Part shown: positions 1-64,000 of the stretch, piece by piece | How the letters are laid out: each line of letters starts with the position of its first letter | Position numbering within the stretch: the stretch's first letter is position 1 | Assembly: GCA_029782355.1 (NCBI GenBank) | Contig: JAKOUY010000016.1 | Location: 310,001-374,000 of the forward strand | Source of the DNA: Actinomycetes bacterium | GTDB taxonomy: Bacteria > Actinomycetota > Acidimicrobiia > Acidimicrobiales > Ilumatobacteraceae | Reading direction: 5' to 3' | DNA length: 64,000 nt | The notes under the pieces: model-generated | Told to the model about the DNA's origin: nothing | Database searches by the model: none | What the model saw: the letters and a program-made list of their open reading frames with translations, nothing else | Made by a program: the position numbers and the translations under genes

Positions 1-2
1 AT

Positions 3-698
3 GCGCTGACCAGCCAGAAGGTTGCCTTCATCAACTCGGTGTGGATCTCGCTGGTCAGCGCGGCCATCGGTGTGGTCCTCGGCGGCCTGCTGGCGTACGC
101 CGCGGCCACCGCTCGGCGGCCGAAATGGCTGCGCACGCTGGTCACTGCGTTCAGCGGGGTCGGCGCCAACATGGGTGGCGTCATCCTCGCCTTCATGTTC
201 TTCTCGCTGGTCGGCCGCACCGGGCTGGCCACCAAGTTCATCAAGTACTTCGGGTACGACCTGTACGGCCACGGCTTCGACCTCGCCAAGCCCGCTGGAC
301 TGATCACGGTCTACACGTACTTCCAGATCCCGCTGATGGTGCTGGTGACGTTGCCGGCCATCGACGGGTTGAAGACCTCGTGGCGCGAAGCGGCTGCCAA
401 CCTCGGTGGCACCCCCTGGACGTACTGGCGCCGGGTTGGCCTGCCGGTGCTCACCCCGTCGCTGATCGGGGGGTTCCTGCTGCTGTTCGCCAACGCGTTC
501 AGTGCCTTCGCCACGGCGCGGGCGATCAACCAGGGCGTCAACATCGTGCCTGTCCGGATCAGCTTCTACCTGCAGGGCGACGTGGCCAACGGGGGCTCGC
601 TGCCGTTCGCCCTGGCGACGTGGATGGTCGTCTTCATGGCCGTCGCCATGACCGGGTACGTCTTCCTGCGGCGATGGGCGGAACGATGGATGCGGTGA
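3..698 (+). CDS. ABC transporter permease, PotB-like (5' end outside window)
   Basis: The reading frame is open from the first base, so the N-terminus lies outside the window. About 231 residues are visible, with several hydrophobic membrane segments and the permease EAA loop (EAAANLGGTPWTYWRRVGLP, about 90 residues before the end), which docks on the ATPase. It is an inner-membrane subunit of an importer of the spermidine/putrescine, ferric iron or thiamine class. Its end overlaps the next permease by 13 bases, and an ATPase follows, so the three form one operon. The binding protein must lie upstream. The substrate cannot be told from what is visible. Confidence 0.85.
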   Translation, partial: ALTSQKVAFINSVWISLVSAAIGVVLGGLLAYAAATARRPKWLRTLVTAFSGVGANMGGVILAFMFFSLVGRTGLATKFIKYFGYDLYGHGFDLAKPAGLITVYTYFQIPLMVLVTLPAIDGLKTSWREAAANLGGTPWTYWRRVGLPVLTPSLIGGFLLLFANAFSAFATARAINQGVNIVPVRISFYLQGDVANGGSLPFALATWMVVFMAVAMTGYVFLRRWAERWMR

Positions 699-1543
699 TC
701 GATCCCGCCCCGACCCGCCGACCCTCGACGTGGCGGTCGCGCATCGGCCCGACGCTGGTCCTGATCGTCTGCGGGCTGTTCTTCGTCCTGCCGATGATCA
801 CCATGGCGCGCTACAGCCTGCAGAACATCATCACCCCGCTGCTTCGCTGGGAGGACGTGTTCAAGAAGTGGTCGCTGAGCGGGATCAAGGCCGCCGTCAG
901 CGATCCAGGGTTCTGGCCGGCGCTGAAGCTCAGCTTGGAGCTGGCCGTGGCCACGGTGGCGCTGACCCTGCTGTTGCTGCTGCCGACCCTGCTCTTGGTG
1001 CACATCAAGGTGCCCAAGGCCCGCCCGCTCATCGAGTTCACCACATTGCTGCCGTTCATGATCCCGCCGATCGCCCTCGTCGCCGGTGTCGCCGCCTTCT
1101 TCCGTCCCAACGCCAAGTGGTTCCTGAACAGCAACTTCTCGCTGGTGCCGTTCTACGCGATCCTGGCGTTGCCGTTCACCTTCCGGGCCATCGACGCCGG
1201 GATCCGGGCGATCGACGTGCGCACCCTGATCGACGCCTCGCGCAGCCTCGGTGCCGGGTGGGGCCGAACCCTGTTCCGCGTGCTGATGCCCAATCTGAAG
1301 ATGGCGATCGTCTCGTCGTCGTTCCTGACCTTCACCGTGGTGATGGGCGAGTTCACCATCGCCCAGACCTTGCTGAAGCGGACCTATCCGCAGTTCATGT
1401 ACGAGTTCTATTCGAACCGTGGTCAGGGGGCCACGGCCCTGGCGTTGTTCACGTTCCTCGCCACGACGGCCGTCCTCGGTCTGATGTTCTTCTTCGTCCG
1501 CCGTCGTGACCGCCGGGCCGGCACGACCACCACCGTCTTCTAG
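686..1543 (+). CDS. ABC transporter permease, PotC-like
   Basis: This 285-residue membrane protein has about six hydrophobic spans. An EAA-like loop near residue 185 (DASRSLGAGWGRTLFRVLMP) is the contact site for the ATPase. It is the second permease of the importer and starts inside the last codons of the first permease, which indicates translational coupling. I chose the ATG at 686 because a GGCGGA Shine-Dalgarno-like stretch lies just before it; an in-frame ATG at 674 is the alternative. The family transports polyamines, iron or similar small solutes; the actual substrate is unknown. Confidence 0.85.
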   Translation: MDAVIDPAPTRRPSTWRSRIGPTLVLIVCGLFFVLPMITMARYSLQNIITPLLRWEDVFKKWSLSGIKAAVSDPGFWPALKLSLELAVATVALTLLLLLPTLLLVHIKVPKARPLIEFTTLLPFMIPPIALVAGVAAFFRPNAKWFLNSNFSLVPFYAILALPFTFRAIDAGIRAIDVRTLIDASRSLGAGWGRTLFRVLMPNLKMAIVSSSFLTFTVVMGEFTIAQTLLKRTYPQFMYEFYSNRGQGATALALFTFLATTAVLGLMFFFVRRRDRRAGTTTTVF

Positions 1544-1551
1544 GGAACCTC

Positions 1552-2613
1552 ATGAGCCAACTCTCCTTCCAGGCGGTCCGCAAGACCTTCGGTCCGACCG
1601 TGGCACTCGAAGCGCTCGACCTCGACGTCGGCGAGGGTCAGCTGGTCAGCCTGCTCGGCCCCTCCGGCTGCGGGAAGACGACGGCGTTGCGGATCGCCGC
1701 CGGCTTCGAGTTCGCCACGTCCGGCAAGGTGGTGGTGGCGAGCAAGGACATCTCCAACGTCCCGGCCCACAAGCGCAACATGGGCATGGTCTTCCAGAGC
1801 TACAGCCTGTTCCCCAACCTGACGGTGGCCCAGAACGTCGACTTCGGCCTGCGGACCCGCAAGCAGGACAAGGCCCGGCGAACCAAGACGGTGGCGGACA
1901 TGCTCGACCTCGTCGGGCTCACGGCCCAGACCAGCCGGTACCCGCATCAGCTGTCCGGTGGCCAGCAGCAGCGCGTCGCCCTGGCCCGGGCGCTGGCGGT
2001 CAACCCGCAGGTGCTGCTGCTCGACGAGCCGCTGTCGGCGCTGGACGCCAAGGTGCGCACCAACCTGCGTGACCAGATCCGCCGGATCCAGACCGAGCTG
2101 GGCATCACCACCATGTTCGTCACCCACGATCAGGAGGAAGCGCTGGCCATCAGCGACAAGGTGGCAGTGATGTCCAACGGCCGGGTCGAGCAGTACGCCA
2201 CCCCGCTGGAGATCTACCGGACGCCGTCCACGGCGTTCGTCGCCCGCTTCGTCGGGTCGATGAACCAGCTCCCCGGCATGGTTCGCCTGGACGGCGGTGT
2301 CGACGTGGCCGGGACCACCCTGCCCACGCCGACCGAACTGCCCGCCGGGCAGGGCGTGGTCGTGCTGGTCCGACCCGAGGCCGTGAGCGTGGCCGAGGAG
2401 TCGTCCGCCGGGTTCCGCGGCACGGTCGCCTCGCTGACCTTCCAGGGCGCGGACACCGTGGTGGGCGTGCGCCTCGACGTGCTCGACGCCCTGGTGCTGG
2501 CTCGCTCGGAGAGCACCAAGGTCGGGCAGTTGAGCATCGGGGACCGGGTCGGCGTGCAGGTCGACACCAGCCACGCGGTGGTCGAGGCGGCCGCCACGGA
2601 GCCGGCTGCCTGA
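1552..2613 (+). CDS. ABC transporter ATP-binding protein, PotA-like
   Basis: The 353-residue protein is the energy subunit of the preceding importer. It shows Walker A GPSGCGKTT (residues 36-44), the Q-loop at Q82, the signature LSGGQQQ (134-140), Walker B VLLLDEP (154-160) and the H-loop in FVTHDQEEA. The last 110 residues form a TOBE-type regulatory domain, giving a length typical of PotA, FbpC or CysA. It starts 8 bases after the second permease, so the operon order is permease, permease, ATPase. The exact substrate class stays open because binding-protein evidence is missing. Confidence 0.9.
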   Translation: MSQLSFQAVRKTFGPTVALEALDLDVGEGQLVSLLGPSGCGKTTALRIAAGFEFATSGKVVVASKDISNVPAHKRNMGMVFQSYSLFPNLTVAQNVDFGLRTRKQDKARRTKTVADMLDLVGLTAQTSRYPHQLSGGQQQRVALARALAVNPQVLLLDEPLSALDAKVRTNLRDQIRRIQTELGITTMFVTHDQEEALAISDKVAVMSNGRVEQYATPLEIYRTPSTAFVARFVGSMNQLPGMVRLDGGVDVAGTTLPTPTELPAGQGVVVLVRPEAVSVAEESSAGFRGTVASLTFQGADTVVGVRLDVLDALVLARSESTKVGQLSIGDRVGVQVDTSHAVVEAAATEPAA

Positions 2614-2678
2614 CGCCCACGCCGGCGTCGTCCGCCACCCGCCCGGCGTCACCCACCCGATAACGTGTCGGTGCTCGC

Positions 2679-2751
2679 GGGGACGTAGCTCAGTTGGCAG
2701 AGCGCCACCTTTGCAAGGTGGATGTCAGGGGTTCGATTCCCCTCGTCTCCA
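2679..2751 (+). tRNA. tRNA-Ala (anticodon TGC)
   Basis: The 73-nt cloverleaf folds fully. The acceptor arms GGGGACG and CGTCTCC pair with one G-U, the anticodon stem CCACC/GGTGG holds loop TTTGCAA with anticodon TGC at 2712-2714, and the T arm is AGGGG TTCGATT CCCCT. The CCA end is not encoded. It stands alone between the ABC importer operon and the SHOCT gene. Confidence 0.97.
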
Positions 2752-2891
2752 CGCACGACCCACCCGCACCGCGAACACGGATAGTCACCAAGCAACCCGT
2801 CTGGGTGGGAACGGCGGCTGGCGGCACGCTACGGTACGGCTGCTCGGGGGAGGTCTGCCGGGCTGGGCACCAATTCGGAGGAGTCGCCACG

Positions 2892-3185
2892 GTGTTGTTC
2901 GACCAGGCAGTGACGTCGGCACGGTGGCTCGGCGCGCCGCCGCCGCATCAGGGCGAGTCGATGGGATTGTTCGTGATGTTCCTGGTCGTCGCCGTGATGA
3001 TCGGGCTGGCCGTCGTGCTCTACCTGGTCAACGTGCGCCGCCCCATCGTCCCGCCGCCGATCCCGGTCGACCGGGCTCGTGAGGTGCTCGACCTGCGGTT
3101 GGTGAACGGAGAGCTGTCGATCGAGCAGTATCGCGACATCCGCGCCGCGCTCGACGGGCGCAGCGGATCGCTCAGCGATCGGTGA
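2892..3185 (+). CDS. Small membrane protein with SHOCT-type C-terminus
   Basis: This 97-residue protein has one hydrophobic span (about residues 25-45, MGLFVMFLVVAVMIGLAVVL). A short C-terminal helix pair (LRLVNGELSIEQYRDIRAAL) fits the SHOCT motif, which occurs at the ends of many membrane or phage-like proteins and probably mediates oligomerisation. The GTG start is supported by GGAGGAG seven bases upstream. The open frame extends back through the tRNA gene, but that part is not credible coding. Its last 14 bases overlap the 3' end of arsC on the other strand. The function is unknown. Confidence 0.7.
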   Translation: MLFDQAVTSARWLGAPPPHQGESMGLFVMFLVVAVMIGLAVVLYLVNVRRPIVPPPIPVDRAREVLDLRLVNGELSIEQYRDIRAALDGRSGSLSDR

Positions 3186-3612
3186 GCCCGGGGGCGACGG
3201 CTACGCCCAACGCGTCCAGCAGACCGACCACGCGCTGACGGATCTGATCGCGGATCCGGCGGACCTCCTCCACGGGACGTCCGGCCGGATCGTCGAGGAC
3301 CCAGTCCTCGACCCGGGTGCCGGGGTAGACCGGACAGGTGTCGCCGCAGCCCATGGTGACGATCACGTCGGCGGCGCGGACCACCTCATCGGTCCACGGC
3401 TTGGGGAACTCGCTGCGGATGTCGATGCCCACCTCGTCCATCGCCGCCACGGCCGCCGGGTTCAACGCCGCCGCCGGCTCGCTGCCACCCGACCAGGCCA
3501 CCGCCCGCTGGCCGGCGAGGTGGCGGAACCAGCCCAGAGCCATCTGGGAGCGCCCGGCATTGTGCACGCACAGGAACAGCACGGCCGGGCGTTCGTCGTC
3601 GGCGTTGGTCAT
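3172..3612 (-). CDS. arsC: Arsenate reductase, low-molecular-weight phosphatase type
   Basis: The 146-residue protein has the LMW-phosphatase P-loop C15-VHNAG-R21-S and a conserved MGCGDTCPVYPG loop near residue 90. The later DWVLDDPAG holds the likely general-acid aspartate. The MGCGDxCP loop is characteristic of the actinobacterial arsenate-mycothiol transferase/arsenate reductase group, which converts arsenate to arsenite in the cytoplasm. Whether mycothiol or thioredoxin is the electron donor cannot be decided here. No arsR or arsenite exporter gene is adjacent. A palindrome lies directly upstream of the start, so an ArsR-like repressor encoded elsewhere probably controls it. Confidence 0.88.
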   Translation of the reverse strand: MTNADDERPAVLFLCVHNAGRSQMALGWFRHLAGQRAVAWSGGSEPAAALNPAAVAAMDEVGIDIRSEFPKPWTDEVVRAADVIVTMGCGDTCPVYPGTRVEDWVLDDPAGRPVEEVRRIRDQIRQRVVGLLDALGVAVAPGLTDR

Positions 3613-3618
3613 CGGACC

Positions 3619-3639
3619 ATCATATCGACAGTTGTCGAT
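3619..3639 (-). promoter_or_regulatory. arsC promoter with palindromic operator
   Basis: A 7-bp perfect inverted repeat, ATCGACA-GT-TGTCGAT (3624-3639), lies beside and partly on a TATGAT -10 box (3624-3619 on the minus strand). That box sits 6 bases before the arsC ATG, which suggests a leaderless transcript. A TTGCCA at 3649-3644 could be the -35. An operator between -35 and -10 is the usual ArsR/SmtB arrangement. The assignment to that family is inference. Confidence 0.65.
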
Positions 3640-3686
3640 GTTATGGCAACGACCAGCCCAGCCTGACGGCGACCTACGCTGCGGCC

Positions 3687-4349
3687 ATGTCGTTTCGTGG
3701 GTTCCCCCCAGCTGCGTTCGAGTTCTACGAGCGGCTGCGTGCCGAGAACACCCCGGAGTTCTGGACGGCGAACAAGGCGACCTACGACCAGGCCGTGCGC
3801 GGCCCGATGCGCGAGCTGTGCGCCGAGTTCCCCGACGTCGGCCCGTTCCACATCTTCCGCCCCTACCAGGACCGCCGCTTCGTCAAGGACCGCCCGCCGT
3901 ACAAGGACCACCAAGGCGCCATCGGGGAGTCCGAGGGCGGTTCGTCGTTCTACGTCCACGTCTCCGCCGACGGCATGCTGGTGGGCGCCGGCTACTACCA
4001 CCTGGCGGCCGACCAGCTGGTCCGCTACCGCGGCGCGGTCGACCGGGAGGCCACCGGTACCGAACTGGTCGCCATCGTCGAGCGGTTGCGCAGCGCCGGC
4101 CTGTCGGTGACGGCGCGTGACGTGCTGAAACGAGCACCCCGAGGCGTTCCGCTGGACCACCCACGCCTCGAATTGCTGCGCTTCGGTGGACTCATCGCCA
4201 CCCGGTCGTGGCCCGTGTCGGCGTGGATGCACACCGCCCGGGCGTCAGCCCGAGTCGCCGAGCAGTGGGCCGTGGCGGCGCCGCTGTGCGCGTGGATGGA
4301 TCGGCACGTCGGTCCGTCGACGTTGCCGCCGCCGGACGCCGAACGCTGA
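3687..4349 (+). CDS. DUF2461 (TIGR02453 family) protein
   Basis: The 220-residue protein matches the DUF2461 pattern throughout: an N-terminal phenylalanine-rich start (FRGFPPAAFEFYERLRAENT), then NKATYDQAVRGPM, then RPYQDRRFVKDRPPYKDH, and a central GGSSFYVHVSADGMLVGAGYY. Family members are soluble, about 210-230 residues long, and have no established biochemical role. A TACGCT -10 box 6 bases before the ATG, with no Shine-Dalgarno sequence, suggests leaderless transcription. Its stop codon abuts the stop of the convergent ribokinase gene with no spacing. Confidence 0.85.
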   Translation: MSFRGFPPAAFEFYERLRAENTPEFWTANKATYDQAVRGPMRELCAEFPDVGPFHIFRPYQDRRFVKDRPPYKDHQGAIGESEGGSSFYVHVSADGMLVGAGYYHLAADQLVRYRGAVDREATGTELVAIVERLRSAGLSVTARDVLKRAPRGVPLDHPRLELLRFGGLIATRSWPVSAWMHTARASARVAEQWAVAAPLCAWMDRHVGPSTLPPPDAER

Positions 4350-5294
4350 TCAGCCGGCCCGGCCGGGGTCGACCGAGCCTCCCACATCGGCCATCGCTGA
4401 GTCGATCTGGGAGGCGGTCGGCATGCCTTCGCGTGCCCCGACCTGGGTGACGGAGAGCGAAGCGGCGACCACCGCTCGCTCGGCGGCCGTGGTCAGTCCC
4501 AGCCCTGCGGCCAGGCCGGCGGCGAGCACCCCGTTGAACGTGTCGCCGGCGCCGGTGGTGTCGCGCACCGCCGCCGGGCGGGCGGCGATCGGAGTCGTCC
4601 GCCCAGCGCCGTCGACGACCAGCACGCCGTCGGCGCCGAGGGTGACGAGGACGGCCGCGCCGGTGGTGTGGTGCAACGTGGCCGCCCGTTCCTCGATCGA
4701 GCCGTGGTCGGTCAGTCCGGCCAACTCGGTGGAATTGGGCGTGAGGATCGGGGCGTCGGCGAGGACCTCGCACACCGCGGCGACCACCGGCGCCGGGTTG
4801 AGGATGCAGCGCACGCCGGCGGCCGCGGCGGCGCGCACCGCGGCGATCACCGCCTCGCCGGCGATCTCGGTGGACACCAGGACGCACCCGCACCCGCCCA
4901 GCAGGCCGGCCAGGGCGGCGGTGACGGTGGACGCCGAGAGCGCAGCGTTGGCGCCCGCGGCCACCGCGATCTGGTTCTCGCCGGCGTCGTCGACGACGAT
5001 GAATGCCGTTCCGGTGGACACGGCCAGGCGGGTCACCCCATCGACGCCGACGCCGTCGGCGGCCAGGAGGGCCAGCGCGCCGCGACCGAAGTCGTCGTCG
5101 CCCACCGCCCCGACGAGGTGCACCTCCGCGCCGGCGCGAGCCGCAGCGACCGCGGCATTGGCACCCTTCCCACCGCCGAACTGGTGGAGCTCCGGTCCGA
5201 CGACCGTCTCACCCGGGCCCGGCAGCCGCGGGGCGCGGATCACCAGGTCGACGTTGATCGCCCCAACCACCACAACGCTGCCTCGCTCGGCCAT
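4350..5294 (-). CDS. Ribokinase-like PfkB sugar kinase
   Basis: The 314-residue length is typical for PfkB kinases. The N-terminal signature FGGGKGANAAVAAARAGA lies near residue 40, and the C-terminal signature DTTGAGDTFNGVLAAGLA near residue 245 carries the catalytic aspartate of GAGD. The reaction is ATP-dependent phosphorylation of a sugar, most probably ribose to ribose 5-phosphate in the cytoplasm, though other PfkB substrates are possible. No ribose transporter is adjacent. A TAGTGT box lies 8 bases before the ATG. A GTG 12 bases upstream (5306) is an alternative start. Confidence 0.85.
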   Translation of the reverse strand: MAERGSVVVVGAINVDLVIRAPRLPGPGETVVGPELHQFGGGKGANAAVAAARAGAEVHLVGAVGDDDFGRGALALLAADGVGVDGVTRLAVSTGTAFIVVDDAGENQIAVAAGANAALSASTVTAALAGLLGGCGCVLVSTEIAGEAVIAAVRAAAAAGVRCILNPAPVVAAVCEVLADAPILTPNSTELAGLTDHGSIEERAATLHHTTGAAVLVTLGADGVLVVDGAGRTTPIAARPAAVRDTTGAGDTFNGVLAAGLAAGLGLTTAAERAVVAASLSVTQVGAREGMPTASQIDSAMADVGGSVDPGRAG

Positions 5295-5317
5295 GGCGTG
5301 CGACACTAGAGCAATCC

Positions 5318-5336
5318 ATACCTCCGGGGGTATGCT
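5318..5336 (+). promoter_or_regulatory. CsoR/CstR-like operator overlapping DUF302 promoter
   Basis: The 16-bp pseudo-palindrome ATACCTCCGGGGGTAT (5318-5333) ends in the first bases of a TATGCT -10 box (5331-5336), six bases before the ATG of the DUF302 gene. Three near-identical copies occur upstream of three other genes in this window. A repressor bound here would cover the -10. The form ATACC-N6-GGTAT resembles known CsoR and CstR operators; the family assignment is inference. Confidence 0.7.
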
Positions 5337-5342
5337 GTGGCC

Positions 5343-5723
5343 ATGCGACCCATCCACAAGACGACGTCGTTGTCGATGGCCGACGCCGAGACCGAGGTCC
5401 GCCGGACGTTGGCAGATCAAGGCTTCGGCGTGCTGACCGAGATCGACGTGGCGACCACCCTGCGCAACAAGCTCGGCATCGAGCGTGCGCCGCTGAAGAT
5501 CCTCGGGGCGTGCAATCCGACGTTCGCCCACCGAGCCCTCGAACTCGACGAGCGCGTCAGCCTGATGCTGCCGTGCAACGTGGTGCTCTCCGCCAAGGGC
5601 GGCCAGACCACGATCCGCGCCGTCGACCCCCGCGACCTGATGCCGTCGGGTGAGTTCGACGATCTGGCCACCGAGGTGGCCAACCGGCTGCAGGCCGCGG
5701 TCGACGCGGTGCCGGAGCACTGA
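5343..5723 (+). CDS. DUF302 domain protein
   Basis: The 126-residue soluble protein fits the DUF302 fold: an early VRRTLADQGFGVLTEIDV strand-helix, NKLGIERAPLKILGACNPTFAHRALELD in the middle, and LPCNVVLSAKGGQTTIRAVDP later. The single cysteines in GACNP and LPCNV are typical of the family. Members often sit beside CsoR-type regulators or sulfur/metal genes, but their activity is unknown. It is first in a tight operon with a Cys-rich mini-protein and a split-barrel protein. The ATG at 5343 is favoured over GTG 5337 because it is correctly spaced from the TATGCT -10 for a leaderless message. Confidence 0.85.
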   Translation: MRPIHKTTSLSMADAETEVRRTLADQGFGVLTEIDVATTLRNKLGIERAPLKILGACNPTFAHRALELDERVSLMLPCNVVLSAKGGQTTIRAVDPRDLMPSGEFDDLATEVANRLQAAVDAVPEH

Positions 5724-5727
5724 CCGG

Positions 5728-5898
5728 ATGTGCCGTCGAGTGACCTGCCCGGACTGCGGGCGGCCGGGATACTCGGGATGCGGTGCGCACGTCGAGCAGG
5801 TCCTCGGCAACGTGCCGCGGGCCGATCGGTGCTCGTGCAACGGTCCCGGGATGCCTTCTCCGCACGCCTCCATCTTTGGACGGATCTTCGGTCGGTGA
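5728..5898 (+). CDS. Cysteine-rich mini-protein (putative Zn-binding)
   Basis: This 56-residue protein has seven cysteines: MCRRVTCPDCGRPGYSGCGA at the N-terminus and a later CSC pair, with HVEQVLGNVP between. I recognise the CxxCG...GCGxHxEQ...CxC pattern from a widespread family of very small actinobacterial and proteobacterial proteins; the spacing suggests one bound zinc. Function is not established. It begins 4 bases after the DUF302 gene, and its stop overlaps the next start (GTGA), so it is co-transcribed under the same CsoR/CstR-like operator. Confidence 0.75.
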   Translation: MCRRVTCPDCGRPGYSGCGAHVEQVLGNVPRADRCSCNGPGMPSPHASIFGRIFGR

Positions 5899-6362
5899 GC
5901 ATCCCCGTCGAGCTCGAAGACCTCGCCGGTGCGCTCGGTTCGGTGCGCTTCGCCTACCTGGTGAGCGCCTCGTCCAGTGGTGCGCCCCACGCCGTCGCCG
6001 TGCACCCCGTGCTGGCCGGCCCGGACGTGGTGATCGACGGCGTCGGCCGGCGGTCGGTGGCGAACATCACCGAACGTCGCGAGATCGCCCTGGTCGGCCC
6101 GCCGGCCGACGACGGCGGGTACTCGTTGATCATCGACGGTGTCGCCACCCTCGACGGTGATGACGGGGCGGGTACGACTCGCATCCGGCTGCGCCCGTCG
6201 CGTGCCGTCTGGCACCGCCCGGCTCCCTCCCCGACCGGTGGGTCGGGGGCGCACGCCGGCGCGCCCGAGGGCGACCACGGGTGTGGCGCCGATTGCCGCC
6301 CGATCGAGCTCGTGGGTCCGATCGGCCGACGTGATACTGGGCCAGCGGGGCGAATCCGTTGA
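5895..6362 (+). CDS. Flavin split-barrel protein (PNPOx-like)
   Basis: The 155-residue protein has the N-terminal beta-barrel pattern of pyridoxamine-phosphate-oxidase-like proteins: FAYLVSASSSGAPHAVAVHP, then DVVIDGVGRRSVANITERRE and IALVGPP. These usually bind FMN, F420 or heme, but the ligand cannot be told. The C-terminal tail HGCGADCRPIEL holds two cysteines of a kind seen in some family members. It starts on the overlapping GTGA with the mini-protein gene. The last 35 bases overlap an antisense decarboxylase relic, so the C-terminus may have been altered by that rearrangement. Confidence 0.75.
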   Translation: MSIPVELEDLAGALGSVRFAYLVSASSSGAPHAVAVHPVLAGPDVVIDGVGRRSVANITERREIALVGPPADDGGYSLIIDGVATLDGDDGAGTTRIRLRPSRAVWHRPAPSPTGGSGAHAGAPEGDHGCGADCRPIELVGPIGRRDTGPAGRIR

Positions 6363-6717
6363 ACCCGGCCGCCGAGTAGCTCGTGGTGTCGGCACCCGCC
6401 GCCAGCACGTCGACGTGGTCCCCGGCGCGCAGGCACTCCGCCAGCCGGTAGCCGGCGTCGTCGACGACGATGTCGGCGCTGCCGCAGGTGGGTCCGGCCA
6501 GCACCACCGGCGAGTCGTCGGCCCAGTCGTCGTCCTCGTGGTCGATGCCGTCGCCGGGGACGGCCCGGACCCGGTAGCGGATCGCCTCACCGGCCGCCTC
6601 GGCCAGCCCGCCGAACATGCCGACGTCCAGCTCGGCCCGGCTGTCCACGGTGAACCGGGTGATGCCGCGGGCTGCGGCGAAGGCGACCGATCGGCCCCGG
6701 CGCGGTCGACTGCCTGA
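6328..6717 (-). pseudogene. Relic of a fold-III PLP decarboxylase (ornithine/DAP type)
   Basis: Two blocks of an ornithine/diaminopimelate-type decarboxylase are joined in one frame. The first (about 6627-6696) reads GRSVAFAAARGITRFTVDS, matching the barrel region near residue 100 of such enzymes. The second (6618 down to 6328) contains MFGGLAEAAGEAIRY, VVLAGPTCGSADI and AAGFNGFAPL, matching the C-terminal domain. The roughly 200 residues between them, and the N-terminus with the PLP lysine, are missing. No good start is present, and the frame runs on without a stop into the antisense of the split-barrel gene. I read this as an internally deleted remnant. Confidence 0.65.
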
Positions 6718-6734
6718 CCCGCCTGTCAGGCGGG
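6718..6734 (-). terminator. Hairpin downstream of the LLM oxidoreductase gene
   Basis: CCCGCCTG-T-CAGGCGGG is a perfect 8-bp inverted repeat five bases beyond the stop codon at 6739. It has no U-tract, as is common in GC-rich actinobacteria. Confidence 0.6.
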
Positions 6735-6738
6735 CTGA

Positions 6739-7770
6739 TCAGCCAGTCATGCCCCAGGCGTCGGCGATGAGCCGGTAGGAGCGCATCCGGTGCTCCGGGT
6801 CATGGGCGACCGTGGTGATCATCAGCTCGTCGGCACCCGTCCGGCGGGCCAGGTCCACCAGGCCGTCGACCACCACCGGGGGCTCGCCGATCAGATGGTG
6901 GCGGGTCCAGCCGTTGGCGACCTCGGCCTCGATCGGGGTGAACTCGTGCGCGGCCGCCTGCTCCGGCGTCGGGTAGCGGTCGGGGTGGCCCTGGCGCAAC
7001 CGAGCCATCGCCAGTGCCGCCGGCCGGGCGAGATACCCGGCCTCGGCGGCAGTCGGGGCGCAGAGGGCGTTGACGCCGAGCATGACGTACGGCTGCTCCA
7101 GCACCGCGGAGGGGCGGAACGATCGCCGGTAGACGGCGACCGCGGCGTCGGTGTTGTTGCCGGAGAAGTGGTGGGCGAAGGAGAACGGCAGGCCGAGCTG
7201 GCCGGCGAGGTGCGCGCTGAAGTCGCTCGACCCGAGCAGCCACAGCTGCGGTCGGTCGCCGCGCCCGGGCGTGGCCCGGATCACCGGCCGCGGTGAGGTC
7301 GGATCGGCCGGTGGATCGTCGTCGAAGTAGTCGATCAGTTCCGCCAGGTTGCGGGAGAAGACCTCCGGGCCGTCGGCCTGGAACGTGCGGCGCAGTGCCG
7401 CGGCAGTGAACGGATCGGTCCCCGGCGCCCGCCCGATGCCCAGGTCGATCCGTCCGGGGTGCAGCGCTTCGAGCATCCCGAACTGCTCAGCGACCACCAA
7501 CGGGGAGTGATTCGGCAGCATGACCCCGCCCGAGCCGAGTCGGATGGTCGAGGTGCACATCGCCAGGTGGGCCAGCAGCACGGCCGGCGACGAGCTGGCG
7601 ATGCCCGGCATGTTGTGATGCTCGGCGACCCAGTAGCGGTGATACCCGAGCCGGTCGCAATGGGCCACCAGCGCCAACGCAGCTCGCAGGGCCTCGCCGT
7701 GGGTCGATCCGACGCCGACGGGTACCAGATCGAGCACGGACAGGACCGGGCGATCGGACATGAGGGTCAT
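6739..7770 (-). CDS. LLM class flavin-dependent oxidoreductase (luciferase-like)
   Basis: The 343-residue protein has the bacterial-luciferase TIM-barrel pattern: an early LDLVPVG, then HRYWVAEHHNMPGIASSSP near residue 50, IRLGSGGVMLPNHSPLVVAEQ near 80, and LGIGRAPGTDP near 115. This AEHHN/LPNH combination marks the MsnO8-like subgroup, which is FMN- or F420-linked; substrates are mostly unknown. ATG 7770 was chosen, with a second in-frame ATG at 7761. It is divergent from the cytochrome c gene, and the CsoR/CstR-like site lies between them, so either gene could be affected by it. Confidence 0.85.
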   Translation of the reverse strand: MTLMSDRPVLSVLDLVPVGVGSTHGEALRAALALVAHCDRLGYHRYWVAEHHNMPGIASSSPAVLLAHLAMCTSTIRLGSGGVMLPNHSPLVVAEQFGMLEALHPGRIDLGIGRAPGTDPFTAAALRRTFQADGPEVFSRNLAELIDYFDDDPPADPTSPRPVIRATPGRGDRPQLWLLGSSDFSAHLAGQLGLPFSFAHHFSGNNTDAAVAVYRRSFRPSAVLEQPYVMLGVNALCAPTAAEAGYLARPAALAMARLRQGHPDRYPTPEQAAAHEFTPIEAEVANGWTRHHLIGEPPVVVDGLVDLARRTGADELMITTVAHDPEHRMRSYRLIADAWGMTG

Positions 7771-7827
7771 GCAATCAGCTGGATGCCCGGGCGTGACACA
7801 CGACCACCCGGAGAGGTCAGGTCGGGG

Positions 7828-7846
7828 ATACCCCGGTGGGTATGGT
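7828..7846 (+). promoter_or_regulatory. CsoR/CstR-like operator overlapping cytochrome c promoter
   Basis: ATACCCCGGTGGGTAT (7828-7843) ends in the TATGGT -10 box (7841-7846), 8 bases before the cytochrome c ATG. The arrangement is the same as at 5318. Confidence 0.7.
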
Positions 7847-7854
7847 GGATCGTG

Positions 7855-8205
7855 ATGAAGCAGCTCGTGTGGGCTCCGCTGGTGGTCGCCCTGGCGGTCA
7901 CCGTGGCAGCGGGCTGCTCGAGTGGCGGAGACGCCGGCGGTGGGCCGGCGGCCCCTGCCGCCCCGGCAGCGCCGATCGGCCCACCGGGCAAGTTGGTCTA
8001 CGCCCAGTCGTGCGCTCGATGCCACGGCTATGACGGCGCCCCGCTGAAGAGCGCCACCCCGGTGTTGAGCACGGCCCGGATGAGCGGTCTCGGCGACCAG
8101 ACCCTGACACTGCTCATCCGCTCCGGGAAGGGGCAGATGCCGGCGTTCGGCGCGCTGACCGACCTGCAAGTGACCGACCTGATCGCCTACCTGAGGACCC
8201 TGTGA
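7855..8205 (+). CDS. Lipoprotein c-type cytochrome
   Basis: The 116-residue protein has a lipoprotein signal (hydrophobic residues 4-19, lipobox VAAGC with C21) and an Ala/Pro/Gly-rich linker. It has one heme-binding motif, CARCH (53-57), and a likely axial methionine in GKGQMPAFG. It is therefore a small mono-heme cytochrome c anchored on the outer face of the membrane, in the family of cytochrome cL/c6-like electron carriers. Its stop overlaps the start of the DUF2231 membrane protein (TGATG), pointing to a joint redox unit. Partner and electron acceptor are unknown. It is probably leaderless and under the CsoR/CstR-like operator. Confidence 0.88.
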   Translation: MKQLVWAPLVVALAVTVAAGCSSGGDAGGGPAAPAAPAAPIGPPGKLVYAQSCARCHGYDGAPLKSATPVLSTARMSGLGDQTLTLLIRSGKGQMPAFGALTDLQVTDLIAYLRTL

Positions 8206-8696
8206 TGCTTGCCTCGTTGCCGACCCACCCGCTCATGGTCCACATCCCCGTGGTCCTGATCCCGCTGACCGCGATCGGGGCGCTGGTGGTCGCCCTGCGA
8301 CCGCGGCTGCTCCCCAGCTTCGGTGGCCTGCTGGTCGTGCTGTCGGGGGTGGGCTTCGTCGGCACGTTGCTGGCGGCGAGCACCGGTGACGAGCTCGAGG
8401 AGCCGTTCCGCGCCGCAGGACAGACGATCTCGCCCGTGCTCCACGATCACGCCGAACTGGGGGAGACCACGGAGGTGCTCGCCCTCGTCTTCTTCCTGAC
8501 CACGCTGATCTGGGTCGGTGTCGCCTGGTGGCGGCGCCGGTCGGCGCAGCGCACGTCGGCGACCCCTCGCCCGGCATCCGTGGTGGTCGGGATCCTCGCC
8601 GCGTTGGCCGTGCTCGGCGGTGCGGCCGCCACCGTCGGGGTGGTCGCCACGGGTCACAACGGCGCCAAGAGCGTGTGGGATCAGCACGCCCCCTGA
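8205..8696 (+). CDS. DUF2231 four-helix membrane protein
   Basis: The 163-residue protein has four membrane spans. The conserved HPLMVHIPVVLIPL at the start and GHNGAKSVW at the end are the histidine-bearing hallmarks of DUF2231. Family members are often found with cytochromes, and the histidines could bind heme, but this has not been shown here. The ATG shares a base with the cytochrome c stop. A likely role is membrane electron transfer with that cytochrome; this is inference from linkage. Confidence 0.8.
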   Translation: MLASLPTHPLMVHIPVVLIPLTAIGALVVALRPRLLPSFGGLLVVLSGVGFVGTLLAASTGDELEEPFRAAGQTISPVLHDHAELGETTEVLALVFFLTTLIWVGVAWWRRRSAQRTSATPRPASVVVGILAALAVLGGAAATVGVVATGHNGAKSVWDQHAP

Positions 8697-8723
8697 CCGT
8701 GCCGACCCCCGTGGCGGGCGGGC

Positions 8724-9683
8724 TCAGGCGCCGCCGGCGTCCCACCAGCGGATGATCCGCCGGGCCCGCAGCGTGTTCCACCGGCTCGGCGATCCGACGC
8801 CGGGTTCGAGGTCCAAATGCACTCGACCGGGGTGGATGCGATCGAGCGGCCACCGCCCGTCAGGCTGCTGCTTGCGACGGACGAGCTCGACCGCCTCGCC
8901 CATCCGCGTCTCGGGGCGCCTCCCGGTGGAGCGGAAGTAGTCGAGGGCGCGGAGCACGTCGTAGCGCCAGTAGAAGGGGAAGGCGAAGTCGGTGACGGCC
9001 GGGTCGATCACCGCACCGGTCGACAGCCGGCGCATCAGCTGGCGGTCGAGCAGGTACTCCTCGGCGCGGCGGCGAGCCTCCGTCACGGCCGGTGAGCCGT
9101 GGCCGGCCCGCTCGTACTCGATCAGCCCGTCGAGCACGTCGAGGGTGGTGTGGATCGAGGAGCGGACCGATCCGTTCTCGGCCTCGCAGTTCCATCCGCC
9201 GTCGGCCAGGCGTTCACCGAGCAGCCGCTGGACGATCGGGCCGACCTCGACCCCGAAGTAGGCACCAGCCTGGACGGTCCGGCCGTTGATGCACGGCTCG
9301 ACCTCGCCGTCGAAGTAGCGCTGGCCGTCGTGCTCCCACCGCCCGTGAGCGGCCACCTGCTGGGCGACGGTGCGGGCCCGCTCGCTGGCCGGGTCGAACC
9401 CGAGCAGTTGCAGCGTCTGCAGGGTGTGCATCGTGGCGGTCCAGGGTTGCCCGGGTTCCTCACCCCGATAGCCGGCCGGGAAGCAGGCCCCGCCGTCCCA
9501 CAGCCCGTCGGGACCTTGGAGTGCCAGCAGCCTGGCACCCCAGCCCTCGTGCTCCACCCGGCGCCGTTCCTTCACCACCTCGCCGGGCGGTGCGTCGAGC
9601 AGGTCGGCCATGGTCTGCCAGCGGATGGCCGGGTCTCCGTCCATCAGCCAGTCGAGCACGGGATCGGACGGGTGGGTGCGCAT
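8724..9683 (-). CDS. Squalene-cyclase/prenyltransferase-like alpha-toroid protein
   Basis: The 319-residue protein has repeated motifs of the alpha/alpha-toroid class (GPDGLWDGG, DGGWNCEAENGSVRSSIHTT, QPDGRWPLD), each QW-repeat-like. It lacks the DXDD motif of squalene-hopene cyclases and is only half their length, so it is unlikely to be a full cyclase. It resembles uncharacterised soluble proteins annotated as squalene-cyclase-like or prenyltransferase-beta-like. A TAGGGT box 7 bases before the ATG suggests a leaderless message. It stands alone between the DUF2231 gene (convergent) and the peptide ABC operon. Confidence 0.7.
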   Translation of the reverse strand: MRTHPSDPVLDWLMDGDPAIRWQTMADLLDAPPGEVVKERRRVEHEGWGARLLALQGPDGLWDGGACFPAGYRGEEPGQPWTATMHTLQTLQLLGFDPASERARTVAQQVAAHGRWEHDGQRYFDGEVEPCINGRTVQAGAYFGVEVGPIVQRLLGERLADGGWNCEAENGSVRSSIHTTLDVLDGLIEYERAGHGSPAVTEARRRAEEYLLDRQLMRRLSTGAVIDPAVTDFAFPFYWRYDVLRALDYFRSTGRRPETRMGEAVELVRRKQQPDGRWPLDRIHPGRVHLDLEPGVGSPSRWNTLRARRIIRWWDAGGA

Positions 9684-9725
9684 CGCCGCGACCCTATGAG
9701 GTGAGGCGGACGAGAGGCGTCCGCA

Positions 9726-11417
9726 TCAGGCGCCGTCGAGGACGCCTCCCTCCGCGGGCCTCCGGTCGGGCGCGGTCTGCCTCCGGGCTCGCCGGCGGCC
9801 GGCCTGGACCGCCGGGTTTGGCACCGGGGCGGCCTCCAGCAGTCGCCGGGTGTACGGGTCCTCCGGGTTGCCGAGCACCTGGCGGCGATCGCCGACCTCG
9901 ACGATCCGACCCGACGACATCACCGCCACCCGGTCGCAGAGCTGGTCGACCACCGCCAGGTTGTGGCTGACGAACAGGCAGGCGAACCCGCGCTCGGCCT
10001 GCAGGGCGCGGAGCAGGTCGAGGATCCGGGCCTGGACCGAGACGTCGAGCGCCGAGGTCGGTTCGTCGCACACCAGCAGGCTCGGATGGAGCGAGATCGC
10101 CCGGGCGATGCTGACTCGCTGGCGCTGCCCTCCGGAGAGCTCGTGGGGGTAGCGCGCCGCCCATCTGGCCGGCAGCTTCACCGACTCGAGGAGCTCGGCG
10201 ACGCGCCGCTGCAACTCGGTGCCGCGCAGGCCGAGGTGGACGGCCGACGGCTCGCCGATGGACGTGCCGACGGTGAACCTCGGGTTCAGCGAGCCGCCCG
10301 GGTTCTGGAAGACCATGCCGATCTGCCTGCTGGTCCGACGCGACAGCCCCCGGCCGCGGACCAGCCGCTCGCCGAGCACGTCGATGCGCCCACCGGTGAG
10401 CGGGGTCAGCCCGACGATGGCTCGCGCCAGCGTCGACTTGCCGGACCCGGATTCGCCGACCAGCCCGAGAACCTCGCCGCGGCGCAGCTCGAGGTCGACG
10501 CCCTGGACCGCCCGGACGTGGTGCCGGCCGCGCCGGTACTCGACGTGCACGCCAGCGGCCCGGACCACCTCGTCGGCCTCCGGTGACTCCGGCCGGCGAG
10601 CCTCGGCGATGCCGGCCCCGATGCGCGGGACAGCCGAGAGCAGCTCCTGGGTGTAGCGGGCGACCGGACGGTCGAACAGGTCGGTCACCGTGGCCTGCTC
10701 GACCACGACGCCGTGGCGCATCACCAGCACCCGATCGGCGACGTCGGCCACCACGGCGACGTCGTGGGTGATCAGCACGACGGCCAACCCGAGCCGCTCA
10801 CGAAGCTCGACCAGCAGGTCGAGCACGCCCTGCTGGACCGTCACGTCGAGGGCGGTGGTCGGCTCGTCGGCGATCAGCACGTCCGGTTCACTGGCGAGCG
10901 CCATGGCGATCATCACCCGCTGGCATTGGCCACCGGACAGCTGATGGGGATACGAGCGCAAGATCCGGCGCCCGTCGGTCAGTCCGACCTGTCCGAGCAG
11001 CTCCACGGCCCGGGCGCGCCGCGCCGAACGACCCAGCGAGCCGGCGGATCGGCGGATCGACTCGCCGAGCTGGAACCCGACCGTGAAGACCGGGTCCAGC
11101 GCGCCGACCGGGTCCTGGAAGATCATCGCCACTCGACGGCCGCGCACGGAACGCCAGCTGGCGGTGTCGCCCCCCAACAGCTCGCGGCCGTCGAGGCGGA
11201 CGCTGCCGCCCACCGTTGCCGAACGTGGCAGCAAGCCGAGCATCGCCAGGGCGGTGACGCTCTTGCCCGAGCCGGACTCGCCGACGACGGCGAGGATCTC
11301 CCCGCGGGCCACGTCCAGGTCGAGGCCGTGGACCACCCGGTTGCGGGTCCCTCGTCGACCGGAGAAGCTGACCTCCAGCTCGCGGACGCGCAGCAGCGGC
11401 GCTGCCTGGTCGGTCAT
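9726..11417 (-). CDS. Dual-domain peptide ABC transporter ATPase (DppD-DppF fusion)
   Basis: The 563-residue protein carries two complete ATPase domains. The first (about 1-270) has [18 protein letters not shown] and [13 protein letters not shown]; the second (about 290-545) has [18 protein letters not shown] and [13 protein letters not shown]. This is the fused form of the two ATPases of oligopeptide/dipeptide importers. It is the last gene of the operon 16860-9726, and its ATG overlaps the stop of the regulator gene (ATGA). The C-terminus is arginine-rich and lacks the usual cysteine motif seen in the split ATPases at 20841 and 21821. Confidence 0.9.
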
Positions 11418-11926
11418 CAACGGTCGGGCTCCTGCTTGCGATAGGCCTGCCACTCCTCGTACAGCCGGTGGTGCATGCCGTTCATCCAGGTCATGTAGCG
11501 CAGACCGTTGCGCACCCGATCGCGGCCGCGCTCGCCGAGTTGACCGGCCAGGGACTCGGTGGCCTCGGCGAAGAGTTGCCGATGGGTCTCGATGAACGCC
11601 CGATCCGACGACAGGAAGCTACCCCACATGTCGTCGGCGGCGACGAAGTAGTGACGGCGGTCCCCGGGCACCAGCACCCGGCGGATGAACCCCATGTTGA
11701 CCAGGTATCGCGTGGCCACGGAGATCGACCCGGCGCTGGCACCGACTGCCGCCGCCAGGTCGGCCGAGGAGATCATCTCGTCCTCCAGGACCATCAGGTA
11801 GCCCATCACCCGCCCGGTCATCCGCGGCACGCCGGCCGCCTCGGCCACGCCGGCGAACCGCTCGACGAACGCCATCACGCTGGCGTGGGTCTCCGGTCGT
11901 GAACTGGACGGTTGGTGACGGGCCAT
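11417..11926 (-). CDS. GbsR/MarR-like winged-helix regulator
   Basis: The 170-residue protein has a winged helix (about residues 38-100): GRVMGYLMVLEDEMISSADLA, AAVGASAGSISVATRYLVNM as the recognition helix, then GFIRRVLVPGDRRHYFVA as the wing. A C-terminal helical dimerisation part follows. This matches GbsR/MarR-type transcription factors. It lies inside the peptide importer operon between a serine hydrolase and the ATPase, with ATGA overlaps on both sides, so it is co-expressed with them and probably controls them. The start is supported by GAGGAGG upstream. Confidence 0.8.
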   Translation of the reverse strand: MARHQPSSSRPETHASVMAFVERFAGVAEAAGVPRMTGRVMGYLMVLEDEMISSADLAAAVGASAGSISVATRYLVNMGFIRRVLVPGDRRHYFVAADDMWGSFLSSDRAFIETHRQLFAEATESLAGQLGERGRDRVRNGLRYMTWMNGMHHRLYEEWQAYRKQEPDR

Positions 11927-13371
11927 CACGGGTCCTCCTCGCCGAGCAGAGTAGGACGAACGGTCCGGAAGCGCTCGGGTTCCCAGAAGGTCATCCCGCC
12001 GATGTCGGCCCGCACGGGTCGGCCGGATCCGTCGCGATGGATGCGCACGACCTCGCCGGCCGAGGCGAACCCCGGCTCCCGGGCGATCCGCAAGGTGTCG
12101 TCGTCGATCACGGACAGCTCGGCGTACATCGACGTCGGATCGGCGGCTCCGGGCCACAGCAGCACCAGCCGGTCCCCGATGGCCACGATGTCCTGGTAGC
12201 CCCACAGGCTGAGGAACCGTCCGGCGTACCGGCCCGTGTCGATCCCTTCCCGGGCGAGGTCCGTCGTGGCGGCTGGAGCGGTCGAGAGCTGCAGGGCCAG
12301 ATCGATCAGCTTGACGATGGCCACGGCGGTCTCGTGGGCCGGCCCTTCGACGGCGTTGGTCAGCACGCTGACCACCAGCCCCTCCGCCGGATCGACGAAC
12401 GTCCGGCTGATGAAGCCGGGGAAGCCGCCGCTGTGCCCGATCAGCCGGCGGGTGCCGATGCGGTGGATCTCCACGCCGAGGCCGTAGCGGCCCTGCTCCT
12501 CGTCACGGACGACGACCACCGATTCGTCGCGCTGGATGATCCGCTTCGATCGGTCGGTGAGCAGCCGCTCGTCACCGAGGACGTGCGCCGCGCCGAAGCG
12601 CACCATGTCGCACGCCGTGCTGTAGCACCCGGTGGCGGCGGCCATGGCGCCGGTCGAGACGTGAGGAATGGCCCGGATCGGGTCGTCGGCATCGAGCGGC
12701 TTGGTGTGGCCGGTCGCAAACTCGGATCGGCGGGCCTCCGCGAACTCGCCGCCGGTCGCGGCCAGGCCGAGGGGTTCGGTGATCGTCGCCGCCAGCGCCT
12801 CGGCGAACGATCGGCCGGTCACGGCCTCGATCACCTGACCGATCAAGGACAGCCCGATGTTGGAGTACTTGAAGAACTCGTTGGTGGCAAAGGTCAGTCC
12901 GCCATCGTCGGAGGTGGCCATGGCGTAGATCTCGGCCACGTCCGGGAACGGCCGGACGAGCTGCCAGTAGTTGCAGTCCTGCCCGTCACGGATCACGCCG
13001 GCCTGATGGCCGAGCAGCTCGCGGATGGTCAATGCCCCGACGTCCGTGGATGACGTGGCGGCCAGGTACTGGTCGACCCGGTCATCGAGCCGCAACCGGC
13101 CGTGCTCGAACAGCTGCATGATCATCGTCGCGGCGAACCACTTCGAGTGCGAGGCGATGCGGAACAGGTGGTGCTCGGTCAACGGCGTGGCGGTGGTGGC
13201 GTCGGCCAGCCCGGACGCGCCGCTGGCGACGGTCTCGTCACCGACGGCGATCGCCCACTGGATCCCGGGGCATCGGGTGCGGACGCGCTGCAGCTCGACC
13301 CAACTGCCGAGGTAGTCGCCGAGGCGCTCGATGGCCGTACGCAGCGCGGTCCGAGACGAGGAGTCGCTCAC
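11926..13371 (-). CDS. Serine hydrolase, class C beta-lactamase fold
   Basis: The 481-residue protein has the three catalytic elements of the beta-lactamase/DD-peptidase fold: S74-x-x-K77 (SHSK), a YSN triad element near residue 175, and a GHSGG box near 325. There is no signal peptide, so it acts in the cytoplasm. A C-terminal extension of about 110 residues resembles the lipocalin-like domain of D-amino-acid-specific amidases. The GTG start overlaps the stop of the upstream permease (GTGA). Inside a peptide importer operon the likely task is hydrolysis of imported D-amino-acid peptides or amides; esterase activity is the alternative. Confidence 0.82.
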   Translation of the reverse strand: MSDSSSRTALRTAIERLGDYLGSWVELQRVRTRCPGIQWAIAVGDETVASGASGLADATTATPLTEHHLFRIASHSKWFAATMIMQLFEHGRLRLDDRVDQYLAATSSTDVGALTIRELLGHQAGVIRDGQDCNYWQLVRPFPDVAEIYAMATSDDGGLTFATNEFFKYSNIGLSLIGQVIEAVTGRSFAEALAATITEPLGLAATGGEFAEARRSEFATGHTKPLDADDPIRAIPHVSTGAMAAATGCYSTACDMVRFGAAHVLGDERLLTDRSKRIIQRDESVVVVRDEEQGRYGLGVEIHRIGTRRLIGHSGGFPGFISRTFVDPAEGLVVSVLTNAVEGPAHETAVAIVKLIDLALQLSTAPAATTDLAREGIDTGRYAGRFLSLWGYQDIVAIGDRLVLLWPGAADPTSMYAELSVIDDDTLRIAREPGFASAGEVVRIHRDGSGRPVRADIGGMTFWEPERFRTVRPTLLGEEDP

Positions 13372-14273
13372 CGCCGTCCCTTCGGGTCGAGGGCGTCTCC
13401 GAGGAGATCGCCGAGGAGGATGAGGCTGACGGCCGTGGCCGTCAGGAAGATGCTCGGACCGATCAGCAGATGCGGGTCGCTGGAGAGCCGGGCCTGGGCC
13501 GCGGCCATCTGCTGGCCCCAGCTGATCGTCGGCGGCTGCAGCCCGACACCGAGGAAGGTGAGCACCGATTCGGCCACCACCACCCCGCCGAACAGCAGTG
13601 TGGCGAGGGCGATCAGCGGTCGCAGGGCGTTCGGCAGCACGTGGCGGACCAGGATTCGTGTCGTGCCCAGCCCGCCGAGCCGTGCCGCCTGGACGAACTC
13701 GGTGTCTCGCACGGCGCGGACCGAGCCGCGCACCGTGCGGGCCAACGTCGGCCAGGTGAACAGGGCGAGGGTGATCCCGACGGCGACGGGTCCGCGGGAC
13801 CGCAGGGTGGTCAACACGACGATGGCCCCGAGCAGGAACGGGAACCCGAGGAACACGTCGGTGGTCCGGGCGATGACCGAGTCGACCCATCCCCCGAACC
13901 ACCCGGCCGCCGTGCCCACGGCGACCGCGATGAGCACGCTCAGCGCCGTGGCGATCAGGCCGACCTCCAGCGAGGCCCGGGTTCCGTAGATCACGTTGGC
14001 CCAGATGTCGCAGCCCTGCGTGTCCGTGCCGAATGGGTGTCCGGACGATGGCCGTAACCGGAACAGGTTGATGTCGCAGGCCCGGGGGTCGCCATGACCG
14101 AACCATCCGGCGAACCACTCCGGGGCGACGGCGATGATCACCAGCACGGACAACACCGCGGTGCAGCCCCAGAACAGCGGTCGCCGGCGGACCGATTCCC
14201 ACAGTCCGAGCCCGATCGCTCCGACGTGCTCGTCGAGCGCGGTGACGGACGCCAGCTCACCGAGGTCAGTCAC
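13368..14273 (-). CDS. Peptide ABC transporter permease, DppC-like
   Basis: The 301-residue membrane protein has an N-terminal span, a periplasmic stretch with HPFGTDTQGCDIWANVIYGTR (a hallmark of DppC/OppC), five further spans, and the EAA loop (AARLGGLGTTRILVRHVLPN). It forms the importer channel together with the upstream DppB-like protein and overlaps that gene by 8 bases. It is preceded in the operon by a canonical binding protein (15259-16860). Confidence 0.9.
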   Translation of the reverse strand: MTDLGELASVTALDEHVGAIGLGLWESVRRRPLFWGCTAVLSVLVIIAVAPEWFAGWFGHGDPRACDINLFRLRPSSGHPFGTDTQGCDIWANVIYGTRASLEVGLIATALSVLIAVAVGTAAGWFGGWVDSVIARTTDVFLGFPFLLGAIVVLTTLRSRGPVAVGITLALFTWPTLARTVRGSVRAVRDTEFVQAARLGGLGTTRILVRHVLPNALRPLIALATLLFGGVVVAESVLTFLGVGLQPPTISWGQQMAAAQARLSSDPHLLIGPSIFLTATAVSLILLGDLLGDALDPKGRR

Positions 14274-15192
14274 GGCGAATCCGTGGATCGATCACCGAGT
14301 TGAGGATGTCGACCGCTGCGCTGGTGACCAGGAACCCGATGATCAGGACCGTGGAGATGGCCACGATGGTGGGCCCCTCGTGGTCGCGCAGCGCTCCGTA
14401 CAGCAGTTGTCCCACGCCGGGGAGGTTGAAGACTCCCTCGATCACCACCGTGCCACCGATCAGGAACCCGAGGTCGACGGCCAGGAACGTCACCACGGGA
14501 ACGGCGGCATTGCGCAGCATGTGCACGCCGACGATCCGTCCGCGGGCCAGACCCTTGGCCTCGAGGGAGCGCATGAACTCGGCGTCGTCGATCTCCAGCA
14601 TGCTGCCACGCAGCAATCGGGCGATGGCCGCCAGGCCGTACAGGGCGATGACGAAGGCCGGCAGGAGATAGGAGGTCGGCCACCCCTGGCGGTGCCCGGA
14701 GATGGGCAGCCACCGCCAGCGCATCCCGAACAGCCACTGGGCACCGAGGGCCATCACGTAGTACGGGACCGACGAGATGAGCACCGTCCCCAGCATGACG
14801 GCGCGGTCGGCCAACCGGTGCCGGCGGACGGCGGCGACGACTCCGAGGCCGACGCCCAGCACCACCTCCAGCAGCCAGGCGGTGAGGCCCAGCTTCAGCG
14901 TGATCGGCCATCGGGCCCGCAGCCGATCGCTGATCGCTCGACCGCGCAGGTCGTAGCCCAGGCGGCCGTGGATCAGGTCGTTCAGGTAGTAGAGGTATCG
15001 CACGATCGGGCCGCGGTCGAGGTGGAACTTGTGGCTCAGCTCGTTGCGGACGCTCTCGGCCACCACCCGGTCCCCGGCCAGCGTCAACAGCGGGTCACCG
15101 GGGAGCGAGTAGACGAACCAGTGGATCAGGAACGTCACGGCGAAGAACACGACGACCAGTTCGAGCAGGCGCCGGCGGATGTAGCGGCCCAT
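14266..15192 (-). CDS. Peptide ABC transporter permease, DppB-like
   Basis: The 308-residue protein has the DppB/OppB N-terminus (MGRYIRRRLLELVVVFFAVT), about six spans and an EAA loop (RSLEAKGLARGRIVGVHMLR). It imports peptides or similar solutes through the membrane with the DppC-like partner. A good RBS (AAAGGAGG) lies before the ATG. The gap of 66 bases to the binding-protein gene contains a stem-loop that may lower expression of the downstream genes. Confidence 0.9.
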   Translation of the reverse strand: MGRYIRRRLLELVVVFFAVTFLIHWFVYSLPGDPLLTLAGDRVVAESVRNELSHKFHLDRGPIVRYLYYLNDLIHGRLGYDLRGRAISDRLRARWPITLKLGLTAWLLEVVLGVGLGVVAAVRRHRLADRAVMLGTVLISSVPYYVMALGAQWLFGMRWRWLPISGHRQGWPTSYLLPAFVIALYGLAAIARLLRGSMLEIDDAEFMRSLEAKGLARGRIVGVHMLRNAAVPVVTFLAVDLGFLIGGTVVIEGVFNLPGVGQLLYGALRDHEGPTIVAISTVLIIGFLVTSAAVDILNSVIDPRIRRD

Positions 15193-15232
15193 GTGCCTCC
15201 TTTCCGCCGGCGCCGACTGGTCTGATCATCGT

Positions 15233-15248
15233 CGGGGCGTCAGCCCCG
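15233..15248 (-). terminator. Intercistronic hairpin between binding-protein and permease genes
   Basis: CGGGGC-GTCA-GCCCCG is a 6-bp stem with a 4-base loop, 10 bases after the binding-protein stop. It probably acts as a partial terminator or 3' mRNA stabiliser, because the operon clearly continues. Confidence 0.5.
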
Positions 15249-15258
15249 GTTGCGCCGG

Positions 15259-16860
15259 TCACCCGGCCAGGACGACAGCCTCGTAGATCGGCACGCCGGC
15301 GAAGGCCGTCATCGACTTGATCTTCGTCGAGGTCACGAAGTTGTAGGTCTCGTAGAACAGCGGGATCCACGGCAGGTCGCGGGCCAGGATGTCGGTCTGG
15401 ATCTTCGAGTACAGCTCGATGGCCTTGGCCTGATCGACCTCGGCGTCCGCCGCCTGCAGCGCCGCCGTGATCTCGTCGGTGTAGTACGCCACACAGTTCG
15501 GGCAGCCACCCTCCTTGGTGTAGAAGGCGTGCAGCGTGTTCTGCATGCTCGGATACAGGGCGCCCCACCGGCTGAAGTACAGCCCGGAGAACTGCGCACC
15601 CTCCCGGGCGGAGGCGAACGAGGCCCAGTCCGTGCTGGGCCTGGCGACGGCGTCGACACCGAGGTTCTGGCGGATCTGGTTCGCGTAGGCCTGGTAGATC
15701 TCGTCGATGCCCAACCCGCCCGGGTAGTGGATCTCCAGTGGTCCGGTCCATCCGCCGGCTTCGGCGAGGAGCGCCTTGGCCTGCTCCGGGTTGAACACGC
15801 ACGACTCGCCACAGGCGTTCTCGGGGGTCCCGATCTCCGCGGCTGGTGTGAACGAGGTGGCCGGCGTCAGGGCTCCGGCGAAGATCGCCTTGTTGACCGC
15901 CGCCCGGTCGATCGACATCGAGATCGCCTTGCGCAGCTTGGGGTTCTCGAATCGCTGGTCCCACAACGAGACACCCAACCCGGCGATCCCCGGCGCAGCG
16001 TTGAAGTACACCCGGTCGCCGAAGTCCGACTTGGCGACGCTCATCTTGGCGGGCGGGACGCCGGCGATGTCGACGTTGTCGGCCAGCGCGTCGGCGTAGG
16101 CCGTGTTCGGATCGGCGTACAGCTTGAAGGTGATCTTCCCGGAGGTCGGCTGCTTGCCCTGGTACTTGTCGTAGGCGACCAGCTCCAGGTCCTCGGTGTC
16201 CTTGTAGGGCTTGGTCATCATGAACGGGCCATTGCCGATGGGCATGGTGTCCTGTGCCGCCGGATCGGCCAGGCCGGCCTTGGACATCGGGTAGAACGCG
16301 GTCTGCGCCTGGGTCAACTGCAACGGGAACTGCCCGTCGGGTGCGGTCAGCTTGACCGTGAAGGTCAGGTCGTCGACGACCTTCAGCCCACTCATCTGCG
16401 TCACGGTCGGCTCCCCCTCGGCCGGGTTCAGCGCGGCGTAGCCGTCGATGTGCATGAGGAAGCCGTTGTTCTCCATCTTGTTGGTCTTCAGGGCTTCGGC
16501 GTTCCATCCGTCGACGTAGCTCGAGGCGGTCACCGGCTCGCCGTTGTGGAACGTCCACCCCGGCTTGAGCGTGATCGTCCAGTTCTGGGCGTCGGTGCTG
16601 GTCACCGATTGGGCCTGGCCCATGGTCACCCGGTTCTGGTCGTCGATGACCACGAGCGAGGTGTACATCAGCATGACCTGATCGAACATCACCGTCTGCC
16701 GGTACGGCGACAGCAGTCCCGGCTGCAGCATGGCCACGGAGATCTGTCCACCGGGCGCCGCGGCTGCCGGAGCCGGACGGGCGCCGGCCGCCACTCCGCC
16801 TGCGCCCACCACCGTCATGACGGCGACGGCGATCGCGGCACTGAACCTTGAACGACGCAT
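15259..16860 (-). CDS. Peptide ABC transporter substrate-binding protein (SBP family 5)
   Basis: The 533-residue secreted protein has a twin-Arg-free Sec signal (MRRSRFSAAIAVAVMTVVGAG, with cleavage near an Ala-rich site around residue 40). The canonical family-5 order follows: lobe I start (ISVAMLQPGLLSPYRQ), then NWTITLKPGWTFHNGEPVTA near residue 115, PIGNGPFMMTKPY near 210 and LRKAISMSIDRAAVNK near 320. Four cysteines (NACGESCVF, GCPNC) may form disulfides. It captures peptides outside the cell for the DppBC-like permeases. It is the first gene of the operon and has GGGAGGAG before its ATG and a well-formed promoter 77 bases upstream. Confidence 0.9.
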   Translation of the reverse strand: MRRSRFSAAIAVAVMTVVGAGGVAAGARPAPAAAAPGGQISVAMLQPGLLSPYRQTVMFDQVMLMYTSLVVIDDQNRVTMGQAQSVTSTDAQNWTITLKPGWTFHNGEPVTASSYVDGWNAEALKTNKMENNGFLMHIDGYAALNPAEGEPTVTQMSGLKVVDDLTFTVKLTAPDGQFPLQLTQAQTAFYPMSKAGLADPAAQDTMPIGNGPFMMTKPYKDTEDLELVAYDKYQGKQPTSGKITFKLYADPNTAYADALADNVDIAGVPPAKMSVAKSDFGDRVYFNAAPGIAGLGVSLWDQRFENPKLRKAISMSIDRAAVNKAIFAGALTPATSFTPAAEIGTPENACGESCVFNPEQAKALLAEAGGWTGPLEIHYPGGLGIDEIYQAYANQIRQNLGVDAVARPSTDWASFASAREGAQFSGLYFSRWGALYPSMQNTLHAFYTKEGGCPNCVAYYTDEITAALQAADAEVDQAKAIELYSKIQTDILARDLPWIPLFYETYNFVTSTKIKSMTAFAGVPIYEAVVLAG

Positions 16861-16936
16861 GGTGCTCCTCCCAACGAGTCGACCGGGCCGGTCGCCGACG
16901 GTCCCCAGACTCGTCGGGTCCACAGCGGACTCGCAC

Positions 16937-16965
16937 AACATACCGAACTTTCAGAAACTTGTAAA
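16937..16965 (-). promoter_or_regulatory. Promoter of the first peptide importer operon
   Basis: On the minus strand TTTACA (16965-16960) and TATGTT (16942-16937) are separated by exactly 17 bases, close to the vegetative consensus and in an unusually AT-rich patch. The predicted leader is about 70 bases and carries an RBS. Confidence 0.65.
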
Positions 16966-17052
16966 GATTCCGGTCGGGCGTCGACGTCGAGGTGATGGTG
17001 CGCACCCACCAGATCCGGTCGAAGCTCGGCGGCGCCCGGCACATGCGCCACG

Positions 17053-18087
17053 ATGGTGGGCGTGGCGCCCCCTGCACTGGATCCCCCCGAGCCCTCGAGC
17101 GCGGGCCGGTTCGCCGCCGAGTGCGGCCTGGACCGCTCGCAGCTCGAGCTGCTCGACCGGCAGCTCGCCCACGTCGGCGCCACGGAGCCGACCCTCCTGC
17201 GGATCCGCCCGCTGTCCCTGGCCGGCCGGCTGGATGCCGGACTCGGCGTCGAACGTGGCGGACCGGGGGACGTCGTCATGGCGCGGGCGCTGCGCGGCGT
17301 CCCGGCGTCCTGCCTGCACACGCCGCTCGACCTGCGCCGGCCGTCACCGGCCGACCGCCGCCCGGTCGGGCCACGGGTCATCGTCGCCAGCACGCCACGC
17401 GCCGGGAACTCGATCCTCCGCCTGATGATCGAGCAGTTCGGCTATCGCTCGACCGCCGTCCACGACTGTGCCGATCTCGATTGGCGAGCGCTGCCCGCAC
17501 GCAGCGTCGTCCAGGTTCACGCCACCCCGGGCGCGGTCGCCGAGCTGGTGCCCGATGCGGACTCGGTCAAGGTCGTCACCCTGGTGCGCCACCCCGTCGA
17601 CGTGTTGATCTCCATCCAGCGCTTCGCCGTGCGCTCGCCGGAGTGCCGGTACTGGCTCGGAGGGACGGCACTGCCGGAACCGGAGTCCCTGTCCGACCCC
17701 GACGCCTTCCTGGCGTGGGCCACCGGGCCGGGTGCCGCGGCGTTGCTGCAATTGTCCGTGGACTGGGCTGCCCGACCGGACGTCTGCGTGGTCCGCTACG
17801 AGTCGCTGGTCGCCTCACCGGGTCGCCAGCTGAACCGGTTGGCGGGCCACCTCGGCGAACGCCGCTTGACGGGCGCCCGGCGACGGATGCGCACCAAGAC
17901 CGCCAGCCTGCCCACGGCGCACATCACCCACGGCGGTCCCGGGGCCCACCGCGGCCTACCGGCGGAGCAGTTCGACCTGCTGGTGAACGCCCACCGCGAC
18001 ATCGTCGAGGCCCTCGGCTACACGCCGACGGCTGAGCATCCGGGCGGTCGGCGGTGGATCATCCGCCACCGGCCCCGTGGCCGATGA
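17053..18087 (+). CDS. Sulfotransferase-domain protein
   Basis: The 344-residue protein carries the two PAPS-binding elements of sulfotransferases: the 5'-phosphosulfate loop IVASTPRAGNSILRLMI near residue 117 and the 3'-phosphate element VVTLVRHPVDVLISIQRF near 175. A C-terminal HITHGGPGAHRG resembles the substrate-side loop. The first 110 residues are not recognised. The reaction would be transfer of sulfate from PAPS to a hydroxyl or amine; the acceptor (lipid or carbohydrate) is unknown. It is monocistronic, followed by tRNA-Arg in the opposite direction. No strong RBS supports the ATG; internal starts are possible. Confidence 0.75.
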   Translation: MVGVAPPALDPPEPSSAGRFAAECGLDRSQLELLDRQLAHVGATEPTLLRIRPLSLAGRLDAGLGVERGGPGDVVMARALRGVPASCLHTPLDLRRPSPADRRPVGPRVIVASTPRAGNSILRLMIEQFGYRSTAVHDCADLDWRALPARSVVQVHATPGAVAELVPDADSVKVVTLVRHPVDVLISIQRFAVRSPECRYWLGGTALPEPESLSDPDAFLAWATGPGAAALLQLSVDWAARPDVCVVRYESLVASPGRQLNRLAGHLGERRLTGARRRMRTKTASLPTAHITHGGPGAHRGLPAEQFDLLVNAHRDIVEALGYTPTAEHPGGRRWIIRHRPRGR

Positions 18088-18093
18088 CCTGAG

Positions 18094-18166
18094 CGCGCTC
18101 GAAGGGACTCGAACCCCTAACCTTTTGATCCGTAGTCAAATGCTCTATCCATTGAGCTACGAGCGC
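18094..18166 (-). tRNA. tRNA-Arg (anticodon ACG)
   Basis: The 73-nt cloverleaf has acceptor GCGCTCG/CGAGCGC, anticodon stem TTTGA/TCAAA with loop CTACGGA (anticodon ACG, whose A34 is the target of the TadA enzyme encoded at 26946), and T arm AGGGG TTCGAGT CCCTT. Discriminator G. Confidence 0.96.
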
Positions 18167-18206
18167 AGGGCCCGACCAGTGTAGACGGGCCGGCGACCGA
18201 TTTCGT

Positions 18207-19568
18207 CTACGGAATCACCCCGTTGAGGATCCACGGGGCGAAGCTGTTGCCCGCCCGCTGGTAGAGGGCCAGCGCGGCCGTGGCGTTGATCCGCGGGTCG
18301 TACAGCATGTCGGAGGAGACCACGCCGAGCGGGATCAACCAGCCCTTGTGGACGTTCCAGTAGATCTGGAACAGCCCGAAGCAGCAGTAGTTGCGGACGT
18401 TCGGGTTCCAGTTGCTCTCCCGCCAGGCGATGGCGATGGCCTTGTTCTCCACGTCGTCCGGCCACACGTCCCGGATGATCTGCTGGACCTCGGCCTGGGT
18501 GTAGGTCCGCTTGCGGGGCACGGTCGTGGTCGGGGCGACGGTCGTCGTGGTGGTCGGCCGCGGCCGGGTGGTGGGGGTGGGGGTGGTGGTCGTCGTCCGG
18601 TGGGTGACCGCGGTGGTGGGCGGCACGGTGGTGGCCGGGGTCGACGCCCTCGCCGGGAGACACACCGTGGCCCCGGCCCGCAGCGATGTCCGGACCGTGG
18701 CGCCGTTGGCCCGCAGCAGCCGCACCAGGCTGACCCGGGCTCGACCGGCCATGGACCGCCACGAATCCCCGGTGCGGACCCGGATCCGACCGTACGGGCA
18801 GGCCTTCACCGCGGCGCGGCGAACCGCCGCGGTCGTCGGCGGAACGCTGACCGGCGGGCGGGAGCCGCGCGCCGCGTTGGCGACTGCGGATGAACTCGTG
18901 CTCGAGGGCCGTTGCACCGTCCGCGTCGAGGCCGGATTGGCTGCCGGGCGGACCGGCCTGGCCAGCGAGCGGTTCGACCGGCGATTGACCCGCGACGCCA
19001 CCGGTGCGCCCGCCGCGGCGGCTCCGGCCGAGCGGCCTTGGCCGGTGGCGACGTCGGCGGCCGCCGCGGCAGCCTGGTCGTTGGCCGCGACCGGCTCGGC
19101 GGACTCGTCCAGCGGGACGGTCGTGGTGGTCACCTCGCCGGCCGGGGTGCGCTCGGCGGCGGACAACGGCGACAGGGCCGGCCCTGCGCCGCCATGCCCA
19201 CCCGACATGGCGATGGCTCCCACGACCAGCGCCAGTGCGCCCACGCCGGCGCCGACCCGCCGCCGCCGAAGCGTGGCCGCGCTGGCCCGTCGGGCGGGGG
19301 ACCGCAGCGGGACATAGGTGCCGGTCACGCCGCGCGGTGGGGGGGTGAAGTCGAAGTCCTCGGGGTCCCCGAGGTCGTCGAACAGGGCCCCGGCAACGCT
19401 GCTCGGGAACTGCAGCGGGGCGCTCGGGGCCGGTGTGGTGGCTGCGGGTGCCGCTGCAGGGGTGACGGGGATCGCTCCGGTGTCGCCGCGCCGGGCACGA
19501 CGGATGATCGGCAGCGACAGCGTCGGGCGATCGTCTCCCCAGAAGTCGAGTTCGTCCTGTTGGTCCAT
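18207..19568 (-). CDS. Membrane-anchored LysM / lysozyme-like cell-wall protein
   Basis: The 453-residue protein has a cytoplasmic N-terminus of about 105 residues and one membrane span (VGAGVGALALVVGAIAM, about 108-124). A disordered Ala/Ser/Thr region follows, then a LysM-like segment (IRVRTGDSWRSMAGRARVSL, near 285) with flanking cysteines and a Thr/Pro-rich linker. The C-terminal domain (about 360-450) resembles transglycosylase/lysozyme-like SLT domains, with candidate catalytic Glu in AIAWRESNWNP and FGLFQIYW. It probably cuts or binds peptidoglycan outside the membrane. It is divergent from 19829 across a 260-base AT-richer gap in which no further gene is visible. Confidence 0.75.
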   Translation of the reverse strand: MDQQDELDFWGDDRPTLSLPIIRRARRGDTGAIPVTPAAAPAATTPAPSAPLQFPSSVAGALFDDLGDPEDFDFTPPPRGVTGTYVPLRSPARRASAATLRRRRVGAGVGALALVVGAIAMSGGHGGAGPALSPLSAAERTPAGEVTTTTVPLDESAEPVAANDQAAAAAADVATGQGRSAGAAAAGAPVASRVNRRSNRSLARPVRPAANPASTRTVQRPSSTSSSAVANAARGSRPPVSVPPTTAAVRRAAVKACPYGRIRVRTGDSWRSMAGRARVSLVRLLRANGATVRTSLRAGATVCLPARASTPATTVPPTTAVTHRTTTTTPTPTTRPRPTTTTTVAPTTTVPRKRTYTQAEVQQIIRDVWPDDVENKAIAIAWRESNWNPNVRNYCCFGLFQIYWNVHKGWLIPLGVVSSDMLYDPRINATAALALYQRAGNSFAPWILNGVIP

Positions 19569-19828
19569 CTCCGTTGCTTTCTGCCCGCCAGCACGGTGGG
19601 ATCGAGTCCACGTGACGTTCCCGTCGGGGAACGAGGGCAGTCTTGTCGATTCGTAATCAAAACGCAACATAACTACAACGGCGTGACTTCGATGACGAAA
19701 CGATGTCGGTCCCGGGCCGTTGGTCCGCGAGGAGGTGACGACCGTCCCTAGCTGGCGTGATGCCGGGCTCCTACCGTGAGAGGTGCCCGGCAGGGCGTCG
19801 GGCGGAAATTTCCCGAAAGGCACGGACC

Positions 19829-20467
19829 ATGTCCACCGAAGCCCCCTCCACCCCTGTGACGAACGATGTCGTCGTCCTGCACCGTCGTTCCATCGACCGA
19901 GTGCTGATCGCCTTCGGTGTGCTGACCACCATCGTCCTCGCCATCGCGGGCGCACTGCTGCTGTGGGGCCGCAGCTACGCCGACGACTACGTCTCCAAGG
20001 AGCTCACCGCCCAGAAGATCGCCTTCCCCAGCGCCGACGAGTTGAAGGGTGAGAAGCGTGACGACCTGGTGAAGTGGGCCGGCCAGGCGGTGACCACCGG
20101 CGACCAGGCCGAGGCCTACGCCAGCTACATCAACGGTCACCTCCAGGGCATCGGTGGCGGCAAGGTGTTCTCCGAGATGCACGAACCGCAGGTGGCCGCC
20201 GAGACGGCCCTGGCCGATGCCAAGAAGGCCAACAAGCCGGCCGACGAGATCGCCAAGCTGCAGGGCGTCCTCGACGGCATCAACGGGCAGCGCAACGCGC
20301 TGTTCCAGGGTGAGACCTTGCGGGGCCTGTTGCTCAGCACCTACGCCTGGAGCATGCTCGGCAAGATCGCCGGGATCGCCGCCATCGTCGCCTTCATCGC
20401 CGCCGCGCTGATGCTGGTGCTGGTGGTCATGGGCTTCGTCCACCTGGGACGACACGCCAAGGCATGA
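19829..20467 (+). CDS. Two-span membrane protein of unknown function
   Basis: The 212-residue protein has one membrane span near residues 25-47 (VLIAFGVLTTIVLAIAGALLLW) and one near 178-206 (IAGIAAIVAFIAAALMLVLVVMGFVHL). Between them lies a helical, Lys/Ala/Glu-rich extracytoplasmic domain of about 125 residues. I recognise no family with certainty. It is monocistronic, ends in a strong hairpin and has a weak GAAAGG RBS before the ATG. A candidate -10 (TACCGT) lies at 19772. Confidence 0.7.
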   Translation: MSTEAPSTPVTNDVVVLHRRSIDRVLIAFGVLTTIVLAIAGALLLWGRSYADDYVSKELTAQKIAFPSADELKGEKRDDLVKWAGQAVTTGDQAEAYASYINGHLQGIGGGKVFSEMHEPQVAAETALADAKKANKPADEIAKLQGVLDGINGQRNALFQGETLRGLLLSTYAWSMLGKIAGIAAIVAFIAAALMLVLVVMGFVHLGRHAKA

Positions 20468-20491
20468 CCTGAGCCTGGTTCTCGACGCAGC

Positions 20492-20517
20492 GGAGCCCGG
20501 CCGTGTGGCCGGGCTCC
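20492..20517. terminator. Bidirectional terminator hairpin
   Basis: GGAGCCCGGCC and GGCCGGGCTCC form a perfect 11-bp stem with a GTGT loop. It lies between the convergent ends of the 19829 membrane protein and tRNA-Ser(GCT), so it can serve both. Confidence 0.85.
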
Positions 20518-20526
20518 GTCGCGTGG

Positions 20527-20618
20527 CGGAGAGGGTGGGATTTGAACCCACGGACCACGTTGAGGGTGGTCCCCGCATTAGCAGTGCGGTCCGATCGACC
20601 AGACTCCGGCACCTCTCC
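20527..20618 (-). tRNA. tRNA-Ser (anticodon GCT)
   Basis: The 92-nt class II tRNA has acceptor GGAGAGG/CCTCTCC, anticodon stem CCGCA/TGCGG with loop CTGCTAA (anticodon GCT), a long variable arm (GGACCAC...GTGGTCC) and T arm GTGGG TTCAAAT CCCAC. Confidence 0.96.
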
Positions 20619-20726
20619 TGGGAGCCCACAGGCTAGCGCACGGGTTCACCCTCCCCTCGGCCCGGACCCGCCCTCCCCACCCACCCACCCGCCACCCACC
20701 CGCCCACCGCCGCCCCCCGCACCGAA

Positions 20727-20770
20727 CTTGTCGTGACGAGATGGCGACGTCGCGAACCTGTCACGACAAG
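20727..20770. repeat. Intergenic nested hairpin (20.7 kb)
   Basis: The arms CTTGTCGTGAC and GTCACGACAAG are perfect 11-bp complements with a 22-base loop, and the loop itself contains the palindrome GCGACGTCGC. The element lies in the 222-base gap between tRNA-Ser and the second peptide operon, after a C-rich low-complexity run (20667-20720). No gene is visible in the gap. Similar architecture is seen at 33596, 35854 and 44432. Confidence 0.6.
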
Positions 20771-20840
20771 ATCGCCGGGGTGAGGGTGACGGGGTCCGGT
20801 GACGTGCAGGGGGACGGGATCGGGCGGGGCGTGGGCGGCG

Positions 20841-21824
20841 TCAGGTGGCCCAGTGGCAGGCTGCCCGCAGGGAGGACGTGGCCTCGCCGACCGGGCGCAG
20901 GTCTGGCTGCTCGTCGGCGCAGCGGGTCGCCTGGACCTCCGGACAGCGCGGGTGGAACGAGCAGCCGCTCGGCGGGTTGGCCGGTGACGGCACGTCGCCA
21001 CTGAGGATGATCCGCCGGCGCTGATCGCGTCCGGCGGGGTCGGGGACCGGAACCGCCGACAGCAAGGCCTTCGTGTAGGGGTGCTTGGGGTGGTCGAAGA
21101 CGTCGTCGCGGGTGCCGATCTCCACCACCCGGCCGAGGTACATCACGGCGATCCGGTCGCAGAGGTGCTCGACCACGGCCAGGTCGTGGGAGACGAACAG
21201 GATCGTGAAGTTCAGCCGACGCTGCAGGTCGCGCAGCAGGTTGAGGATCTGCGAGCGGATCGACACGTCGAGCGCCGAGACCGGCTCGTCGGCGATCAGG
21301 AACGCCGGGTCCAGCGCCAGGGCCCGGGCGATGCCGATGCGCTGGCGTTGCCCGCCGCTGAACTCGTGCGGGAACCGGGTGGCCACGGCCGGGTCGAGGC
21401 CGACCAGCTCGAGCACCTCGGCCACCCGCTGGCGGCGGGCGTCCCGATCGGTGCCGTGGGCGCGCAACCCCTCGGCGATCGAGTCGCCGACGGTGGCTCG
21501 CGGGTCGAGCGACGAGTAGGGGTCCTGGAAGACGATCTGCATGTCCCGGCGCACCTGGCGCAGCTCGGCGCCCTCGGTGGCCAGGAGATCCGTGCCGCGG
21601 AACGAGATCGTCCCGGACGTGGGGTCGATCAGCCGCAGCAGCAAGCGCGACAACGTGGTCTTGCCGCACCCGGACTCACCGACCAGGCCGACCACCTCCC
21701 CGGCATAGATGTCCAGGTCGACGTCCTGCACGGCGCGCACCTCGCCGGCGGTGCGCGAGAAGGCGCCACCGCGAATCGGGAACGTCTTGCTGACGCCCCG
21801 GGCTTGGACGAGGAGCTCGGTCAT
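20841..21824 (-). CDS. Peptide ABC transporter ATPase, OppF/DppF-like
   Basis: The 327-residue ATPase has Walker A GESGCGKT, signature FSGGQRQRI, Walker [14 protein letters not shown] and the H-loop in [13 protein letters not shown]. The C-terminal oligopeptide domain carries [16 protein letters not shown], the four-cysteine motif typical of OppF/OppD that can bind an iron-sulfur cluster. It is the last gene of the second peptide operon, and its ATG overlaps the stop of the OppD-like gene (ATGA). It hydrolyses ATP on the cytoplasmic side to drive import. Confidence 0.9.
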
Positions 21825-22840
21825 CGGCGCCGCCCGCCGAGCACGACCGGCTGGTCGACGGCATCGCTGTGCAGGAAGCAGCGCACCTGGCGCGCCGGCT
21901 GGACCTCCACCAGGGCCGGCGTAGCGGTAGCGCACCGGTCCATCCGCTGCGGGCAGCGTGGCGCGAATCGGCATCCTTCGGGCGGGTCGACCAGCGTCGG
22001 GACCCGACCGCGGATGACGGCCAGCTCGTCCTGGCGCCGCCCGAGCACCGGGACCGACCCGAGCAGGCCCTCGGTGTAGGGGTGCAGCGGCTCGGCGAAC
22101 AGCGTCGTGACCGCGGCCTGCTCGACGATCTGGCCGCCGTACATCACCGCCACCCGGTCGGCCATCTCGGCGACCACCCCGAGGTCGTGGGTGATCAGGA
22201 CCACGGCGGCATGAGTCTGGTGCTGCAGCTCGCGCATCAGATCGAGGATCTGGGCCTGGATCGTCACGTCGAGGGCTGTGGTCGGCTCGTCGGCGATCAG
22301 CAGCTCGGGCTGGGCGGCCAGTGCCATGGCGATCATCACCCGCTGGGCCTGCCCACCGGACATCTGGTGGGGGAAGGCCTTGGCCTTCTTCTCCGGATCG
22401 GGGATCCCGACGCGGCGCATCATCTCGACGGCCCGGGTGGCCTGCTCGCCGCGCTTCATCGAGCTGTGCACCCGGTAGACCTCGGCGATCTGGTCGCCGG
22501 CGGTGTAGCACGGGTGCAGGCTGGCGTTCGGCTGCTGGAAGACCATCGAGATGCGGTTGCCGCGGATCCGGTGGAGGTCGCCGGTGGGCATGTTCAGCAC
22601 GTCGCGGCCGTCGAAGATGACGCTGCCGGCCACCACCCGGCCCGGGCGATCGACGAGCCGCAGGGCCGACAGCATGGTGACGCTCTTGCCGCTGCCGGAC
22701 TCGCCGACCAGACCGAGGACTTCGCCGCGGGACACGTCGAGATCGACCCCGTCCACGGCGTGGACGTCGCCGGCCTCGGTGCGGAACCAGGTGCGCAGGC
22801 CGCGGATCGACAGCAGCGGGCTGGCCAGGCCGTCAGTCAC
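21821..22840 (-). CDS. Peptide ABC transporter ATPase, OppD/DppD-like
   Basis: The 339-residue ATPase has GESGSGKSV (Walker A, near residue 45), MSGGQAQRV (signature), [13 protein letters not shown] (Walker B), [13 protein letters not shown] (H-loop) and a C-terminal [15 protein letters not shown] motif. It pairs with the OppF-like ATPase that follows. The GTG start overlaps the end of the permease gene by 8 bases, so translation is coupled. Confidence 0.9.
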
Positions 22841-23813
22841 GACCAGCCGTCCGCGGGTCGAGGGCGTCGCGCAGGGCGTCGCCCAGCAGGTTGAAGGCGA
22901 TGACGTTGAGGAAGATCATCGCTCCGGGGAAGAACACCAGGTGTGGGGAGTTGAAGATCAGGCCGCGGGCCGCGGCGATCATCGTGCCCCACTCGGCGGT
23001 GGGCGGGGTGACCCCGAGGCCGAGGAAGCCCAGCCCGGCGATCTCCAGCACGGCGGTGGCGAAGCCCAGCGTCGACTGGACGATCAGCGGCGTCAGCGTG
23101 TTCGGGAAGATCCGGTGGCGCAGGATCCGGCCGCGGGGCACGCCGAGGGCGACGTCGGCGGTGACGAAGTCCTGCTCCTTCAGTGACAGCACCTGGGCGC
23201 GCACGACGCGGGCGTAGGTGGGCACGCCGACGATGGCGATGGCCAGGATGCTGTTGATCAGTCCCTTGCCGAGGACGGTGACGATGAGGATCGCCAGGAG
23301 CAGGGATGGGAAGGACAGGATGATGTCCATGATCCGCATCAGCACGTTGTCCAGCCACTTGCCGTAGAAGCCGGAGATCAGCCCGAGGATCGTGCCGACG
23401 ACCACGCTGAGGATCACCGCCGCGGCGCCGGCCAGCAGTGACAGCCGGGTGCCGTAGACCACCCGGCTGAACTCGTCGCGACCGTTCTCGTCGAGCCCCA
23501 TCACGTGTTGGACCTCGCCCGAGTCGCACCCGAGGAGGTGTACGCACGGCTGCTCCAGCTTGCGCTCGTTGCGTGACGAGTCGAGCAGGACCTTGGTGGG
23601 CGGGTACGGGGCGATGACCGGGGCGAGCACGGCGACCCCGACGAGGAACACCGCCAGGACGAGTCCGAGACGTCCGGACCACGAGCGAAGGACGCTGCGC
23701 CAGATGTCCCGTCCACGCCCACCGGAGGCCGCGGAACGTTGTGGTGCACCGGCCGCGGTGACCGCCTCGTGGGGGATCTCCGCCGGCGTCTCGGCACCCG
23801 GGTCGAGGCTCAC
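22833..23813 (-). CDS. Peptide ABC transporter permease, OppC/DppC-like
   Basis: The 326-residue protein has an N-terminal hydrophilic tail of about 45 residues, then six spans. The long first periplasmic loop carries two cysteines (QPCVHLLGCDSG) and GLDENGRDEFSRVVYGTRLS, the OppC hallmark. The EAA loop (ADVALGVPRGRILRHRIFPN) contacts the ATPases. The GTG start overlaps the stop of the DppB-like gene (GTGA). The loop disulfide is speculative. Confidence 0.9.
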   Translation of the reverse strand: MSLDPGAETPAEIPHEAVTAAGAPQRSAASGGRGRDIWRSVLRSWSGRLGLVLAVFLVGVAVLAPVIAPYPPTKVLLDSSRNERKLEQPCVHLLGCDSGEVQHVMGLDENGRDEFSRVVYGTRLSLLAGAAAVILSVVVGTILGLISGFYGKWLDNVLMRIMDIILSFPSLLLAILIVTVLGKGLINSILAIAIVGVPTYARVVRAQVLSLKEQDFVTADVALGVPRGRILRHRIFPNTLTPLIVQSTLGFATAVLEIAGLGFLGLGVTPPTAEWGTMIAAARGLIFNSPHLVFFPGAMIFLNVIAFNLLGDALRDALDPRTAGRD

Positions 23814-24871
23814 GAGGGACGCACCCGCGGGTCGAGGACGGCGTAGAGGATGTCGGTGATCAGGTTGACCACGACGAAGGCCAGGCCGACGATCAGCGAG
23901 AAGCCCTGGACCACGCCGTAGTCGCGCGCCGTGATGCTGTCGAACAGGGTCTTGCCCACGCCGGTCAACCCGAACACGGTCTCGGTGAGGATCGCCCCGC
24001 CCAGGAGCCCGCCGAGCGACAGGCCGATGACGGTGACCACCGGCAGCAGCGCGCTGCGCAGGGCATGGCGGCGGACGACGGCGAACTCGCTGAGGCCCTT
24101 GGCCCGGCTGGTGCGCACGTACTCGTGCCCGAGCACGTCGAGCAGGCTGCTGCGGGTCATCCGGGCGATGATCGCCAGCGGGATGGTGCCGACTGCGACG
24201 GCCGGCAGCACGAGGTGCTCGGCGGCGTCGACGACGACCCGCCAGTTCCACTGCAGCAGGCCGTTGAGCAGGGTGTGGTTGGAGATGAACTCGAGCAGGC
24301 CGTTCTGGTGCAGGCCCCACTGGGCGTAGAACGGCTTGGGGATCAGTCCGGCGCTGAGCCGGCCGCTGGGTGGCAGGGCCAGCCAGGTGTTCTTCAGCAT
24401 CACGGCGAACACGTATTGCAGGACCAGGCCGAGGACGAAGACCGGGACGGAGATCCCGGCGTTGGCCACGATCATCGTCCCGGCGTCGATCAGCGAGTTG
24501 CGTCGCCGGGCGGCGATGACGCCGAGCGGGATGCCGACGACGACGGCGAAGAGCAGGGCGGCGATCGACAGCTCGACCGTCACGGGGAGGCGCTCGGCGA
24601 TCAGGGTGGTGATCGGCCGGCGGACCTGGAACGACCGCCCGAAGTCGCCGTGGAGCATGTTGTTCATGTACCGGCCGAGCTGGACGATGATCGGGCGGTC
24701 GAGCCCGTTGCGCCGGTTGAAGTCGTCACAGACCGCCTTGGTGGCGCGCTCGCCGAGGGTCGCCTTGCATGGATCGCTCGGAATCACCCGGGCGAGGACG
24801 AAGACGGCGATGACGATCCCGAACAGGACCGGGATCGAGGAGAGCAGCCGGCGGAGGATGAATCGGGTCAT
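23810..24871 (-). CDS. Peptide ABC transporter permease, OppB/DppB-like
   Basis: The 353-residue protein starts with the OppB-type MTRFILRRLLSSIPVLFGIV and has about six spans. An enlarged periplasmic insertion around residues 165-215 includes aromatic and Asn-rich segments. The EAA loop is TSRAKGLSEFAVVRRHALRS. It forms the channel with the OppC-like partner. It follows the binding-protein gene after a 56-base gap filled by a strong hairpin. Confidence 0.9.
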   Translation of the reverse strand: MTRFILRRLLSSIPVLFGIVIAVFVLARVIPSDPCKATLGERATKAVCDDFNRRNGLDRPIIVQLGRYMNNMLHGDFGRSFQVRRPITTLIAERLPVTVELSIAALLFAVVVGIPLGVIAARRRNSLIDAGTMIVANAGISVPVFVLGLVLQYVFAVMLKNTWLALPPSGRLSAGLIPKPFYAQWGLHQNGLLEFISNHTLLNGLLQWNWRVVVDAAEHLVLPAVAVGTIPLAIIARMTRSSLLDVLGHEYVRTSRAKGLSEFAVVRRHALRSALLPVVTVIGLSLGGLLGGAILTETVFGLTGVGKTLFDSITARDYGVVQGFSLIVGLAFVVVNLITDILYAVLDPRVRPS

Positions 24872-24874
24872 GTG

Positions 24875-24910
24875 CGTGTGGGGCGGGCCCGAAGGCCCGC
24901 CCCGTACACG
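24875..24910 (-). terminator. Strong intercistronic hairpin in second peptide operon
   Basis: GGGGCGGGCC-CGAA-GGCCCGCCCC is a perfect 10-bp stem with a 4-base loop (24880-24903). It is extended on the outside by CGTGT/ACACG after a 2-base bulge. It lies between the binding-protein stop and the permease start and probably acts as attenuator or mRNA-protecting structure. Confidence 0.7.
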
Positions 24911-24927
24911 TCAGCGTGGTGCAGTGG

Positions 24928-26604
24928 TCAGCTCTTGGCGGGCGGGTTCAAGAACCCGCCGAACAGCGCCGAGAAGTAGGTGAAGTCGCCGGTGCGACCC
25001 TTGTGCAGCGGGCTCGCTGCGTCCCACTGGACGGTGAAGCTGTCGACCACGTCGGTGGCGTCGAGGTCCGACCCGTCGGAGAACTTCACGCCCTTGCGCA
25101 GGTGGAAGGTCCACTCGGTCAGGGCGTCGTTGCTCTCGAAGGACTCGGCCAGCGACGGAACCACCTTGGTGCCGCCGACCTCGTAGGCCAGCAGCGACTC
25201 GCCGATCTGCTCGCAGACCCGCAGAGCCTCGCCGTCGGTCTCATCGGCGCAGTACAGGCCGCTCGGCTCGCCGTTCTGGACGAACACGAACTGGTCCTGA
25301 CCGTCGATGCCCATCACCGAGAGGTTCTCGTTGGACAGCGGGCTGGCGTGGGCGCCCTTGACGGCCGCCTTGTAGGCGACGGCGGAACCGCCGTAGGCCA
25401 CGGGGACCATCGGGACGTGCTCGGCCAGCAGGGCGTTGACGTCCTGGTACAGCTTGGCGCGGGCGGCCGGGTCGGCGGTCTGGGCGGCTTCCTGGATCTT
25501 GGCGTGCAGATCGTCGAAGCCCTTGCCGAACTGCGGCGAGGCTCCGGCACCGAAGTGGTAGTCGAAGAAGTTCGTCGGGTCCGGATAGTCGGCGCCCCAG
25601 CCCAGCAGGTAGAAGGGCAGCTTGCCGGCGTTGGCGTTGTCGAGGAAGGTGCCCGACTCCTGGACGTCCAGCTTGATCCGGATGCCGATCTCGGCCAGTT
25701 GGGCCTGGATGTCGGTGGCGATCGGGGTCGGCTGGGGCAGGTAGCCGCGCTGGACGTCGCGGTAGCTCAAGGTGACGTCGACGCCGTCCTTCAGGCCGGC
25801 CTGCTCCATCAGCTTCTTGGCCTCGTCGACGTTCTTGGTGAAGTCGGTGAAGCCCTTGTCGAAGCCGGGGATGCCCGGCGGGAGGAACTGCGTGGCGGCG
25901 ACGGAGCCCTTCGGGTAGAAGTTGTCGACCAACCGCTGGCGGTCGAGGGTCAGGGCGATCGCCTTGCGCACTTCGGGCTTGTCGAACGGGGCCATGTCGA
26001 CGTTGAAGCCGACGTAGAACACGTTGAGCGCGTCACGCGGCTTGACCTGGAAGTTCTTGTCGGCCTCGACCGTCGCGAAGTCGTCGGTGCCGAGGTTGTC
26101 GATGCCGTCGGCGTTGCCGGACTGCAGCTCGACGAGGCGCTGGGCGCTCTCCCCGTTCCACTTGAAGACGACGGTCTTCGACAGGGCCTTGGTGCCCCAG
26201 TAGTTGTCGTTGCGCTCGAGGACGATCTGGCTGCCCTTCTCCCATGCCTTCAGCACGTAGGGGCCGGTCCCGACCGGCTTCTCCAGCAGGTCGCCCGTGC
26301 CGCCCGTGGACTTCAGGTACTCGCTCGGCGCGATCTGGAATGCCGAGAAGGCCACCTTGGCCGGGAAGGCCACATCGGGCCCGCAGAGGGTGAACTTCAC
26401 CGTGCTGGCGTCGACGGCCTCGATGGCCTTAATGTTGCTGCTGTTCTTGGCCTTGTCGGCGCACAGGTCACCGGTGGCCGCAGCGGTTCCGGCGGTGGTG
26501 CCGCCGCTGGTGGGCGGCGTGGTTGCTGATGCGGTGCCCATGGCGACCAACAGCAGTCCTGCACTTGCGGCGAGCAGCGCGCCCGCGCGAGTGGTTCGGC
26601 GCAT
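24928..26604 (-). CDS. Peptide ABC substrate-binding protein, apparently circularly permuted
   Basis: The 558-residue secreted protein has a signal peptide (MRRTTRAGALLAASAGLLLV, cleavage after ASA near residue 27). The mature part does not open with the usual lobe I start but with a segment that normally lies about 130 residues in (VDASTVKFTLCGPDVAFPAK, then PVGTGPYVLKAW and ERNDNYWG). The missing start segment, including PSLAESFESNDALTEWTFHL and RKGVKFSDGSDLDATDVVDS, appears at the very C-terminus (about residues 437-545) after the normal end region. It also carries a cysteine pair, LYCADETDGEALRVC. Its position before two permeases and two ATPases shows it is the binding protein of the second peptide importer. 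A GGGGGA RBS supports the ATG. Confidence 0.85.
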   Translation of the reverse strand: MRRTTRAGALLAASAGLLLVAMGTASATTPPTSGGTTAGTAAATGDLCADKAKNSSNIKAIEAVDASTVKFTLCGPDVAFPAKVAFSAFQIAPSEYLKSTGGTGDLLEKPVGTGPYVLKAWEKGSQIVLERNDNYWGTKALSKTVVFKWNGESAQRLVELQSGNADGIDNLGTDDFATVEADKNFQVKPRDALNVFYVGFNVDMAPFDKPEVRKAIALTLDRQRLVDNFYPKGSVAATQFLPPGIPGFDKGFTDFTKNVDEAKKLMEQAGLKDGVDVTLSYRDVQRGYLPQPTPIATDIQAQLAEIGIRIKLDVQESGTFLDNANAGKLPFYLLGWGADYPDPTNFFDYHFGAGASPQFGKGFDDLHAKIQEAAQTADPAARAKLYQDVNALLAEHVPMVPVAYGGSAVAYKAAVKGAHASPLSNENLSVMGIDGQDQFVFVQNGEPSGLYCADETDGEALRVCEQIGESLLAYEVGGTKVVPSLAESFESNDALTEWTFHLRKGVKFSDGSDLDATDVVDSFTVQWDAASPLHKGRTGDFTYFSALFGGFLNPPAKS

Positions 26605-26751
26605 GTATGTCCCCCTTGTCGTGGTTGCCGGACGGACGTCGGTGTCCGCCCGGGAGGTGCGCGGCACCTTAGCAATTGGTGTGCCCGTGCCAGGCAAGGC
26701 GTCGCCCGGGTGGGTTCGTTCCAACACGACCGGGACGGGTTCGAGAACGAC

Positions 26752-26788
26752 GGAACCCGCCGACCGGGTTGACCAGCGGGCGGGTTCC
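26752..26788 (-). terminator. Hairpin downstream of tRNA-Ser(CGA)
   Basis: GGAACCCGCC and GGCGGGTTCC are perfect 10-bp arms around a 17-base loop, six bases beyond the tRNA 3' end. Confidence 0.6.
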
Positions 26789-26794
26789 GTGTGG

Positions 26795-26879
26795 CGGAAG
26801 GAGTGGGATTTGAACCCACGGAGGCTTGCACCTCGCACGCTTTCGAGGCGTGTCCCTTTGGCCGCTCGGGCATCCTTCC
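26795..26879 (-). tRNA. tRNA-Ser (anticodon CGA)
   Basis: The 85-nt class II tRNA has acceptor GGAAGGA/TCCTTCC, anticodon stem CACGC/GCGTG with loop CTCGAAA (anticodon CGA), a long variable arm and T arm GTGGG TTCAAAT CCCAC. Confidence 0.96.
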
Positions 26880-26945
26880 GTCAGTCAAGGCTAGCGGCCG
26901 GCCCAAACCCCGGCACCCGCCGTCCAGCCCTCCGTCAGCCGACGG

Positions 26946-27401
26946 TCAGCGCCTGGCGGCGAAGAACTGCTTCAACACCATCGAGCACTCGGCCGCTCGC
27001 ACGCCGGCATCCACCGGGGGACGATGGTTGAGCCGTGTGTCGGCGCAGACCTCGTACAGACTGGCCACCGCGCCGGCCTTGGGGTCGGTGGCGCCGTAGA
27101 CCACCCGGCCGATCCGGGCGTTGACCAGCGCGCCGGCGCACATCACGCAGGGCTCCAGCGTGACGTACAGCGTGCAGTCGACCAGCCGCCAGTGACCCAC
27201 CACGGCGGCGGCGTCGCGGATGGCGAGGATCTCGGCGTGCGCCGTCGGGTCACCGGTCAGCTGGCGCTCGTTGTGCCGCCGGGCGATGATCTCGCCGTCG
27301 CGCACCACCACGGCGCCGATCGGGACGTCACCGTGCAACTCGGCGGCGCGAGCTTCGATCAGCGCCTCGCCCATGGCCGCCTCGTCGTCCATCGCCGTCA
27401 T
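26946..27401 (-). CDS. tadA: tRNA-specific adenosine deaminase TadA
   Basis: The 151-residue protein is a zinc-dependent deaminase: H55-A-E57 supplies a zinc ligand and the catalytic glutamate, and P84-C85-V-M-C88 supplies the other ligands. TadA converts A34 of tRNA-Arg(ACG) to inosine, and that tRNA is encoded at 18094. The length and the RIGRVVYGATDPKAGAV stretch are typical. The ATG at 27401 overlaps the stop of the metallo-hydrolase gene (ATGA); ATG 27392 is a close alternative. It is last in a four- or five-gene minus-strand run. Confidence 0.93.
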   Translation of the reverse strand: MTAMDDEAAMGEALIEARAAELHGDVPIGAVVVRDGEIIARRHNERQLTGDPTAHAEILAIRDAAAVVGHWRLVDCTLYVTLEPCVMCAGALVNARIGRVVYGATDPKAGAVASLYEVCADTRLNHRPPVDAGVRAAECSMVLKQFFAARR

Positions 27402-28393
27402 CGGCTGACGTAGCGGGCGGCCGGATGGGCGGGGCCGCCGCCCTCGACACCCACCCGGCCATCGTCGGTCAGCTGGCGAAGGTGGGCGAACACGCTGCGC
27501 GCCGCGGCGGCGTGGAGGGCGGGGCGGACGTCGGCGTACAGCGCCGGCACCATCTCGGCCAGGGTGCCCAGGCCGTCGGCGACTGCGCCGAGCACCTGGG
27601 CCTCGCGATGCAACCGGTGTGCCAGGTAGGCGTCGAGGAACGGCCCCGGGTCGGTGACCGCGGCCCCGTGCGTCGGGTACAGGGTGTCGTAGCGACCGTC
27701 GATCACCCGGCGCAGCGAGGCGAGGTACTGAGCCATGTCGCCGTCGGGTGGGCTGACCACCGTGGTGCTCCATCCCATGATGTGATCGCCGGTGAACAGG
27801 GATCGGGTCCCGGCCGCGTCGAGCGCGTAGCAGGCGTGATTGGAGGCGTGACCCGGCGTGGTCACGGCGCGGATCGTCCACCCGTCCCCGTGGGCGGCCA
27901 CCGCATCGTCGGCCACGGTGCGGTCCGGGGTGAACGCCAGGTCGTAGGCCTCGTCGCTGGCGACATCGGCATCGGTCGACGGCGCGTCGTCGGGCACCGG
28001 GAACGACGGCCACGCCTCGTGCGGCCAGTCGTCGCCGCCGGTGCGATGCGGGCCGATGGCCACCGTCGGCGCTCCGGCATGCTCGGCGAGCCATGGCGCC
28101 AGGGTCGAGTGATCGGCGTGGCAGTGGGTGACCAGGACGGCCACCACCCGCCGCCCGGCGAGCGCGGCCTGGAGCGCGTCCTGGTGAGCGGCCAGCCGCG
28201 GCCCCGGGTCGATCACGGCCACCTCCCGGTCGCCGACCAGGTACGTGCCGGTGCCCGTGTAGGTGAACTTCGAGGGATTGGCCGCCACCACCCTGCGCAC
28301 CAGCGGGGCCACCTCGACCACCTCGCCGTAGCGCGGCTCGTCGAGGGCGACGAACGGGATCGGCCGGCGCCGACCGGGATCAACCGAGGTCAT
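27398..28393 (-). CDS. Metallo-beta-lactamase-fold hydrolase
   Basis: The 331-residue protein has the di-metal motif THCHADHS near residue 90 (HxHxDH), a downstream histidine in TTPGHASNHACY and an aspartate in LFTGDHIMGW. The C-terminal winged-helix-like part (LHREAQVLGAVADG) is typical of the LACTB2/RNase-Z-like subgroup, which includes ribonucleases and thioester hydrolases. The substrate is unknown. The ATG lies 14 bases inside the end of the AI-2E-type gene, and its end overlaps tadA. Confidence 0.85.
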   Translation of the reverse strand: MTSVDPGRRRPIPFVALDEPRYGEVVEVAPLVRRVVAANPSKFTYTGTGTYLVGDREVAVIDPGPRLAAHQDALQAALAGRRVVAVLVTHCHADHSTLAPWLAEHAGAPTVAIGPHRTGGDDWPHEAWPSFPVPDDAPSTDADVASDEAYDLAFTPDRTVADDAVAAHGDGWTIRAVTTPGHASNHACYALDAAGTRSLFTGDHIMGWSTTVVSPPDGDMAQYLASLRRVIDGRYDTLYPTHGAAVTDPGPFLDAYLAHRLHREAQVLGAVADGLGTLAEMVPALYADVRPALHAAAARSVFAHLRQLTDDGRVGVEGGGPAHPAARYVSR

Positions 28394-29669
28394 CGACCCG
28401 GTCCTCGGAGAGGAACACCGGTTCCTCTGCTCCGGTCGAGTCGACCTCGTCCGGTGTTTCCGTCGCTCGGGGCGAGTCACCCGCTGTCGCCACGACGATG
28501 GGCGCGCCCTGGGCCAGGGCCGTCCGTTTGAGCCGCGCCCACTTGCGCTCGCTCAACCGTCGCTTGACCGACAGCGTGGTCAGCTTGGTGTCGATCACCT
28601 CGTGGCGGCGGCCGATGTCCTTCGCCAGGGCCTGGATCATCGCCGCGCCGGGGATCGCCAGCACCGCGCCGACCGCGCCGAGCAACGCCGCCCCGACGAG
28701 CGCCGAGCCGAAGGCGATGGCCGGGTGCAGATCCATGGTGCGCGAGGTGATCCTCGGCAGCAACAGGTAGTTCTCGATCTGCTGGTAGAGGATGACGAAG
28801 GCCAGCACGATCACGGCCCGCAGCGGGGAGTCGATGAACGTGATCAACACCGGCAGGGCGCCCGCCAGGTAGGTGCCGATGACGGGGAGGAACTGGCTCA
28901 TCAGCCCGACCCACAGGGCCAGCGCGAGCGGGGCCCGGGTGCCGATGGCGGTCAGCACGATCCAGTGGAACAGCGCCGACAGACCGGCCAGCAGCGCCCG
29001 TGAGTACAGGTAGCCCCCGGTCTTGTCGATGGCCACCTCCCAGGCGCCGAGCACGCGGCGCTGGCGTGACGGCGTCAGTCGGCTGCAGACCGCCCGGCGC
29101 AACCGCGGCCCGTCGGCGACGAGATAGAAGGTGAACAGCATGACCGTCAGCATCTGGACGATCAGGCCCAAGGCGGCCACGGAGAGGTCGACCACCCGGC
29201 CCTGCTGGCTGCGGATGAACCGCTGGACCGGACCCTCGGGGTCGTTGATCGAGTCGATCACCCGCTGGGCGTTGATGTGCGCGTTGAACGTCGAGTTGAG
29301 GAAGTCGACGGTCTTGTTGACGTAGGTCTCCGAGTTCCCGAGGAGGTCGGCGATCTGCTGGCCGACCAGCGAGGCGATGGCCACCACGAACAGGCCGAAC
29401 AGCACGACGACACCCAGCAGGATCAGCGCCGTGGCCGATCCGCGTCGCCAGCCCCGCGCCGCCAGGTGGTTGACCCCCGGCTCGATGGCGAGGGACAGGA
29501 ACAACGAGACGAGCACCACCAGGAAGAAGCCGCCCAGCCGGCCGATGAAGTCCTGGGCCAGGGTGGCCAGCAGGTAGACCCCCCAGAAGACCACCGCGGC
29601 CTTCCACACCCAGCGCGGGAGGCGCCGATCGCCCACGGATTCCGGCGTGACGTCGCCCGGGCTGCTCAC
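28380..29669 (-). CDS. AI-2E family transporter (YdiK/PerM-like)
   Basis: The 429-residue membrane protein has about eight spans and the family pattern: two early spans with VSLFLSLAIEPGVNHLAARGWRR, a long soluble helical segment (SETYVNKTVDFLNSTFN), then VGLMSQFLPVIGTYLAGALP and YQQIENYLLLPRITSRTMDLHP near residue 315. Members export small molecules or ions, such as AI-2 or Na+/Li+; the substrate is unknown here. The C-terminal 70 residues are charged and cytoplasmic. The GTG start at 29669 is inferred from the 10-base gap after the preceding gene and a TAGCCT box 7 bases before it. Confidence 0.85.
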   Translation of the reverse strand: MSSPGDVTPESVGDRRLPRWVWKAAVVFWGVYLLATLAQDFIGRLGGFFLVVLVSLFLSLAIEPGVNHLAARGWRRGSATALILLGVVVLFGLFVVAIASLVGQQIADLLGNSETYVNKTVDFLNSTFNAHINAQRVIDSINDPEGPVQRFIRSQQGRVVDLSVAALGLIVQMLTVMLFTFYLVADGPRLRRAVCSRLTPSRQRRVLGAWEVAIDKTGGYLYSRALLAGLSALFHWIVLTAIGTRAPLALALWVGLMSQFLPVIGTYLAGALPVLITFIDSPLRAVIVLAFVILYQQIENYLLLPRITSRTMDLHPAIAFGSALVGAALLGAVGAVLAIPGAAMIQALAKDIGRRHEVIDTKLTTLSVKRRLSERKWARLKRTALAQGAPIVVATAGDSPRATETPDEVDSTGAEEPVFLSEDRVDDLG

Positions 29670-29679
29670 CGGCCCGAGG

Positions 29680-30903
29680 CTAGCGACCGGCGTCGGCGGG
29701 GTCGATGGGCTGGCGGTTCGCCGGCGTGTCGACGGCGGCGGCCAGGGACGGGGCGGCGTCGCCACGGTCGGCCACGACGACGCGGCCCAGCCCGAGCCAG
29801 GCCGCCATCGAGGCCAGCTCGCCGGCCACCCGCCCGGCCCAGGCGCCGGCCTCGGACCCCGGCTCGACGTGGGCGGCACGCACGTGCAACTCACCGGCGG
29901 CGCGCTCGGCCTTCAGATCGAGCCGTCCGACCAACGTGTCGCCGTGCAGCACGGGCAGGACGTAGTAGCCGTATCGGCGCTGCGCGGCGGGGGTGTAGAT
30001 CTCGATCCGGTAGTGGAACCCGAACAGGCGCAGTGCCCGGTCCCGGTACCAGCACAGTGGGTCGAACGGGCTGAGCAGTGCGCACGCGTCGACCCGCCGC
30101 GGCAGCCGTGCCTCACGGTGGAGGTAGGCCGGCTTGCCCCAGCCCTCGACCCGCACCGGACGCAGCGCGCCCTCCTCCACCAGTTCGGCCACCAGGGGCT
30201 TGCACGGTGTCACCTTCTGGCGGTGGTAGTCGGCGAGGTCGTCGATCGTCGCCACACCGAGGTACCGTCCGGCCAGTTCCAGCAGCGCCTTGCGGGCCTC
30301 GGACTCGGGGGGCGTGGGGCGGGCCAGCACGTCGGCCGGGATCACCCGCTCGGCGAGGTCGTAGACCCGGGCGAAGTCCTGCGGGCGGCGGGTGGCAGCC
30401 AGCCGTCCCTGCCAGAAGAGCAGCTCCAGCGCCGACTTGGCATCGTCCCAGTCCCACCATGGACCCTTGCGCCCGACCCGCTCGGACAGCTCGCCGCTGA
30501 CCACCGGGCCTCCCTCGGCGATGCGCCGATACACGGCCTCGACGTACCCCGGCCGATCGACCTCGATCTTCCAGTGGTGACTGCGACGGACCCGCCAGCG
30601 ATGCAGGTGGTGGTGGCGGATGTCGGCGTGCGAGGCCTCGTGGACCCAGTACTCGTAGAGATCGCCGGCCTGGGTGGCGTCGAAGATCAACGACCGTTGG
30701 TGCGGGCCGAGGCGGGCGAACAGTGGCAGCTCCTGGCTGCGCACCAGCACGTTGACGCTGTCGATCTGGATGACGCCCATCCGGTCGAGCAGCCGGCGCA
30801 GGTGTCGGCGGTCGATCCGCCCTGTCGGGCGGTCCTCGGCGAACCCTTGGGCGGCGAGGGCCACCCGGCGAGCCTGCGCCCGCGAGAGCTCCTCGGCGAA
30901 CAC
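29680..30903 (-). CDS. YcaQ-like winged-helix DNA glycosylase family protein
   Basis: The 407-residue protein has the HTH_42/YcaQ pattern. Near residue 40, LLDRMGVIQIDSVNVLVRSQ contains the QID element in the position of the catalytic Q-x-D/Q-x-Q of AlkZ/YcaQ interstrand-crosslink glycosylases. EYWVHEASH near residue 85 and DACALLSPFDPLCWYRDRA near 280 are also typical. It probably removes damaged bases or unhooks DNA crosslinks. The GTG start is 14 bases after the cyclophilin gene, so the two are co-transcribed. Confidence 0.82.
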   Translation of the reverse strand: MFAEELSRAQARRVALAAQGFAEDRPTGRIDRRHLRRLLDRMGVIQIDSVNVLVRSQELPLFARLGPHQRSLIFDATQAGDLYEYWVHEASHADIRHHHLHRWRVRRSHHWKIEVDRPGYVEAVYRRIAEGGPVVSGELSERVGRKGPWWDWDDAKSALELLFWQGRLAATRRPQDFARVYDLAERVIPADVLARPTPPESEARKALLELAGRYLGVATIDDLADYHRQKVTPCKPLVAELVEEGALRPVRVEGWGKPAYLHREARLPRRVDACALLSPFDPLCWYRDRALRLFGFHYRIEIYTPAAQRRYGYYVLPVLHGDTLVGRLDLKAERAAGELHVRAAHVEPGSEAGAWAGRVAGELASMAAWLGLGRVVVADRGDAAPSLAAAVDTPANRQPIDPADAGR

Positions 30904-30916
30904 CGAGGGGGCCGGT

Positions 30917-31471
30917 TCAGTCGGCCACGGAGATGGTCACGGATTCGATGACCACGTCGGTGCGCGGCCGATCGTTCCGATCGGTGTCCACCTTCTGCAT
31001 GGCGTCGATCACGTCGAGGCCCTTGACCACCCGGCCGAAGTGGTTGTACTGCGGCGGCAGACCGACCCCGCTCGGTCCGGTGATCAGGAAGAACTGGCTG
31101 CCATTGGTGTTCGGCCCGGCGTTGGCCATGGCCAGCGAGCCGATCTGGTAGCGCTGCTTGACCGGCTCGTCGTCGAAGCGGTAGCCGGGACCGCCGCGCC
31201 CCGTCCCGGTGGGGTCGCCACCCTGGCAGACGAAGCCGTTGATGATCCGGTGGAAGATCACGCCGTCGTAGTAGTGGTGGGCGGCCAGGAACACGAAGTT
31301 GTTCACCGTCAGCGGCGCGTGGAGCGCGTCGAGGGCGATGACGATCTCACCCATGCTGGTGCGCATCGTCGCGGTGTAGCGCTTCGACGGGTCGATGCCC
31401 ATCTCCGGGGCGTCGCGGAACGTCTGGGTGCGCTCGGCGGAGCCGTCGAGCGGGGGGAACGGGGTAGCCAT
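30917..31471 (-). CDS. Peptidyl-prolyl cis-trans isomerase, cyclophilin type
   Basis: The 184-residue protein has the cyclophilin core: FHRIINGFVCQGGDPTGTGRGGPGY holds the catalytic arginine, followed by LAMANAGPNTNGSQFFLI and NHFGRVVKGLDVID. The first 40 residues are an extension without a signal peptide, so it acts in the cytoplasm on proline bonds during protein folding. A TAGCCT box 8 bases before the ATG indicates a leaderless transcript. It is divergent from the 31508 gene, whose -10 is only 8 bases from this one. Confidence 0.92.
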   Translation of the reverse strand: MATPFPPLDGSAERTQTFRDAPEMGIDPSKRYTATMRTSMGEIVIALDALHAPLTVNNFVFLAAHHYYDGVIFHRIINGFVCQGGDPTGTGRGGPGYRFDDEPVKQRYQIGSLAMANAGPNTNGSQFFLITGPSGVGLPPQYNHFGRVVKGLDVIDAMQKVDTDRNDRPRTDVVIESVTISVAD

Positions 31472-31507
31472 GAGCGACCAGGCTACGGCCAACTACGCTG
31501 GCCGCCC

Positions 31508-31723
31508 ATGGAGGCAGTGGATCCCGGCTCGCTCGACCGCACGCCTGACGGCGTGGCCGAGCCGCTCGACCTCAATCGGGTCGAGGCCGACCTGGCCGGG
31601 GTCGAAGCCGCCTTGGCCCGACTCGACGCCGGCACCTACTTCCACGACGAGGTCACCGGCGAGCCGCTCCCCGACGAGTTGCTCGACGCCGATCCCACCG
31701 CGCGGCGCGCCGCACCGGTGTGA
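31508..31723 (+). CDS. Small DksA/TraR-tail-like protein without zinc cysteines
   Basis: The 71-residue protein has VEAALARLDAGTYFHDEVTG, then EPLPDELLDADPTARR. This matches the coiled-coil exit and zinc-finger region of DksA/TraR-type proteins, but with the finger cysteines replaced, a form common in actinobacteria. Role unknown, possibly RNA polymerase binding. The start is set by TACGCT 8 bases before the ATG. Its stop overlaps the GTG of the UbiB-like kinase gene. Confidence 0.7.
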   Translation: MEAVDPGSLDRTPDGVAEPLDLNRVEADLAGVEAALARLDAGTYFHDEVTGEPLPDELLDADPTARRAAPV

Positions 31724-33126
31724 TCCGGCGCACCATCCAGCGTCACCCCGGCCTGCTGCGCATCGAGCGCGCCGCCCGCATGTGGCGGCTGGCGGCCCGC
31801 AACGGCGTGCGCTACGTGATCCACCGGATCCGCAAGGTCGGGGCCAACGACGACCGGGCGCGCACGGCCGACGAGCAGTTCGCCATCCGCAGCGCCGCCG
31901 ACGTCGCCCGCGAGTTGGGGAACATGAAGGGCGTGATGATGAAGGTCGGGCAGATGCTCAGCTTCATCATGGAGGCCCTGCCCGAGCCGGCCCAGCAAGC
32001 ACTGGCCAGCCTGCAGGCCGATGCCCCGCCCATGTCGCCGGCGGCCGCCGCCGGCGTGGTGATGGCCGAGCTGGGCGCCCCACCGGACCGGGTGTTCCTC
32101 GACTGGTCGCCCGACCCGTTGGCGGCGGCCAGTGTCGGCCAGGTCCACCGGGCGGTCACCCGCGACGGTCGCCGGGTGGCCGTCAAGGTGCAGTACCCGG
32201 GGGTCGACACGGCGATCCGCTCGGACCTGGCCAACGCCGAGATGCTCTACCGGATGGTGTCGGCCACGGTGCTGAAGGGCCTCGACCCGAAGGCGCTGGC
32301 CGACGAGCTGCGCTCTCGGATGGGCGACGAGCTCGACTACCGCATCGAGGCGGCCAACCAGCGGTTCTTCGCCGAGGCCTTCGCCGGTCACCCGTTCGTG
32401 ACCATCCCCGAGGTCGACGTGGCCCATTCCAGCCGGCGGGTGCTGACCACGGAGTGGGCGCCCGGCCTGGGCTGGTCCGACTTCCTCGCCCAGGCCACCC
32501 CGGCCGCCCGCCAGCGCGCCGGCGAGAGCATCTGGCGCTTCGCCCAGTACGCCGTCCAGCACCTCCGGGCGTTCAACGGCGACCCGCATCCCGGCAACTA
32601 CCGGTTCGACCCGGACGGCACGGTCACGTTCCTCGACTTCGGCCTGGTGAAGCGGTGGAGCGAGGCGGAGTGGTCGGCCCTGGCCCCGACCATGGATGCC
32701 ATCGTCGTCCACCGCGACCCCGATGCGTTGGTGGCGGCGATGGAGGCCAGCGGGTTCCTCGCCGCCGGTCATGGTCTCGATCCACAGCGGGTCTACAAGT
32801 ACGTCAGCTCGCCGTACCGGCCGTATCTCGCCGACGAGTTCACCTTCACCCGCGACTTCGTCAAGAACACGATGTCCAAGGTGCTCGACGTGACCGGACC
32901 GTTCAGCGACGTGATCGCCAAGCTGAACATGCCGCCGAGCTTCGTCATCCTCGACCGGGTGGTGTGGGGAGTCAGCGCGATCCTCGGCAAGCTCGAGGTC
33001 CACGGTCCGTTCCGGGCGATGTTCATGGAGTATCGCCACGACGACGCGCCGGCGACTGTGCTCGGGCGTGACGAGCGAGACTGGCGACGCCGGCGGGGCG
33101 AGGCCGAGCGGGTGGGCACGCCGTAG
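31720..33126 (+). CDS. ABC1/UbiB-family protein kinase-like protein
   Basis: The 468-residue protein has the ABC1/AarF pattern: an N-terminal KxGQ motif (MMKVGQMLS), an Ala-rich nucleotide loop (AAASVGQVHRA), the conserved lysine in RVAVKVQYPG, the catalytic-like NGDPHPGNYRF and metal-binding FLDFGLVKR. UbiB members support quinone biosynthesis or lipid metabolism and have ATPase rather than classic kinase activity. There is no clear C-terminal membrane hairpin. The GTG start overlaps the preceding stop (GTGA), so the pair is one unit. Confidence 0.88.
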   Translation: MIRRTIQRHPGLLRIERAARMWRLAARNGVRYVIHRIRKVGANDDRARTADEQFAIRSAADVARELGNMKGVMMKVGQMLSFIMEALPEPAQQALASLQADAPPMSPAAAAGVVMAELGAPPDRVFLDWSPDPLAAASVGQVHRAVTRDGRRVAVKVQYPGVDTAIRSDLANAEMLYRMVSATVLKGLDPKALADELRSRMGDELDYRIEAANQRFFAEAFAGHPFVTIPEVDVAHSSRRVLTTEWAPGLGWSDFLAQATPAARQRAGESIWRFAQYAVQHLRAFNGDPHPGNYRFDPDGTVTFLDFGLVKRWSEAEWSALAPTMDAIVVHRDPDALVAAMEASGFLAAGHGLDPQRVYKYVSSPYRPYLADEFTFTRDFVKNTMSKVLDVTGPFSDVIAKLNMPPSFVILDRVVWGVSAILGKLEVHGPFRAMFMEYRHDDAPATVLGRDERDWRRRRGEAERVGTP

Positions 33127-33137
33127 CATCGGCCACC

Positions 33138-33518
33138 ATGTCCGTCGCCATCGTCGAGCTGGCGGCGTGGTGCGACGAGTTCGCCGCCGCCGAGGACCGC
33201 TTGTTCGTCGCCTACGGACACTGGGCCCACCAGCCCGCTGCGCCCGGCGTGCAGCGGCGCTGCGCTGCGGCGTGCCTGACCCACGGCGAGCGCGCCGCGG
33301 CGTGGCGGGCCCGCCGCCCGCAGATCCCCGGGCTGGCGCCGGCACCGGTCATGGGGGGCGTGGCCGACCCGAACCTCGGCGCCATCGCCGACCTGGACGC
33401 CACCGATGCGAATGCGGCGAGTCTCCTCGCCCGCTACCGCGCCGCCCGGGAGCGGATCGACGAGCGCCTCGACGCCCCCACCGCCCGCCTGCTCGACACC
33501 ATCCTGGCGACCCCCTAA
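33138..33518 (+). CDS. Small helical protein of unknown function
   Basis: The 126-residue, mostly helical, Ala/Arg-rich protein begins VELAAWCDEFAAAEDRLFVA and ends in a helix DAPTARLLDTIL. Three cysteines (WCDEF, RRCAAACL) are present without an obvious metal motif. The WCDEFxxAEDRLFxAYG start and the Tyr/His positions resemble ferritin-like helical bundles, but I do not recognise a family. A TAGCAT box is 8 bases before the ATG. Confidence 0.6.
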   Translation: MSVAIVELAAWCDEFAAAEDRLFVAYGHWAHQPAAPGVQRRCAAACLTHGERAAAWRARRPQIPGLAPAPVMGGVADPNLGAIADLDATDANAASLLARYRAARERIDERLDAPTARLLDTILATP

Positions 33519-33595
33519 CCCCGCCCGGTCCCCACCGCCCGCTGCCCACCGCCCACCGCCCGGCCCGCCCACCGCCCCTTACGACGTTGCCCGAG

Positions 33596-33643
33596 CCCAT
33601 GGGCGCGGGATGTTGCAGATGTGCAAGTTTCCGCGCCCATGGG
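33596..33643. repeat. Intergenic nested hairpin (33.6 kb)
   Basis: The perfect 13-bp arms CCCATGGGCGCGG and CCGCGCCCATGGG have a 22-base loop, which contains a second hairpin, TTGCA-GATG-TGCAA. It lies between the convergent ends of 33138 and the MarR gene. The flanking gap (33519-33595) is C-rich low-complexity sequence without a gene. Confidence 0.6.
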
Positions 33644-33681
33644 TCCGGCGAGCGTCTGGTGGCGGCGGGAGGGGGAGTCTC

Positions 33682-33740
33682 GGGGAGGGTCAGTCGGAGA
33701 GGCTCGGGGAGGGTCAGTCGGGGAGGGTCAGTCGGGGAGG
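33682..33740. repeat. 14-bp tandem duplication at the 3' end of the MarR gene
   Basis: GGGGAGGGTCAGTC occurs at 33682-33695, 33706-33719 and 33720-33733, followed by a partial copy. The last copies include the stop codon of the MarR gene, so the unit appears to be a slipped duplication of the gene's 3' end. Each unit carries a minus-strand TGA. Confidence 0.8.
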
Positions 33741-34240
33741 TCGGCGACGAAGGCGTCGATGGTGACCACCCAGCGCTCGAAGAACGTGGCCATCTGCTGG
33801 CGTTCGAGGGGATCGAATGCGCCGAGCAGGTAGGCCATCAACTGCTCGCGCCGCCGGCGCACCACGTCGTGGGCGGCTTGGCCGGCGGGGGTGATGACCA
33901 CGTGGACGACGCGGCCGTCGTCGTTCGACGGTCGCCGCTCGGCGAGGCCGGCATTGACCAGTCGATGCACGGCTCGGGTGGCCGTCGACGGATCGACGCG
34001 CAGCGCGTCGGCCAGGTCGCTCATCCGCCAGTGCGTGCGCCGGGCCAGCAGGTCGAGGACGTCCATCTGGGCGTAGTCGATCGGGTCGTCCATGGTCCCG
34101 AACAACCAGTCGCGCAACGCCGTGGCCGAGGCGCCGCGGCGCATCTCCACCCACGAGTGGCCGATGCGCGTCGCCAGCTCACGGTTGGTGGCGGCGCCGA
34201 GGTCGACCGGCGTCACGGCCGTGGCGGGGCGGCGTGTCAT
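33728..34240 (-). CDS. MarR family transcriptional regulator
   Basis: The 170-residue protein has a classical MarR winged helix: QMDVLDLLARRTHWRMSDLA, then ADALRVDPSTATRAVHRLVN as recognition helix, AGLAERRPSNDDGRVVHVVI as wing, and a long C-terminal dimerisation helix. It binds DNA as a dimer and usually senses small phenolic or lipid ligands. TACCGT 6 bases before the ATG suggests leaderless expression. The aldehyde dehydrogenase gene lies 49 bases upstream on the same strand, with its own end at 34290, and is a plausible but unproven target. Confidence 0.88.
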   Translation of the reverse strand: MTRRPATAVTPVDLGAATNRELATRIGHSWVEMRRGASATALRDWLFGTMDDPIDYAQMDVLDLLARRTHWRMSDLADALRVDPSTATRAVHRLVNAGLAERRPSNDDGRVVHVVITPAGQAAHDVVRRRREQLMAYLLGAFDPLERQQMATFFERWVVTIDAFVADLPD

Positions 34241-34289
34241 GGGCGAACGGTAGTGGCCCGATCCCGCCATCGACGGGACCGAGCACGCG

Positions 34290-35714
34290 TCACTCGCCGT
34301 AGCCGAGGATCGCCTTGGTCTCGAGGAACTCTTCCATGCCCAACTCGCCCCACTCGCGCCCGTTGCCGGACTGCTTGTAGCCGCCGAACGGGGCGTTGAG
34401 GTCCCCGGGGGCGCCGTTGAGATGGACGTTGCCGCTGCGGATCCGTCGGGCCATGGCCCGGGCGCGGTCGGTGCTACCGGAGATGTACCCGGACAGCCCG
34501 TAGTCGGTGTCGTTCGCGATGCGCACGGCATCGTCGTCGTCCTCGTAGCCGATCATCACCAGCACCGGCCCGAAGATCTCCGGGCGGGCGATGGTCATGT
34601 CGTTGGACACGTGGGAGAACACGGTGGGCTTGACGTAGTACCCGGTGTCGAGGCCGTCGGGACGGCCCGGACCACCCACCTGCAGGCGAGCGCCCTCGTC
34701 GATGCCCTGCTGGATCAGCCGCTGGATCCGGTCGAACTGCGTCGCCGAGACCACCGGGCCGATGGTCGTGGTGCCGGCGTGGGGGTCGCCGGGCGTGATC
34801 CTGGCGGCGGCGTCGGCGGCCACCGCGGCGGCCTCGTCCATGCGACCCGCGGGGACCAGCATGCGGGTCGGGGCGTTGCACGACTGGCCGGAGTTGACGC
34901 ACATCCGGGCGACGTCACGGGCCACCACGGCGGCCAGGTCGGCGTCGTCGAGGACGATGTTGGCCGACTTGCCGCCCAGCTCCTGGGCCACCCGCTTCAC
35001 CGTGGGGGCCGCGTTCTTGGCCACCTCGACCCCGGCGCGCGTCGACCCGGTGAAGGAGACCATGTCGACGTCGGGATGCGCCGACAGGGCCGCGCCGACG
35101 GTGGGCCCGTCGCCATGGACCAGGTTGAACACCCCGGCCGGAACGCCGGCCTGGTCGAGGATCTCGGTGAAGACGATCGCGCTGAGCGGAGCAACCTCCG
35201 ACGGTTTGAGCACCATCGTGCAGCCGGCGGCGAGGGCGGGCGCCACCTTGCAGGCGATCTGGTTCATCGGCCAGTTCCACGGCGTGATCAGCGCGCACAC
35301 CCCGATCGGTTCCTTGACCAGCAGCGTCGAGCCCATCGAGCGTTCGAACTGGTACTCGGCCAGCACCTTGCGAGCGGTCATGAAGTGGCCGACGCCCGAC
35401 GACGCCTGGGCCTTGATCGCCATGGGCAGCGGGGCACCCATCTCGGCGCTGATCGTCTCGCCCATCTCGGTCATCCGTGCCGCCAGGCCGGCGATGATCC
35501 GGTCGAGGACGGCCAGGCGTTCCTCCACGGTGGTCGTCGACCAGCCCTCGAACGCGGCCCGGGCGGCGGCGACCGCGGCGTCCACGTCGGCCGCACCACC
35601 CATGGCGATCGTGGCGATCTCCTGCTCGGTTGCCGGGTTGATCACGCCGAGGGTCTCGGTGCTGATCGGCTCGACCCACCGGCCGCCGATGAAGAACTGT
35701 CGGGTGTGCTGCAC
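34290..35714 (-). CDS. NAD(P)-dependent aldehyde dehydrogenase
   Basis: The 474-residue protein is full length for the family. It shows PWNWPMNQIACKVAPALAAG (cofactor region), FTGSTRAGVEVA, the catalytic Glu in AQELGGKS near residue 250, the catalytic Cys in NSGQSCNAPTR near 283, and EIFGPVLVMIGYED. It oxidises an aldehyde to its acid in the cytoplasm; the substrate is unknown. The GTG start is supported by TAGCGT 7 bases upstream. The 271-base gap before it (35715-35985) contains a nested hairpin and a tandem repeat but no gene. Confidence 0.9.
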   Translation of the reverse strand: MQHTRQFFIGGRWVEPISTETLGVINPATEQEIATIAMGGAADVDAAVAAARAAFEGWSTTTVEERLAVLDRIIAGLAARMTEMGETISAEMGAPLPMAIKAQASSGVGHFMTARKVLAEYQFERSMGSTLLVKEPIGVCALITPWNWPMNQIACKVAPALAAGCTMVLKPSEVAPLSAIVFTEILDQAGVPAGVFNLVHGDGPTVGAALSAHPDVDMVSFTGSTRAGVEVAKNAAPTVKRVAQELGGKSANIVLDDADLAAVVARDVARMCVNSGQSCNAPTRMLVPAGRMDEAAAVAADAAARITPGDPHAGTTTIGPVVSATQFDRIQRLIQQGIDEGARLQVGGPGRPDGLDTGYYVKPTVFSHVSNDMTIARPEIFGPVLVMIGYEDDDDAVRIANDTDYGLSGYISGSTDRARAMARRIRSGNVHLNGAPGDLNAPFGGYKQSGNGREWGELGMEEFLETKAILGYGE

Positions 35715-35853
35715 CCGTCCCACGCTACGTGGAGCAGCGGGCCTCGATGGTGGCCTCGTCGCGCCGCCAGCCGTGGACAGCGTCGTCGACGGTCCTGGTG
35801 ATCGATGCACCCGCGGCGCATCGGCAGGACGGTTGCGCCAGATCCCGTGACGA

Positions 35854-35904
35854 CAAGGTGATCATCGAGTGTCGGCATCACGCCGACATCCGGTGATCAG
35901 CTTG
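35854..35904. repeat. Intergenic nested hairpin / cruciform (35.9 kb)
   Basis: The inner stem is TGTCGGC-ATCAC-GCCGACA (perfect 7 bp). The outer stem is CAAGGTGATCA against TGATCAGCTTG, with one mismatch. It lies downstream of thioredoxin and upstream of the aldehyde dehydrogenase, and may end thioredoxin transcripts. Confidence 0.65.
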
Positions 35905-35973
35905 GGCGGTGTGGGCCGAGGCGGGTCGGGCGGTGTGGGCCGAGGCGGGTCGGACGGTGTGCGCCGAGCGGAC
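35904..35973. repeat. 24-bp tandem repeat downstream of thioredoxin
   Basis: A 24-bp unit beginning GGGCGGTGTGGGCCGAGG is repeated twice exactly (35904-35927, 35928-35951), followed by a degenerate third copy to 35973. It ends 12 bases from the thioredoxin stop. It is too short and gap-free to be a CRISPR. Confidence 0.8.
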
Positions 35974-35985
35974 AGTCCGGGGCGG

Positions 35986-36330
35986 TCAGGTCGGGGCGGC
36001 GACCAGCGTGCGGAGGCCGAGTTCGGCGTCGATCTGGTGGCGGGGACGGGCGCCGACCACCTGGCGGATCATCGCCCCGTTGCGGAACAGGCCGATCATC
36101 GGGATGCCACGGATGCCGTAGCGCAGCGACACGTCGGGGTAGGCGTCGACGTCGACCTTGACGACCTTCAGTGCGGCGCCGTACTGCTCGGCGAGGGCCT
36201 CGACCTCGGGGGCCACCATCCGGCACGGACCGCACCACGCGGCCCAGAAGTCGACCAGGACGGGGACCTCGCTGTCGAGCACTTCGCGCTGGAACGAGAC
36301 GGCGTCATCGGCGTGGATCACCTTGGACAT
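35986..36330 (-). CDS. Thioredoxin
   Basis: The 114-residue protein has the redox motif WCGPC near residues 33-37 in VDFWAAWCGPCRMVAPEVEA and the cis-proline in IRGIPMIGLF. It reduces disulfides in the cytoplasm. The start is supported by GGAGG 8 bases upstream. A CsoR/CstR-like operator overlaps the probable promoter, linking this thioredoxin to the DUF302, cytochrome c and DUF2202 genes rather than to general thioredoxin metabolism. No thioredoxin reductase is adjacent. Confidence 0.92.
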   Translation of the reverse strand: MSKVIHADDAVSFQREVLDSEVPVLVDFWAAWCGPCRMVAPEVEALAEQYGAALKVVKVDVDAYPDVSLRYGIRGIPMIGLFRNGAMIRQVVGARPRHQIDAELGLRTLVAAPT

Positions 36331-36379
36331 TGCAACCTCCGGGAGGACACGCCGGGTTCGGCGTCGCTGCCTCCCTGAA

Positions 36380-36398
36380 CGCATACCCCACTGGGTAT
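36380..36398 (-). promoter_or_regulatory. CsoR/CstR-like operator of thioredoxin
   Basis: ATACCCCACTGGGTAT (36383-36398; plus-strand reading) overlaps a minus-strand TATGCG candidate -10 (36385-36380), about 50 bases before the thioredoxin ATG. It is the third copy of the shared 16-bp element. Confidence 0.7.
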
Positions 36399-36448
36399 AT
36401 TCCCATCCCGCTCTCGCCGGTCTCTCGCCGACCTCTTACCGTCCCTAC

Positions 36449-36464
36449 ATACCCTCGGGGGTAT
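36449..36464 (+). promoter_or_regulatory. CsoR/CstR-like operator of the DUF2202 gene
   Basis: ATACCCTCGGGGGTAT is the fourth copy, 20 bases before the DUF2202 ATG. It is 50 bases from the thioredoxin copy, so the divergent pair shares a doubled regulatory region. Confidence 0.7.
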
Positions 36465-36483
36465 CACGGACTGGGAGGTCAGG

Positions 36484-36951
36484 ATGATGAAGCGATCAAC
36501 GACACGCTGGCAACTCGGGTTGCTGTCGGTGCTCGCGCTGGTCGGTCTCGCCGCATGCGGCAACGGTGGCGGTGGGAACGGCGGACCGGGCAACGGCAAC
36601 GGTGCCGGAAACGGGTCACAACGAGGTGCCGGCAACGGACCACTGTCGGTCAACGACGACGGCACCACCCGGCTGGACGGCAGCGTGCTGCGGTCCAGGC
36701 TGGACAGCATTCCGCCCGGGCAGCTGACGTCCGCAGACGCCGCGGCGCTGGCGTACCTGCGCGAGGAGGAGCTGCTGGCCCACGACGTGTACGTCGCCCT
36801 TGGGCGGCAGTGGAACCTCCGGGCCTTCGCCAACATTGCCGCGGCCGAGCAGACCCACACCGGTGCCGTCGCCACGCTGCTTGAACGGCATGCGCTCGCC
36901 GACCCGGCGAACGGGCACGTCGCCGGCACGTTCGTCAACGCCGACCTGTAG
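36484..36951 (+). CDS. DUF2202 ferritin-like lipoprotein, cut short by amber codon
   Basis: The 155-residue product has a lipoprotein signal (LSVLALVGLAACG), a Gly/Asn-rich linker and the first two helices of a DUF2202 ferritin-like domain. These hold EEELLAHDVYVALGRQW and AAAEQTHTGAVATLLERH, the first half of a di-metal site. Translation stops at TAG 36949-36951. The same frame continues directly with the remaining helices, so the domain is broken at a position where relatives have a glutamine. RBS GGGAGG is present. If not read through, the product would lack half of its metal ligands. Confidence 0.75.
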   Translation: MMKRSTTRWQLGLLSVLALVGLAACGNGGGGNGGPGNGNGAGNGSQRGAGNGPLSVNDDGTTRLDGSVLRSRLDSIPPGQLTSADAAALAYLREEELLAHDVYVALGRQWNLRAFANIAAAEQTHTGAVATLLERHALADPANGHVAGTFVNADL

Positions 36952-37293
36952 GCTCTCGCCAGCCGGTTGGTCGCCCAGGGCTCGGCCTCGCTGGTCGAGG
37001 CGCTGCAGGTCGGGGCGTTGATCGAGGAACTGGACATTGCCGACCTGCGCGCCCGGGCGTCGACGGCGCCCGACGTGCAGTTCGTGTTCGACAACCTCGA
37101 GCGGGGTTCGCGCAATCACCTGCGCGCGTTCGTCAGGCAGCTCAACAGCCGTGGGGCGACGTATGCGCCGTCGCATCTCAGCCGGGCCGACTTCGACGCC
37201 ATCGTCACGAGCCCCATGGAGCGCGGCCGATCGGCGGTCGGTGATCGGAGCCCAGACAGGGAATCGAACCCTGGACCTTTTCATTACGAGTGA
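36952..37293 (+). pseudogene. C-terminal half of DUF2202, separated by in-frame TAG
   Basis: The frame after the amber codon encodes the rest of the DUF2202 domain without any other damage: LVAQGSASLVEALQVGALIE, ELDIADLRA, then NLERGSRNHLRAFVRQL and SRADFDAIVTSPMERG. There is no start codon with an RBS at the junction. The normal end is expected near 37220, but the frame runs on to 37293 into the antisense of tRNA-Thr, so the original stop may also have been lost. Confidence 0.7.
37227..37248 (-). terminator. Stem-loop directly after tRNA-Thr
   Basis: CCGATC and GATCGG form a 6-bp stem with a 10-base loop immediately beyond the tRNA 3' end. Confidence 0.45.
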
Positions 37294-37321
37294 AATGCTC
37301 TACCGACTGAGCTATCTGGGC
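37249..37321 (-). tRNA. tRNA-Thr (anticodon CGT)
   Basis: The 73-nt cloverleaf has acceptor GCCCAGA/TCTGGGC, anticodon stem TTTCA/TGAAA with loop CTCGTAA (anticodon CGT) and T arm CAGGG TTCGATT CCCTG. Discriminator T. Confidence 0.96.
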
Positions 37322-37357
37322 GGCGGGTGGCCATGCTAGCGGTGCGCGGGCTGGGCC

Positions 37358-38407
37358 TCACAGGCTCGGCAGGTCGAGCAGCAGGTGCTGGAGCTGGAGC
37401 ATCTCGTTGGGGTTGCGATCGAGGGTCTCGATGGTGCGGTGGATGCGCATGACCGCCTCGGCCAGCGCGTCCGGGCGGGCGTGGGGCGACACGTCGACCA
37501 ACGCGTCCCGGTAGCTGGCCGCCATGGTCGCCAGGCCGGACCGCAACTCGTCGGTCCGGTGGCGGCGGAGCTCGCGGCGATGCCGCTCCTCGACGCTCTT
37601 GCGCCGCCCGCCGCGCTCGCCGGTGGCCTTGGCGTCGGCGTCGAGGGCGGCGATCTCGGCCGCCTGGCGCTCGGTCAGCGGTGCCGCCGCGGTGTCGATC
37701 AGGGCGAACAGCTCGTGGCACACGGCGACCACCAGGTGACCGGTCCCGTCGAGCCGCCGGGGCACCCCGGCGAACACCTCCCGGCGGTGCTGCAGGTCGG
37801 GGTCGCCGACCAGCAGCCGGGCCCGTTCCAGGTTGCCGGTGGCAGCCGCCGCAGCCGTGGCCGCCGCATCGGGCGGGGCGCCCTCGGCCACGAGCACCCG
37901 CTCGATCACCTCGGAGGGAACCGGCCCGAAGTCGACCTGCACGCAGCGCGAGGCGATGGTGACCAGGTCGGGGGTGATCGTGTCGGCGAGGATGACGAAC
38001 ACCGTCGCCGGGGGCGGCTCCTCCACGGTCTTCAGCAGGCGGGCCGCGGCGTTGGCGTCGAGGCGGTGCAGCTCGTGGAGGATCATCACCTGGCGGGCAC
38101 CTTCGACCGGGGCCATCGAGGCCTGGCGGATGATCTCGGTGACCTGCTCCTTGGAGATGCTGGCGCCGACCCGTTCGACCTCGCGCACGTCGGGGTGCTC
38201 GCCCCGCAGGGCCAGCCGGGCGTCGCGCAACTCGGGGTCGTCGGTCCCACCCGTCAGTAGCAGCGCGGCGAAGGCCCGGGCTGCGGCGCGCTGGGTCGAA
38301 CCTGGTGGGCCGACGAACAGGTAGGCGTGCACCGGGTGCGCGGCGGCGCCGACGAGGGCGGCCACGGCCCGCTCCTGGCCGTGGACGCCGTCCCACACCG
38401 AGGCCAT
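37358..38407 (-). CDS. holB: DNA polymerase III delta' subunit
   Basis: The 349-residue protein has the clamp-loader AAA+ architecture. The N-terminal GQERAVAALVGA is followed by a P-loop-like GPPGSTQRAAA without the lysine, as expected for delta', which does not hydrolyse ATP. Then come HELHRLDANAAARLLKTVEEPP and VTIASRCVQVDFGPV (SRC arginine-finger motif). It is part of the clamp loader that places the sliding clamp on DNA. The ATG overlaps the stop of tmk (ATGA), the usual actinobacterial tmk-holB pair. The C-terminal part is less conserved. Confidence 0.88.
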   Translation of the reverse strand: MASVWDGVHGQERAVAALVGAAAHPVHAYLFVGPPGSTQRAAARAFAALLLTGGTDDPELRDARLALRGEHPDVREVERVGASISKEQVTEIIRQASMAPVEGARQVMILHELHRLDANAAARLLKTVEEPPPATVFVILADTITPDLVTIASRCVQVDFGPVPSEVIERVLVAEGAPPDAAATAAAAATGNLERARLLVGDPDLQHRREVFAGVPRRLDGTGHLVVAVCHELFALIDTAAAPLTERQAAEIAALDADAKATGERGGRRKSVEERHRRELRRHRTDELRSGLATMAASYRDALVDVSPHARPDALAEAVMRIHRTIETLDRNPNEMLQLQHLLLDLPSL

Positions 38408-39012
38408 CAGATCCCCAGCCGGATCGACACGGCGGCACGCACCGCCGCCGCCACCTGGTCGGCCTGCGCCGAGGCATCGACGGTGACCCACCGGCGCGGT
38501 TCGGCATCGGCCAGGCGGCGGAACCCGTCGCGCACCCGCTGGTGGAAGGCGTCGCTCTGCAACTCGAAGCGATCGAGGTGGCGGCCGGCCATCCGTTCCG
38601 CCAGAACCGCCGGCGGGGCGTCGAGCAGCACGACGAGATCCGGCCACGTGCCCCCGATGGCCCAGTCGTTGAACTCTCGCAACTGGCTGACCAGCAGGCC
38701 GCGCCCGTAGCCCTGGTAGGCCAGGGTCGAGTACACGCTGCGGTCGCTGACCACGTGTCGGCCGGCGCGCAGCGCCGGGGCGACCACCTCGGCCATGTGC
38801 TGGGCGCGATCGGCAGCGGTCAGCAATGCTTCGGCCCGATCGTTCAACGAGGTGACCCCGGGGTCGTGGAGGATGTCGCGGATCCGCTGACCGACGGCCG
38901 TGCCGCCGGTCTCCCGGGTCAACACCGCCCCGAGCTGAGCCGCCAGCGCCGCAGCCGCCGAGGACTTGCCACACCCCTCGGCACCCTCCAGGGCGATGTA
39001 CGAGCCGGGCAT
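38407..39012 (-). CDS. tmk: Thymidylate kinase
   Basis: The 201-residue length is typical. The P-loop is EGAEGCGKSSAA near residue 9, the RETGGT motif corresponds to the dTMP-contacting R-E-P-G loop, and SDRSVYSTLAYQGYGRGL holds the DR(Y/S) motif. It phosphorylates dTMP to dTDP for DNA synthesis. TACCCT 6 bases before the ATG suggests leaderless expression. It is operonic with holB. Confidence 0.92.
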   Translation of the reverse strand: MPGSYIALEGAEGCGKSSAAAALAAQLGAVLTRETGGTAVGQRIRDILHDPGVTSLNDRAEALLTAADRAQHMAEVVAPALRAGRHVVSDRSVYSTLAYQGYGRGLLVSQLREFNDWAIGGTWPDLVVLLDAPPAVLAERMAGRHLDRFELQSDAFHQRVRDGFRRLADAEPRRWVTVDASAQADQVAAAVRAAVSIRLGI

Positions 39013-39109
39013 GCCCGAAGGGTACCGGTCGGTCCTGCCGGGCGGTGGTCCGACGGTACCGGGCCCGGTCGCCGGGAACCGCTCGGCCGTCGTGCTCGTC
39101 GTAGGCGGC

Positions 39110-40477
39110 ATGCCTGCTCGCCGCCGCCTGCTCGCCTCGCTCGCCTCGCTCGCCACGCTCGCCACGATGACCGCCGTCGTCACCACCGTGGCCGGTGCGT
39201 CGCCGGCGGCTCGCGCCGAGGACCCCGCCGGCGTGCTCGGGCTGGCCACGTCGGGCGCCGAGGCCTGGCTGATCACCACCGCCTCGACGGTCCACCGTCA
39301 TCTCACCCTGCCCGGCGTCCCTCGCCAGGTGACCCAGCCGGTGGCCGGACAGGTGGCCTTCCTCGGCGATGGGTGGGTGATGATCCTGACGGTCGCCGAC
39401 GGCACCGAGGTGACCCACCGCCTCGAAGCCGGCCGGCTGTCCGGGGTGGCTGACGGCCAGCGGCTGGCACTGCTCGTGACGGAGCAAGCGGCCGTGGAGG
39501 ATGCCGGTGTCGTGCCGCCACCGGTTCACCCGGCGGCCTTCGTCGATCTGCTCACCGGGACCACCACCACCTTCGACCAGCTCGGCCTCGCCCGGTTCGA
39601 GGTCGGCCGGCGCCTGCCCGCCGCCGTGGTGCTGCGCGGCGCCGATCGGACCGTGGTGGTCCGCCTCGATGCGGCCACGCCCAACCCGGTCGACGTGCCG
39701 GGTTCGGTGGAGGATCTGGTGGCCGACGAGGACGGCACGCGGTGGGCGGTGATGCACGGCGGCTCGGTGCAGACCACCGACGGCACCGCGCCGTTCGCCG
39801 AGCGGACGACCACCGCGGACGTCGGCGACCTCCTCGGCTGGTTGGGCGATCGACTCGTGGTCCGCACCGAGGCCGGCATCGCCCTGGTCGATGATCTCGG
39901 CCGGCTGCGAGCGGTCGACGTTCCTGGACCGATCGAGCGCTACGAGGGTCGTGGGGTGCTGCGCCTGGCCGGCGACGCGCCGCGCTGGGGGATGGTCGAC
40001 CGCACCGGCCGCTACCGGCCGCTGCCGGTGCTGGACGGCATGTCACCGATCCAGCGGGCCGGCGCGACCTGGTGGTTCGCCGATCTGGAGCGCGCCGTGC
40101 CGACGACGTCGCCGGGGCCGGTGGCCGTGCTCGACCTGGTCACCGCGCAGGCCACGCCCGTTCGTGGCACGCTGCGCCAGCTGGCCGCGCTGACCGACGA
40201 CGACGCCGGATCGTCGGCCGACGGTCGGCTTCGCTGGGCGACCGTCCGCCAGCCCACCGGGCACCCGGGAGTGGTCCTCGGTCGCAGCGACGGCGAGGCG
40301 AGCGACCTCAGCGTCCTGGCGCTCCCGATCGTGGCGTCACCGGACGACCGGCACCTGCTGTCCGTCACCGTCCAGGGGGTCACCGTCACGACCCTTGGCC
40401 CGAGCACGGTGGTGACGCCGGTGGTCGAGCTGGGCCGGGACGTGGCGCCCGAGCGGTTGCGGTGGGTCACGGGGTGA
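39110..40477 (+). CDS. Secreted beta-propeller-like protein of unknown function
   Basis: The 455-residue protein has a long signal peptide (LLASLASLATLATMTAVVTT, cleavage near AARA). The rest is built of short beta-rich segments such as GDGWVMILTVADG, GTRWAVMHGGSVQT and GDRLVVRTEAGIALVDDLGR, repeating every 40-50 residues, as in seven-bladed propellers. I do not recognise a family. It is divergent from tmk, and its 3' end overlaps the AAA ATPase gene by 11 bases. ATG 39110 was chosen; GTG 39092 is possible. Confidence 0.65.
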   Translation: MPARRRLLASLASLATLATMTAVVTTVAGASPAARAEDPAGVLGLATSGAEAWLITTASTVHRHLTLPGVPRQVTQPVAGQVAFLGDGWVMILTVADGTEVTHRLEAGRLSGVADGQRLALLVTEQAAVEDAGVVPPPVHPAAFVDLLTGTTTTFDQLGLARFEVGRRLPAAVVLRGADRTVVVRLDAATPNPVDVPGSVEDLVADEDGTRWAVMHGGSVQTTDGTAPFAERTTTADVGDLLGWLGDRLVVRTEAGIALVDDLGRLRAVDVPGPIERYEGRGVLRLAGDAPRWGMVDRTGRYRPLPVLDGMSPIQRAGATWWFADLERAVPTTSPGPVAVLDLVTAQATPVRGTLRQLAALTDDDAGSSADGRLRWATVRQPTGHPGVVLGRSDGEASDLSVLALPIVASPDDRHLLSVTVQGVTVTTLGPSTVVTPVVELGRDVAPERLRWVTG

Positions 40478-41648
40478 GGGCGCCGCTCGCTCTGCCCGGA
40501 CCGCCCGCCCGGCCATGGCGCAGGGAGCGGACCCAGTGGGCCAGGCCCGGCTGGCTGAACACCAGCTGATCCCGCCCGGGACTGGCCAGCAACTGGTGGG
40601 TGTTGATCAGCAGGTCACGCCGCCCGGAGACCTGAGCGGTGCTCATGCCCAGCCGCTGCGCCACGGCGGAGGACGACACCAGCCCGGTGGCCGGATCCTC
40701 GACCTCGGCCGCCGCGGCCACGTAGTCGCGCAGGGCCGGTGTCAGCTGCCGCCAGCGGGCGACGAACAGTTGCGGTTGCAGCTCGTCGACGGCCCGCCGA
40801 ATCCCGGTTCGGGCGGCGTCGGCGTCGAGCGGGCCGTCACCGGCCGCCTCCCACGCGTGGTAGCCGATCAGCTGGATGACGTACGGGAAGCCGTTCGAGG
40901 CGGCGGCCAGCTGCTCGACCACCTCGTCGTCGACCACCCCGCCGGCCTCGCGGATGGGGATCGCCAGGGCGGCCACGGCGTCGTCGCGCCCGAGGTTGCC
41001 GACCACGGTGAAGCGCTGACGCTCCAGCGGGGAGGCGGCGTCGATCCAGCGGTGGCGGGCTTCGGGCAGCCCGGCCGCCCACACCGCCACGGGCAGGCGG
41101 CGGACGTTGGCCAGCTCCTGCATGACCGCGGCCAGCACGACGACGTCCTCGCGGGTGGCGTTGTGCGCCTCGTCGACCCAGACGATCACCTGGCGGCGGC
41201 GGCGAGCGGCATCTCCGGCCAGCCGCTGGATCAGCCCGAACGCCGACCCGCTGGGCGGCGGTCCGGCCGGCACGGTGCTGGCGGTGGCGGAGACCAGACC
41301 GGGGACCCCGACCGTGGCCGAGGCCTGGACCCCGCCGCTGCGCCCCCAGCGGCTGCGCAGCACCGGGCGCAGCTCCTGGGCGGCCACGGCCATGGCCTCC
41401 TGCAGCGGGCGTGACCCGGCGGTCCACCGGGCCACCACGGCACCGTGCTCGGCCACGGCCAGCTCGACCGTCGCCTCGATGGTCACGGTCTTGCCGGTTC
41501 CTCGAGCGCCGATCACGAACTGGTGGTAGGCGGGCGACCCGGGGCCCCGGCGCAGGCCGCGGATGGCCTGGTCGACCAGGTCGGCGCGCCCCGCCAGGTA
41601 TGGCGGTTGCTGCCCGTAGCCGGGGGTGAAGGGGTTCTCGCCGTCCAC
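40467..41648 (-). CDS. Stand-alone AAA ATPase with C-terminal winged helix
   Basis: The 393-residue protein has Walker A GARGTGKT near residue 47, Walker B QVIVWVDEAHN near 167, and an arginine-bearing sensor region (LERQRFTVVGNLGRDD). A C-terminal winged helix (AQRLGMSTAQVSGRRDLLIN) resembles Orc1/Cdc6-type and archaeal-type AAA proteins, as well as transposition ATPases of the TniB class. No transposase is nearby. It could act as an ATP-dependent regulator or chaperone. The GTG start is preceded by a TAGGTT -10 (6-base gap) that overlaps a perfect palindrome, so its transcription is probably repressed by a dimeric regulator, possibly itself. Confidence 0.75.
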   Translation of the reverse strand: MDGENPFTPGYGQQPPYLAGRADLVDQAIRGLRRGPGSPAYHQFVIGARGTGKTVTIEATVELAVAEHGAVVARWTAGSRPLQEAMAVAAQELRPVLRSRWGRSGGVQASATVGVPGLVSATASTVPAGPPPSGSAFGLIQRLAGDAARRRRQVIVWVDEAHNATREDVVVLAAVMQELANVRRLPVAVWAAGLPEARHRWIDAASPLERQRFTVVGNLGRDDAVAALAIPIREAGGVVDDEVVEQLAAASNGFPYVIQLIGYHAWEAAGDGPLDADAARTGIRRAVDELQPQLFVARWRQLTPALRDYVAAAAEVEDPATGLVSSSAVAQRLGMSTAQVSGRRDLLINTHQLLASPGRDQLVFSQPGLAHWVRSLRHGRAGGPGRASGALTP

Positions 41649-41654
41649 ACGACG

Positions 41655-41679
41655 AACCTATACAACGGGTGTTGTATAG
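41655..41679 (-). promoter_or_regulatory. Perfect palindrome over the AAA ATPase promoter
   Basis: The arms CTATACAAC (41658-41666) and GTTGTATAG (41671-41679) are perfect 9-bp complements around GGGT. The inner end overlaps the TAGGTT -10 (41660-41655). It is AT-rich in a 70% GC context. TetR- and GntR-type operators have this look. Confidence 0.75.
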
Positions 41680-41770
41680 ATCTGCGCGACGGGGCCTGGG
41701 TCGAGTCCGTCGTTCCGTGGTCGCGCCATCGACACGATACGGTCGAGGTCAGCGCAACCTTGAGGGGGTT

Positions 41771-43882
41771 ATGTCCGTGAGCAGCATCCCGACCGAACGG
41801 ATCCGCAACGTGGCCTTGGTGGGTCACAGTGGAGCGGGGTCGACCACCCTGGCCGAGGCCTTGCTGGCCCGCGCCGGTGCGGTCCCCCGGGTCGGCAAGG
41901 TCGACGACGGGACCAGCGTGCTCGACACCGAGCCGGAATCGATCAAGCGCAAGATCTCCCTGTCGATGACCCTGGCCCCGTTCGAGTGGAAGGCTCCCGA
42001 CGGCCAGACCTACAAGATCAACCTGCTCGACACCCCGGGCTACCCGGACTTCGTCGGTGAGGTCGAAGCGGCGCTGTCGGTGGCCGACCTGGCCGTCTTC
42101 GTGGTCAGCGCCGTCGACGGGGTGCAGGTCCAGACGGAGATGCTCTGGCGTCGCGCCGCCCAGATCGGCGTGCCGCGCATGGTCTTCGTCAGCAAGGAGG
42201 ACAAGGAGCGTGCCGACTTCCACGCCGTCCTCGACCAGCTGCGCGCCCGACTGGGCCACGGCTTCATCCCCCTCGAGCTCCCGCTGGGCGAGGCCCACAC
42301 CCTGCACGGCGTGGCCGACGTGCTGTCCGAGGAGGCCTACGAGTACGAGCCCGGCGGCACCCACCACAGCGAGGCGATGCCGGCCGATGTGGCCGACGAG
42401 GAGCATCGCCTGCACGACGAGGCGATCGAGGAGATCGTCTCGGGCGACGACGAGCAGCTCGAGCGGTACCTGTCCGGCGACGTGCCGTCGGTGGCCGAGC
42501 TGGAGTCGTCGCTGGCCCGTGAGGTCCTCGACGGCGTCGAGTTCCCGGTCCTGCTCGGCTCGGCGCAGACCGGCGTCGGCGTCGACCGCCTGGCCGACTT
42601 CCTGTGCGAGCTCGGCCCCTCGCCCGCATCCCGCCCGGCCGCGGTGCAGGCCGGGGAGGGCGACGCCGCCCTGGCGGTGAACGTCCCGGCCGACGCCTCG
42701 GCCAACCCGCTGGCCTACGTGTTCAAGACGATCACCGATCCGTTCGTCGGCCAGCTGTCGATCTTCAAGGTCCTGTCCGGCACGCTGGCCACCGATCAGC
42801 ACCTGATCAACGCCCGCTCCGGTCACGACGAACGCCTCCACGCCCTGTTCGCCCTGCGTGGCAAGGAGCAGCACCCGGTGACCACCGTGGTGGCCGGCGA
42901 CATCGCTGCCGTGGCCAAGCTGTCCGACACCCGCACCGGCGACACGTTGGCGCCGAAGGGGACCCCGGTGCGCGTCGCCGCCACCGAAGGCCCGGTGGCC
43001 CAGTACGGCGTGGCCGTCACCGCCGCCACCCAGGCCGACGAGGACAAGATGGGCCCGGCACTGGCCAAGCTGCAGGCCGAGGACCCGTCCCTGCTGGTCG
43101 ACCGGGTCGAGGAGACCCACCAGACGGTCGTGCGCGGCTTCGGCGACACCCACGTGGCCGTCACCCTGGAGCGCCTGGCGCGCAAGTTCGGGGTGCACGT
43201 CAACACCGAGCCGGTGCGGGTCCCGTACCGCGAGACGATCACCGGCTCGGCCGAGAGCGAGGGCAAGGTCAAGAAGCAGACCGGTGGCCACGGCCAGTTC
43301 GCCGTGGTCAACATGAAGGTCTCGGCGCTCGGCCGGGGCGCCGGGTTCGAGTTCGTCGACTCCATCGTCGGCGGAGCGATCCCGCGCAACTACATCCCGG
43401 CGGTGCACAAGGGCGTCGAGGAGACCATGGCCCACGGTGGCGTGCACGGCTTCCCGGTGGTCGACGTGCGCGTCGAGTGCGTCGACGGCAAGTTCCACGC
43501 CGTCGACTCCAGCGAGATGGCCTTCAAGACCGCTGCGGCGCAGGGGTTCAAGGACGGCCTGGCCGCCGCCGGGTCGGTGGTCCTCGAACCGATCTCGCTG
43601 GTCCGCGTCACCGTGCCGAACGACCACCAGGGCGACGTGATGGGCGACATCAACACCCGCCGTGGGCGGGTGCAGGGCACCGAGGCCGACGAGCACGGCG
43701 ACCAGGTCGTGTCGGCGCTGGTCCCCACCGGCGAGCTCGGCCGCTACGCCGTCGACCTGCGTTCGATGACCGGCGGGCGCGGCTCGTTCACCGCCCAGCA
43801 CGACCACTACGACGTGCTGCCCGCCCACCTGGTCGACAAGGTCAAGGCCGCGGCCCAGCCGCCAGCACCGGCCAAGCACTGA
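41771..43882 (+). CDS. EF-G-like translational GTPase (FusA2 type) with altered G1 and G4
   Basis: The 703-residue protein has the whole EF-G fold: G domain, domain II (AYVFKTITDPFVGQLSIFKV), domain III, domain IV (GGHGQFAVVNMKV) and domain V (GRVQGTEADEHGDQV). It belongs to the FusA2/EF-G-2 group, whose role is unclear and which does not replace the main EF-G. The P-loop reads GHSGAGSTT (18-26), with serine at the normally invariant lysine, and the NKxD base-recognition motif reads SKED near residue 139. GTP binding is therefore doubtful. G3 (DTPGYPDF) is intact. The ATG has a GAGGGGG RBS and a TACGGT -10 at 41738. Confidence 0.88.
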   Translation: MSVSSIPTERIRNVALVGHSGAGSTTLAEALLARAGAVPRVGKVDDGTSVLDTEPESIKRKISLSMTLAPFEWKAPDGQTYKINLLDTPGYPDFVGEVEAALSVADLAVFVVSAVDGVQVQTEMLWRRAAQIGVPRMVFVSKEDKERADFHAVLDQLRARLGHGFIPLELPLGEAHTLHGVADVLSEEAYEYEPGGTHHSEAMPADVADEEHRLHDEAIEEIVSGDDEQLERYLSGDVPSVAELESSLAREVLDGVEFPVLLGSAQTGVGVDRLADFLCELGPSPASRPAAVQAGEGDAALAVNVPADASANPLAYVFKTITDPFVGQLSIFKVLSGTLATDQHLINARSGHDERLHALFALRGKEQHPVTTVVAGDIAAVAKLSDTRTGDTLAPKGTPVRVAATEGPVAQYGVAVTAATQADEDKMGPALAKLQAEDPSLLVDRVEETHQTVVRGFGDTHVAVTLERLARKFGVHVNTEPVRVPYRETITGSAESEGKVKKQTGGHGQFAVVNMKVSALGRGAGFEFVDSIVGGAIPRNYIPAVHKGVEETMAHGGVHGFPVVDVRVECVDGKFHAVDSSEMAFKTAAAQGFKDGLAAAGSVVLEPISLVRVTVPNDHQGDVMGDINTRRGRVQGTEADEHGDQVVSALVPTGELGRYAVDLRSMTGGRGSFTAQHDHYDVLPAHLVDKVKAAAQPPAPAKH

Positions 43883-43887
43883 TCAGC

Positions 43888-44409
43888 GTGGTCGGGGCGA
43901 GCTCCCCGGACGACCCGCGCCGGCCGGGGGCGCAGGTCACCATCCGCCACCTCGACGACCCCGACGTGCCCTGGCAGGTGGTCAAGCGGCAACGCAACGC
44001 CGACGGCAGCGTGGCCGAGGTGCGCGAGAAGTGGCTGGCGTTCAGCCCGGACCCGCAGTACCTGTCGCTGTACGCCCACTACGACCCCGGCATGATCGTC
44101 CGCCGCCACGGGCACTTCAGCCCGCACGTGGTCTTCGTGATCGAGGGTGGGGTGTGGTGCGGCGACCGGTGGTGCCCGGCCGGCACCCATCTGGAGCTGC
44201 CGCAGGGCGCGGCGTTCGGCCCGTTCCGTGCCGGTGACGAGGGGGCCGTGCTGTTCGAGGTGATGATGGGCGATCCGCGCAGCTGGGGCGACCAGCCCGA
44301 GACCCTCGACGCCCTGCGCGCCCAGCACGGGGTCACCGCCCTGCCCGACCCGCCGCTGGCGTACCCGCCGTGGCTGGCCGACCTCCGGCATCACTGGGCT
44401 CCGGAGTGA
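43888..44409 (+). CDS. Cupin-domain protein
   Basis: The 173-residue protein has a single cupin barrel: HYDPGMIVRRHGHFSPHVVF, VIEGGVWCGDRWCPAGTHLE and GAAFGPFRAGDEGAVLFEV, with histidines in the metal-binding positions (RRHGH). Function unknown; cupins of this size are often dioxygenases or sugar/amine sensors. It starts 5 bases after the EF-G-like gene, so they are probably co-transcribed. The GTG start is weakly supported. Confidence 0.75.
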   Translation: MVGASSPDDPRRPGAQVTIRHLDDPDVPWQVVKRQRNADGSVAEVREKWLAFSPDPQYLSLYAHYDPGMIVRRHGHFSPHVVFVIEGGVWCGDRWCPAGTHLELPQGAAFGPFRAGDEGAVLFEVMMGDPRSWGDQPETLDALRAQHGVTALPDPPLAYPPWLADLRHHWAPE

Positions 44410-44431
44410 CCACCGCGCCCCGTCCCCGTTC

Positions 44432-44475
44432 CATGCGTGCGCAGACCTCCGCATCCGTCGGTTTGCGCACGCATG
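44432..44475. repeat. Intergenic hairpin (44.4 kb)
   Basis: The perfect 12-bp arms CATGCGTGCGCA and TGCGCACGCATG continue inward by a G-U pair and ACC/GGT to a 16-bp stem with a 12-base loop. It lies just after the cupin gene and before the nifJ promoter, so it may terminate the EF-G-like/cupin transcript. Confidence 0.65.
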
Positions 44476-44534
44476 CGGAAGTGGTGGGGCGGCGTGACCT
44501 GCCGGGTGGGGTCGGGGTGGGGGACTTTGGCCCC

Positions 44535-44563
44535 TTGGCGGTGGTCGGAGGGGGACGTACGGT
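44535..44563 (+). promoter_or_regulatory. Promoter of nifJ
   Basis: TTGGCG (44535-44540) and TACGGT (44558-44563) are 17 bases apart. The predicted start near 44570 gives a short leader with an AGGAG RBS. Confidence 0.55.
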
Positions 44564-44590
44564 GAACGACGAGACACAGAGGAGTTGCAC

Positions 44591-47500
44591 GTGACCGCCG
44601 AATGGACTTGCCTCGACGGCAACGAGGCTGCGGCGCGCGTCGCCTACGCGCTGAGCGAGGTCGTCGCCATCTACCCGATCACCCCGGCCTCGCCGATGGG
44701 CGAGTACGCCGACGACTGGGCCGCAGCCGGCAAGCCGAACCGGTGGGGCCTGGTCCCCGACGTCATCGAGATGCAGTCCGAGGCCGGTGCCGCCGGCACG
44801 CTGCACGGGGCCCTGCAGAAGGGCGCCCTGGCCACCACGTTCACCGCCAGCCAGGGCCTGCTGCTGATGATCCCGAACATGTTCAAGATCGCCGGCGAGC
44901 TGACCCCGTGCGTGATCCACGTCGCCGCCCGCACCCTGGCCACCCACGCCCTGTCGATCTTCGGCGACCACAGCGACGTCATGCACGCCCGCACCACGGG
45001 GTGGGCCCTGCTGTCGGCGGCGTCCGTGCAGGAGGCCCACGACTTCGCCCTGGTGTCGCACGCCGCCACCTTGCGCAGCCGGGTGCCCTTCCTGCACTTC
45101 TTCGACGGCTTCCGCACCAGCCACGAGATCAACAAGATCGCCCTGCTCGACGACGCCACCCTGGCCGCGCTGGTGGGCGACGACGACATCGTCGACCACC
45201 GCCTGCGCGGCCTGACCCCGGATGCCCCGACCCTGCGCGGCACGGCGCAGAACCCCGACGTGTTCTTCCAGGCCCGCGAGGCGTGCAACCCGTTCTACGA
45301 GGCGGTCCCCGGCATCGTCGCCGGCGTCTTCGACGAGCTGGCCGAGCGCACCGGACGGCGCTACGGGCTGGTCGAGTACCACGGTGCGCCCGATGCCGAG
45401 CGGGTCATCGTGCTGATGGGTTCGGCCGCCGGGACCGCCGCCGAGACCGTCGAGTCGCTGACCGCCCGGGGCGAGAAGGTCGGCGTCCTCGTGGTCCGCC
45501 TCTACCGGCCGTTCCCGGCCGAGGCCCTGCTGGCCGCCCTGCCCGGAACGGTCACCAGCATCGCCGTGCTCGACCGCACCAAGGAGCCGGGCGCGTTGGG
45601 CGAGCCGCTGTACCTCGACGTCGTCACCGCACTGGCCGAGGCGGTCGGGCGCGGCCAGCGCGCCGCGATGCCGCGGGTCATCGGCGGGCGCTACGGCCTG
45701 TCCAGCAAGGAGCTGACCCCGGCGCACCTCGGCGGCGTCTTCGCTGAGCTGTCCGCCGAACAGCCCCGGCCGCGGATCACCGTCGGCATCGTCGACGACG
45801 TCACCCACCTGTCGGTCGGGCCCGCCGACGTGCACTACGCCCGCCCGGCGGGCGAGGTCCAGGCGATGTTCTTCGGCCTCGGCTCCGACGGCACGGTGGG
45901 CGCCAACAAGTCGTCGATCAAGATCATCGGCGAGGAGACCGACCTGTACGCCCAGGGCTACTTCGTCTACGACTCGAAGAAGTCCGGCTCGGTCACCGTC
46001 TCCCACCTGCGCTTCGGCCCCCAGCCGATTCGCTCGACCTACCTGATCGACGACGCCGACTTCGTCGCCTGCCACCAGTTCGGGCTGCTGTCGAAGATGA
46101 AGGTCCTCGAGTTCGCCAAGCCGGGCGCCACGTTCCTGCTGAACAGCCCGTACTCGGCGGACACGGTGTGGGACCGCCTGCCCGAAGAGGTCCAGCAGCA
46201 ACTCGTCGACAAGCACATCCAGTTCTGGGTGATCGACGCGGTCAGCGTGGCCCGCGCCGCGCAGATGGGCAACCGGCTGAACACCGTCATGCAGCCGTGC
46301 TTCTTCCAGCTCTCCGGCGTGCTGCCGGCCGACGAAGCCATCCAGCACATCAAGGCCAGCGTGCAGAAGTCCTACGGCAAGCGCGGCCGTTCGGTGGTCG
46401 AGCGCAACTTCGCGGCCATCGACGCCTCCCTGGCGGCGCTGCAGCGCGTCGAGGTCCCGGCCACGGTGACCGCCACCACCCGGCGCAGCGCCCCGGTGCC
46501 GGAGGGCGCCCCGGACTTCGTCCAGCGCGTCACGGCGATCATGCTGGCCGGTGACGGCGACCTGCTGCCGGTGTCGGCCCTGCCCGTCGACGGCGTGTTC
46601 CCCACCGGGACGGCGGCGTTCGAGAAGCGCTCGCTGGCGCTGGAGATCCCGATCTTCGATCCCGACGTGTGCATCGACTGCGGGCGCTGCGCGGCCGTGT
46701 GCCCGCATGCCGCGATCCGCATGAAGGTCTACGAGCCGGCGGCCATCGCCGGGGCACCGGAGGGCTTCAAGACCAAGTCGTTCCGCAGCAAGGACGCCGC
46801 CGGGTTGTCGATGACCATCCAGGTGGCCCCCGACGACTGCACCGGCTGCGGCGTGTGCGTCGACGTGTGCCCGGCCAAGTCGAAGCAGGCCGTGCGCCAC
46901 AAGGCGATCAACATGGAGCCGGCCGATCAGCACCGTGAGGCCGAGCGGCCGATGTGGGACTTCTTCCTGTCGATCCCCGAGCTCGACCGTGACTTGCTGG
47001 GCCACGACACGGTGAAGGGCGCCCAGGCGCTGCAGCCGCTGTTCGAGTTCAGCGGGGCCTGCCTCGGTTGCGGCGAGACCCCGTACATCAAGCTGGCCAC
47101 CCAGCTGTTCGGCGACCGGATGTTGATTGCAAATGCAACGGGTTGCTCGTCGATCTACGGCGGCAACCTGCCCACCACCCCGTACACCAAGAACGCCGAG
47201 GGACGCGGCCCGGCGTGGGCCAACTCGCTGTTCGAGGACAACGCCGAGTTCGGCCTGGGCATCCGCCTCGGCTACGAGGCCCAGGCGCGCGAGGCGCGCA
47301 TGCTGCTGGCCCGCCTGGCCGACCGCCTGCCGGCCGAGCTGGTCAACGGCCTCCTGCAGGCCGAGCAGTCCACCGACGCCGGCCTGCGCGCCCAACGGAC
47401 GCGGGTCGACCAGCTCCGCCTGGCATTGGCCGGCATCGACCACCCGGATGCGGTGCACCTGCGCTCGCTGGCCGGGGCCTTGGTCGACAACGCGGTGTGG

Positions 47501-48193
47501 ATCATCGGTGGCGACGGGTGGGCCTACGACATCGGCTTCGGTGGGCTCGACCACGTGCTCTCCAGCGGGCGCAACGTGAACGTGCTGGTGCTCGACACCG
47601 AGGTCTACTCGAACACCGGCGGCCAGGCCTCCAAGGCCACACAGCGCGGCGCCGTCGCCAAGTTCGCCGCCGCCGGCAAGCCCAGCGCCAAGAAGGACCT
47701 CGGTGCCATCGCCCGGTCCTACGGCAACGTCTACGTCGCCCAGATCTCGATGGGGGCCAACGACCTGCAGGCCACCCGGGCGCTGCTGGAGGCCGAGGCC
47801 TGGCCAGGACCGAGCCTGATCATCGCCTACTCGACGTGCATCGCCCATGGCATCGACATGTCCCAGTCGATGACGCACCAGAAGGACGCGGTGCGCAGCG
47901 GGTACTGGCCGCTGTACCGCTACTCGCCGGTCGACGCCGAGCACGGCACGCCGTTCAAGCTCGACTCCGCCGAACCGTCGATCCGCATCGCCGACTTCAT
48001 CAGCGCCGAGGCCCGCTTCGCCGTGCTCTCTCGCACGCACCCGCAGCAGGCCGCCGAGCTGGGCGAGATGCTGCAGTCCGACGCCGACGAGCGCTGGCGG
48101 TACTACACCCAGCTGGCCGGGGTGGAGCGGCGGGTGACCGTGCGCCACGCCCACCCGGAGATCGACGACACCGCCACGGACACCGAGGACTGA
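44591..48193 (+). CDS. nifJ: Pyruvate:ferredoxin (flavodoxin) oxidoreductase
   Basis: The 1200-residue single-chain enzyme decarboxylates pyruvate to acetyl-CoA and reduces ferredoxin or flavodoxin in the cytoplasm. The N-terminal domain has YPITPASPMGEYADDWA and SQGLLLMIPNM. The CoA and gamma domains follow (GLGSDGTVGANKSSIKIIGE near residue 430). Two 4Fe-4S motifs, CIDCGRCAAVCP (near 694) and CTGCGVCVDVCP (near 750), precede the TPP domain with FSGACLGCGETPYIKL (near 825) and GDGWAYDIGFGGLDHVLSSG. The fusion order matches NifJ. It is followed 2 bases later by a DHOD-like gene. GTG 44591 has a good RBS; TTG 44585 is less likely. Confidence 0.95.
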   Translation: MTAEWTCLDGNEAAARVAYALSEVVAIYPITPASPMGEYADDWAAAGKPNRWGLVPDVIEMQSEAGAAGTLHGALQKGALATTFTASQGLLLMIPNMFKIAGELTPCVIHVAARTLATHALSIFGDHSDVMHARTTGWALLSAASVQEAHDFALVSHAATLRSRVPFLHFFDGFRTSHEINKIALLDDATLAALVGDDDIVDHRLRGLTPDAPTLRGTAQNPDVFFQAREACNPFYEAVPGIVAGVFDELAERTGRRYGLVEYHGAPDAERVIVLMGSAAGTAAETVESLTARGEKVGVLVVRLYRPFPAEALLAALPGTVTSIAVLDRTKEPGALGEPLYLDVVTALAEAVGRGQRAAMPRVIGGRYGLSSKELTPAHLGGVFAELSAEQPRPRITVGIVDDVTHLSVGPADVHYARPAGEVQAMFFGLGSDGTVGANKSSIKIIGEETDLYAQGYFVYDSKKSGSVTVSHLRFGPQPIRSTYLIDDADFVACHQFGLLSKMKVLEFAKPGATFLLNSPYSADTVWDRLPEEVQQQLVDKHIQFWVIDAVSVARAAQMGNRLNTVMQPCFFQLSGVLPADEAIQHIKASVQKSYGKRGRSVVERNFAAIDASLAALQRVEVPATVTATTRRSAPVPEGAPDFVQRVTAIMLAGDGDLLPVSALPVDGVFPTGTAAFEKRSLALEIPIFDPDVCIDCGRCAAVCPHAAIRMKVYEPAAIAGAPEGFKTKSFRSKDAAGLSMTIQVAPDDCTGCGVCVDVCPAKSKQAVRHKAINMEPADQHREAERPMWDFFLSIPELDRDLLGHDTVKGAQALQPLFEFSGACLGCGETPYIKLATQLFGDRMLIANATGCSSIYGGNLPTTPYTKNAEGRGPAWANSLFEDNAEFGLGIRLGYEAQAREARMLLARLADRLPAELVNGLLQAEQSTDAGLRAQRTRVDQLRLALAGIDHPDAVHLRSLAGALVDNAVWIIGGDGWAYDIGFGGLDHVLSSGRNVNVLVLDTEVYSNTGGQASKATQRGAVAKFAAAGKPSAKKDLGAIARSYGNVYVAQISMGANDLQATRALLEAEAWPGPSLIIAYSTCIAHGIDMSQSMTHQKDAVRSGYWPLYRYSPVDAEHGTPFKLDSAEPSIRIADFISAEARFAVLSRTHPQQAAELGEMLQSDADERWRYYTQLAGVERRVTVRHAHPEIDDTATDTED

Positions 48194-48195
48194 CG

Positions 48196-49206
48196 ATGAC
48201 CACCGACCTTTCCACCACCTACCTCGGCCTGTCGCTGCGCACGCCGATCGTCGCCTCGGCCGGCCCCTACACCCGTGATCTGGACCACGCCAGGCAGTTG
48301 GCCGAGGCGGGCATGTCGGCGCTGGTGCTGCCGTCGCTGTTCGAGGAGGAGATCCTCCACGAGGAGAACGAGCTGACCAGCGCCCTCGACGCCCTGGCCG
48401 GGACGAACGCCGAGGCCACCGACTTCTTCCCCGACGACGTCTTCGAGCGCTTCGACTCGCCCGCCGATCGCTATCTCGAGCACATCGAAGCGGTGAAGGC
48501 CGCCGTCGACGTGCCGGTCATTGCCAGCCTGAACGCCGGCTCGCACGGGGCGTGGACCTCGTACGCCCGGCTGATCGCCTCGGCCGGGGCGGATGCGCTG
48601 GAGCTCAACCTGTACCACGTGGCCGCCGATCCGGACCGCACTGGTCACGACGTCGAGCAGGCCGACGAGTTCCTGGTCGGCGAGATCGCCAAGCTGATGG
48701 AGATCCCCGTCGCCGTCAAGGTCTCGCCGTTCTACTCGTCGATGGCCAACATGGCCCGCCGCTTCGTCGATGCCGGCGCGGCCGGGCTGGTGCTCTTCAA
48801 CCGCTTCTACCAACCCGACCTGGACCCCGATAGCCGAGAGGTCCGCCCGACGCTGGAGCTGTCCTCGCCGTGGGAGCTGCGTCTGCCGTTGCGCTGGATC
48901 GCCCTGCTCCGCCCGGCGCTGCCGGAGGTGTCGCTGGCCGCCACCACCGGCATCGAGAGTGGCCGGGACGTGGCCAAGGCCCTGCTGGTCGGTGCCGATG
49001 TGGCGATGATGACCTCCGCCGTGCTGCGCCACGGCCCGGACCACGTCCGCCGGGTCGAGCGCGAGTTCGTCGAGTGGGCGACCGAGCACGAGTACGACTC
49101 AGTGGCCCAGCTGCGCGGCAGCGTGTCAGCGGCCAACACGGAGCACCCCGACGCCTTCGAGCGGGCCAACTACGTCCGCACGTTGCACAGCTACACACTG
49201 AACTGA
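48196..49206 (+). CDS. Dihydroorotate-dehydrogenase-like protein paired with nifJ
   Basis: The 336-residue TIM-barrel protein has TTYLGLSLRTPIVASAGPYT at the start, VPVIASLNAGSHGAW and ADALELNLYH in the middle, PVAVKVSPFYSSMANMARRF and LAATTGIESGRDVAKALLVG near the end, all FMN-barrel positions of the DHOD family. The usual catalytic Cys/Ser loop is not obvious, so it may not act on dihydroorotate. Such proteins are commonly found next to nifJ, suggesting a shared electron-transfer role. It starts 2 bases after nifJ. Confidence 0.85.
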   Translation: MTTDLSTTYLGLSLRTPIVASAGPYTRDLDHARQLAEAGMSALVLPSLFEEEILHEENELTSALDALAGTNAEATDFFPDDVFERFDSPADRYLEHIEAVKAAVDVPVIASLNAGSHGAWTSYARLIASAGADALELNLYHVAADPDRTGHDVEQADEFLVGEIAKLMEIPVAVKVSPFYSSMANMARRFVDAGAAGLVLFNRFYQPDLDPDSREVRPTLELSSPWELRLPLRWIALLRPALPEVSLAATTGIESGRDVAKALLVGADVAMMTSAVLRHGPDHVRRVEREFVEWATEHEYDSVAQLRGSVSAANTEHPDAFERANYVRTLHSYTLN

Positions 49207-49245
49207 CCAAGGCCGGGGGGCGCGCCCCGTAGAGTCTGGCGCCGA

Positions 49246-50937
49246 ATGGGGGAGCAGGTCGACGCGCCGACGCCGCCGGCGGGAGTGCTGGCGCTGCTGC
49301 GCGGCTATCAGCGGCGCTGGTTGCGCGGCGACGTCATTGCCGGCGTCACGGTGGCCGCCTACCTCGTCCCCCAGGTCATGGCCTACGCCGGCATCGCCGG
49401 GCTCTCGCCGGTGGCCGGTCTGTGGGCCTCGGTGGGTCCGCTCGTCGTGTACGCCGCGCTCGGGTCGTCCCTGTTGCTGTCGTCCGGGCCGGAATCGTCC
49501 ACCGCGCTGATGACCGGCGCCACCATCGCCACGCTGGCCCACGGCGATCCGGCGCGGGCCGCGTCGATCGCCGCCGCGCTGGCCGTCGCCGTCGGCGTGG
49601 TGTGCCTGGTCGGCTGGCTGTTCCGCCTCGGATTCTTCGCCGACCTGCTGTCCCACCCGGTGCTGGTCGGCTACATGGCAGGCATCGCCGTGCTGATGAT
49701 CGTCAGCCAACTCGGCAAGGTGTTGGGGTTCTCCGTCTCCGGTCGGCGGCCGTACCAGCAGCTGTGGTCGGTGCTGCGCCACCTCGGTCAGACCAACGTG
49801 CCGTCGCTGGTGACCGCAGCGATCGTGGTCGGGGTCCTGCTGCTGGCCGCCAGATGGCGACCACACTGGCCGATGCCGCTGATCGTGATGGTGGCCGCAG
49901 CCCTGGTGGGAAAGGTGTTCGACCTCGAGCACCACGGGCTGAAGGTGGTGGGCGCGGTACCCCGCCGCCTTCCGGTCCCCGGCTGGCCGTCGATCCCGAT
50001 GGACGACGTCGTCCGCATGCTGCCCGCCGCCCTGGCCCTCGCCATCGTCGGGTACACCGACAACGTGCTGACCGCCCGGGCGTTCAGCGAGGGTGAGCCG
50101 ATCGACTCCAACCGGGAGTTCCTGGCCCTCGGCGCGGCCAACGTGGCCGCCGGGATGATGCGCGGCTTCCCGGTCAGCAGCAGCGGCAGCCGCACGGCGA
50201 TCAGCGCCGCGGTCGGCGGCACCACGCAGGTCTCCTCGATCGTCACCATGCTCACGGTCTTGGCGGCGATGTTCCTGGTGGGTCCGGCGCTCGGCCACTT
50301 CCCGCTGGCCGCACTCGGTGGCCTGGTGATCTTCGCGGCCACCCGGTTGGTCCAGGTGGGCGAAATCCGTCGCATCGCCCGCTTCCGGCGCACGGAGCTG
50401 GCCCTCTCCGTGGTGGCCATGCTGGGTGTGCTGGTCACCGACGTGCTCGTCGGCATCGCCGTGGCCATCGGTCTGTCGATCCTCGACATGCTCCGCCGGG
50501 TGGCCCGCCCGCACGACGCCGTGCTGGGATACGCCCCCGGCGTGCCCGGCATGCACGACGTCGAGGACTACCCCAACGCCGTCACCGTTCCGGGGCTGGT
50601 GGTCTATCGCTACGACTCGCCACTGTTCTTCGCCAACGCCGCCGACTTCCGCCGCCGAGCGCTTCGGGCCGTCGCCTCCGCCGGTCCGGACATCCGCTGG
50701 TTCCTGCTCAACGCCGAGGGTCTGATCGAGGTCGACCTGACCGGCATCGACGCGTTGGAGGAGGTGCGTGCCGATCTGGTGCGTCGCGGCATCGTCTTCG
50801 CCATGGCCCGGGTCAAGCACGAACTGGCCGACGACTTGGAGGCCGCCGGCTTCCTCCAGCGGGTGGGCGCCGACCGGATCTTCGCCACCCTGCCCACCGC
50901 GGTTGCTGCCTTTCACGGGGCTGCTGCCGACGACTGA
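49246..50937 (+). CDS. SulP family anion transporter with STAS domain
   Basis: The 563-residue protein has 10-12 spans with the SulP signature LVPQVMAYAGIAGLSPVAGL near residue 45 and SSSGSRTAISAAVGG near 310. A C-terminal cytoplasmic STAS domain (about 455-555: VVYRYDSPLFFANAADFRRR ... VDLTGIDALEEV) follows. It imports sulfate, bicarbonate or a related anion, probably by symport. The ATG lies 40 bases after the DHOD-like gene, with a TAGAGT box 10 bases before it, so a separate transcript is possible. Confidence 0.88.
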   Translation: MGEQVDAPTPPAGVLALLRGYQRRWLRGDVIAGVTVAAYLVPQVMAYAGIAGLSPVAGLWASVGPLVVYAALGSSLLLSSGPESSTALMTGATIATLAHGDPARAASIAAALAVAVGVVCLVGWLFRLGFFADLLSHPVLVGYMAGIAVLMIVSQLGKVLGFSVSGRRPYQQLWSVLRHLGQTNVPSLVTAAIVVGVLLLAARWRPHWPMPLIVMVAAALVGKVFDLEHHGLKVVGAVPRRLPVPGWPSIPMDDVVRMLPAALALAIVGYTDNVLTARAFSEGEPIDSNREFLALGAANVAAGMMRGFPVSSSGSRTAISAAVGGTTQVSSIVTMLTVLAAMFLVGPALGHFPLAALGGLVIFAATRLVQVGEIRRIARFRRTELALSVVAMLGVLVTDVLVGIAVAIGLSILDMLRRVARPHDAVLGYAPGVPGMHDVEDYPNAVTVPGLVVYRYDSPLFFANAADFRRRALRAVASAGPDIRWFLLNAEGLIEVDLTGIDALEEVRADLVRRGIVFAMARVKHELADDLEAAGFLQRVGADRIFATLPTAVAAFHGAAADD

Positions 50938-50963
50938 GCCCGGAGGGTTTACGCTCCCGTCCC

Positions 50964-52148
50964 ATGACATGGAAGCGAGTCCTCATCGCAGCGGCGCTGG
51001 TCGCTGCCCTCGGCGGCTGGACGGCGACGGTGACGGCCACCACGCCCCCCACCACACCCTCGCCGGCGCCGTCGGCTCCCGGGTCGGCCCCGGCCGGTAC
51101 GGCGGCGGGGACGGCGACGCCAGGCACCTCGGCCGGTGCCCCGGCGGCCTCCAGCCCCGCTGCGGCTCCCGCCGGGTGGGAGTCGGTGCAGGCGCCCGGG
51201 ACGTGCATGTGCAGCGATGGCAGCCCGTTCCGCTACTTCGTCCACCGCGGCGACCCGACCAAGGTCTTGTTCTTCCTCGAGGGTGGCGGGGCGTGCTTCA
51301 GCGCCGACACCTGCGGCCCGGCGAGCACCAGCTACAAGCGGACCCTCAGCCCCGAGGACCCGCCGAAGCTCGACGCCGGGATCTTCGCCCTCGACCGGGC
51401 CGACAACCCGTTCAAGGGGTTCTCGGTGGTGTTCGTCCCGTACTGCACCGGTGACGTGCATCTCGGCAACCAGACCAAGGATTACGGCAACGGCGTCGTC
51501 GTCCGCCACAACGGCTACCTCAATGGCACCACCGCGCTGGGCGCCATGGCGGCGACGTTCCCCGATGCCGCGCAGGTCGTGGTCGCCGGCGAGAGCGCCG
51601 GCTCGGTGCCCACGCCGCTGTACGCCGGCCTGGCCCACGACCTCCTGCCGTCGGCCACGATCAGCGTGCTGGCCGACGGGTCGGGCGCCTACCCGGACGT
51701 GGCGGCGATCAACGCCGTCATCGGCGGAGCGTGGGGCACCGGCAACGCCATCCCGTCATGGCCGGAGAACGCCGGGATCACGGCGGCGACCTGGAGCTTC
51801 CCGGCGCTGTTCATCCAGGCCCACAAGCACGACCCGGCGATCATCTTCGCCCGTCACGACTACGCCTTCGACCAGACCCAGCAGATGTTCGCCGGGCTGG
51901 CCGGCATCGACGCCTCACACCTCGACCAGTTGATGGATCAGAACGAGAAGCAGGTCGAGGCCAGCGGCATGCAGCTGTCCACCTACCTCTCACCCGGCAC
52001 CAACCACACCGTGCTGCACACCGACGCCTTCTACACGGAGACCAACAATGGGGTGAAGCTCGTCGACTGGGTCGCGCAACTGGTGGCCGGCAACCAGCCG
52101 CCGGACGCCCACTGCACGGTCTGCACCGCCGACGCCTCCGGCGGCTGA
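50964..52148 (+). CDS. Secreted pectinacetylesterase-family hydrolase
   Basis: The 394-residue protein has a signal peptide (VLIAAALVAALGGWTATVTA) and a Pro/Ala/Thr-rich linker to about residue 70. The catalytic domain of the pectinacetylesterase/Notum type follows: FFLEGGGACFSADTCG (oxyanion region), VFVPYCTGDVHLGN, the nucleophile in VVAGESAGSVPT near residue 215, and a late SPGTNHTVLHTD holding the histidine. It hydrolyses acetyl or acyl esters outside the cell; the real substrate is unknown. TACGCT 8 bases before the ATG suggests a leaderless transcript. Confidence 0.82.
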   Translation: MTWKRVLIAAALVAALGGWTATVTATTPPTTPSPAPSAPGSAPAGTAAGTATPGTSAGAPAASSPAAAPAGWESVQAPGTCMCSDGSPFRYFVHRGDPTKVLFFLEGGGACFSADTCGPASTSYKRTLSPEDPPKLDAGIFALDRADNPFKGFSVVFVPYCTGDVHLGNQTKDYGNGVVVRHNGYLNGTTALGAMAATFPDAAQVVVAGESAGSVPTPLYAGLAHDLLPSATISVLADGSGAYPDVAAINAVIGGAWGTGNAIPSWPENAGITAATWSFPALFIQAHKHDPAIIFARHDYAFDQTQQMFAGLAGIDASHLDQLMDQNEKQVEASGMQLSTYLSPGTNHTVLHTDAFYTETNNGVKLVDWVAQLVAGNQPPDAHCTVCTADASGG

Positions 52149-52274
52149 CCCCGGCCGACACGCCCAAGGTCGCCCGGCGCCCGCGACATCCGGTCCACTC
52201 CGCACGGCCCGAATGGGCCCGGGCGCGACCGCGTGCGGACGGGCGAGGTGGCCGCAGCGTGCCAGTCGGTCCGG

Positions 52275-53741
52275 TCAGTCGCGGCTGGGGTCGTTCCAGC
52301 GGGTGAAGCCGGCCGCCCGGGCGTCGTCCTCGTGCTGGAACCAGACCTCCGCCTTGGTCCGCCCGTAGTACGGCGAATCCTCGGTGTGGTAGAGCATCGA
52401 GTCCTCGTTGCCCTTGATCGCCCAGCCCTCGGGTCCTCCGCCATCGGCGTTGGGCACGGCGGAGCCGGCGAACTTCCCCGCCGTCCAGGTCTGCACCGGC
52501 GCGTCGTCGGCGGCGTGGCGCTTGTGGTCCCAGCGTCGGAAGCCGGCGGCTTGGGCGTCGTGTTCGTGTTCGAACCAGACCTCGGCGCGGGTGCGGCCGT
52601 AGTACGGGGACTGGGGGGTGTGGTAGAGCATCGAGTCTTCGTTGCCCTTGATGGTCCAGCCGTCGGGGCCACTGCCGTCGGGGGCGGGCTGCATGGAACC
52701 GGCGTGGCTGCCCGACACCCACGACTGCGCCGCAGCAGGCGGCTCGGCCCCATCGCCGTCGGCGGCGGTCGCGGAGCCGCGCTCGGACACCTCGGACTCG
52801 GCCGGCTCGACGTCCGATCCGGCGTCGTCCGCACCGGCGTCGTCACCCGATCCGGCGCCGTCCGATCCGGCGCCGTCCGCACCGGCGTCGTCCGCACCGG
52901 CGTCGTGGGATCCGCCGTCGTCCGCACCGCTGTCACCCGCACCGGCGTCGTGGGATCCGCCGTCGTGGGATCCGCCGTCGGTCACGCCCAGGGACGCCGG
53001 GTTCTCGACGTCGATGTCGGCGGGCAGTGCACCATCGTCGGCCTCGGCCGGAGCGTCATGGGTCGCAGCGGCCGGATCGGACTCGGCGGGATCCGACTCG
53101 CTCCAGCCGGCATCGTCGCGCTCGCTGTCGTGTCCGGAGCCGCCGCCGGACTCGGTCTCGGCATGGGAGTCGCCGGACGACGCGCTCGCCGCGCCGGACG
53201 ACGACGCGGCGGGCTCGTCGGCGGCCGGCGCCTCGTGGACCGTAGCGGAACTCGAGGCCGAGGAGTCGGCGCCTCCATCCCGATCGCCCGCCACGTCGGT
53301 GTCCGTGGAGGCAGCCGCCGGGCCGGCGCCGCCACCATCCTCGGCGCCGTCCGCGGTCAACCACTCGGCGGCGTTCCCGGCACCATCGGTCACGCCGGCG
53401 TCGTGGTCCCCCGGCGAGGCTGGTGACTCGTCGGCCGCGGCGTCCGCCGAGCCGTGGGCGACCTCGGCGGGATCGGCCCATGAGGCGGTTCCAGCCGTAC
53501 CTTCGGACGCGCTGGACGCGCTGGACGCGCCGCCAGTGGTCGAGGACGCGGTCGAACGAAGGGAACCAGCCGTCGATCCGGCCGAGCCGGAGGATGATCC
53601 GGCCGACCCGGACGAGACATGGCGGGTCGAGGTCGTGACCGGGACGGCGCCACCACGAGCCTGCGTGCGGAACCACCACCACAGCCACAGCAGCACGAGC
53701 AGGATCAGCAGGATCAACAGCAGCCACCAGTACCAACGCAT
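52275..53741 (-). CDS. Membrane-anchored acidic protein with two C-terminal 'sunset'-like repeats
   Basis: The 488-residue protein starts with a single membrane span (WWLLLILLILLVLLWLWWWF). A disordered region of about 320 residues rich in Ser, Ala, Asp and Gly follows. The C-terminus has two copies of a 45-residue domain, each with GW(T/A)IKGNEDSMLYHT, SPYYGRT(R/K)AEVWF and AGFxRW. These resemble the 'sunset' repeats of actinobacterial surface and ribosomal L17-associated proteins. It is presumably exposed outside the cell; the function is unknown. It is monocistronic and divergent from the alpha/beta hydrolase. Confidence 0.75.
   Translation of the reverse strand: MRWYWWLLLILLILLVLLWLWWWFRTQARGGAVPVTTSTRHVSSGSAGSSSGSAGSTAGSLRSTASSTTGGASSASSASEGTAGTASWADPAEVAHGSADAAADESPASPGDHDAGVTDGAGNAAEWLTADGAEDGGGAGPAAASTDTDVAGDRDGGADSSASSSATVHEAPAADEPAASSSGAASASSGDSHAETESGGGSGHDSERDDAGWSESDPAESDPAAATHDAPAEADDGALPADIDVENPASLGVTDGGSHDGGSHDAGAGDSGADDGGSHDAGADDAGADGAGSDGAGSGDDAGADDAGSDVEPAESEVSERGSATAADGDGAEPPAAAQSWVSGSHAGSMQPAPDGSGPDGWTIKGNEDSMLYHTPQSPYYGRTRAEVWFEHEHDAQAAGFRRWDHKRHAADDAPVQTWTAGKFAGSAVPNADGGGPEGWAIKGNEDSMLYHTEDSPYYGRTKAEVWFQHEDDARAAGFTRWNDPSRD
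52812..52980 (-). repeat. 15-bp tandem repeats encoding an Asp/Ala/Gly-rich linker
   Basis: Units near TCCGCACCGGCGTCG and TGGGATCCGCCGTCG are repeated about eleven times in register with codons, giving DAGAD, DGAGS and DGGSH pentapeptides. Length variation by slippage is likely. Confidence 0.75.
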
Positions 53742-53880
53742 GGGTCCTCCTCGGGCCAGGTCTTGGTCGGACCATACTCTCAGCGCACCACGCAGTGTGA
53801 CGGGGATGCGCCGACCTGCGGTCGACGGCCGAGGCCGTGACTAGGGTCGGTCTCACGTCAGCGCACGAGCGAGGATCGCC

Positions 53881-54723
53881 ATGAGCCAGCACGGCAACGA
53901 GACCCTGCCCCGCAAGCCGGTTGCCGCCCCATCGCTGCGCCGCCAGCTGCTGGAGATGTCCTGGCCGATCGAGGCTGCCGGGTTCATGACCATGGCACCA
54001 CTCCTGCAACTGGGAGCCATCGGCGACGGCCATCCCGTGCTGGTCCTGCCGGGATTCACGGCCGGCGACGGCTCCACGCTGGCGCTGCGCTGGGCGATCC
54101 GCAGCCAGGGCTACGTCACCCATGCCTGGCGCCAGGGCCGCAACCTCGGACCGACCACGGCGATCATCGACGGCATCCGCGCTCGCCTCGCCGAGGTCGC
54201 CGATCGTTCCGAGCGGCGGGTCAGCCTGGTCGGCTGGAGCCTCGGTGGCATCTACGCCCGGATGCTGGCGCGTGAGCGTCCGGAGCTGGTGCGCCAGGTG
54301 ATCACCCTCGGCAGCCCGTACCGGATGGTGGAGGGCGACGGGAGCTCGGCCATGGTCATCTGGCGCCGGCTGCAACACCTGCACGATGCCGACGTGGATC
54401 TCGGCCGGATCGCCGAGCAGGCCCGCCCGAGGTTGACCGTCCCGGCGACGTCGATCTACTCGCGCCGCGACGGTGTGGCGCCGTGGCAGACGTGCATCGA
54501 CCAACTCGGTCCGATGGCGGAGAACATCGAGGTGTACTCCAGCCACACCGCCCTCGGCATGCATCCGGCCGTGGCCTATGCCGTGCTCGACCGGTTGAGC
54601 GTGCGCGAGGGCGAGTGGCGACCGTTCCGGCCGCCGCTCCCGCTGCGGATGTGGTACCCACGCGCCGTGGGCTGGAAGTTGCGCGGCCACGGTCGGCGCG
54701 GCGCCCGCCTGGTCGAGCTGTAG
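53881..54723 (+). CDS. Alpha/beta hydrolase (lipase-like)
   Basis: The 280-residue protein has VLVLPGFTAGDGSTLALRW as oxyanion strand and loop, VSLVGWSLGGIYARMLARER with the nucleophile elbow GWSLGG near residue 125, and SSHTALGMHPAVAYAVLDRL holding the catalytic histidine near 225. There is no signal peptide. It resembles actinobacterial lipase/esterase-like hydrolases; the substrate is unknown. Its stop abuts the stop of the convergent acyltransferase gene without spacing, which may tie it to lipid metabolism. Confidence 0.82.
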   Translation: MSQHGNETLPRKPVAAPSLRRQLLEMSWPIEAAGFMTMAPLLQLGAIGDGHPVLVLPGFTAGDGSTLALRWAIRSQGYVTHAWRQGRNLGPTTAIIDGIRARLAEVADRSERRVSLVGWSLGGIYARMLARERPELVRQVITLGSPYRMVEGDGSSAMVIWRRLQHLHDADVDLGRIAEQARPRLTVPATSIYSRRDGVAPWQTCIDQLGPMAENIEVYSSHTALGMHPAVAYAVLDRLSVREGEWRPFRPPLPLRMWYPRAVGWKLRGHGRRGARLVEL

Positions 54724-56280
54724 CTACCTCGTCCGAGTGCGCCGCACCGGCCGCTTCCCGGCCCGGGCGGCCGGCTCGGCCGGTGCCATCGCCGCCTGCG
54801 CCGCGCCGTGCAGCTCGGCCATCGACTCGTGCAGCAGGTCGATCATCGACCACAGGTCGGGGACCAGCTCGCGGTCGGCGACGAACCCGAAGTCGAGGCT
54901 CCCGTGATAGCTCTGCACGGTGAGGTTCAACCCGATCCCGTCGCTGATGGTGCTGACCGGGTAGAAGTGCTTGAGCTCGGCGCCCGCCGAGTACAGCGGG
55001 TGGTTGGGCCCGGGCACGTTGGAGATCACCACGTTCACCGGTATGCCCACCCGATCGGCGATGCGCAGCCGGGAGATCAGTCGCATGGCCTGCCCGGCCA
55101 CGGCCGGCGGGGCGAACTGGGTGAAGTCCTGGAGGGCTTCGGCGCTCACCGGATCGAAGCGCTCCTTGGCCGCGGCCATCCGCGCCGCGATGCGGTGCAG
55201 GCGGGCCACCGGATCGGCCTCGTCGGTCGCCAGCTCGCAGGTCAGACCGGAGACCTTGTTGCGATAGACGTCGTCGGTGTCGCCGGGCGGGCGGACGCTG
55301 ATGGGCACCATCGCCACCAGTGGCTGCTCCGGCAGCGCGTCGTGGGCTTGCAGGTAGCGGCGCAGGGTGCCGGCGCACAGGGCCATGACCACGTCGTTGA
55401 ACGTCACCCCGAAGGCTCGGCGGATGTCGCGGGCATCCTCCAGCGGGATGGTCGTGTAGGCGAAGCGGCGGTGCGGGGAGATGGTGGCGTTGAACGGCGT
55501 GCGCGGGGCCGACAGCCGCGGCAGCTGAGGGAGCTCGTCCTCGACCGAGCGCTCGCCACGGATCCGGTCACGGATCGCCCGGCCGAGCGGCCCGGGCAGC
55601 GGTCGGGCGGCCGCTTCGGCCATGGCCATCAGCCCGAGGTTGCCGCTGCGCGCCGCCATCGCCCGCCCGGCGCGAATGCTCAGGCGGACCATCTTCTCCG
55701 GCCGTTGCACGAACGCCACCGCGGTCCGCCGGAGCAGGTCCCACGAGGACGGGATCTCGTCGACCGGCCAGGCGGCAACGGGCTCGTTGGGCTCCGACCC
55801 GGGGTGCTGGTCGAGCATCACCCCGAGCATCAGCACGCCGGCGGCGCCGTCGATGGTGGCGTGGTGGATCTTGTTCAGCTGGGCGATGTACCGGCCGCCC
55901 TCCACCCCCTCGATCACGTACAGCTCCCACAGCGGTCGGGTGCGATCGAGCGGGCGGGAGATGATCCGGCTGACCACCTCGGCGAGCTGCTGGGGCGTGC
56001 CCGGCGGCGGCACGGCGTGGTGGCGGACGTGGTAGTCGATGTCGAAGTTCGGGTCGTCGATCCAGTACGGGTTGTCCAGGCCGAGCGGCACGGTGACCAG
56101 CCGCCGGCGGTACGGCTCGAGCCGGTCGATGCGCGCCAGGATGGTCCGCTTGGTGATCTCCAGGCCGGCCCCGTTGGAGCCTGGCTTGGGCTCGAAGATG
56201 GTCAGCGAGGACACGTGCCCGTAGGTGGTGGGCGACTCCATGTTCAAGAAGTTGGTGTCCATCCCGCCGAGCTGCTTCAC
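54724..56280 (-). CDS. Wax ester synthase/diacylglycerol acyltransferase (WS/DGAT)
   Basis: The 518-residue protein has the bacterial WS/DGAT pattern: MDTNFLNMESPTTYGHVSSL near the start, the active-site HHATIDG near residue 140 (HHxxxDG), PISVRPPGD near 325, and VVISNVPGPNHPLY near 410, followed by SDGIGLNLTVQSYHGSLDFGF. It transfers acyl-CoA to alcohols or diacylglycerol, making wax esters or triacylglycerol for storage. The GTG start overlaps the stop of the acyl-CoA ligase (GTGA). The ligase probably supplies the acyl-CoA. Confidence 0.93.
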   Translation of the reverse strand: MKQLGGMDTNFLNMESPTTYGHVSSLTIFEPKPGSNGAGLEITKRTILARIDRLEPYRRRLVTVPLGLDNPYWIDDPNFDIDYHVRHHAVPPPGTPQQLAEVVSRIISRPLDRTRPLWELYVIEGVEGGRYIAQLNKIHHATIDGAAGVLMLGVMLDQHPGSEPNEPVAAWPVDEIPSSWDLLRRTAVAFVQRPEKMVRLSIRAGRAMAARSGNLGLMAMAEAAARPLPGPLGRAIRDRIRGERSVEDELPQLPRLSAPRTPFNATISPHRRFAYTTIPLEDARDIRRAFGVTFNDVVMALCAGTLRRYLQAHDALPEQPLVAMVPISVRPPGDTDDVYRNKVSGLTCELATDEADPVARLHRIAARMAAAKERFDPVSAEALQDFTQFAPPAVAGQAMRLISRLRIADRVGIPVNVVISNVPGPNHPLYSAGAELKHFYPVSTISDGIGLNLTVQSYHGSLDFGFVADRELVPDLWSMIDLLHESMAELHGAAQAAMAPAEPAARAGKRPVRRTRTR

Positions 56281-57803
56281 GACCCGTGCTCCCGGTAGGC
56301 GGCCTGCAGCGAGCGCTTGTCCAGCTTGCCCATCGCATTGCGCGGGATCGTCTCGACGAGGTGGTACTGCTTCGGGCACTTGTAGCCGGCCAGGGTCTGG
56401 CGGGCGTGGGCGTCGAGCTCGGCGGCCGTCACCGCGACACCCGGATTGAGTTGGACGACGGCGACGAGACGCTCGCCCATCTCCCGGTCGGGGACGCCGA
56501 TGCAGGCCACGTCCTGGACAGCCGGATGGCGCTGCAGGGCCTGCTCGGCCTCGGCCGGGTAGATGTTCACCCCGCCGGACACCACCATGTCGGAGAACCG
56601 GTCGGTGATGTAGACGAAGCCGTCCTCGTCGAGCTTGCCGATCTCGCCCAGGGTGAACACGCCGGGGGCGATGTGCGCCGCAGCGGTCTTCTCCGGGTCG
56701 CCCTCGTAGCGAATGCCCCGCCCGGTGGTGTCCCGGAAGTACAGCCGGCCCTCGGTCCCCACCGGCAGCTCGGTGCCGTCCTCGTCGAGGATCAGCGCCT
56801 CGAACGGCGGGACTGCCCGCCCGACCGAGCCGGGGTGGGCCAACCAGTCCTCGGAGTTGATCGTGCACGTCGGCCCGGACTCGGTGCCCCCGTAGGCGTC
56901 GAACAACACCGGCCCCCACCAGTCGATCATCGCCCGCTTGACCTCCACCGGGCACGGCCCGCCGGTGTGGATCACGCAGCGCAGCGAGGACACGTCGCAG
57001 GACCGGCGGACCTCCTCGGGGAGGGCGAGGATGCGCACGAAGTGGGTAGGGACCATCACCGTGGCCTCGATGCGCTGCTCCTGGATGGTGGCCAGGGTCT
57101 TCTCGGCGTCGAAGCTGCCGTGGATCACCAGTGGCACCCCGGCCAGCAGCAGGCGCACGGCGGTCAGCGGACCGTTGTGATACATCGGTCCGACCATCAG
57201 GTGTGGACCGAACTGGGCCAGCTGCTGGGCACTGTTGTAGGTGGCGAACCCGGCCAGATCTGGCGTCGGGCCGATGGTGGCCGGCGGGAGCTGCACGGCC
57301 TTGGGGCGACCGGTGGTGCCGGAGGTGAACAGCAGGTTGGGGATCACCCGCTGTTCGGGGTGCAGCTCGATCCACCCGTGTCCGGCGGCGAAGGCGGCCA
57401 GCTCGCCACCGATGCCGTGATCCGGAAGGCGGACCACGGGCACGTCCCGCCCGGCGATGGCCTCGGCGACGGCGGGGTAGGTGGCCGAGTCGGCGAACAC
57501 CAGGCCGGCGCGCGACTCGTCGACCTGGTACTGGATCTCCCCGGCGGTGAGGTGGAAGTTGACCGGCACCGCGGCGGCCCCGCCGAGCAGGGCCGCGGCG
57601 TGGGCCACCGCCGCCGACGGCCGGTTGCGCGAGACGACCATCAGCCGCCGGTCGGGGCCGAGGTCGGCGTCACGGATCGCCCCGGCCAGGCGCATGATCG
57701 CATCGGTCAGCTCGTGCCAGGTGGCGCGGCCCATGCCGTCGGACGACAGGGCGACGCCGTCGGGCTCGCCGGCGGCTCGGTCGAGGATGGGCAACAGGTT
57801 CAT
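56277..57803 (-). CDS. Acyl-CoA synthetase (AMP-forming)
   Basis: The 508-residue ANL-family enzyme activates a fatty acid with ATP and CoA. It has the AMP loop LFTSGTTGRPKAVQLPP near residue 160, DAYGGTESGPTCTINS near 300, the hinge ITDRFSDMVVSGGVNIYPAE near 400, and the catalytic lysine in NAMGKLDKR near the C-terminus. It is very similar over its visible part to the ligase at 63159 (identical VGPM and HNGPLTAVRLLL segments), indicating a local duplication. It sits between a phosphatase gene and WS/DGAT in one minus-strand operon. Confidence 0.92.
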   Translation of the reverse strand: MNLLPILDRAAGEPDGVALSSDGMGRATWHELTDAIMRLAGAIRDADLGPDRRLMVVSRNRPSAAVAHAAALLGGAAAVPVNFHLTAGEIQYQVDESRAGLVFADSATYPAVAEAIAGRDVPVVRLPDHGIGGELAAFAAGHGWIELHPEQRVIPNLLFTSGTTGRPKAVQLPPATIGPTPDLAGFATYNSAQQLAQFGPHLMVGPMYHNGPLTAVRLLLAGVPLVIHGSFDAEKTLATIQEQRIEATVMVPTHFVRILALPEEVRRSCDVSSLRCVIHTGGPCPVEVKRAMIDWWGPVLFDAYGGTESGPTCTINSEDWLAHPGSVGRAVPPFEALILDEDGTELPVGTEGRLYFRDTTGRGIRYEGDPEKTAAAHIAPGVFTLGEIGKLDEDGFVYITDRFSDMVVSGGVNIYPAEAEQALQRHPAVQDVACIGVPDREMGERLVAVVQLNPGVAVTAAELDAHARQTLAGYKCPKQYHLVETIPRNAMGKLDKRSLQAAYREHGS

Positions 57804-57849
57804 CTGGTCGGTACCGCCTGGGTTGGACGAGCCGAGTTGGCCGGCTCGG

Positions 57850-58611
57850 TCATGTCGGCTCGATGAGGTGGGCGCGAAGGGTGGCGAGGGTGCCGGGGGT
57901 CAGGGGGAGCGAGTGCACCCAGCCCGTCAGGGATCCGTGACGCCGTGCCATCCGTGCCAGCAGTTCGGCCATCGCCGGCGCCGGGGCAGTGAACAGGTAC
58001 GGCGGGGCGTGGCGCACGGGTGGGTCGTCGGGACGGAGGGTGTCGATGATCCACTGCCGGCGGGCCATCGCCGGACCGTCCGAGCGAGCCCAGTCGGCGA
58101 CGATGTCGTCGGCACCCACGCCGAGGGCGGCGTGGATCAGGGCCACGGCCAGGCCGGTGCGGTCCTTGCCGTAGGCGCAATGCACCAGCACCGGGCCGGA
58201 GGCGATGTGGTCAGCCACCAGGTCGAGCACCTCGCCCATCTGGGTCTGGCTGCGGTCGAGCATCTCGTCGTAGAGGTCGGTGAGGTCGCTCGGCTGCTCC
58301 AGGCGGGGCGGGTTGTCCAGGTCGATGACCCGGTCGACCAGCGGGCGGTGGTGGACCTGGAGGCGATCTCGGACGAAGCCCTCCGAGCGGATGTACTGGG
58401 CGTGCTGGCGCAGGTCGATCACCGCGCTCAGCCCGAGCGCCTCGACGCTGGCTCGGCCTCGGTCCGTCAGGCGGATCGGGTCGTCGGCTCGGTAGAGCCG
58501 CGCCCGGCGCACCCGACCACCGTCGGCTGCCCAGCCACCGGCGTCGCGGAAGTTCAGGCATCCCTCGATGTCGAGATGTCCTGGTCCCAGCGAGGTGGGG
58601 ATGGCGACCAC
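57850..58611 (-). CDS. Tyrosine/lipid phosphatase (MptpB-like)
   Basis: The 253-residue protein has the C-x5-R phosphatase signature HCAYGKDRTG near residue 145, with the extra lysine and aspartate of the MptpB/dual-specificity phosphoinositide type. Before it come CLNFRDAGGWAADGGRVRRA, LYRADDPIRLTD and VIDLRQ. It may dephosphorylate phosphotyrosine or phosphoinositides. The GTG start has a strong GAGGAGG RBS. It is the first gene of the operon with acyl-CoA ligase and WS/DGAT; the gap to the ligase is 46 bases. Confidence 0.85.
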   Translation of the reverse strand: MVAIPTSLGPGHLDIEGCLNFRDAGGWAADGGRVRRARLYRADDPIRLTDRGRASVEALGLSAVIDLRQHAQYIRSEGFVRDRLQVHHRPLVDRVIDLDNPPRLEQPSDLTDLYDEMLDRSQTQMGEVLDLVADHIASGPVLVHCAYGKDRTGLAVALIHAALGVGADDIVADWARSDGPAMARRQWIIDTLRPDDPPVRHAPPYLFTAPAPAMAELLARMARRHGSLTGWVHSLPLTPGTLATLRAHLIEPT

Positions 58612-58658
58612 GGTCCTCCTCGCTGACGGTCGGTCTCGCGCCCCCCGGCGCGCCCACC

Positions 58659-58681
58659 TACGATACGAGTGACTGGAGTCA
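58659..58681 (+). promoter_or_regulatory. Candidate promoter/operator between the two lipid operons
   Basis: TACGAT (58659-58664) fits a -10 box for the SnoaL-like gene. A short palindrome, TGACT-GG-AGTCA (58670-58681), follows at the presumed start point. The palindrome is only 5 bp per arm, so support is weak. Confidence 0.35.
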
Positions 58682-58704
58682 ATACCAAGAAACTCCGAGG
58701 GACG

Positions 58705-59148
58705 ATGGACGCCGCCGACATCATCGAGATCCACCAACTACTCGGCCGCTACGGCCATGCCCTCGACCACCAGCGCTGGGACGAGCTGGCCGGGCTGTTC
58801 CTCGCCGACGCCGTGCTCGACTACACCCGTGCCGGCGCGCCGGAGGTGTTCCGTGGCGCGCCCGCCATCGTCGACTGGTTCCGCGGCGTCACCCACCCGT
58901 CGGCGCATCACGTGACCAACATCGTCGCCACCGCAGACGGGCCGGACCGGGCGGTGGTCGACAGCAAGTTCCTCGTGCCCTACACCCGCCCGGCGCACCA
59001 CCCGCAGCGCCTGGCCGGCGGCGACTACCACGACACGGTCGTGCGCACCTCCGCGGGGTGGCGCTTCGCCGAGAAGGTGTGCATCAAGCGCTGGCAACTG
59101 ACACCCGGCGATCAGACCGGGTTGGGGCCGCGCCACGCCACCTTCTGA
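58705..59148 (+). CDS. SnoaL-like (NTF2-fold) protein
   Basis: The 147-residue protein has the SnoaL/SCP-like start MDAADIIEIHQLLGRYGHAL, then DHQRWDELAGLFLADAVLDY, VTHPSAHHVTNIVATADG and GWRFAEKVCIKRW. The cone-shaped NTF2 fold binds steroid- or polyketide-like ligands and may act as isomerase, dehydratase or hydroxylase. Its place before DUF35, thiolase and acyl-CoA ligase genes suggests sterol or aromatic lipid breakdown. RBS GAGGGAC is present. Confidence 0.8.
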   Translation: MDAADIIEIHQLLGRYGHALDHQRWDELAGLFLADAVLDYTRAGAPEVFRGAPAIVDWFRGVTHPSAHHVTNIVATADGPDRAVVDSKFLVPYTRPAHHPQRLAGGDYHDTVVRTSAGWRFAEKVCIKRWQLTPGDQTGLGPRHATF

Positions 59149-59225
59149 CGTGCCCGCCGGCTCGTCGATCTGGCCGACTTACTAGATGACGAGTACAGTA
59201 CGTTCCCCAGGGGAAAGAGGGGACG

Positions 59226-61625
59226 ATGGGTTCGTTGCGCAACGCCGCCAGCCATGCCGAAGTCATCCGCGGCGCCGTGCGCGAGGCGATGCGTGCTGGT
59301 TCCGGCGCCGATCTGGTCGCCGCCATCATGGCCATCCCGGCCGACGAGCTCGACGTCTTCCTCCATGCCAGCTTCGTCGGGGACGGCGATCGAGAGCTGC
59401 TGACCACCGGCCTCGGAGCCTCGCCGGGCGCGGCCAGCGGGGAGATCGTCCTGACCGCCGACGCCGCCGTCGCCGCGGCCGAGGCCGGCCGGGCGGTCAT
59501 CCTGGTGCGCAACGAGACCTCACCCGACGATGTGCTGGGCATGCAGTCGTCGGCCGGGGTGCTCACCACGCGCGGTGGCATCACCAGCCACGCCGCCGTC
59601 GTCGCCCGCGGCTGGGGGATCCCGGCCGTGGTCGGTGCCGGCGAGTTGGTCATCGACGACGAGGGCGTGCATCTCGATGACCGCGTCCTGCGCCCCGGCC
59701 AGCAGATCTCCATCGACGGGCGGACCGGGCAGGTGTATCTGGGCTCGGCGGAGACCAGCGTGGCCGAGGAGGCGCCCGACGAGATCGTCAGCCTGCTGGC
59801 GTGGGCCGACACCATCCGCCATCGTGCCGACCGGCCCGTGCTGGTGCGGGCCAACGCCGACAACGCCGCCGACGCCGCCCACGCCCGGCGGATGGGAGCC
59901 GAGGGGATCGGCCTGTGCCGCACCGAGCACATGTTCCTGGCCGAAGACCGCCTGCCGCTCGTCCGCCGCTTCATCCTCACCGACGACCCGGCCGAGGCCA
60001 CCGCAGCGCTGGCCGATCTGGAAGCCGCGCAGGAGCACGACTTCGAGGCCCTGCTGGGGGAGATGTCCGGGCTGCCGGTCACGGTCCGCCTGCTGGACCC
60101 GCCCCTGCACGAGTTCCTCCCCAGCCTGGAGCAGCTGATCGTCGCTGAGGCCACGGGCGAGCTGGACGCTGCTGGCCATGCCGAGCTGGCTGCGGTCCGC
60201 CGGATGCACGAGGTCAACCCGATGATCGGCACCCGCGGCGTGCGCCTCGGGGTGATCAAGCCGGGCGTGTACGAGATGCAGGTCCGCGCCCTGTTCCGGG
60301 CGGTCATGGCCCTGGCCGACCGCGGGGTGGAGGCCGACGTCGAGGTCATGATCCCGCTGGTCGTCGACCCGACGGAGATGCATCTGGCCCGGCGGTGGGT
60401 GGCCGAGTCGCTGGCCGACATCGGCTGCACGGCCACCCCGCAGGTCGGGGCGATGCTGGAGACGCCTCGTGCCGCCATCGTCGCCGGCGAACTGTCCGAG
60501 GTGTCCGACTTCTTCAGCTTCGGCACCAACGACCTCACCCAGCTGACCCTGGCCTTGAGCCGTGACGACGTGGGCAGCAAGCTGATCCCGGAGTACGTCC
60601 GCCGCGGCCTGCTGCCCGCCGACCCGTTCGAGGCCCTCGACCAGATCGGGGTCGGGCGGATCATCCGCGTCGCGTGCGAGCACGCCCGGGCGGCCAAACC
60701 GGGCATCAAGATCGGCGTGTGCGGCGAGCAGGGTGGGCATCCCGAATCGGCCCGCTTCCTGGTCCAGCAGGGCGTCGACTACGTCAGCTGCTCCCCGTAC
60801 CGGGTGCCCATCGCCCGCCTGGCGGTGGCCCAGGGTTTGATCGAGGCCGGCCGAGTGGGTGACGACGTCTTCGACGAGATCGCCGCCGAGCTGGCCGCAG
60901 CGAACGCCGCCGGTGTGCCGGGTGGGTCGGCCGCCGAGCCGGCGCGCCCGTCCAGCGCGCCGAGTGCCTCGACGGGGACGGCGGTGCCGTCGGCCGCGCC
61001 GGCGTCGGCGGCCGCCGACGCGGGCGACCACCACTTCCTGGTCATGCACGCCTTGCGGGTCAAGGGCTTCGCCGCGCCGGACGTGCTCGGGGAGATCGCC
61101 GGTCTCGACCCCGCCGACACCGTCGCCGTGCTCGAAGCGCTGGCCGGCGCCGAGCTGACCAAGCACATCCCGGCGCGCAACCTGTGGCAGCTGACTCCCA
61201 CCGGTCGTGCTCGCCACGCCGAGCAGCTGGCCGCCCGCCCGGCCGCCGAGACCGCCGGGCTGCACGAGCCGTACGAGGCCTTCCTGGCGCACAACGTCGA
61301 GTTCAAGGACCTGTGCAACCGCTGGCAGATGCGCGGCCAGGAGCCCAACGACCACACCGACTCGGCCTACGACGACGAGCGCCTCGGCGAGCTCGATGCG
61401 TTGCACGAGGCCGCTGCCCCGGTGGTGGCCCAGTTCGTCGGGGCCGTGGCCCGCTTCGACACCTACCGCCGGCGGCTGGCCGACGCCCTGGCCCGGATCC
61501 ATGCCGGCGAGACCAAGATGTTCACCGGCGTGATGTGCGGTTCGTTCCACGACGTGTGGATGGAGCTGCACGAGGACCTCGTCCAACTGCTCGGCGTCGA
61601 CCGCCACGCCGAGGGCAGCTACTAG
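59226..61625 (+). CDS. PEP-utilising phosphohistidine enzyme (PPDK-like, no ATP-grasp)
   Basis: The 799-residue protein matches the central and C-terminal parts of pyruvate phosphate dikinase. The swivelling domain holds the phosphorylatable His in GGITSHAAVVARG (H122). The PEP/pyruvate TIM barrel (about 215-550) contains GIGLCRTEHMF, GTRGVRLGVIKP, SFGTNDLTQLTLALSRDD and GVCGEQGGHPESARF with the catalytic Cys. The N-terminal ATP-grasp domain (some 340 residues) is absent; only about 60 residues precede the swivel domain. The C-terminus adds a Pro/Ala linker, a winged-helix-like part (HHFLVMHALRVKGFAAPDVL) and a helical domain. The reaction is uncertain. RBS AGAGGGG is present. Confidence 0.85.
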   Translation: MGSLRNAASHAEVIRGAVREAMRAGSGADLVAAIMAIPADELDVFLHASFVGDGDRELLTTGLGASPGAASGEIVLTADAAVAAAEAGRAVILVRNETSPDDVLGMQSSAGVLTTRGGITSHAAVVARGWGIPAVVGAGELVIDDEGVHLDDRVLRPGQQISIDGRTGQVYLGSAETSVAEEAPDEIVSLLAWADTIRHRADRPVLVRANADNAADAAHARRMGAEGIGLCRTEHMFLAEDRLPLVRRFILTDDPAEATAALADLEAAQEHDFEALLGEMSGLPVTVRLLDPPLHEFLPSLEQLIVAEATGELDAAGHAELAAVRRMHEVNPMIGTRGVRLGVIKPGVYEMQVRALFRAVMALADRGVEADVEVMIPLVVDPTEMHLARRWVAESLADIGCTATPQVGAMLETPRAAIVAGELSEVSDFFSFGTNDLTQLTLALSRDDVGSKLIPEYVRRGLLPADPFEALDQIGVGRIIRVACEHARAAKPGIKIGVCGEQGGHPESARFLVQQGVDYVSCSPYRVPIARLAVAQGLIEAGRVGDDVFDEIAAELAAANAAGVPGGSAAEPARPSSAPSASTGTAVPSAAPASAAADAGDHHFLVMHALRVKGFAAPDVLGEIAGLDPADTVAVLEALAGAELTKHIPARNLWQLTPTGRARHAEQLAARPAAETAGLHEPYEAFLAHNVEFKDLCNRWQMRGQEPNDHTDSAYDDERLGELDALHEAAAPVVAQFVGAVARFDTYRRRLADALARIHAGETKMFTGVMCGSFHDVWMELHEDLVQLLGVDRHAEGSY

Positions 61626-61640
61626 GAAGCGGAACCCCCC

Positions 61641-62021
61641 ATGCCAACAACCGATCTGCTGACCGACGTGGGCGGCGAGCCACGCCTGCGTGGCGCCCGA
61701 TGCCCGTCCTGCGGCACGCACACGTTCCCGGCGCAGGACACCTGCCCGCGATGCGCAGCGGCGATGACCGGGACCGACCTCCCAGCCCGCGGGACGGTGT
61801 GGAGCTGGACGGTGCAGCGCATCGCCCCCAAGCCGCCGTACCGGGGGACCGAGCCGTACCAACCGTTCGTCGTCGGCTACGTCGACCTCGGCCCGCTGCG
61901 GGTGGAGAGCCGGTTGTTCGGGCGGCCGGTCGAGGGTTGGTCGATCGACGATCCGGTGATCCTGCGGACCGGGGAGCTGCACGGCGGCTACTGGTTCGAG
62001 CCGGCCGGGACGGGGGGCTGA
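61641..62021 (+). CDS. DUF35 (ChsH2-like) Zn-ribbon/OB-fold protein
   Basis: The 126-residue protein has a rubredoxin-like zinc ribbon (RCPSCGTHTFPAQDTCPRC, four cysteines near residues 21-38) and an OB-fold (GTVWSWTVQRI, PFVVGYVDLG). This is the DUF35/ChsH2 type that pairs with lipid-transfer-type thiolases or MaoC-like hydratases and may bind acyl-CoA. It starts 15 bases after the PPDK-like gene and ends 1 base before the thiolase gene, its probable partner. Confidence 0.9.
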   Translation: MPTTDLLTDVGGEPRLRGARCPSCGTHTFPAQDTCPRCAAAMTGTDLPARGTVWSWTVQRIAPKPPYRGTEPYQPFVVGYVDLGPLRVESRLFGRPVEGWSIDDPVILRTGELHGGYWFEPAGTGG

Positions 62022-62022
62022 C

Positions 62023-63162
62023 ATGGGTGTGTCCATCGTGGGTGTCGGCCTGCACCCGTTCGGGCGGTTCCCCGTCAGCGGGCGGCAGATGGGCCTCACC
62101 GCCGCCCGGGCGGCGCTGGCCGATGCGGGCGTGTCGTGGAGCGACGTCGACTTCGCCGCCGGCGGCAGCCGCGACGGCGGCCATGCGGACGCGCTGGTCA
62201 GCGAGCTGGGCCTCACCGGCACCCCGTTCGTCAGCGTCTACAACGGGTGTGCCACCGGTGGCAGTGCCCTGCTGGCGGCGACCAACGCCATCGAGTCCGG
62301 CCGGGCATCGCTCGCCCTGGCCGTCGGGTTCGACAAGCACGACCGCGGCGCGTTCGCCGCCTCGCCGGCCGAGTACGGGCTCGGCGACTGGTACGGCGAG
62401 GACGGGCTGATGGTCACCACCCAGTTCTTCGCCCTGAAGATCCAGCGCTACCTGCATGACCACGGGCTGGACCCCTCGCTCCTGGCCGAGCTGACGGCGA
62501 AGGCGCTGCGCAACGGGGCGCGCAATCCCAACGCCTGGCGGCGCACCCCGATGCCGGTCGAGGAGATCGCCGCCGCCACGATGGTCAACGACCCGCTGAC
62601 CAAGTACATGTTCTGCAGCCCGAGCGAGGGTGGGGCCGCCGTCGTGCTGACCTCCACGGAGCGGGCCCGTGCCATGGGCGTCCCGGCCGTGGAGCTGCGT
62701 GCCGTCGAGTTCCGCACCCGCAAGTTCGGCACGTTCGAGGTGTTCAGCCCGTGGCTGGCGGCGCAGATCACCGAGGGGGCCACGGTCCACGCGGCGCGCG
62801 CCGCGTTCGAGACCGCCGGCCTCGGCCCGGACGACGTCGACGTCGCCCAGTTGCAGGACACCGAGGCGGGTGCCGAGCTGATGCACCTCGCCGAGTGCGG
62901 GTTCTGCGAGCACGGCGGGCAGGCCGAGCTGATCGAGCGCGGCGATCTGGAGATCGGCGGACGCATCCCGGTGAACACCGACGGCGGGTGCATCGCCAAC
63001 GGCGAACCGATCGGTGCCAGCGGGCTGCGCCAGGTGATCGAGTGCGTGCTGCAACTGCAGGGCCGAGCCGGCGAGCGCCAGGTCCCCGGCGAGCCGCGCA
63101 CCGCCTTCACCCAGGTCTACGGCGCCCCCGGCCTCAGCACCTGCACGGTGCTCGTGCGATGA
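62023..63162 (+). CDS. Thiolase-like (lipid-transfer/SCP2-type) protein
   Basis: The 379-residue thiolase-fold protein has a cysteine at the nucleophile position (FVSVYNGCATGGSALLAATN, near residue 76). The C-terminal motif where thiolases have GHPxGA(S/T)G reads NGEPIGASG, with glutamate in place of the catalytic histidine, and the C-terminal GxG loop is also changed. This is the SCP2/Ltp-like subgroup, of which some members are aldolases acting with a DUF35 partner. The adjacent ChsH2-like protein supports that. The ATG is 1 base after DUF35, and the stop overlaps the next ATG. Confidence 0.87.
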   Translation: MGVSIVGVGLHPFGRFPVSGRQMGLTAARAALADAGVSWSDVDFAAGGSRDGGHADALVSELGLTGTPFVSVYNGCATGGSALLAATNAIESGRASLALAVGFDKHDRGAFAASPAEYGLGDWYGEDGLMVTTQFFALKIQRYLHDHGLDPSLLAELTAKALRNGARNPNAWRRTPMPVEEIAAATMVNDPLTKYMFCSPSEGGAAVVLTSTERARAMGVPAVELRAVEFRTRKFGTFEVFSPWLAAQITEGATVHAARAAFETAGLGPDDVDVAQLQDTEAGAELMHLAECGFCEHGGQAELIERGDLEIGGRIPVNTDGGCIANGEPIGASGLRQVIECVLQLQGRAGERQVPGEPRTAFTQVYGAPGLSTCTVLVR

Positions 63163-64000
63163 CCGGGTTCGTCCTGCCGCTGGCGGAGCGGGCGGCCGCA
63201 ACCCCCGACGAGCCGGCGATGCGCGCCGGCGGGGTGGCCGTCACCTGGTCCGAGGCCGCCGACCGGGTGCTGCGCCTGGCAGCCGCGCTGCGGTCGATGC
63301 CGCTCGGCGACGCCCGGCGGGTCATGGTCATGGCCCGCAACCGGGCCTCCACCGCGGTCGCCCATGCCGCGGCCCTGCTGGGTGAGGCGGCGTCGGTCCC
63401 GGTGAACTCGCGGCTCACGCCCGCCGAGGTCGCCTACCAGATCGACGAGTCCGCCGCCGGGCTGATCGTTGCCGACGAGGCCACCGCTGCCGTGGTCGCC
63501 GAGGCCGCTGCCGGCCGGCCGATCCGGGTCGTCGTGCTCCCGTCGGAGGGCGTGCGCGGCGAGTCGCTCGACGGGCTGATCGGCGACCACCCGGCCACCG
63601 TGCCGGGGCCCGACCAGCGGGTCATCCCGAGCCTGCTGTTCACGTCCGGGACCACCGGCAAGCCCAAGGCGGTCCAGCTCCCACCCACCACCATCGGGCG
63701 CACGCCGACGGTGGCCGGCCTGATCGAGCACGTGCGCGGTTCGCGCCTCGCCCGCGCCGGCACGCACCTCGTGGTCGGGCCGATGTCGCACAACGGGCCG
63801 CTCACCGCGGTGCGCCTGCTGCTCATTGGCGTCCCCCTGGTGATCCACGAGCAGTTCGACGCCGCCGGCACGCTGGCGGCCATCGAGTCGCAGGGCATCG
63901 AGTCGTCGGTCATGGTGCCCACCCACTTCGTCCGCCTGCTGGCTCTACCCGCCGAGCAGCGGGCCACGGCCGACGTGTCCTCGCTGCGCGTCGTCGTTCA
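63159..64000 (+). CDS. Acyl-CoA synthetase (3' end outside window)
   Basis: About 280 residues of an ANL-family ligase are visible and the frame runs off the window end. It contains LLFTSGTTGKPKAVQLPP near residue 160 and VMVPTHFVRLLALP near 255. It is a close paralogue of the ligase at 56277. The ATG overlaps the thiolase stop (ATGA). It probably activates the substrate of this operon with CoA, so that the DUF35/thiolase pair can act on it. Confidence 0.9.
   Translation, partial: MTGFVLPLAERAAATPDEPAMRAGGVAVTWSEAADRVLRLAAALRSMPLGDARRVMVMARNRASTAVAHAAALLGEAASVPVNSRLTPAEVAYQIDESAAGLIVADEATAAVVAEAAAGRPIRVVVLPSEGVRGESLDGLIGDHPATVPGPDQRVIPSLLFTSGTTGKPKAVQLPPTTIGRTPTVAGLIEHVRGSRLARAGTHLVVGPMSHNGPLTAVRLLLIGVPLVIHEQFDAAGTLAAIESQGIESSVMVPTHFVRLLALPAEQRATADVSSLRVVV

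Follow-up and report, generated by a model that had tools for sequence, protein, structure and literature searches.

The closest described relative of the protein studied here is DppA, the substrate-binding protein of the Dpp importer of Escherichia coli. According to the description of its structure, residues R383 and D436 of DppA clamp the ends of the peptide, and the scoop of the permease DppB enters the DppA cleft, where it has been proposed to seal the cavity (PMC12136057). For a binding protein in which the order of the chain itself has been changed, the point of reference is TpMglB-2 (Tp0684) of Treponema pallidum, a cluster B glucose-binding protein described as a natural circular permutant and for which the name 'Cluster Bc' was proposed (PMC4990184). 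Among the matches listed in our search of the open-access literature we noticed TpMglB-2 as the one ABC importer binding protein that is naturally permuted, with no other beside it and none belonging to family 5 or cluster C.

Here we describe a gene in a stretch of DNA from a member of the Ilumatobacteraceae (assembly GCA_029782355.1, contig JAKOUY010000016.1, positions 310,001 to 374,000). This whole stretch of 64,000 nucleotides is referred to as the window. We conclude that its product is very likely a circularly permuted form of a cluster C substrate-binding protein (family 5, DppA/OppA-type) that arose in nature and is most probably functional.

Order of segments in the binding protein

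The gene lies at positions 24928 to 26604 on the minus strand of the window, with an ATG start at 26604 and a stop codon at 24928-24930, as the initial annotation had it; the parts of this gene and the operon genes described below are on this strand. It encodes a permuted DppA/OppA-type substrate-binding protein of 558 residues, as recognized from the open reading frame together with the profile and DppA matches. Judged by eye, residues 1-27 (26524-26604) make up a Sec-type signal peptide that ends in ASA, followed by TT. By sequence match residues 58-428 (25321-26433) correspond to mature residues 124-501 of E. coli DppA (1dpe; 152-529 in the precursor numbering of 8z1y), and they presumably comprise the second part of domain II, the rest of domain I and domain III. 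The usual opening of the mature protein follows at the C-terminal end, where residues 439-547 (24964-25290) match DppA precursor residues 31-146 (8z1y); in the comparison with 1dpe, residues 468-547 correspond to mature residues 33-118. In between, residues 429-438 (25291-25320) fuse the old C-terminus to the old N-terminus. These alignments place the new termini between DppA residues 118 and 124, and a short linker joins the old C- and N-termini.

The Pfam family SBP_bac_5 (PF00496) matches the protein in two stretches, each of which is singly above the Pfam cut-off: profile positions 61-365 at window 25540-26469 (E 7.4e-74) and, nearer the 3′ end, positions 1-53 at 25009-25167 (E 3.0e-15). 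The whole protein scores 299.2 bits against a curated cut-off of 32.4 (E 5.9e-89). Since profile segment 61-365 comes ahead of 1-53, which is not the canonical order, we have filed the protein as a permuted subfamily homologous to SBP_bac_5 and not as a canonical member. The C-terminal segment also matches the DppA opening segment (45.3 bits, i-Evalue 5.2e-11). The circular permutation that had been claimed from the sequence is thus borne out by SBP_bac_5 and DppA matches that occur in swapped order, and a lobe I start elsewhere in the chain did not turn up, neither of these two comparisons having matched a second copy of the opening segment in the permuted protein. Pfam finds SBP_bac_5 only, and the Pfam and NCBIfam scans give nothing but family 5 names, with the SgrR model as a weak hit, so that the rearrangement is visible only from the order of the profile hits.

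A search of the same genome with PF00496 gave ten matches in nine genes, with one match in each of the eight other genes. Seven of these eight controls were also in normal order when checked segment by segment. In the eighth (L009) our profile of the opening segment gave no match, yet Pfam covers the protein in a single stretch (13-363). The sister protein at 15259, put forward in the initial annotation as a protein in the usual order, is collinear (profile 7-364, one stretch) and for this reason represents a fair internal control.

A tRNA-Ser (cga) gene (26792-26879) closely precedes the permuted gene in the same orientation, and four further tRNA genes are present in the window. Promoter and terminator scans returned nothing.

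Predicted structure

The AF2 model obtained with only seven permuted rows had a pLDDT of 70.6 and a pTM of 0.65, with model residues 481-518 under 50. With 50 rows (the 7 permuted rows plus 23 core and 20 opening fragments of normal-order relatives, entered as separate rows) these values reached 91.9 and 0.90, the confidence rising only once the normal-order fragments had entered as rows. Apart from the new N-terminus, where the first two blocks have means of 66 and 73, the last 28 residues are the weakest part of the 50-row model (block means 74, 75 and 56). Using VIA-align 2, model residues 1-394 could be superimposed on residues 95-507 of 1dpp (of 507 residues) with a Z score of 31.3 over 383 residues at 3.1 Å, and residues 1-395 on 3m8u with a Z score of 32.1 over 383 residues at 2.1 Å. 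The identity with DppA in the structural alignments is 28-29%. The structure comparisons (Foldseek, VIA-align 2) are sequential, and the VIA-align rows cover model residues 1-396 only; the aligned part of the model ends at the last DppA residue, while residues 439-547 match the first part of DppA by sequence. Judging by their titles, the hits listed in these structure comparisons belong to cluster C. The protein is predicted to fold as a usual two-lobed Venus flytrap with its new ends meeting in domain II. Structure prediction had been suggested as a check in the initial annotation, and the confident model agrees with the protein being DppA-like and complete.

Alternatively, the C-terminal 120 residues, instead of supplying what lobe I lacks, could be a domain added to a truncated binding protein, a reading favoured by the first, shallow AF2 model, which was poor in this region. 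We consider it very unlikely: the segment is homologous to the DppA opening and to SBP_bac_5 1-53, no other copy was matched, and the deeper model is confident with a pTM of 0.90. A second alternative would be domain swapping, in which a dimer forms as the C-terminal segment of one molecule fills in lobe I of another. AliC, a cluster C protein, has been described as crystallising as a domain-swapped dimer (PMC11192437), and the linker at the junction is short. However, the AF2 model of the monomer is confident, and the termini of oligopeptide-binding proteins are said to be near each other in the fold (PMC10924461); a swapped dimer appears improbable to us, if somewhat less so than an added domain.

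Junction and break point

The gap between the two profile matches measures 4-8 residues in the listed permuted proteins, with the exception of L138, where it is 23. The junction of the window protein, SPLSNENLSVMGIDGQDQFVFVQNGEP, is 27 residues long; in the normal-order sister L024 the C-terminus SPVSIESFAGVSLG and the mature start GGTFVFGASADP amount together to 26 residues. L138 (G429) and L137 (G428) are divergent permuted paralogues on long branches, with 31 and 35% identity to the window protein, respectively.

The break point is situated after an FGGF-type motif and ahead of the IEAVD strand. The nearest relatives in the usual order, the Actinomycetota proteins L024, L025, L045 and L013 (35-38% identity over the core), carry a GG[FY] motif at the break point just as the permuted proteins do, but they are devoid of Cys at the four clade positions and of the scoop Cys pair described below. 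In OppA the limits of domain II are residues 45-168. In AliD, domain II has been assigned to residues 64-190 in lobe 1 (PMC11192437). Compared with these domain limits, the new termini of the window protein are probably inside domain II of lobe I and not at the lobe boundary.

The new N-terminus

By a loose pattern a lipobox-like Cys is found in 62 of 70 permuted relatives, in most of them with a long linker after it; of the remaining eight, some are truncated at the N-terminal end. No such Cys is present in the window protein or in G007, and the idea of a lipid anchor is therefore not applicable to the window protein as it stands. A relative from a Devosia MAG (Gram-negative) has an ordinary signal-like start. 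As to the SBP_bac_5 proteins of the window genome (L001-L009), whose host is presumably an actinobacterium without an outer membrane, no lipobox Cys was seen in their starts by eye, and two of these (L001 and L005) look Tat-like.

In a few relatives whole modules are fused at the new N-terminus, which fits an N-terminus that is exposed. A single chain in a Candidatus Aquidulcis MAG (L019:2760-5513) consists of a Ser/Thr kinase (Pkinase, E 2.9e-40), a hydrophobic stretch and a permuted SBP_bac_5, and its gene is placed directly ahead of those for a second, stand-alone permuted binding protein and a DppB-type permease; this fusion is possibly a peptide-sensing receptor kinase. In L215 (189-2642, minus strand) an SBP_bac_3 domain (E 2e-45), and in L213 (155-2488, minus strand, cut by the contig end) a Peripla_BP_6 domain (E 7.1e-32), is fused to the N-terminus of the permuted binding protein, so that a single chain combines binding proteins of two classes.

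Such a front module, i.e. the lipid anchor of most relatives or the kinase or additional binding protein of a small number, would sit on domain II and would thus no longer be attached to the first strand of domain I. The permutation might have been kept for this very reason, as an N-terminus on domain II would free the core sheet and the hinge of domain I from the membrane tether. The lipobox-like Cys in 62 of 70 relatives, mostly ahead of a long linker, and the kinase, SBP_bac_3 and Peripla_BP_6 fusions speak in favour of this idea. On the other hand, the window protein and G007 are without the Cys, the Devosia relative starts with an ordinary signal-like sequence, and normal-order family 5 proteins can have N-terminal fusions as well, SgrR being one example. 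A similar proposal has been put forward for TpMglB-2 (PMC4990184); for the present clade we regard relief from the tether as possible but doubtful.

Distribution and origin

The survey of homologues called for in the initial annotation revealed that the permuted order is common to homologues in the class and phylum samples. In the class of the window, 52 of 395 sampled genomes match at E <= 1e-60; the match runs through the junction in 51 and the remaining genome, G053 (query 50-447), has the normal order. The phylum of Leptolinea yields 60 matching genomes out of 400, among which 53 match through the junction, 6 cover the core only, like normal-order proteins, and one (G659) stops at query 410 and was counted in neither class. 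The permuted protein was found in 6 of 396 genomes in the sample of the window's phylum, which overlaps with the class sample, two of the six being from another class. Where loci were retrieved the order was also checked segment by segment, and for the rest it corresponds to a match through the junction. Within the family to which the window belongs, the permuted protein occurs in 2 of 37 genomes, hence the distribution is patchy. Among 80 loci from named genomes, six are permuted, 73 have the normal order and L097 was assigned to neither class. The six permuted loci are from Leptolinea sp. HRD-7, Candidatus Aquidulcis (a MAG with two neighbouring permuted copies), Devosia, Acidimicrobiia and two Anaerolineaceae. 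All are MAGs except HRD-7, a complete genome (AP024710.1, L018) carrying the permuted order. By these matches the rearranged protein is carried by many bacteria in at least two phyla, Actinomycetota and Chloroflexota.

The trivial explanation for the swapped order would be misassembly, a gene-calling error or a decayed gene. Most of the genomes seem to be MAGs or draft assemblies, and chimeras can occur in these; the copy in L023 is split over two overlapping frames and a few matches have an internal stop. However, the match crosses the same junction in more than 100 other assemblies, one of them a complete genome, with a frame that is mostly unbroken, and among the permuted homologues residues are invariant across phyla. 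The assembly rearrangement considered in the initial annotation can be set aside on these grounds, and we judge this whole class of artefacts extremely unlikely.

For phylogenetic analysis the opening segment and the core of each protein were restored to canonical order. Fragments, order-ambiguous rows and distant normal-order rows were excluded by length and score limits, for the trees as well as for the Cys counts given below. The 70 permuted rows of 122 form one side of a branch with an SH-aLRT value of 100 and no normal-order row inside the clade, and the clade was recovered after dropping long or fast rows (68 permuted rows of 101), both trees being quick ones calculated without bootstrap. 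Nearest to the permuted clade are normal-order Actinomycetota proteins, with a weak joining branch (58). Most likely the permutation arose once. Acidimicrobiia and Chloroflexota require at least two changes each on the tree and the Devosia row is placed among Acidimicrobiia rows; for these reasons transfer between phyla looks likely from the sequences, while the Devosia contig may be a binning error.

The permutation would most likely have started with a tandem duplication of the binding protein gene, followed by fusion of the end of copy 1 to the start of copy 2 and loss of the outer parts. A short linker would be sufficient in such a fusion because the old N- and C-termini of these proteins lie close together. 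Adjacent copies of the binding protein gene occur in some normal-order relatives (L027, L039 and L076-L078). An intermediate form, in which two complete copies are fused, did not turn up among the relatives examined, so that the route of origin is one that we infer. Neighbouring copies are present at G783:C68:44061-47451 (permuted) and at L039:5794-9183 and L027:5464-10944 (normal order), and might be the kind of raw material from which a permutation by duplication can arise.

Operon and putative function

The permuted gene is the first of a dppBCDF-type operon. It is followed by genes for a dppB-type permease (23810-24871; BPD_transp_1, E 2.8e-43), a dppC-type permease (22833-23813; BPD_transp_1, E 2.1e-34, and OppC_N, with a GTG start that we chose), a dppD-type ATPase (21821-22840) and a dppF-type ATPase (20841-21824, scanned from 21821), both ATPases having ABC_tran and oligo_HPY matches. 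Two BPD_transp_1 permeases and two ABC_tran plus oligo_HPY ATPases beside the binding protein gene qualify the locus as a DppABCDF-type operon, and the gene order SBP-B-C-D-F is common to the E. coli dpp operon. We compared 26 permuted loci (the window, L018-L022 and L187-L206, with L021 and L189 from one genome). A dppB gene is present at 25 of them, in L205 on the opposite strand, and absent at L203. Both dppD and dppF are present at 18 loci and were not both found at the other 8, some of the 26 loci being cut by contig ends while others may have ATPases elsewhere.

R286 of the window protein (25747-25749) aligns with DppA R383, and D339 (25588-25590) with D436. The Arg is conserved in 68 of 70 permuted rows and the Asp in 69 of 70; the 50 normal-order rows of the same alignment have Arg in 25 and Asp in 32 cases. 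From its homology we take the protein to be a putative di- or oligopeptide binder of an importer. R286 and D339 would hold the ends of a short peptide in the manner of R383 and D436 in DppA, and the binding protein would dock on DppBC, take the DppB scoop into its cleft and release the peptide for import. The altered ligand access anticipated in the initial annotation is unsupported, since the ligand-clamping residues and the operon partners have been retained.

Clade-specific Cys residues in the binding protein and permeases

What does accompany the permutation, as far as the alignments can tell, is a set of Cys residues in the binding protein and both permeases. The Cys pair near the junction that had been pointed out in the initial annotation is real: C452 (25249-25251) is a Cys in 68 of 70 permuted versus 0 of 50 normal-order rows, and C464 (25213-25215) in 68 of 70 versus 1 of 50. 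There is a second pair near the new N-terminus, absent from that annotation, consisting of C48 (26461-26463) in the new N-terminal arm and C74 (26383-26385), the latter being a Cys in 70 of 70 permuted versus 0 of 50 normal-order rows. Any Cys within the N-terminal arm, which is a loose count, occurs in 70 of 70 versus 12 of 50 rows. One aligned Cys column of the arm gives 68 of 70 versus 0 of 50; in this column the window protein has an Ala and its C48 aligns a few residues off. Part of the clade has two more pairs of Cys columns (40 of 70 in the moved segment and 45 of 70 in the core, against 0 of 50 normal-order rows).

In the window DppB, C35 (24767-24769) and C48 (24728-24730) bracket the GER of the scoop loop. 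We take E41-R42 to be the equivalent of the scoop-loop ER of E. coli, by number and from the E. coli sequence. The DppB Cys pair is found in 63 of 63 partners of permuted binding proteins versus 0 of 42 normal-order partners after removal of repeats (column counts before removal: 66 of 66 versus 0 of 47); the pattern of the pair fits 64 of the 66, and the two others read GPRAT at the loop. In the window DppC, C90 and C96 occupy the loop that follows the first transmembrane stretch, a pair present in 26 of 26 versus 2 of 57 sequences (29 of 29 versus 2 of 69 before repeat removal), the two normal-order cases (L025 and L185) having a different spacing. For these counts, rows sharing a 60-residue stretch were dropped as repeats and rows with a match starting after query residue 40 (DppB) or 110 (DppC) were omitted, as were DppB rows below 60 bits.

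How tightly this type of DppB and the permuted binding protein are coupled can be seen from the 395 genomes of the class: 51 have a DppB above 300 bits, 51 have a permuted binding protein and 48 have both, the DppB type having been assigned in this count by score and not by the Cys pair. G053, the normal-order case, has a DppB of 288.8 bits and was set apart from the 51. In the 48 genomes the two genes are not always on the same contig (G397). The three DppB-only and three SBP-only genomes are cases at contig ends, and the DppB-only contig of G378 keeps the 3′ end of a permuted gene. Within the class sample no uncoupled case was encountered where the contig was long enough; but as both traits have a shared ancestor, this attests to co-inheritance and not to function.

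We assume from their spacing that the Cys pairs form disulfides, those predicted in the binding protein being C48-C74 and C452-C464. The permutation could then be part of a re-engineered transporter, a Dpp-type importer whose outward-facing parts have changed in concert. The binding protein would be held by two disulfides, one of which pins the new N-terminus; in DppB a disulfide would lock the scoop around its ER loop, and the DppC loop would be stapled as well. Considering that the scoop enters the DppA cleft in E. coli, a stapled scoop could change docking or release. We offer this scenario tentatively and consider it possible, if on balance unlikely. Should it be true, the proteins would represent a distinct subclass of cluster C, 'Cluster Cc', with altered docking and release, and the free N-terminus on domain II would serve as an attachment site, taken by a lipid anchor, a sensor kinase or an additional binding protein.

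Another explanation is that the permutation persisted as a neutral change, the product of one accidental duplication in the operon's ancestor, and was passed on by descent and transfer. One origin as well as the retained ligand residues and operon partners would agree with this. Yet there is no normal-order row within the clade of 70, and three products of the operon carry clade-specific Cys, although these could be hitch-hiking marks of one lineage. We find neutrality quite plausible, short of probable, and a stronger candidate than relief from the tether.

Comparison with known systems

Whatever the reason, nature has kept a re-ordered fold, with the same rearranged protein found in many bacteria beside transporter genes. 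More than a hundred homologues, with homology on both sides of the break and with sisters in normal order, provide natural pairs for comparison, which allow asking if the permutation changes folding, binding, docking or tethering. The co-inherited Cys pairs of the permeases offer a concrete starting point for asking in what way the docking surface may have been altered.

E. coli DppA (1dpp, 8z1z; PMC12136057) resembles the window protein over both pieces, with R383 and D436 as the counterparts of R286 and D339. It differs in that the chain of the window protein is permuted at 118-124 and that the clade-specific Cys and the DppB and DppC Cys pairs are added to the system. The permutation itself is better compared with that of TpMglB-2, which likewise has the opening strands of its N-lobe at the C-terminus, occurs in many species and is mostly thought to be tethered. 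In TpMglB-2, as described, the hinge is crossed a fourth time as a result of the permutation, and sequence conservation is poor in the permuted part (PMC4990184). In contrast, the window protein belongs to cluster C, its moved part is clearly homologous, its break is probably in domain II and its hinge crossings should be unchanged. It shares the permuted topology of 'Cluster Bc' but not the homology to cluster B sugar-binding proteins, Pfam finding SBP_bac_5 only. The window protein is the cluster C counterpart of the TpMglB-2 permutation.
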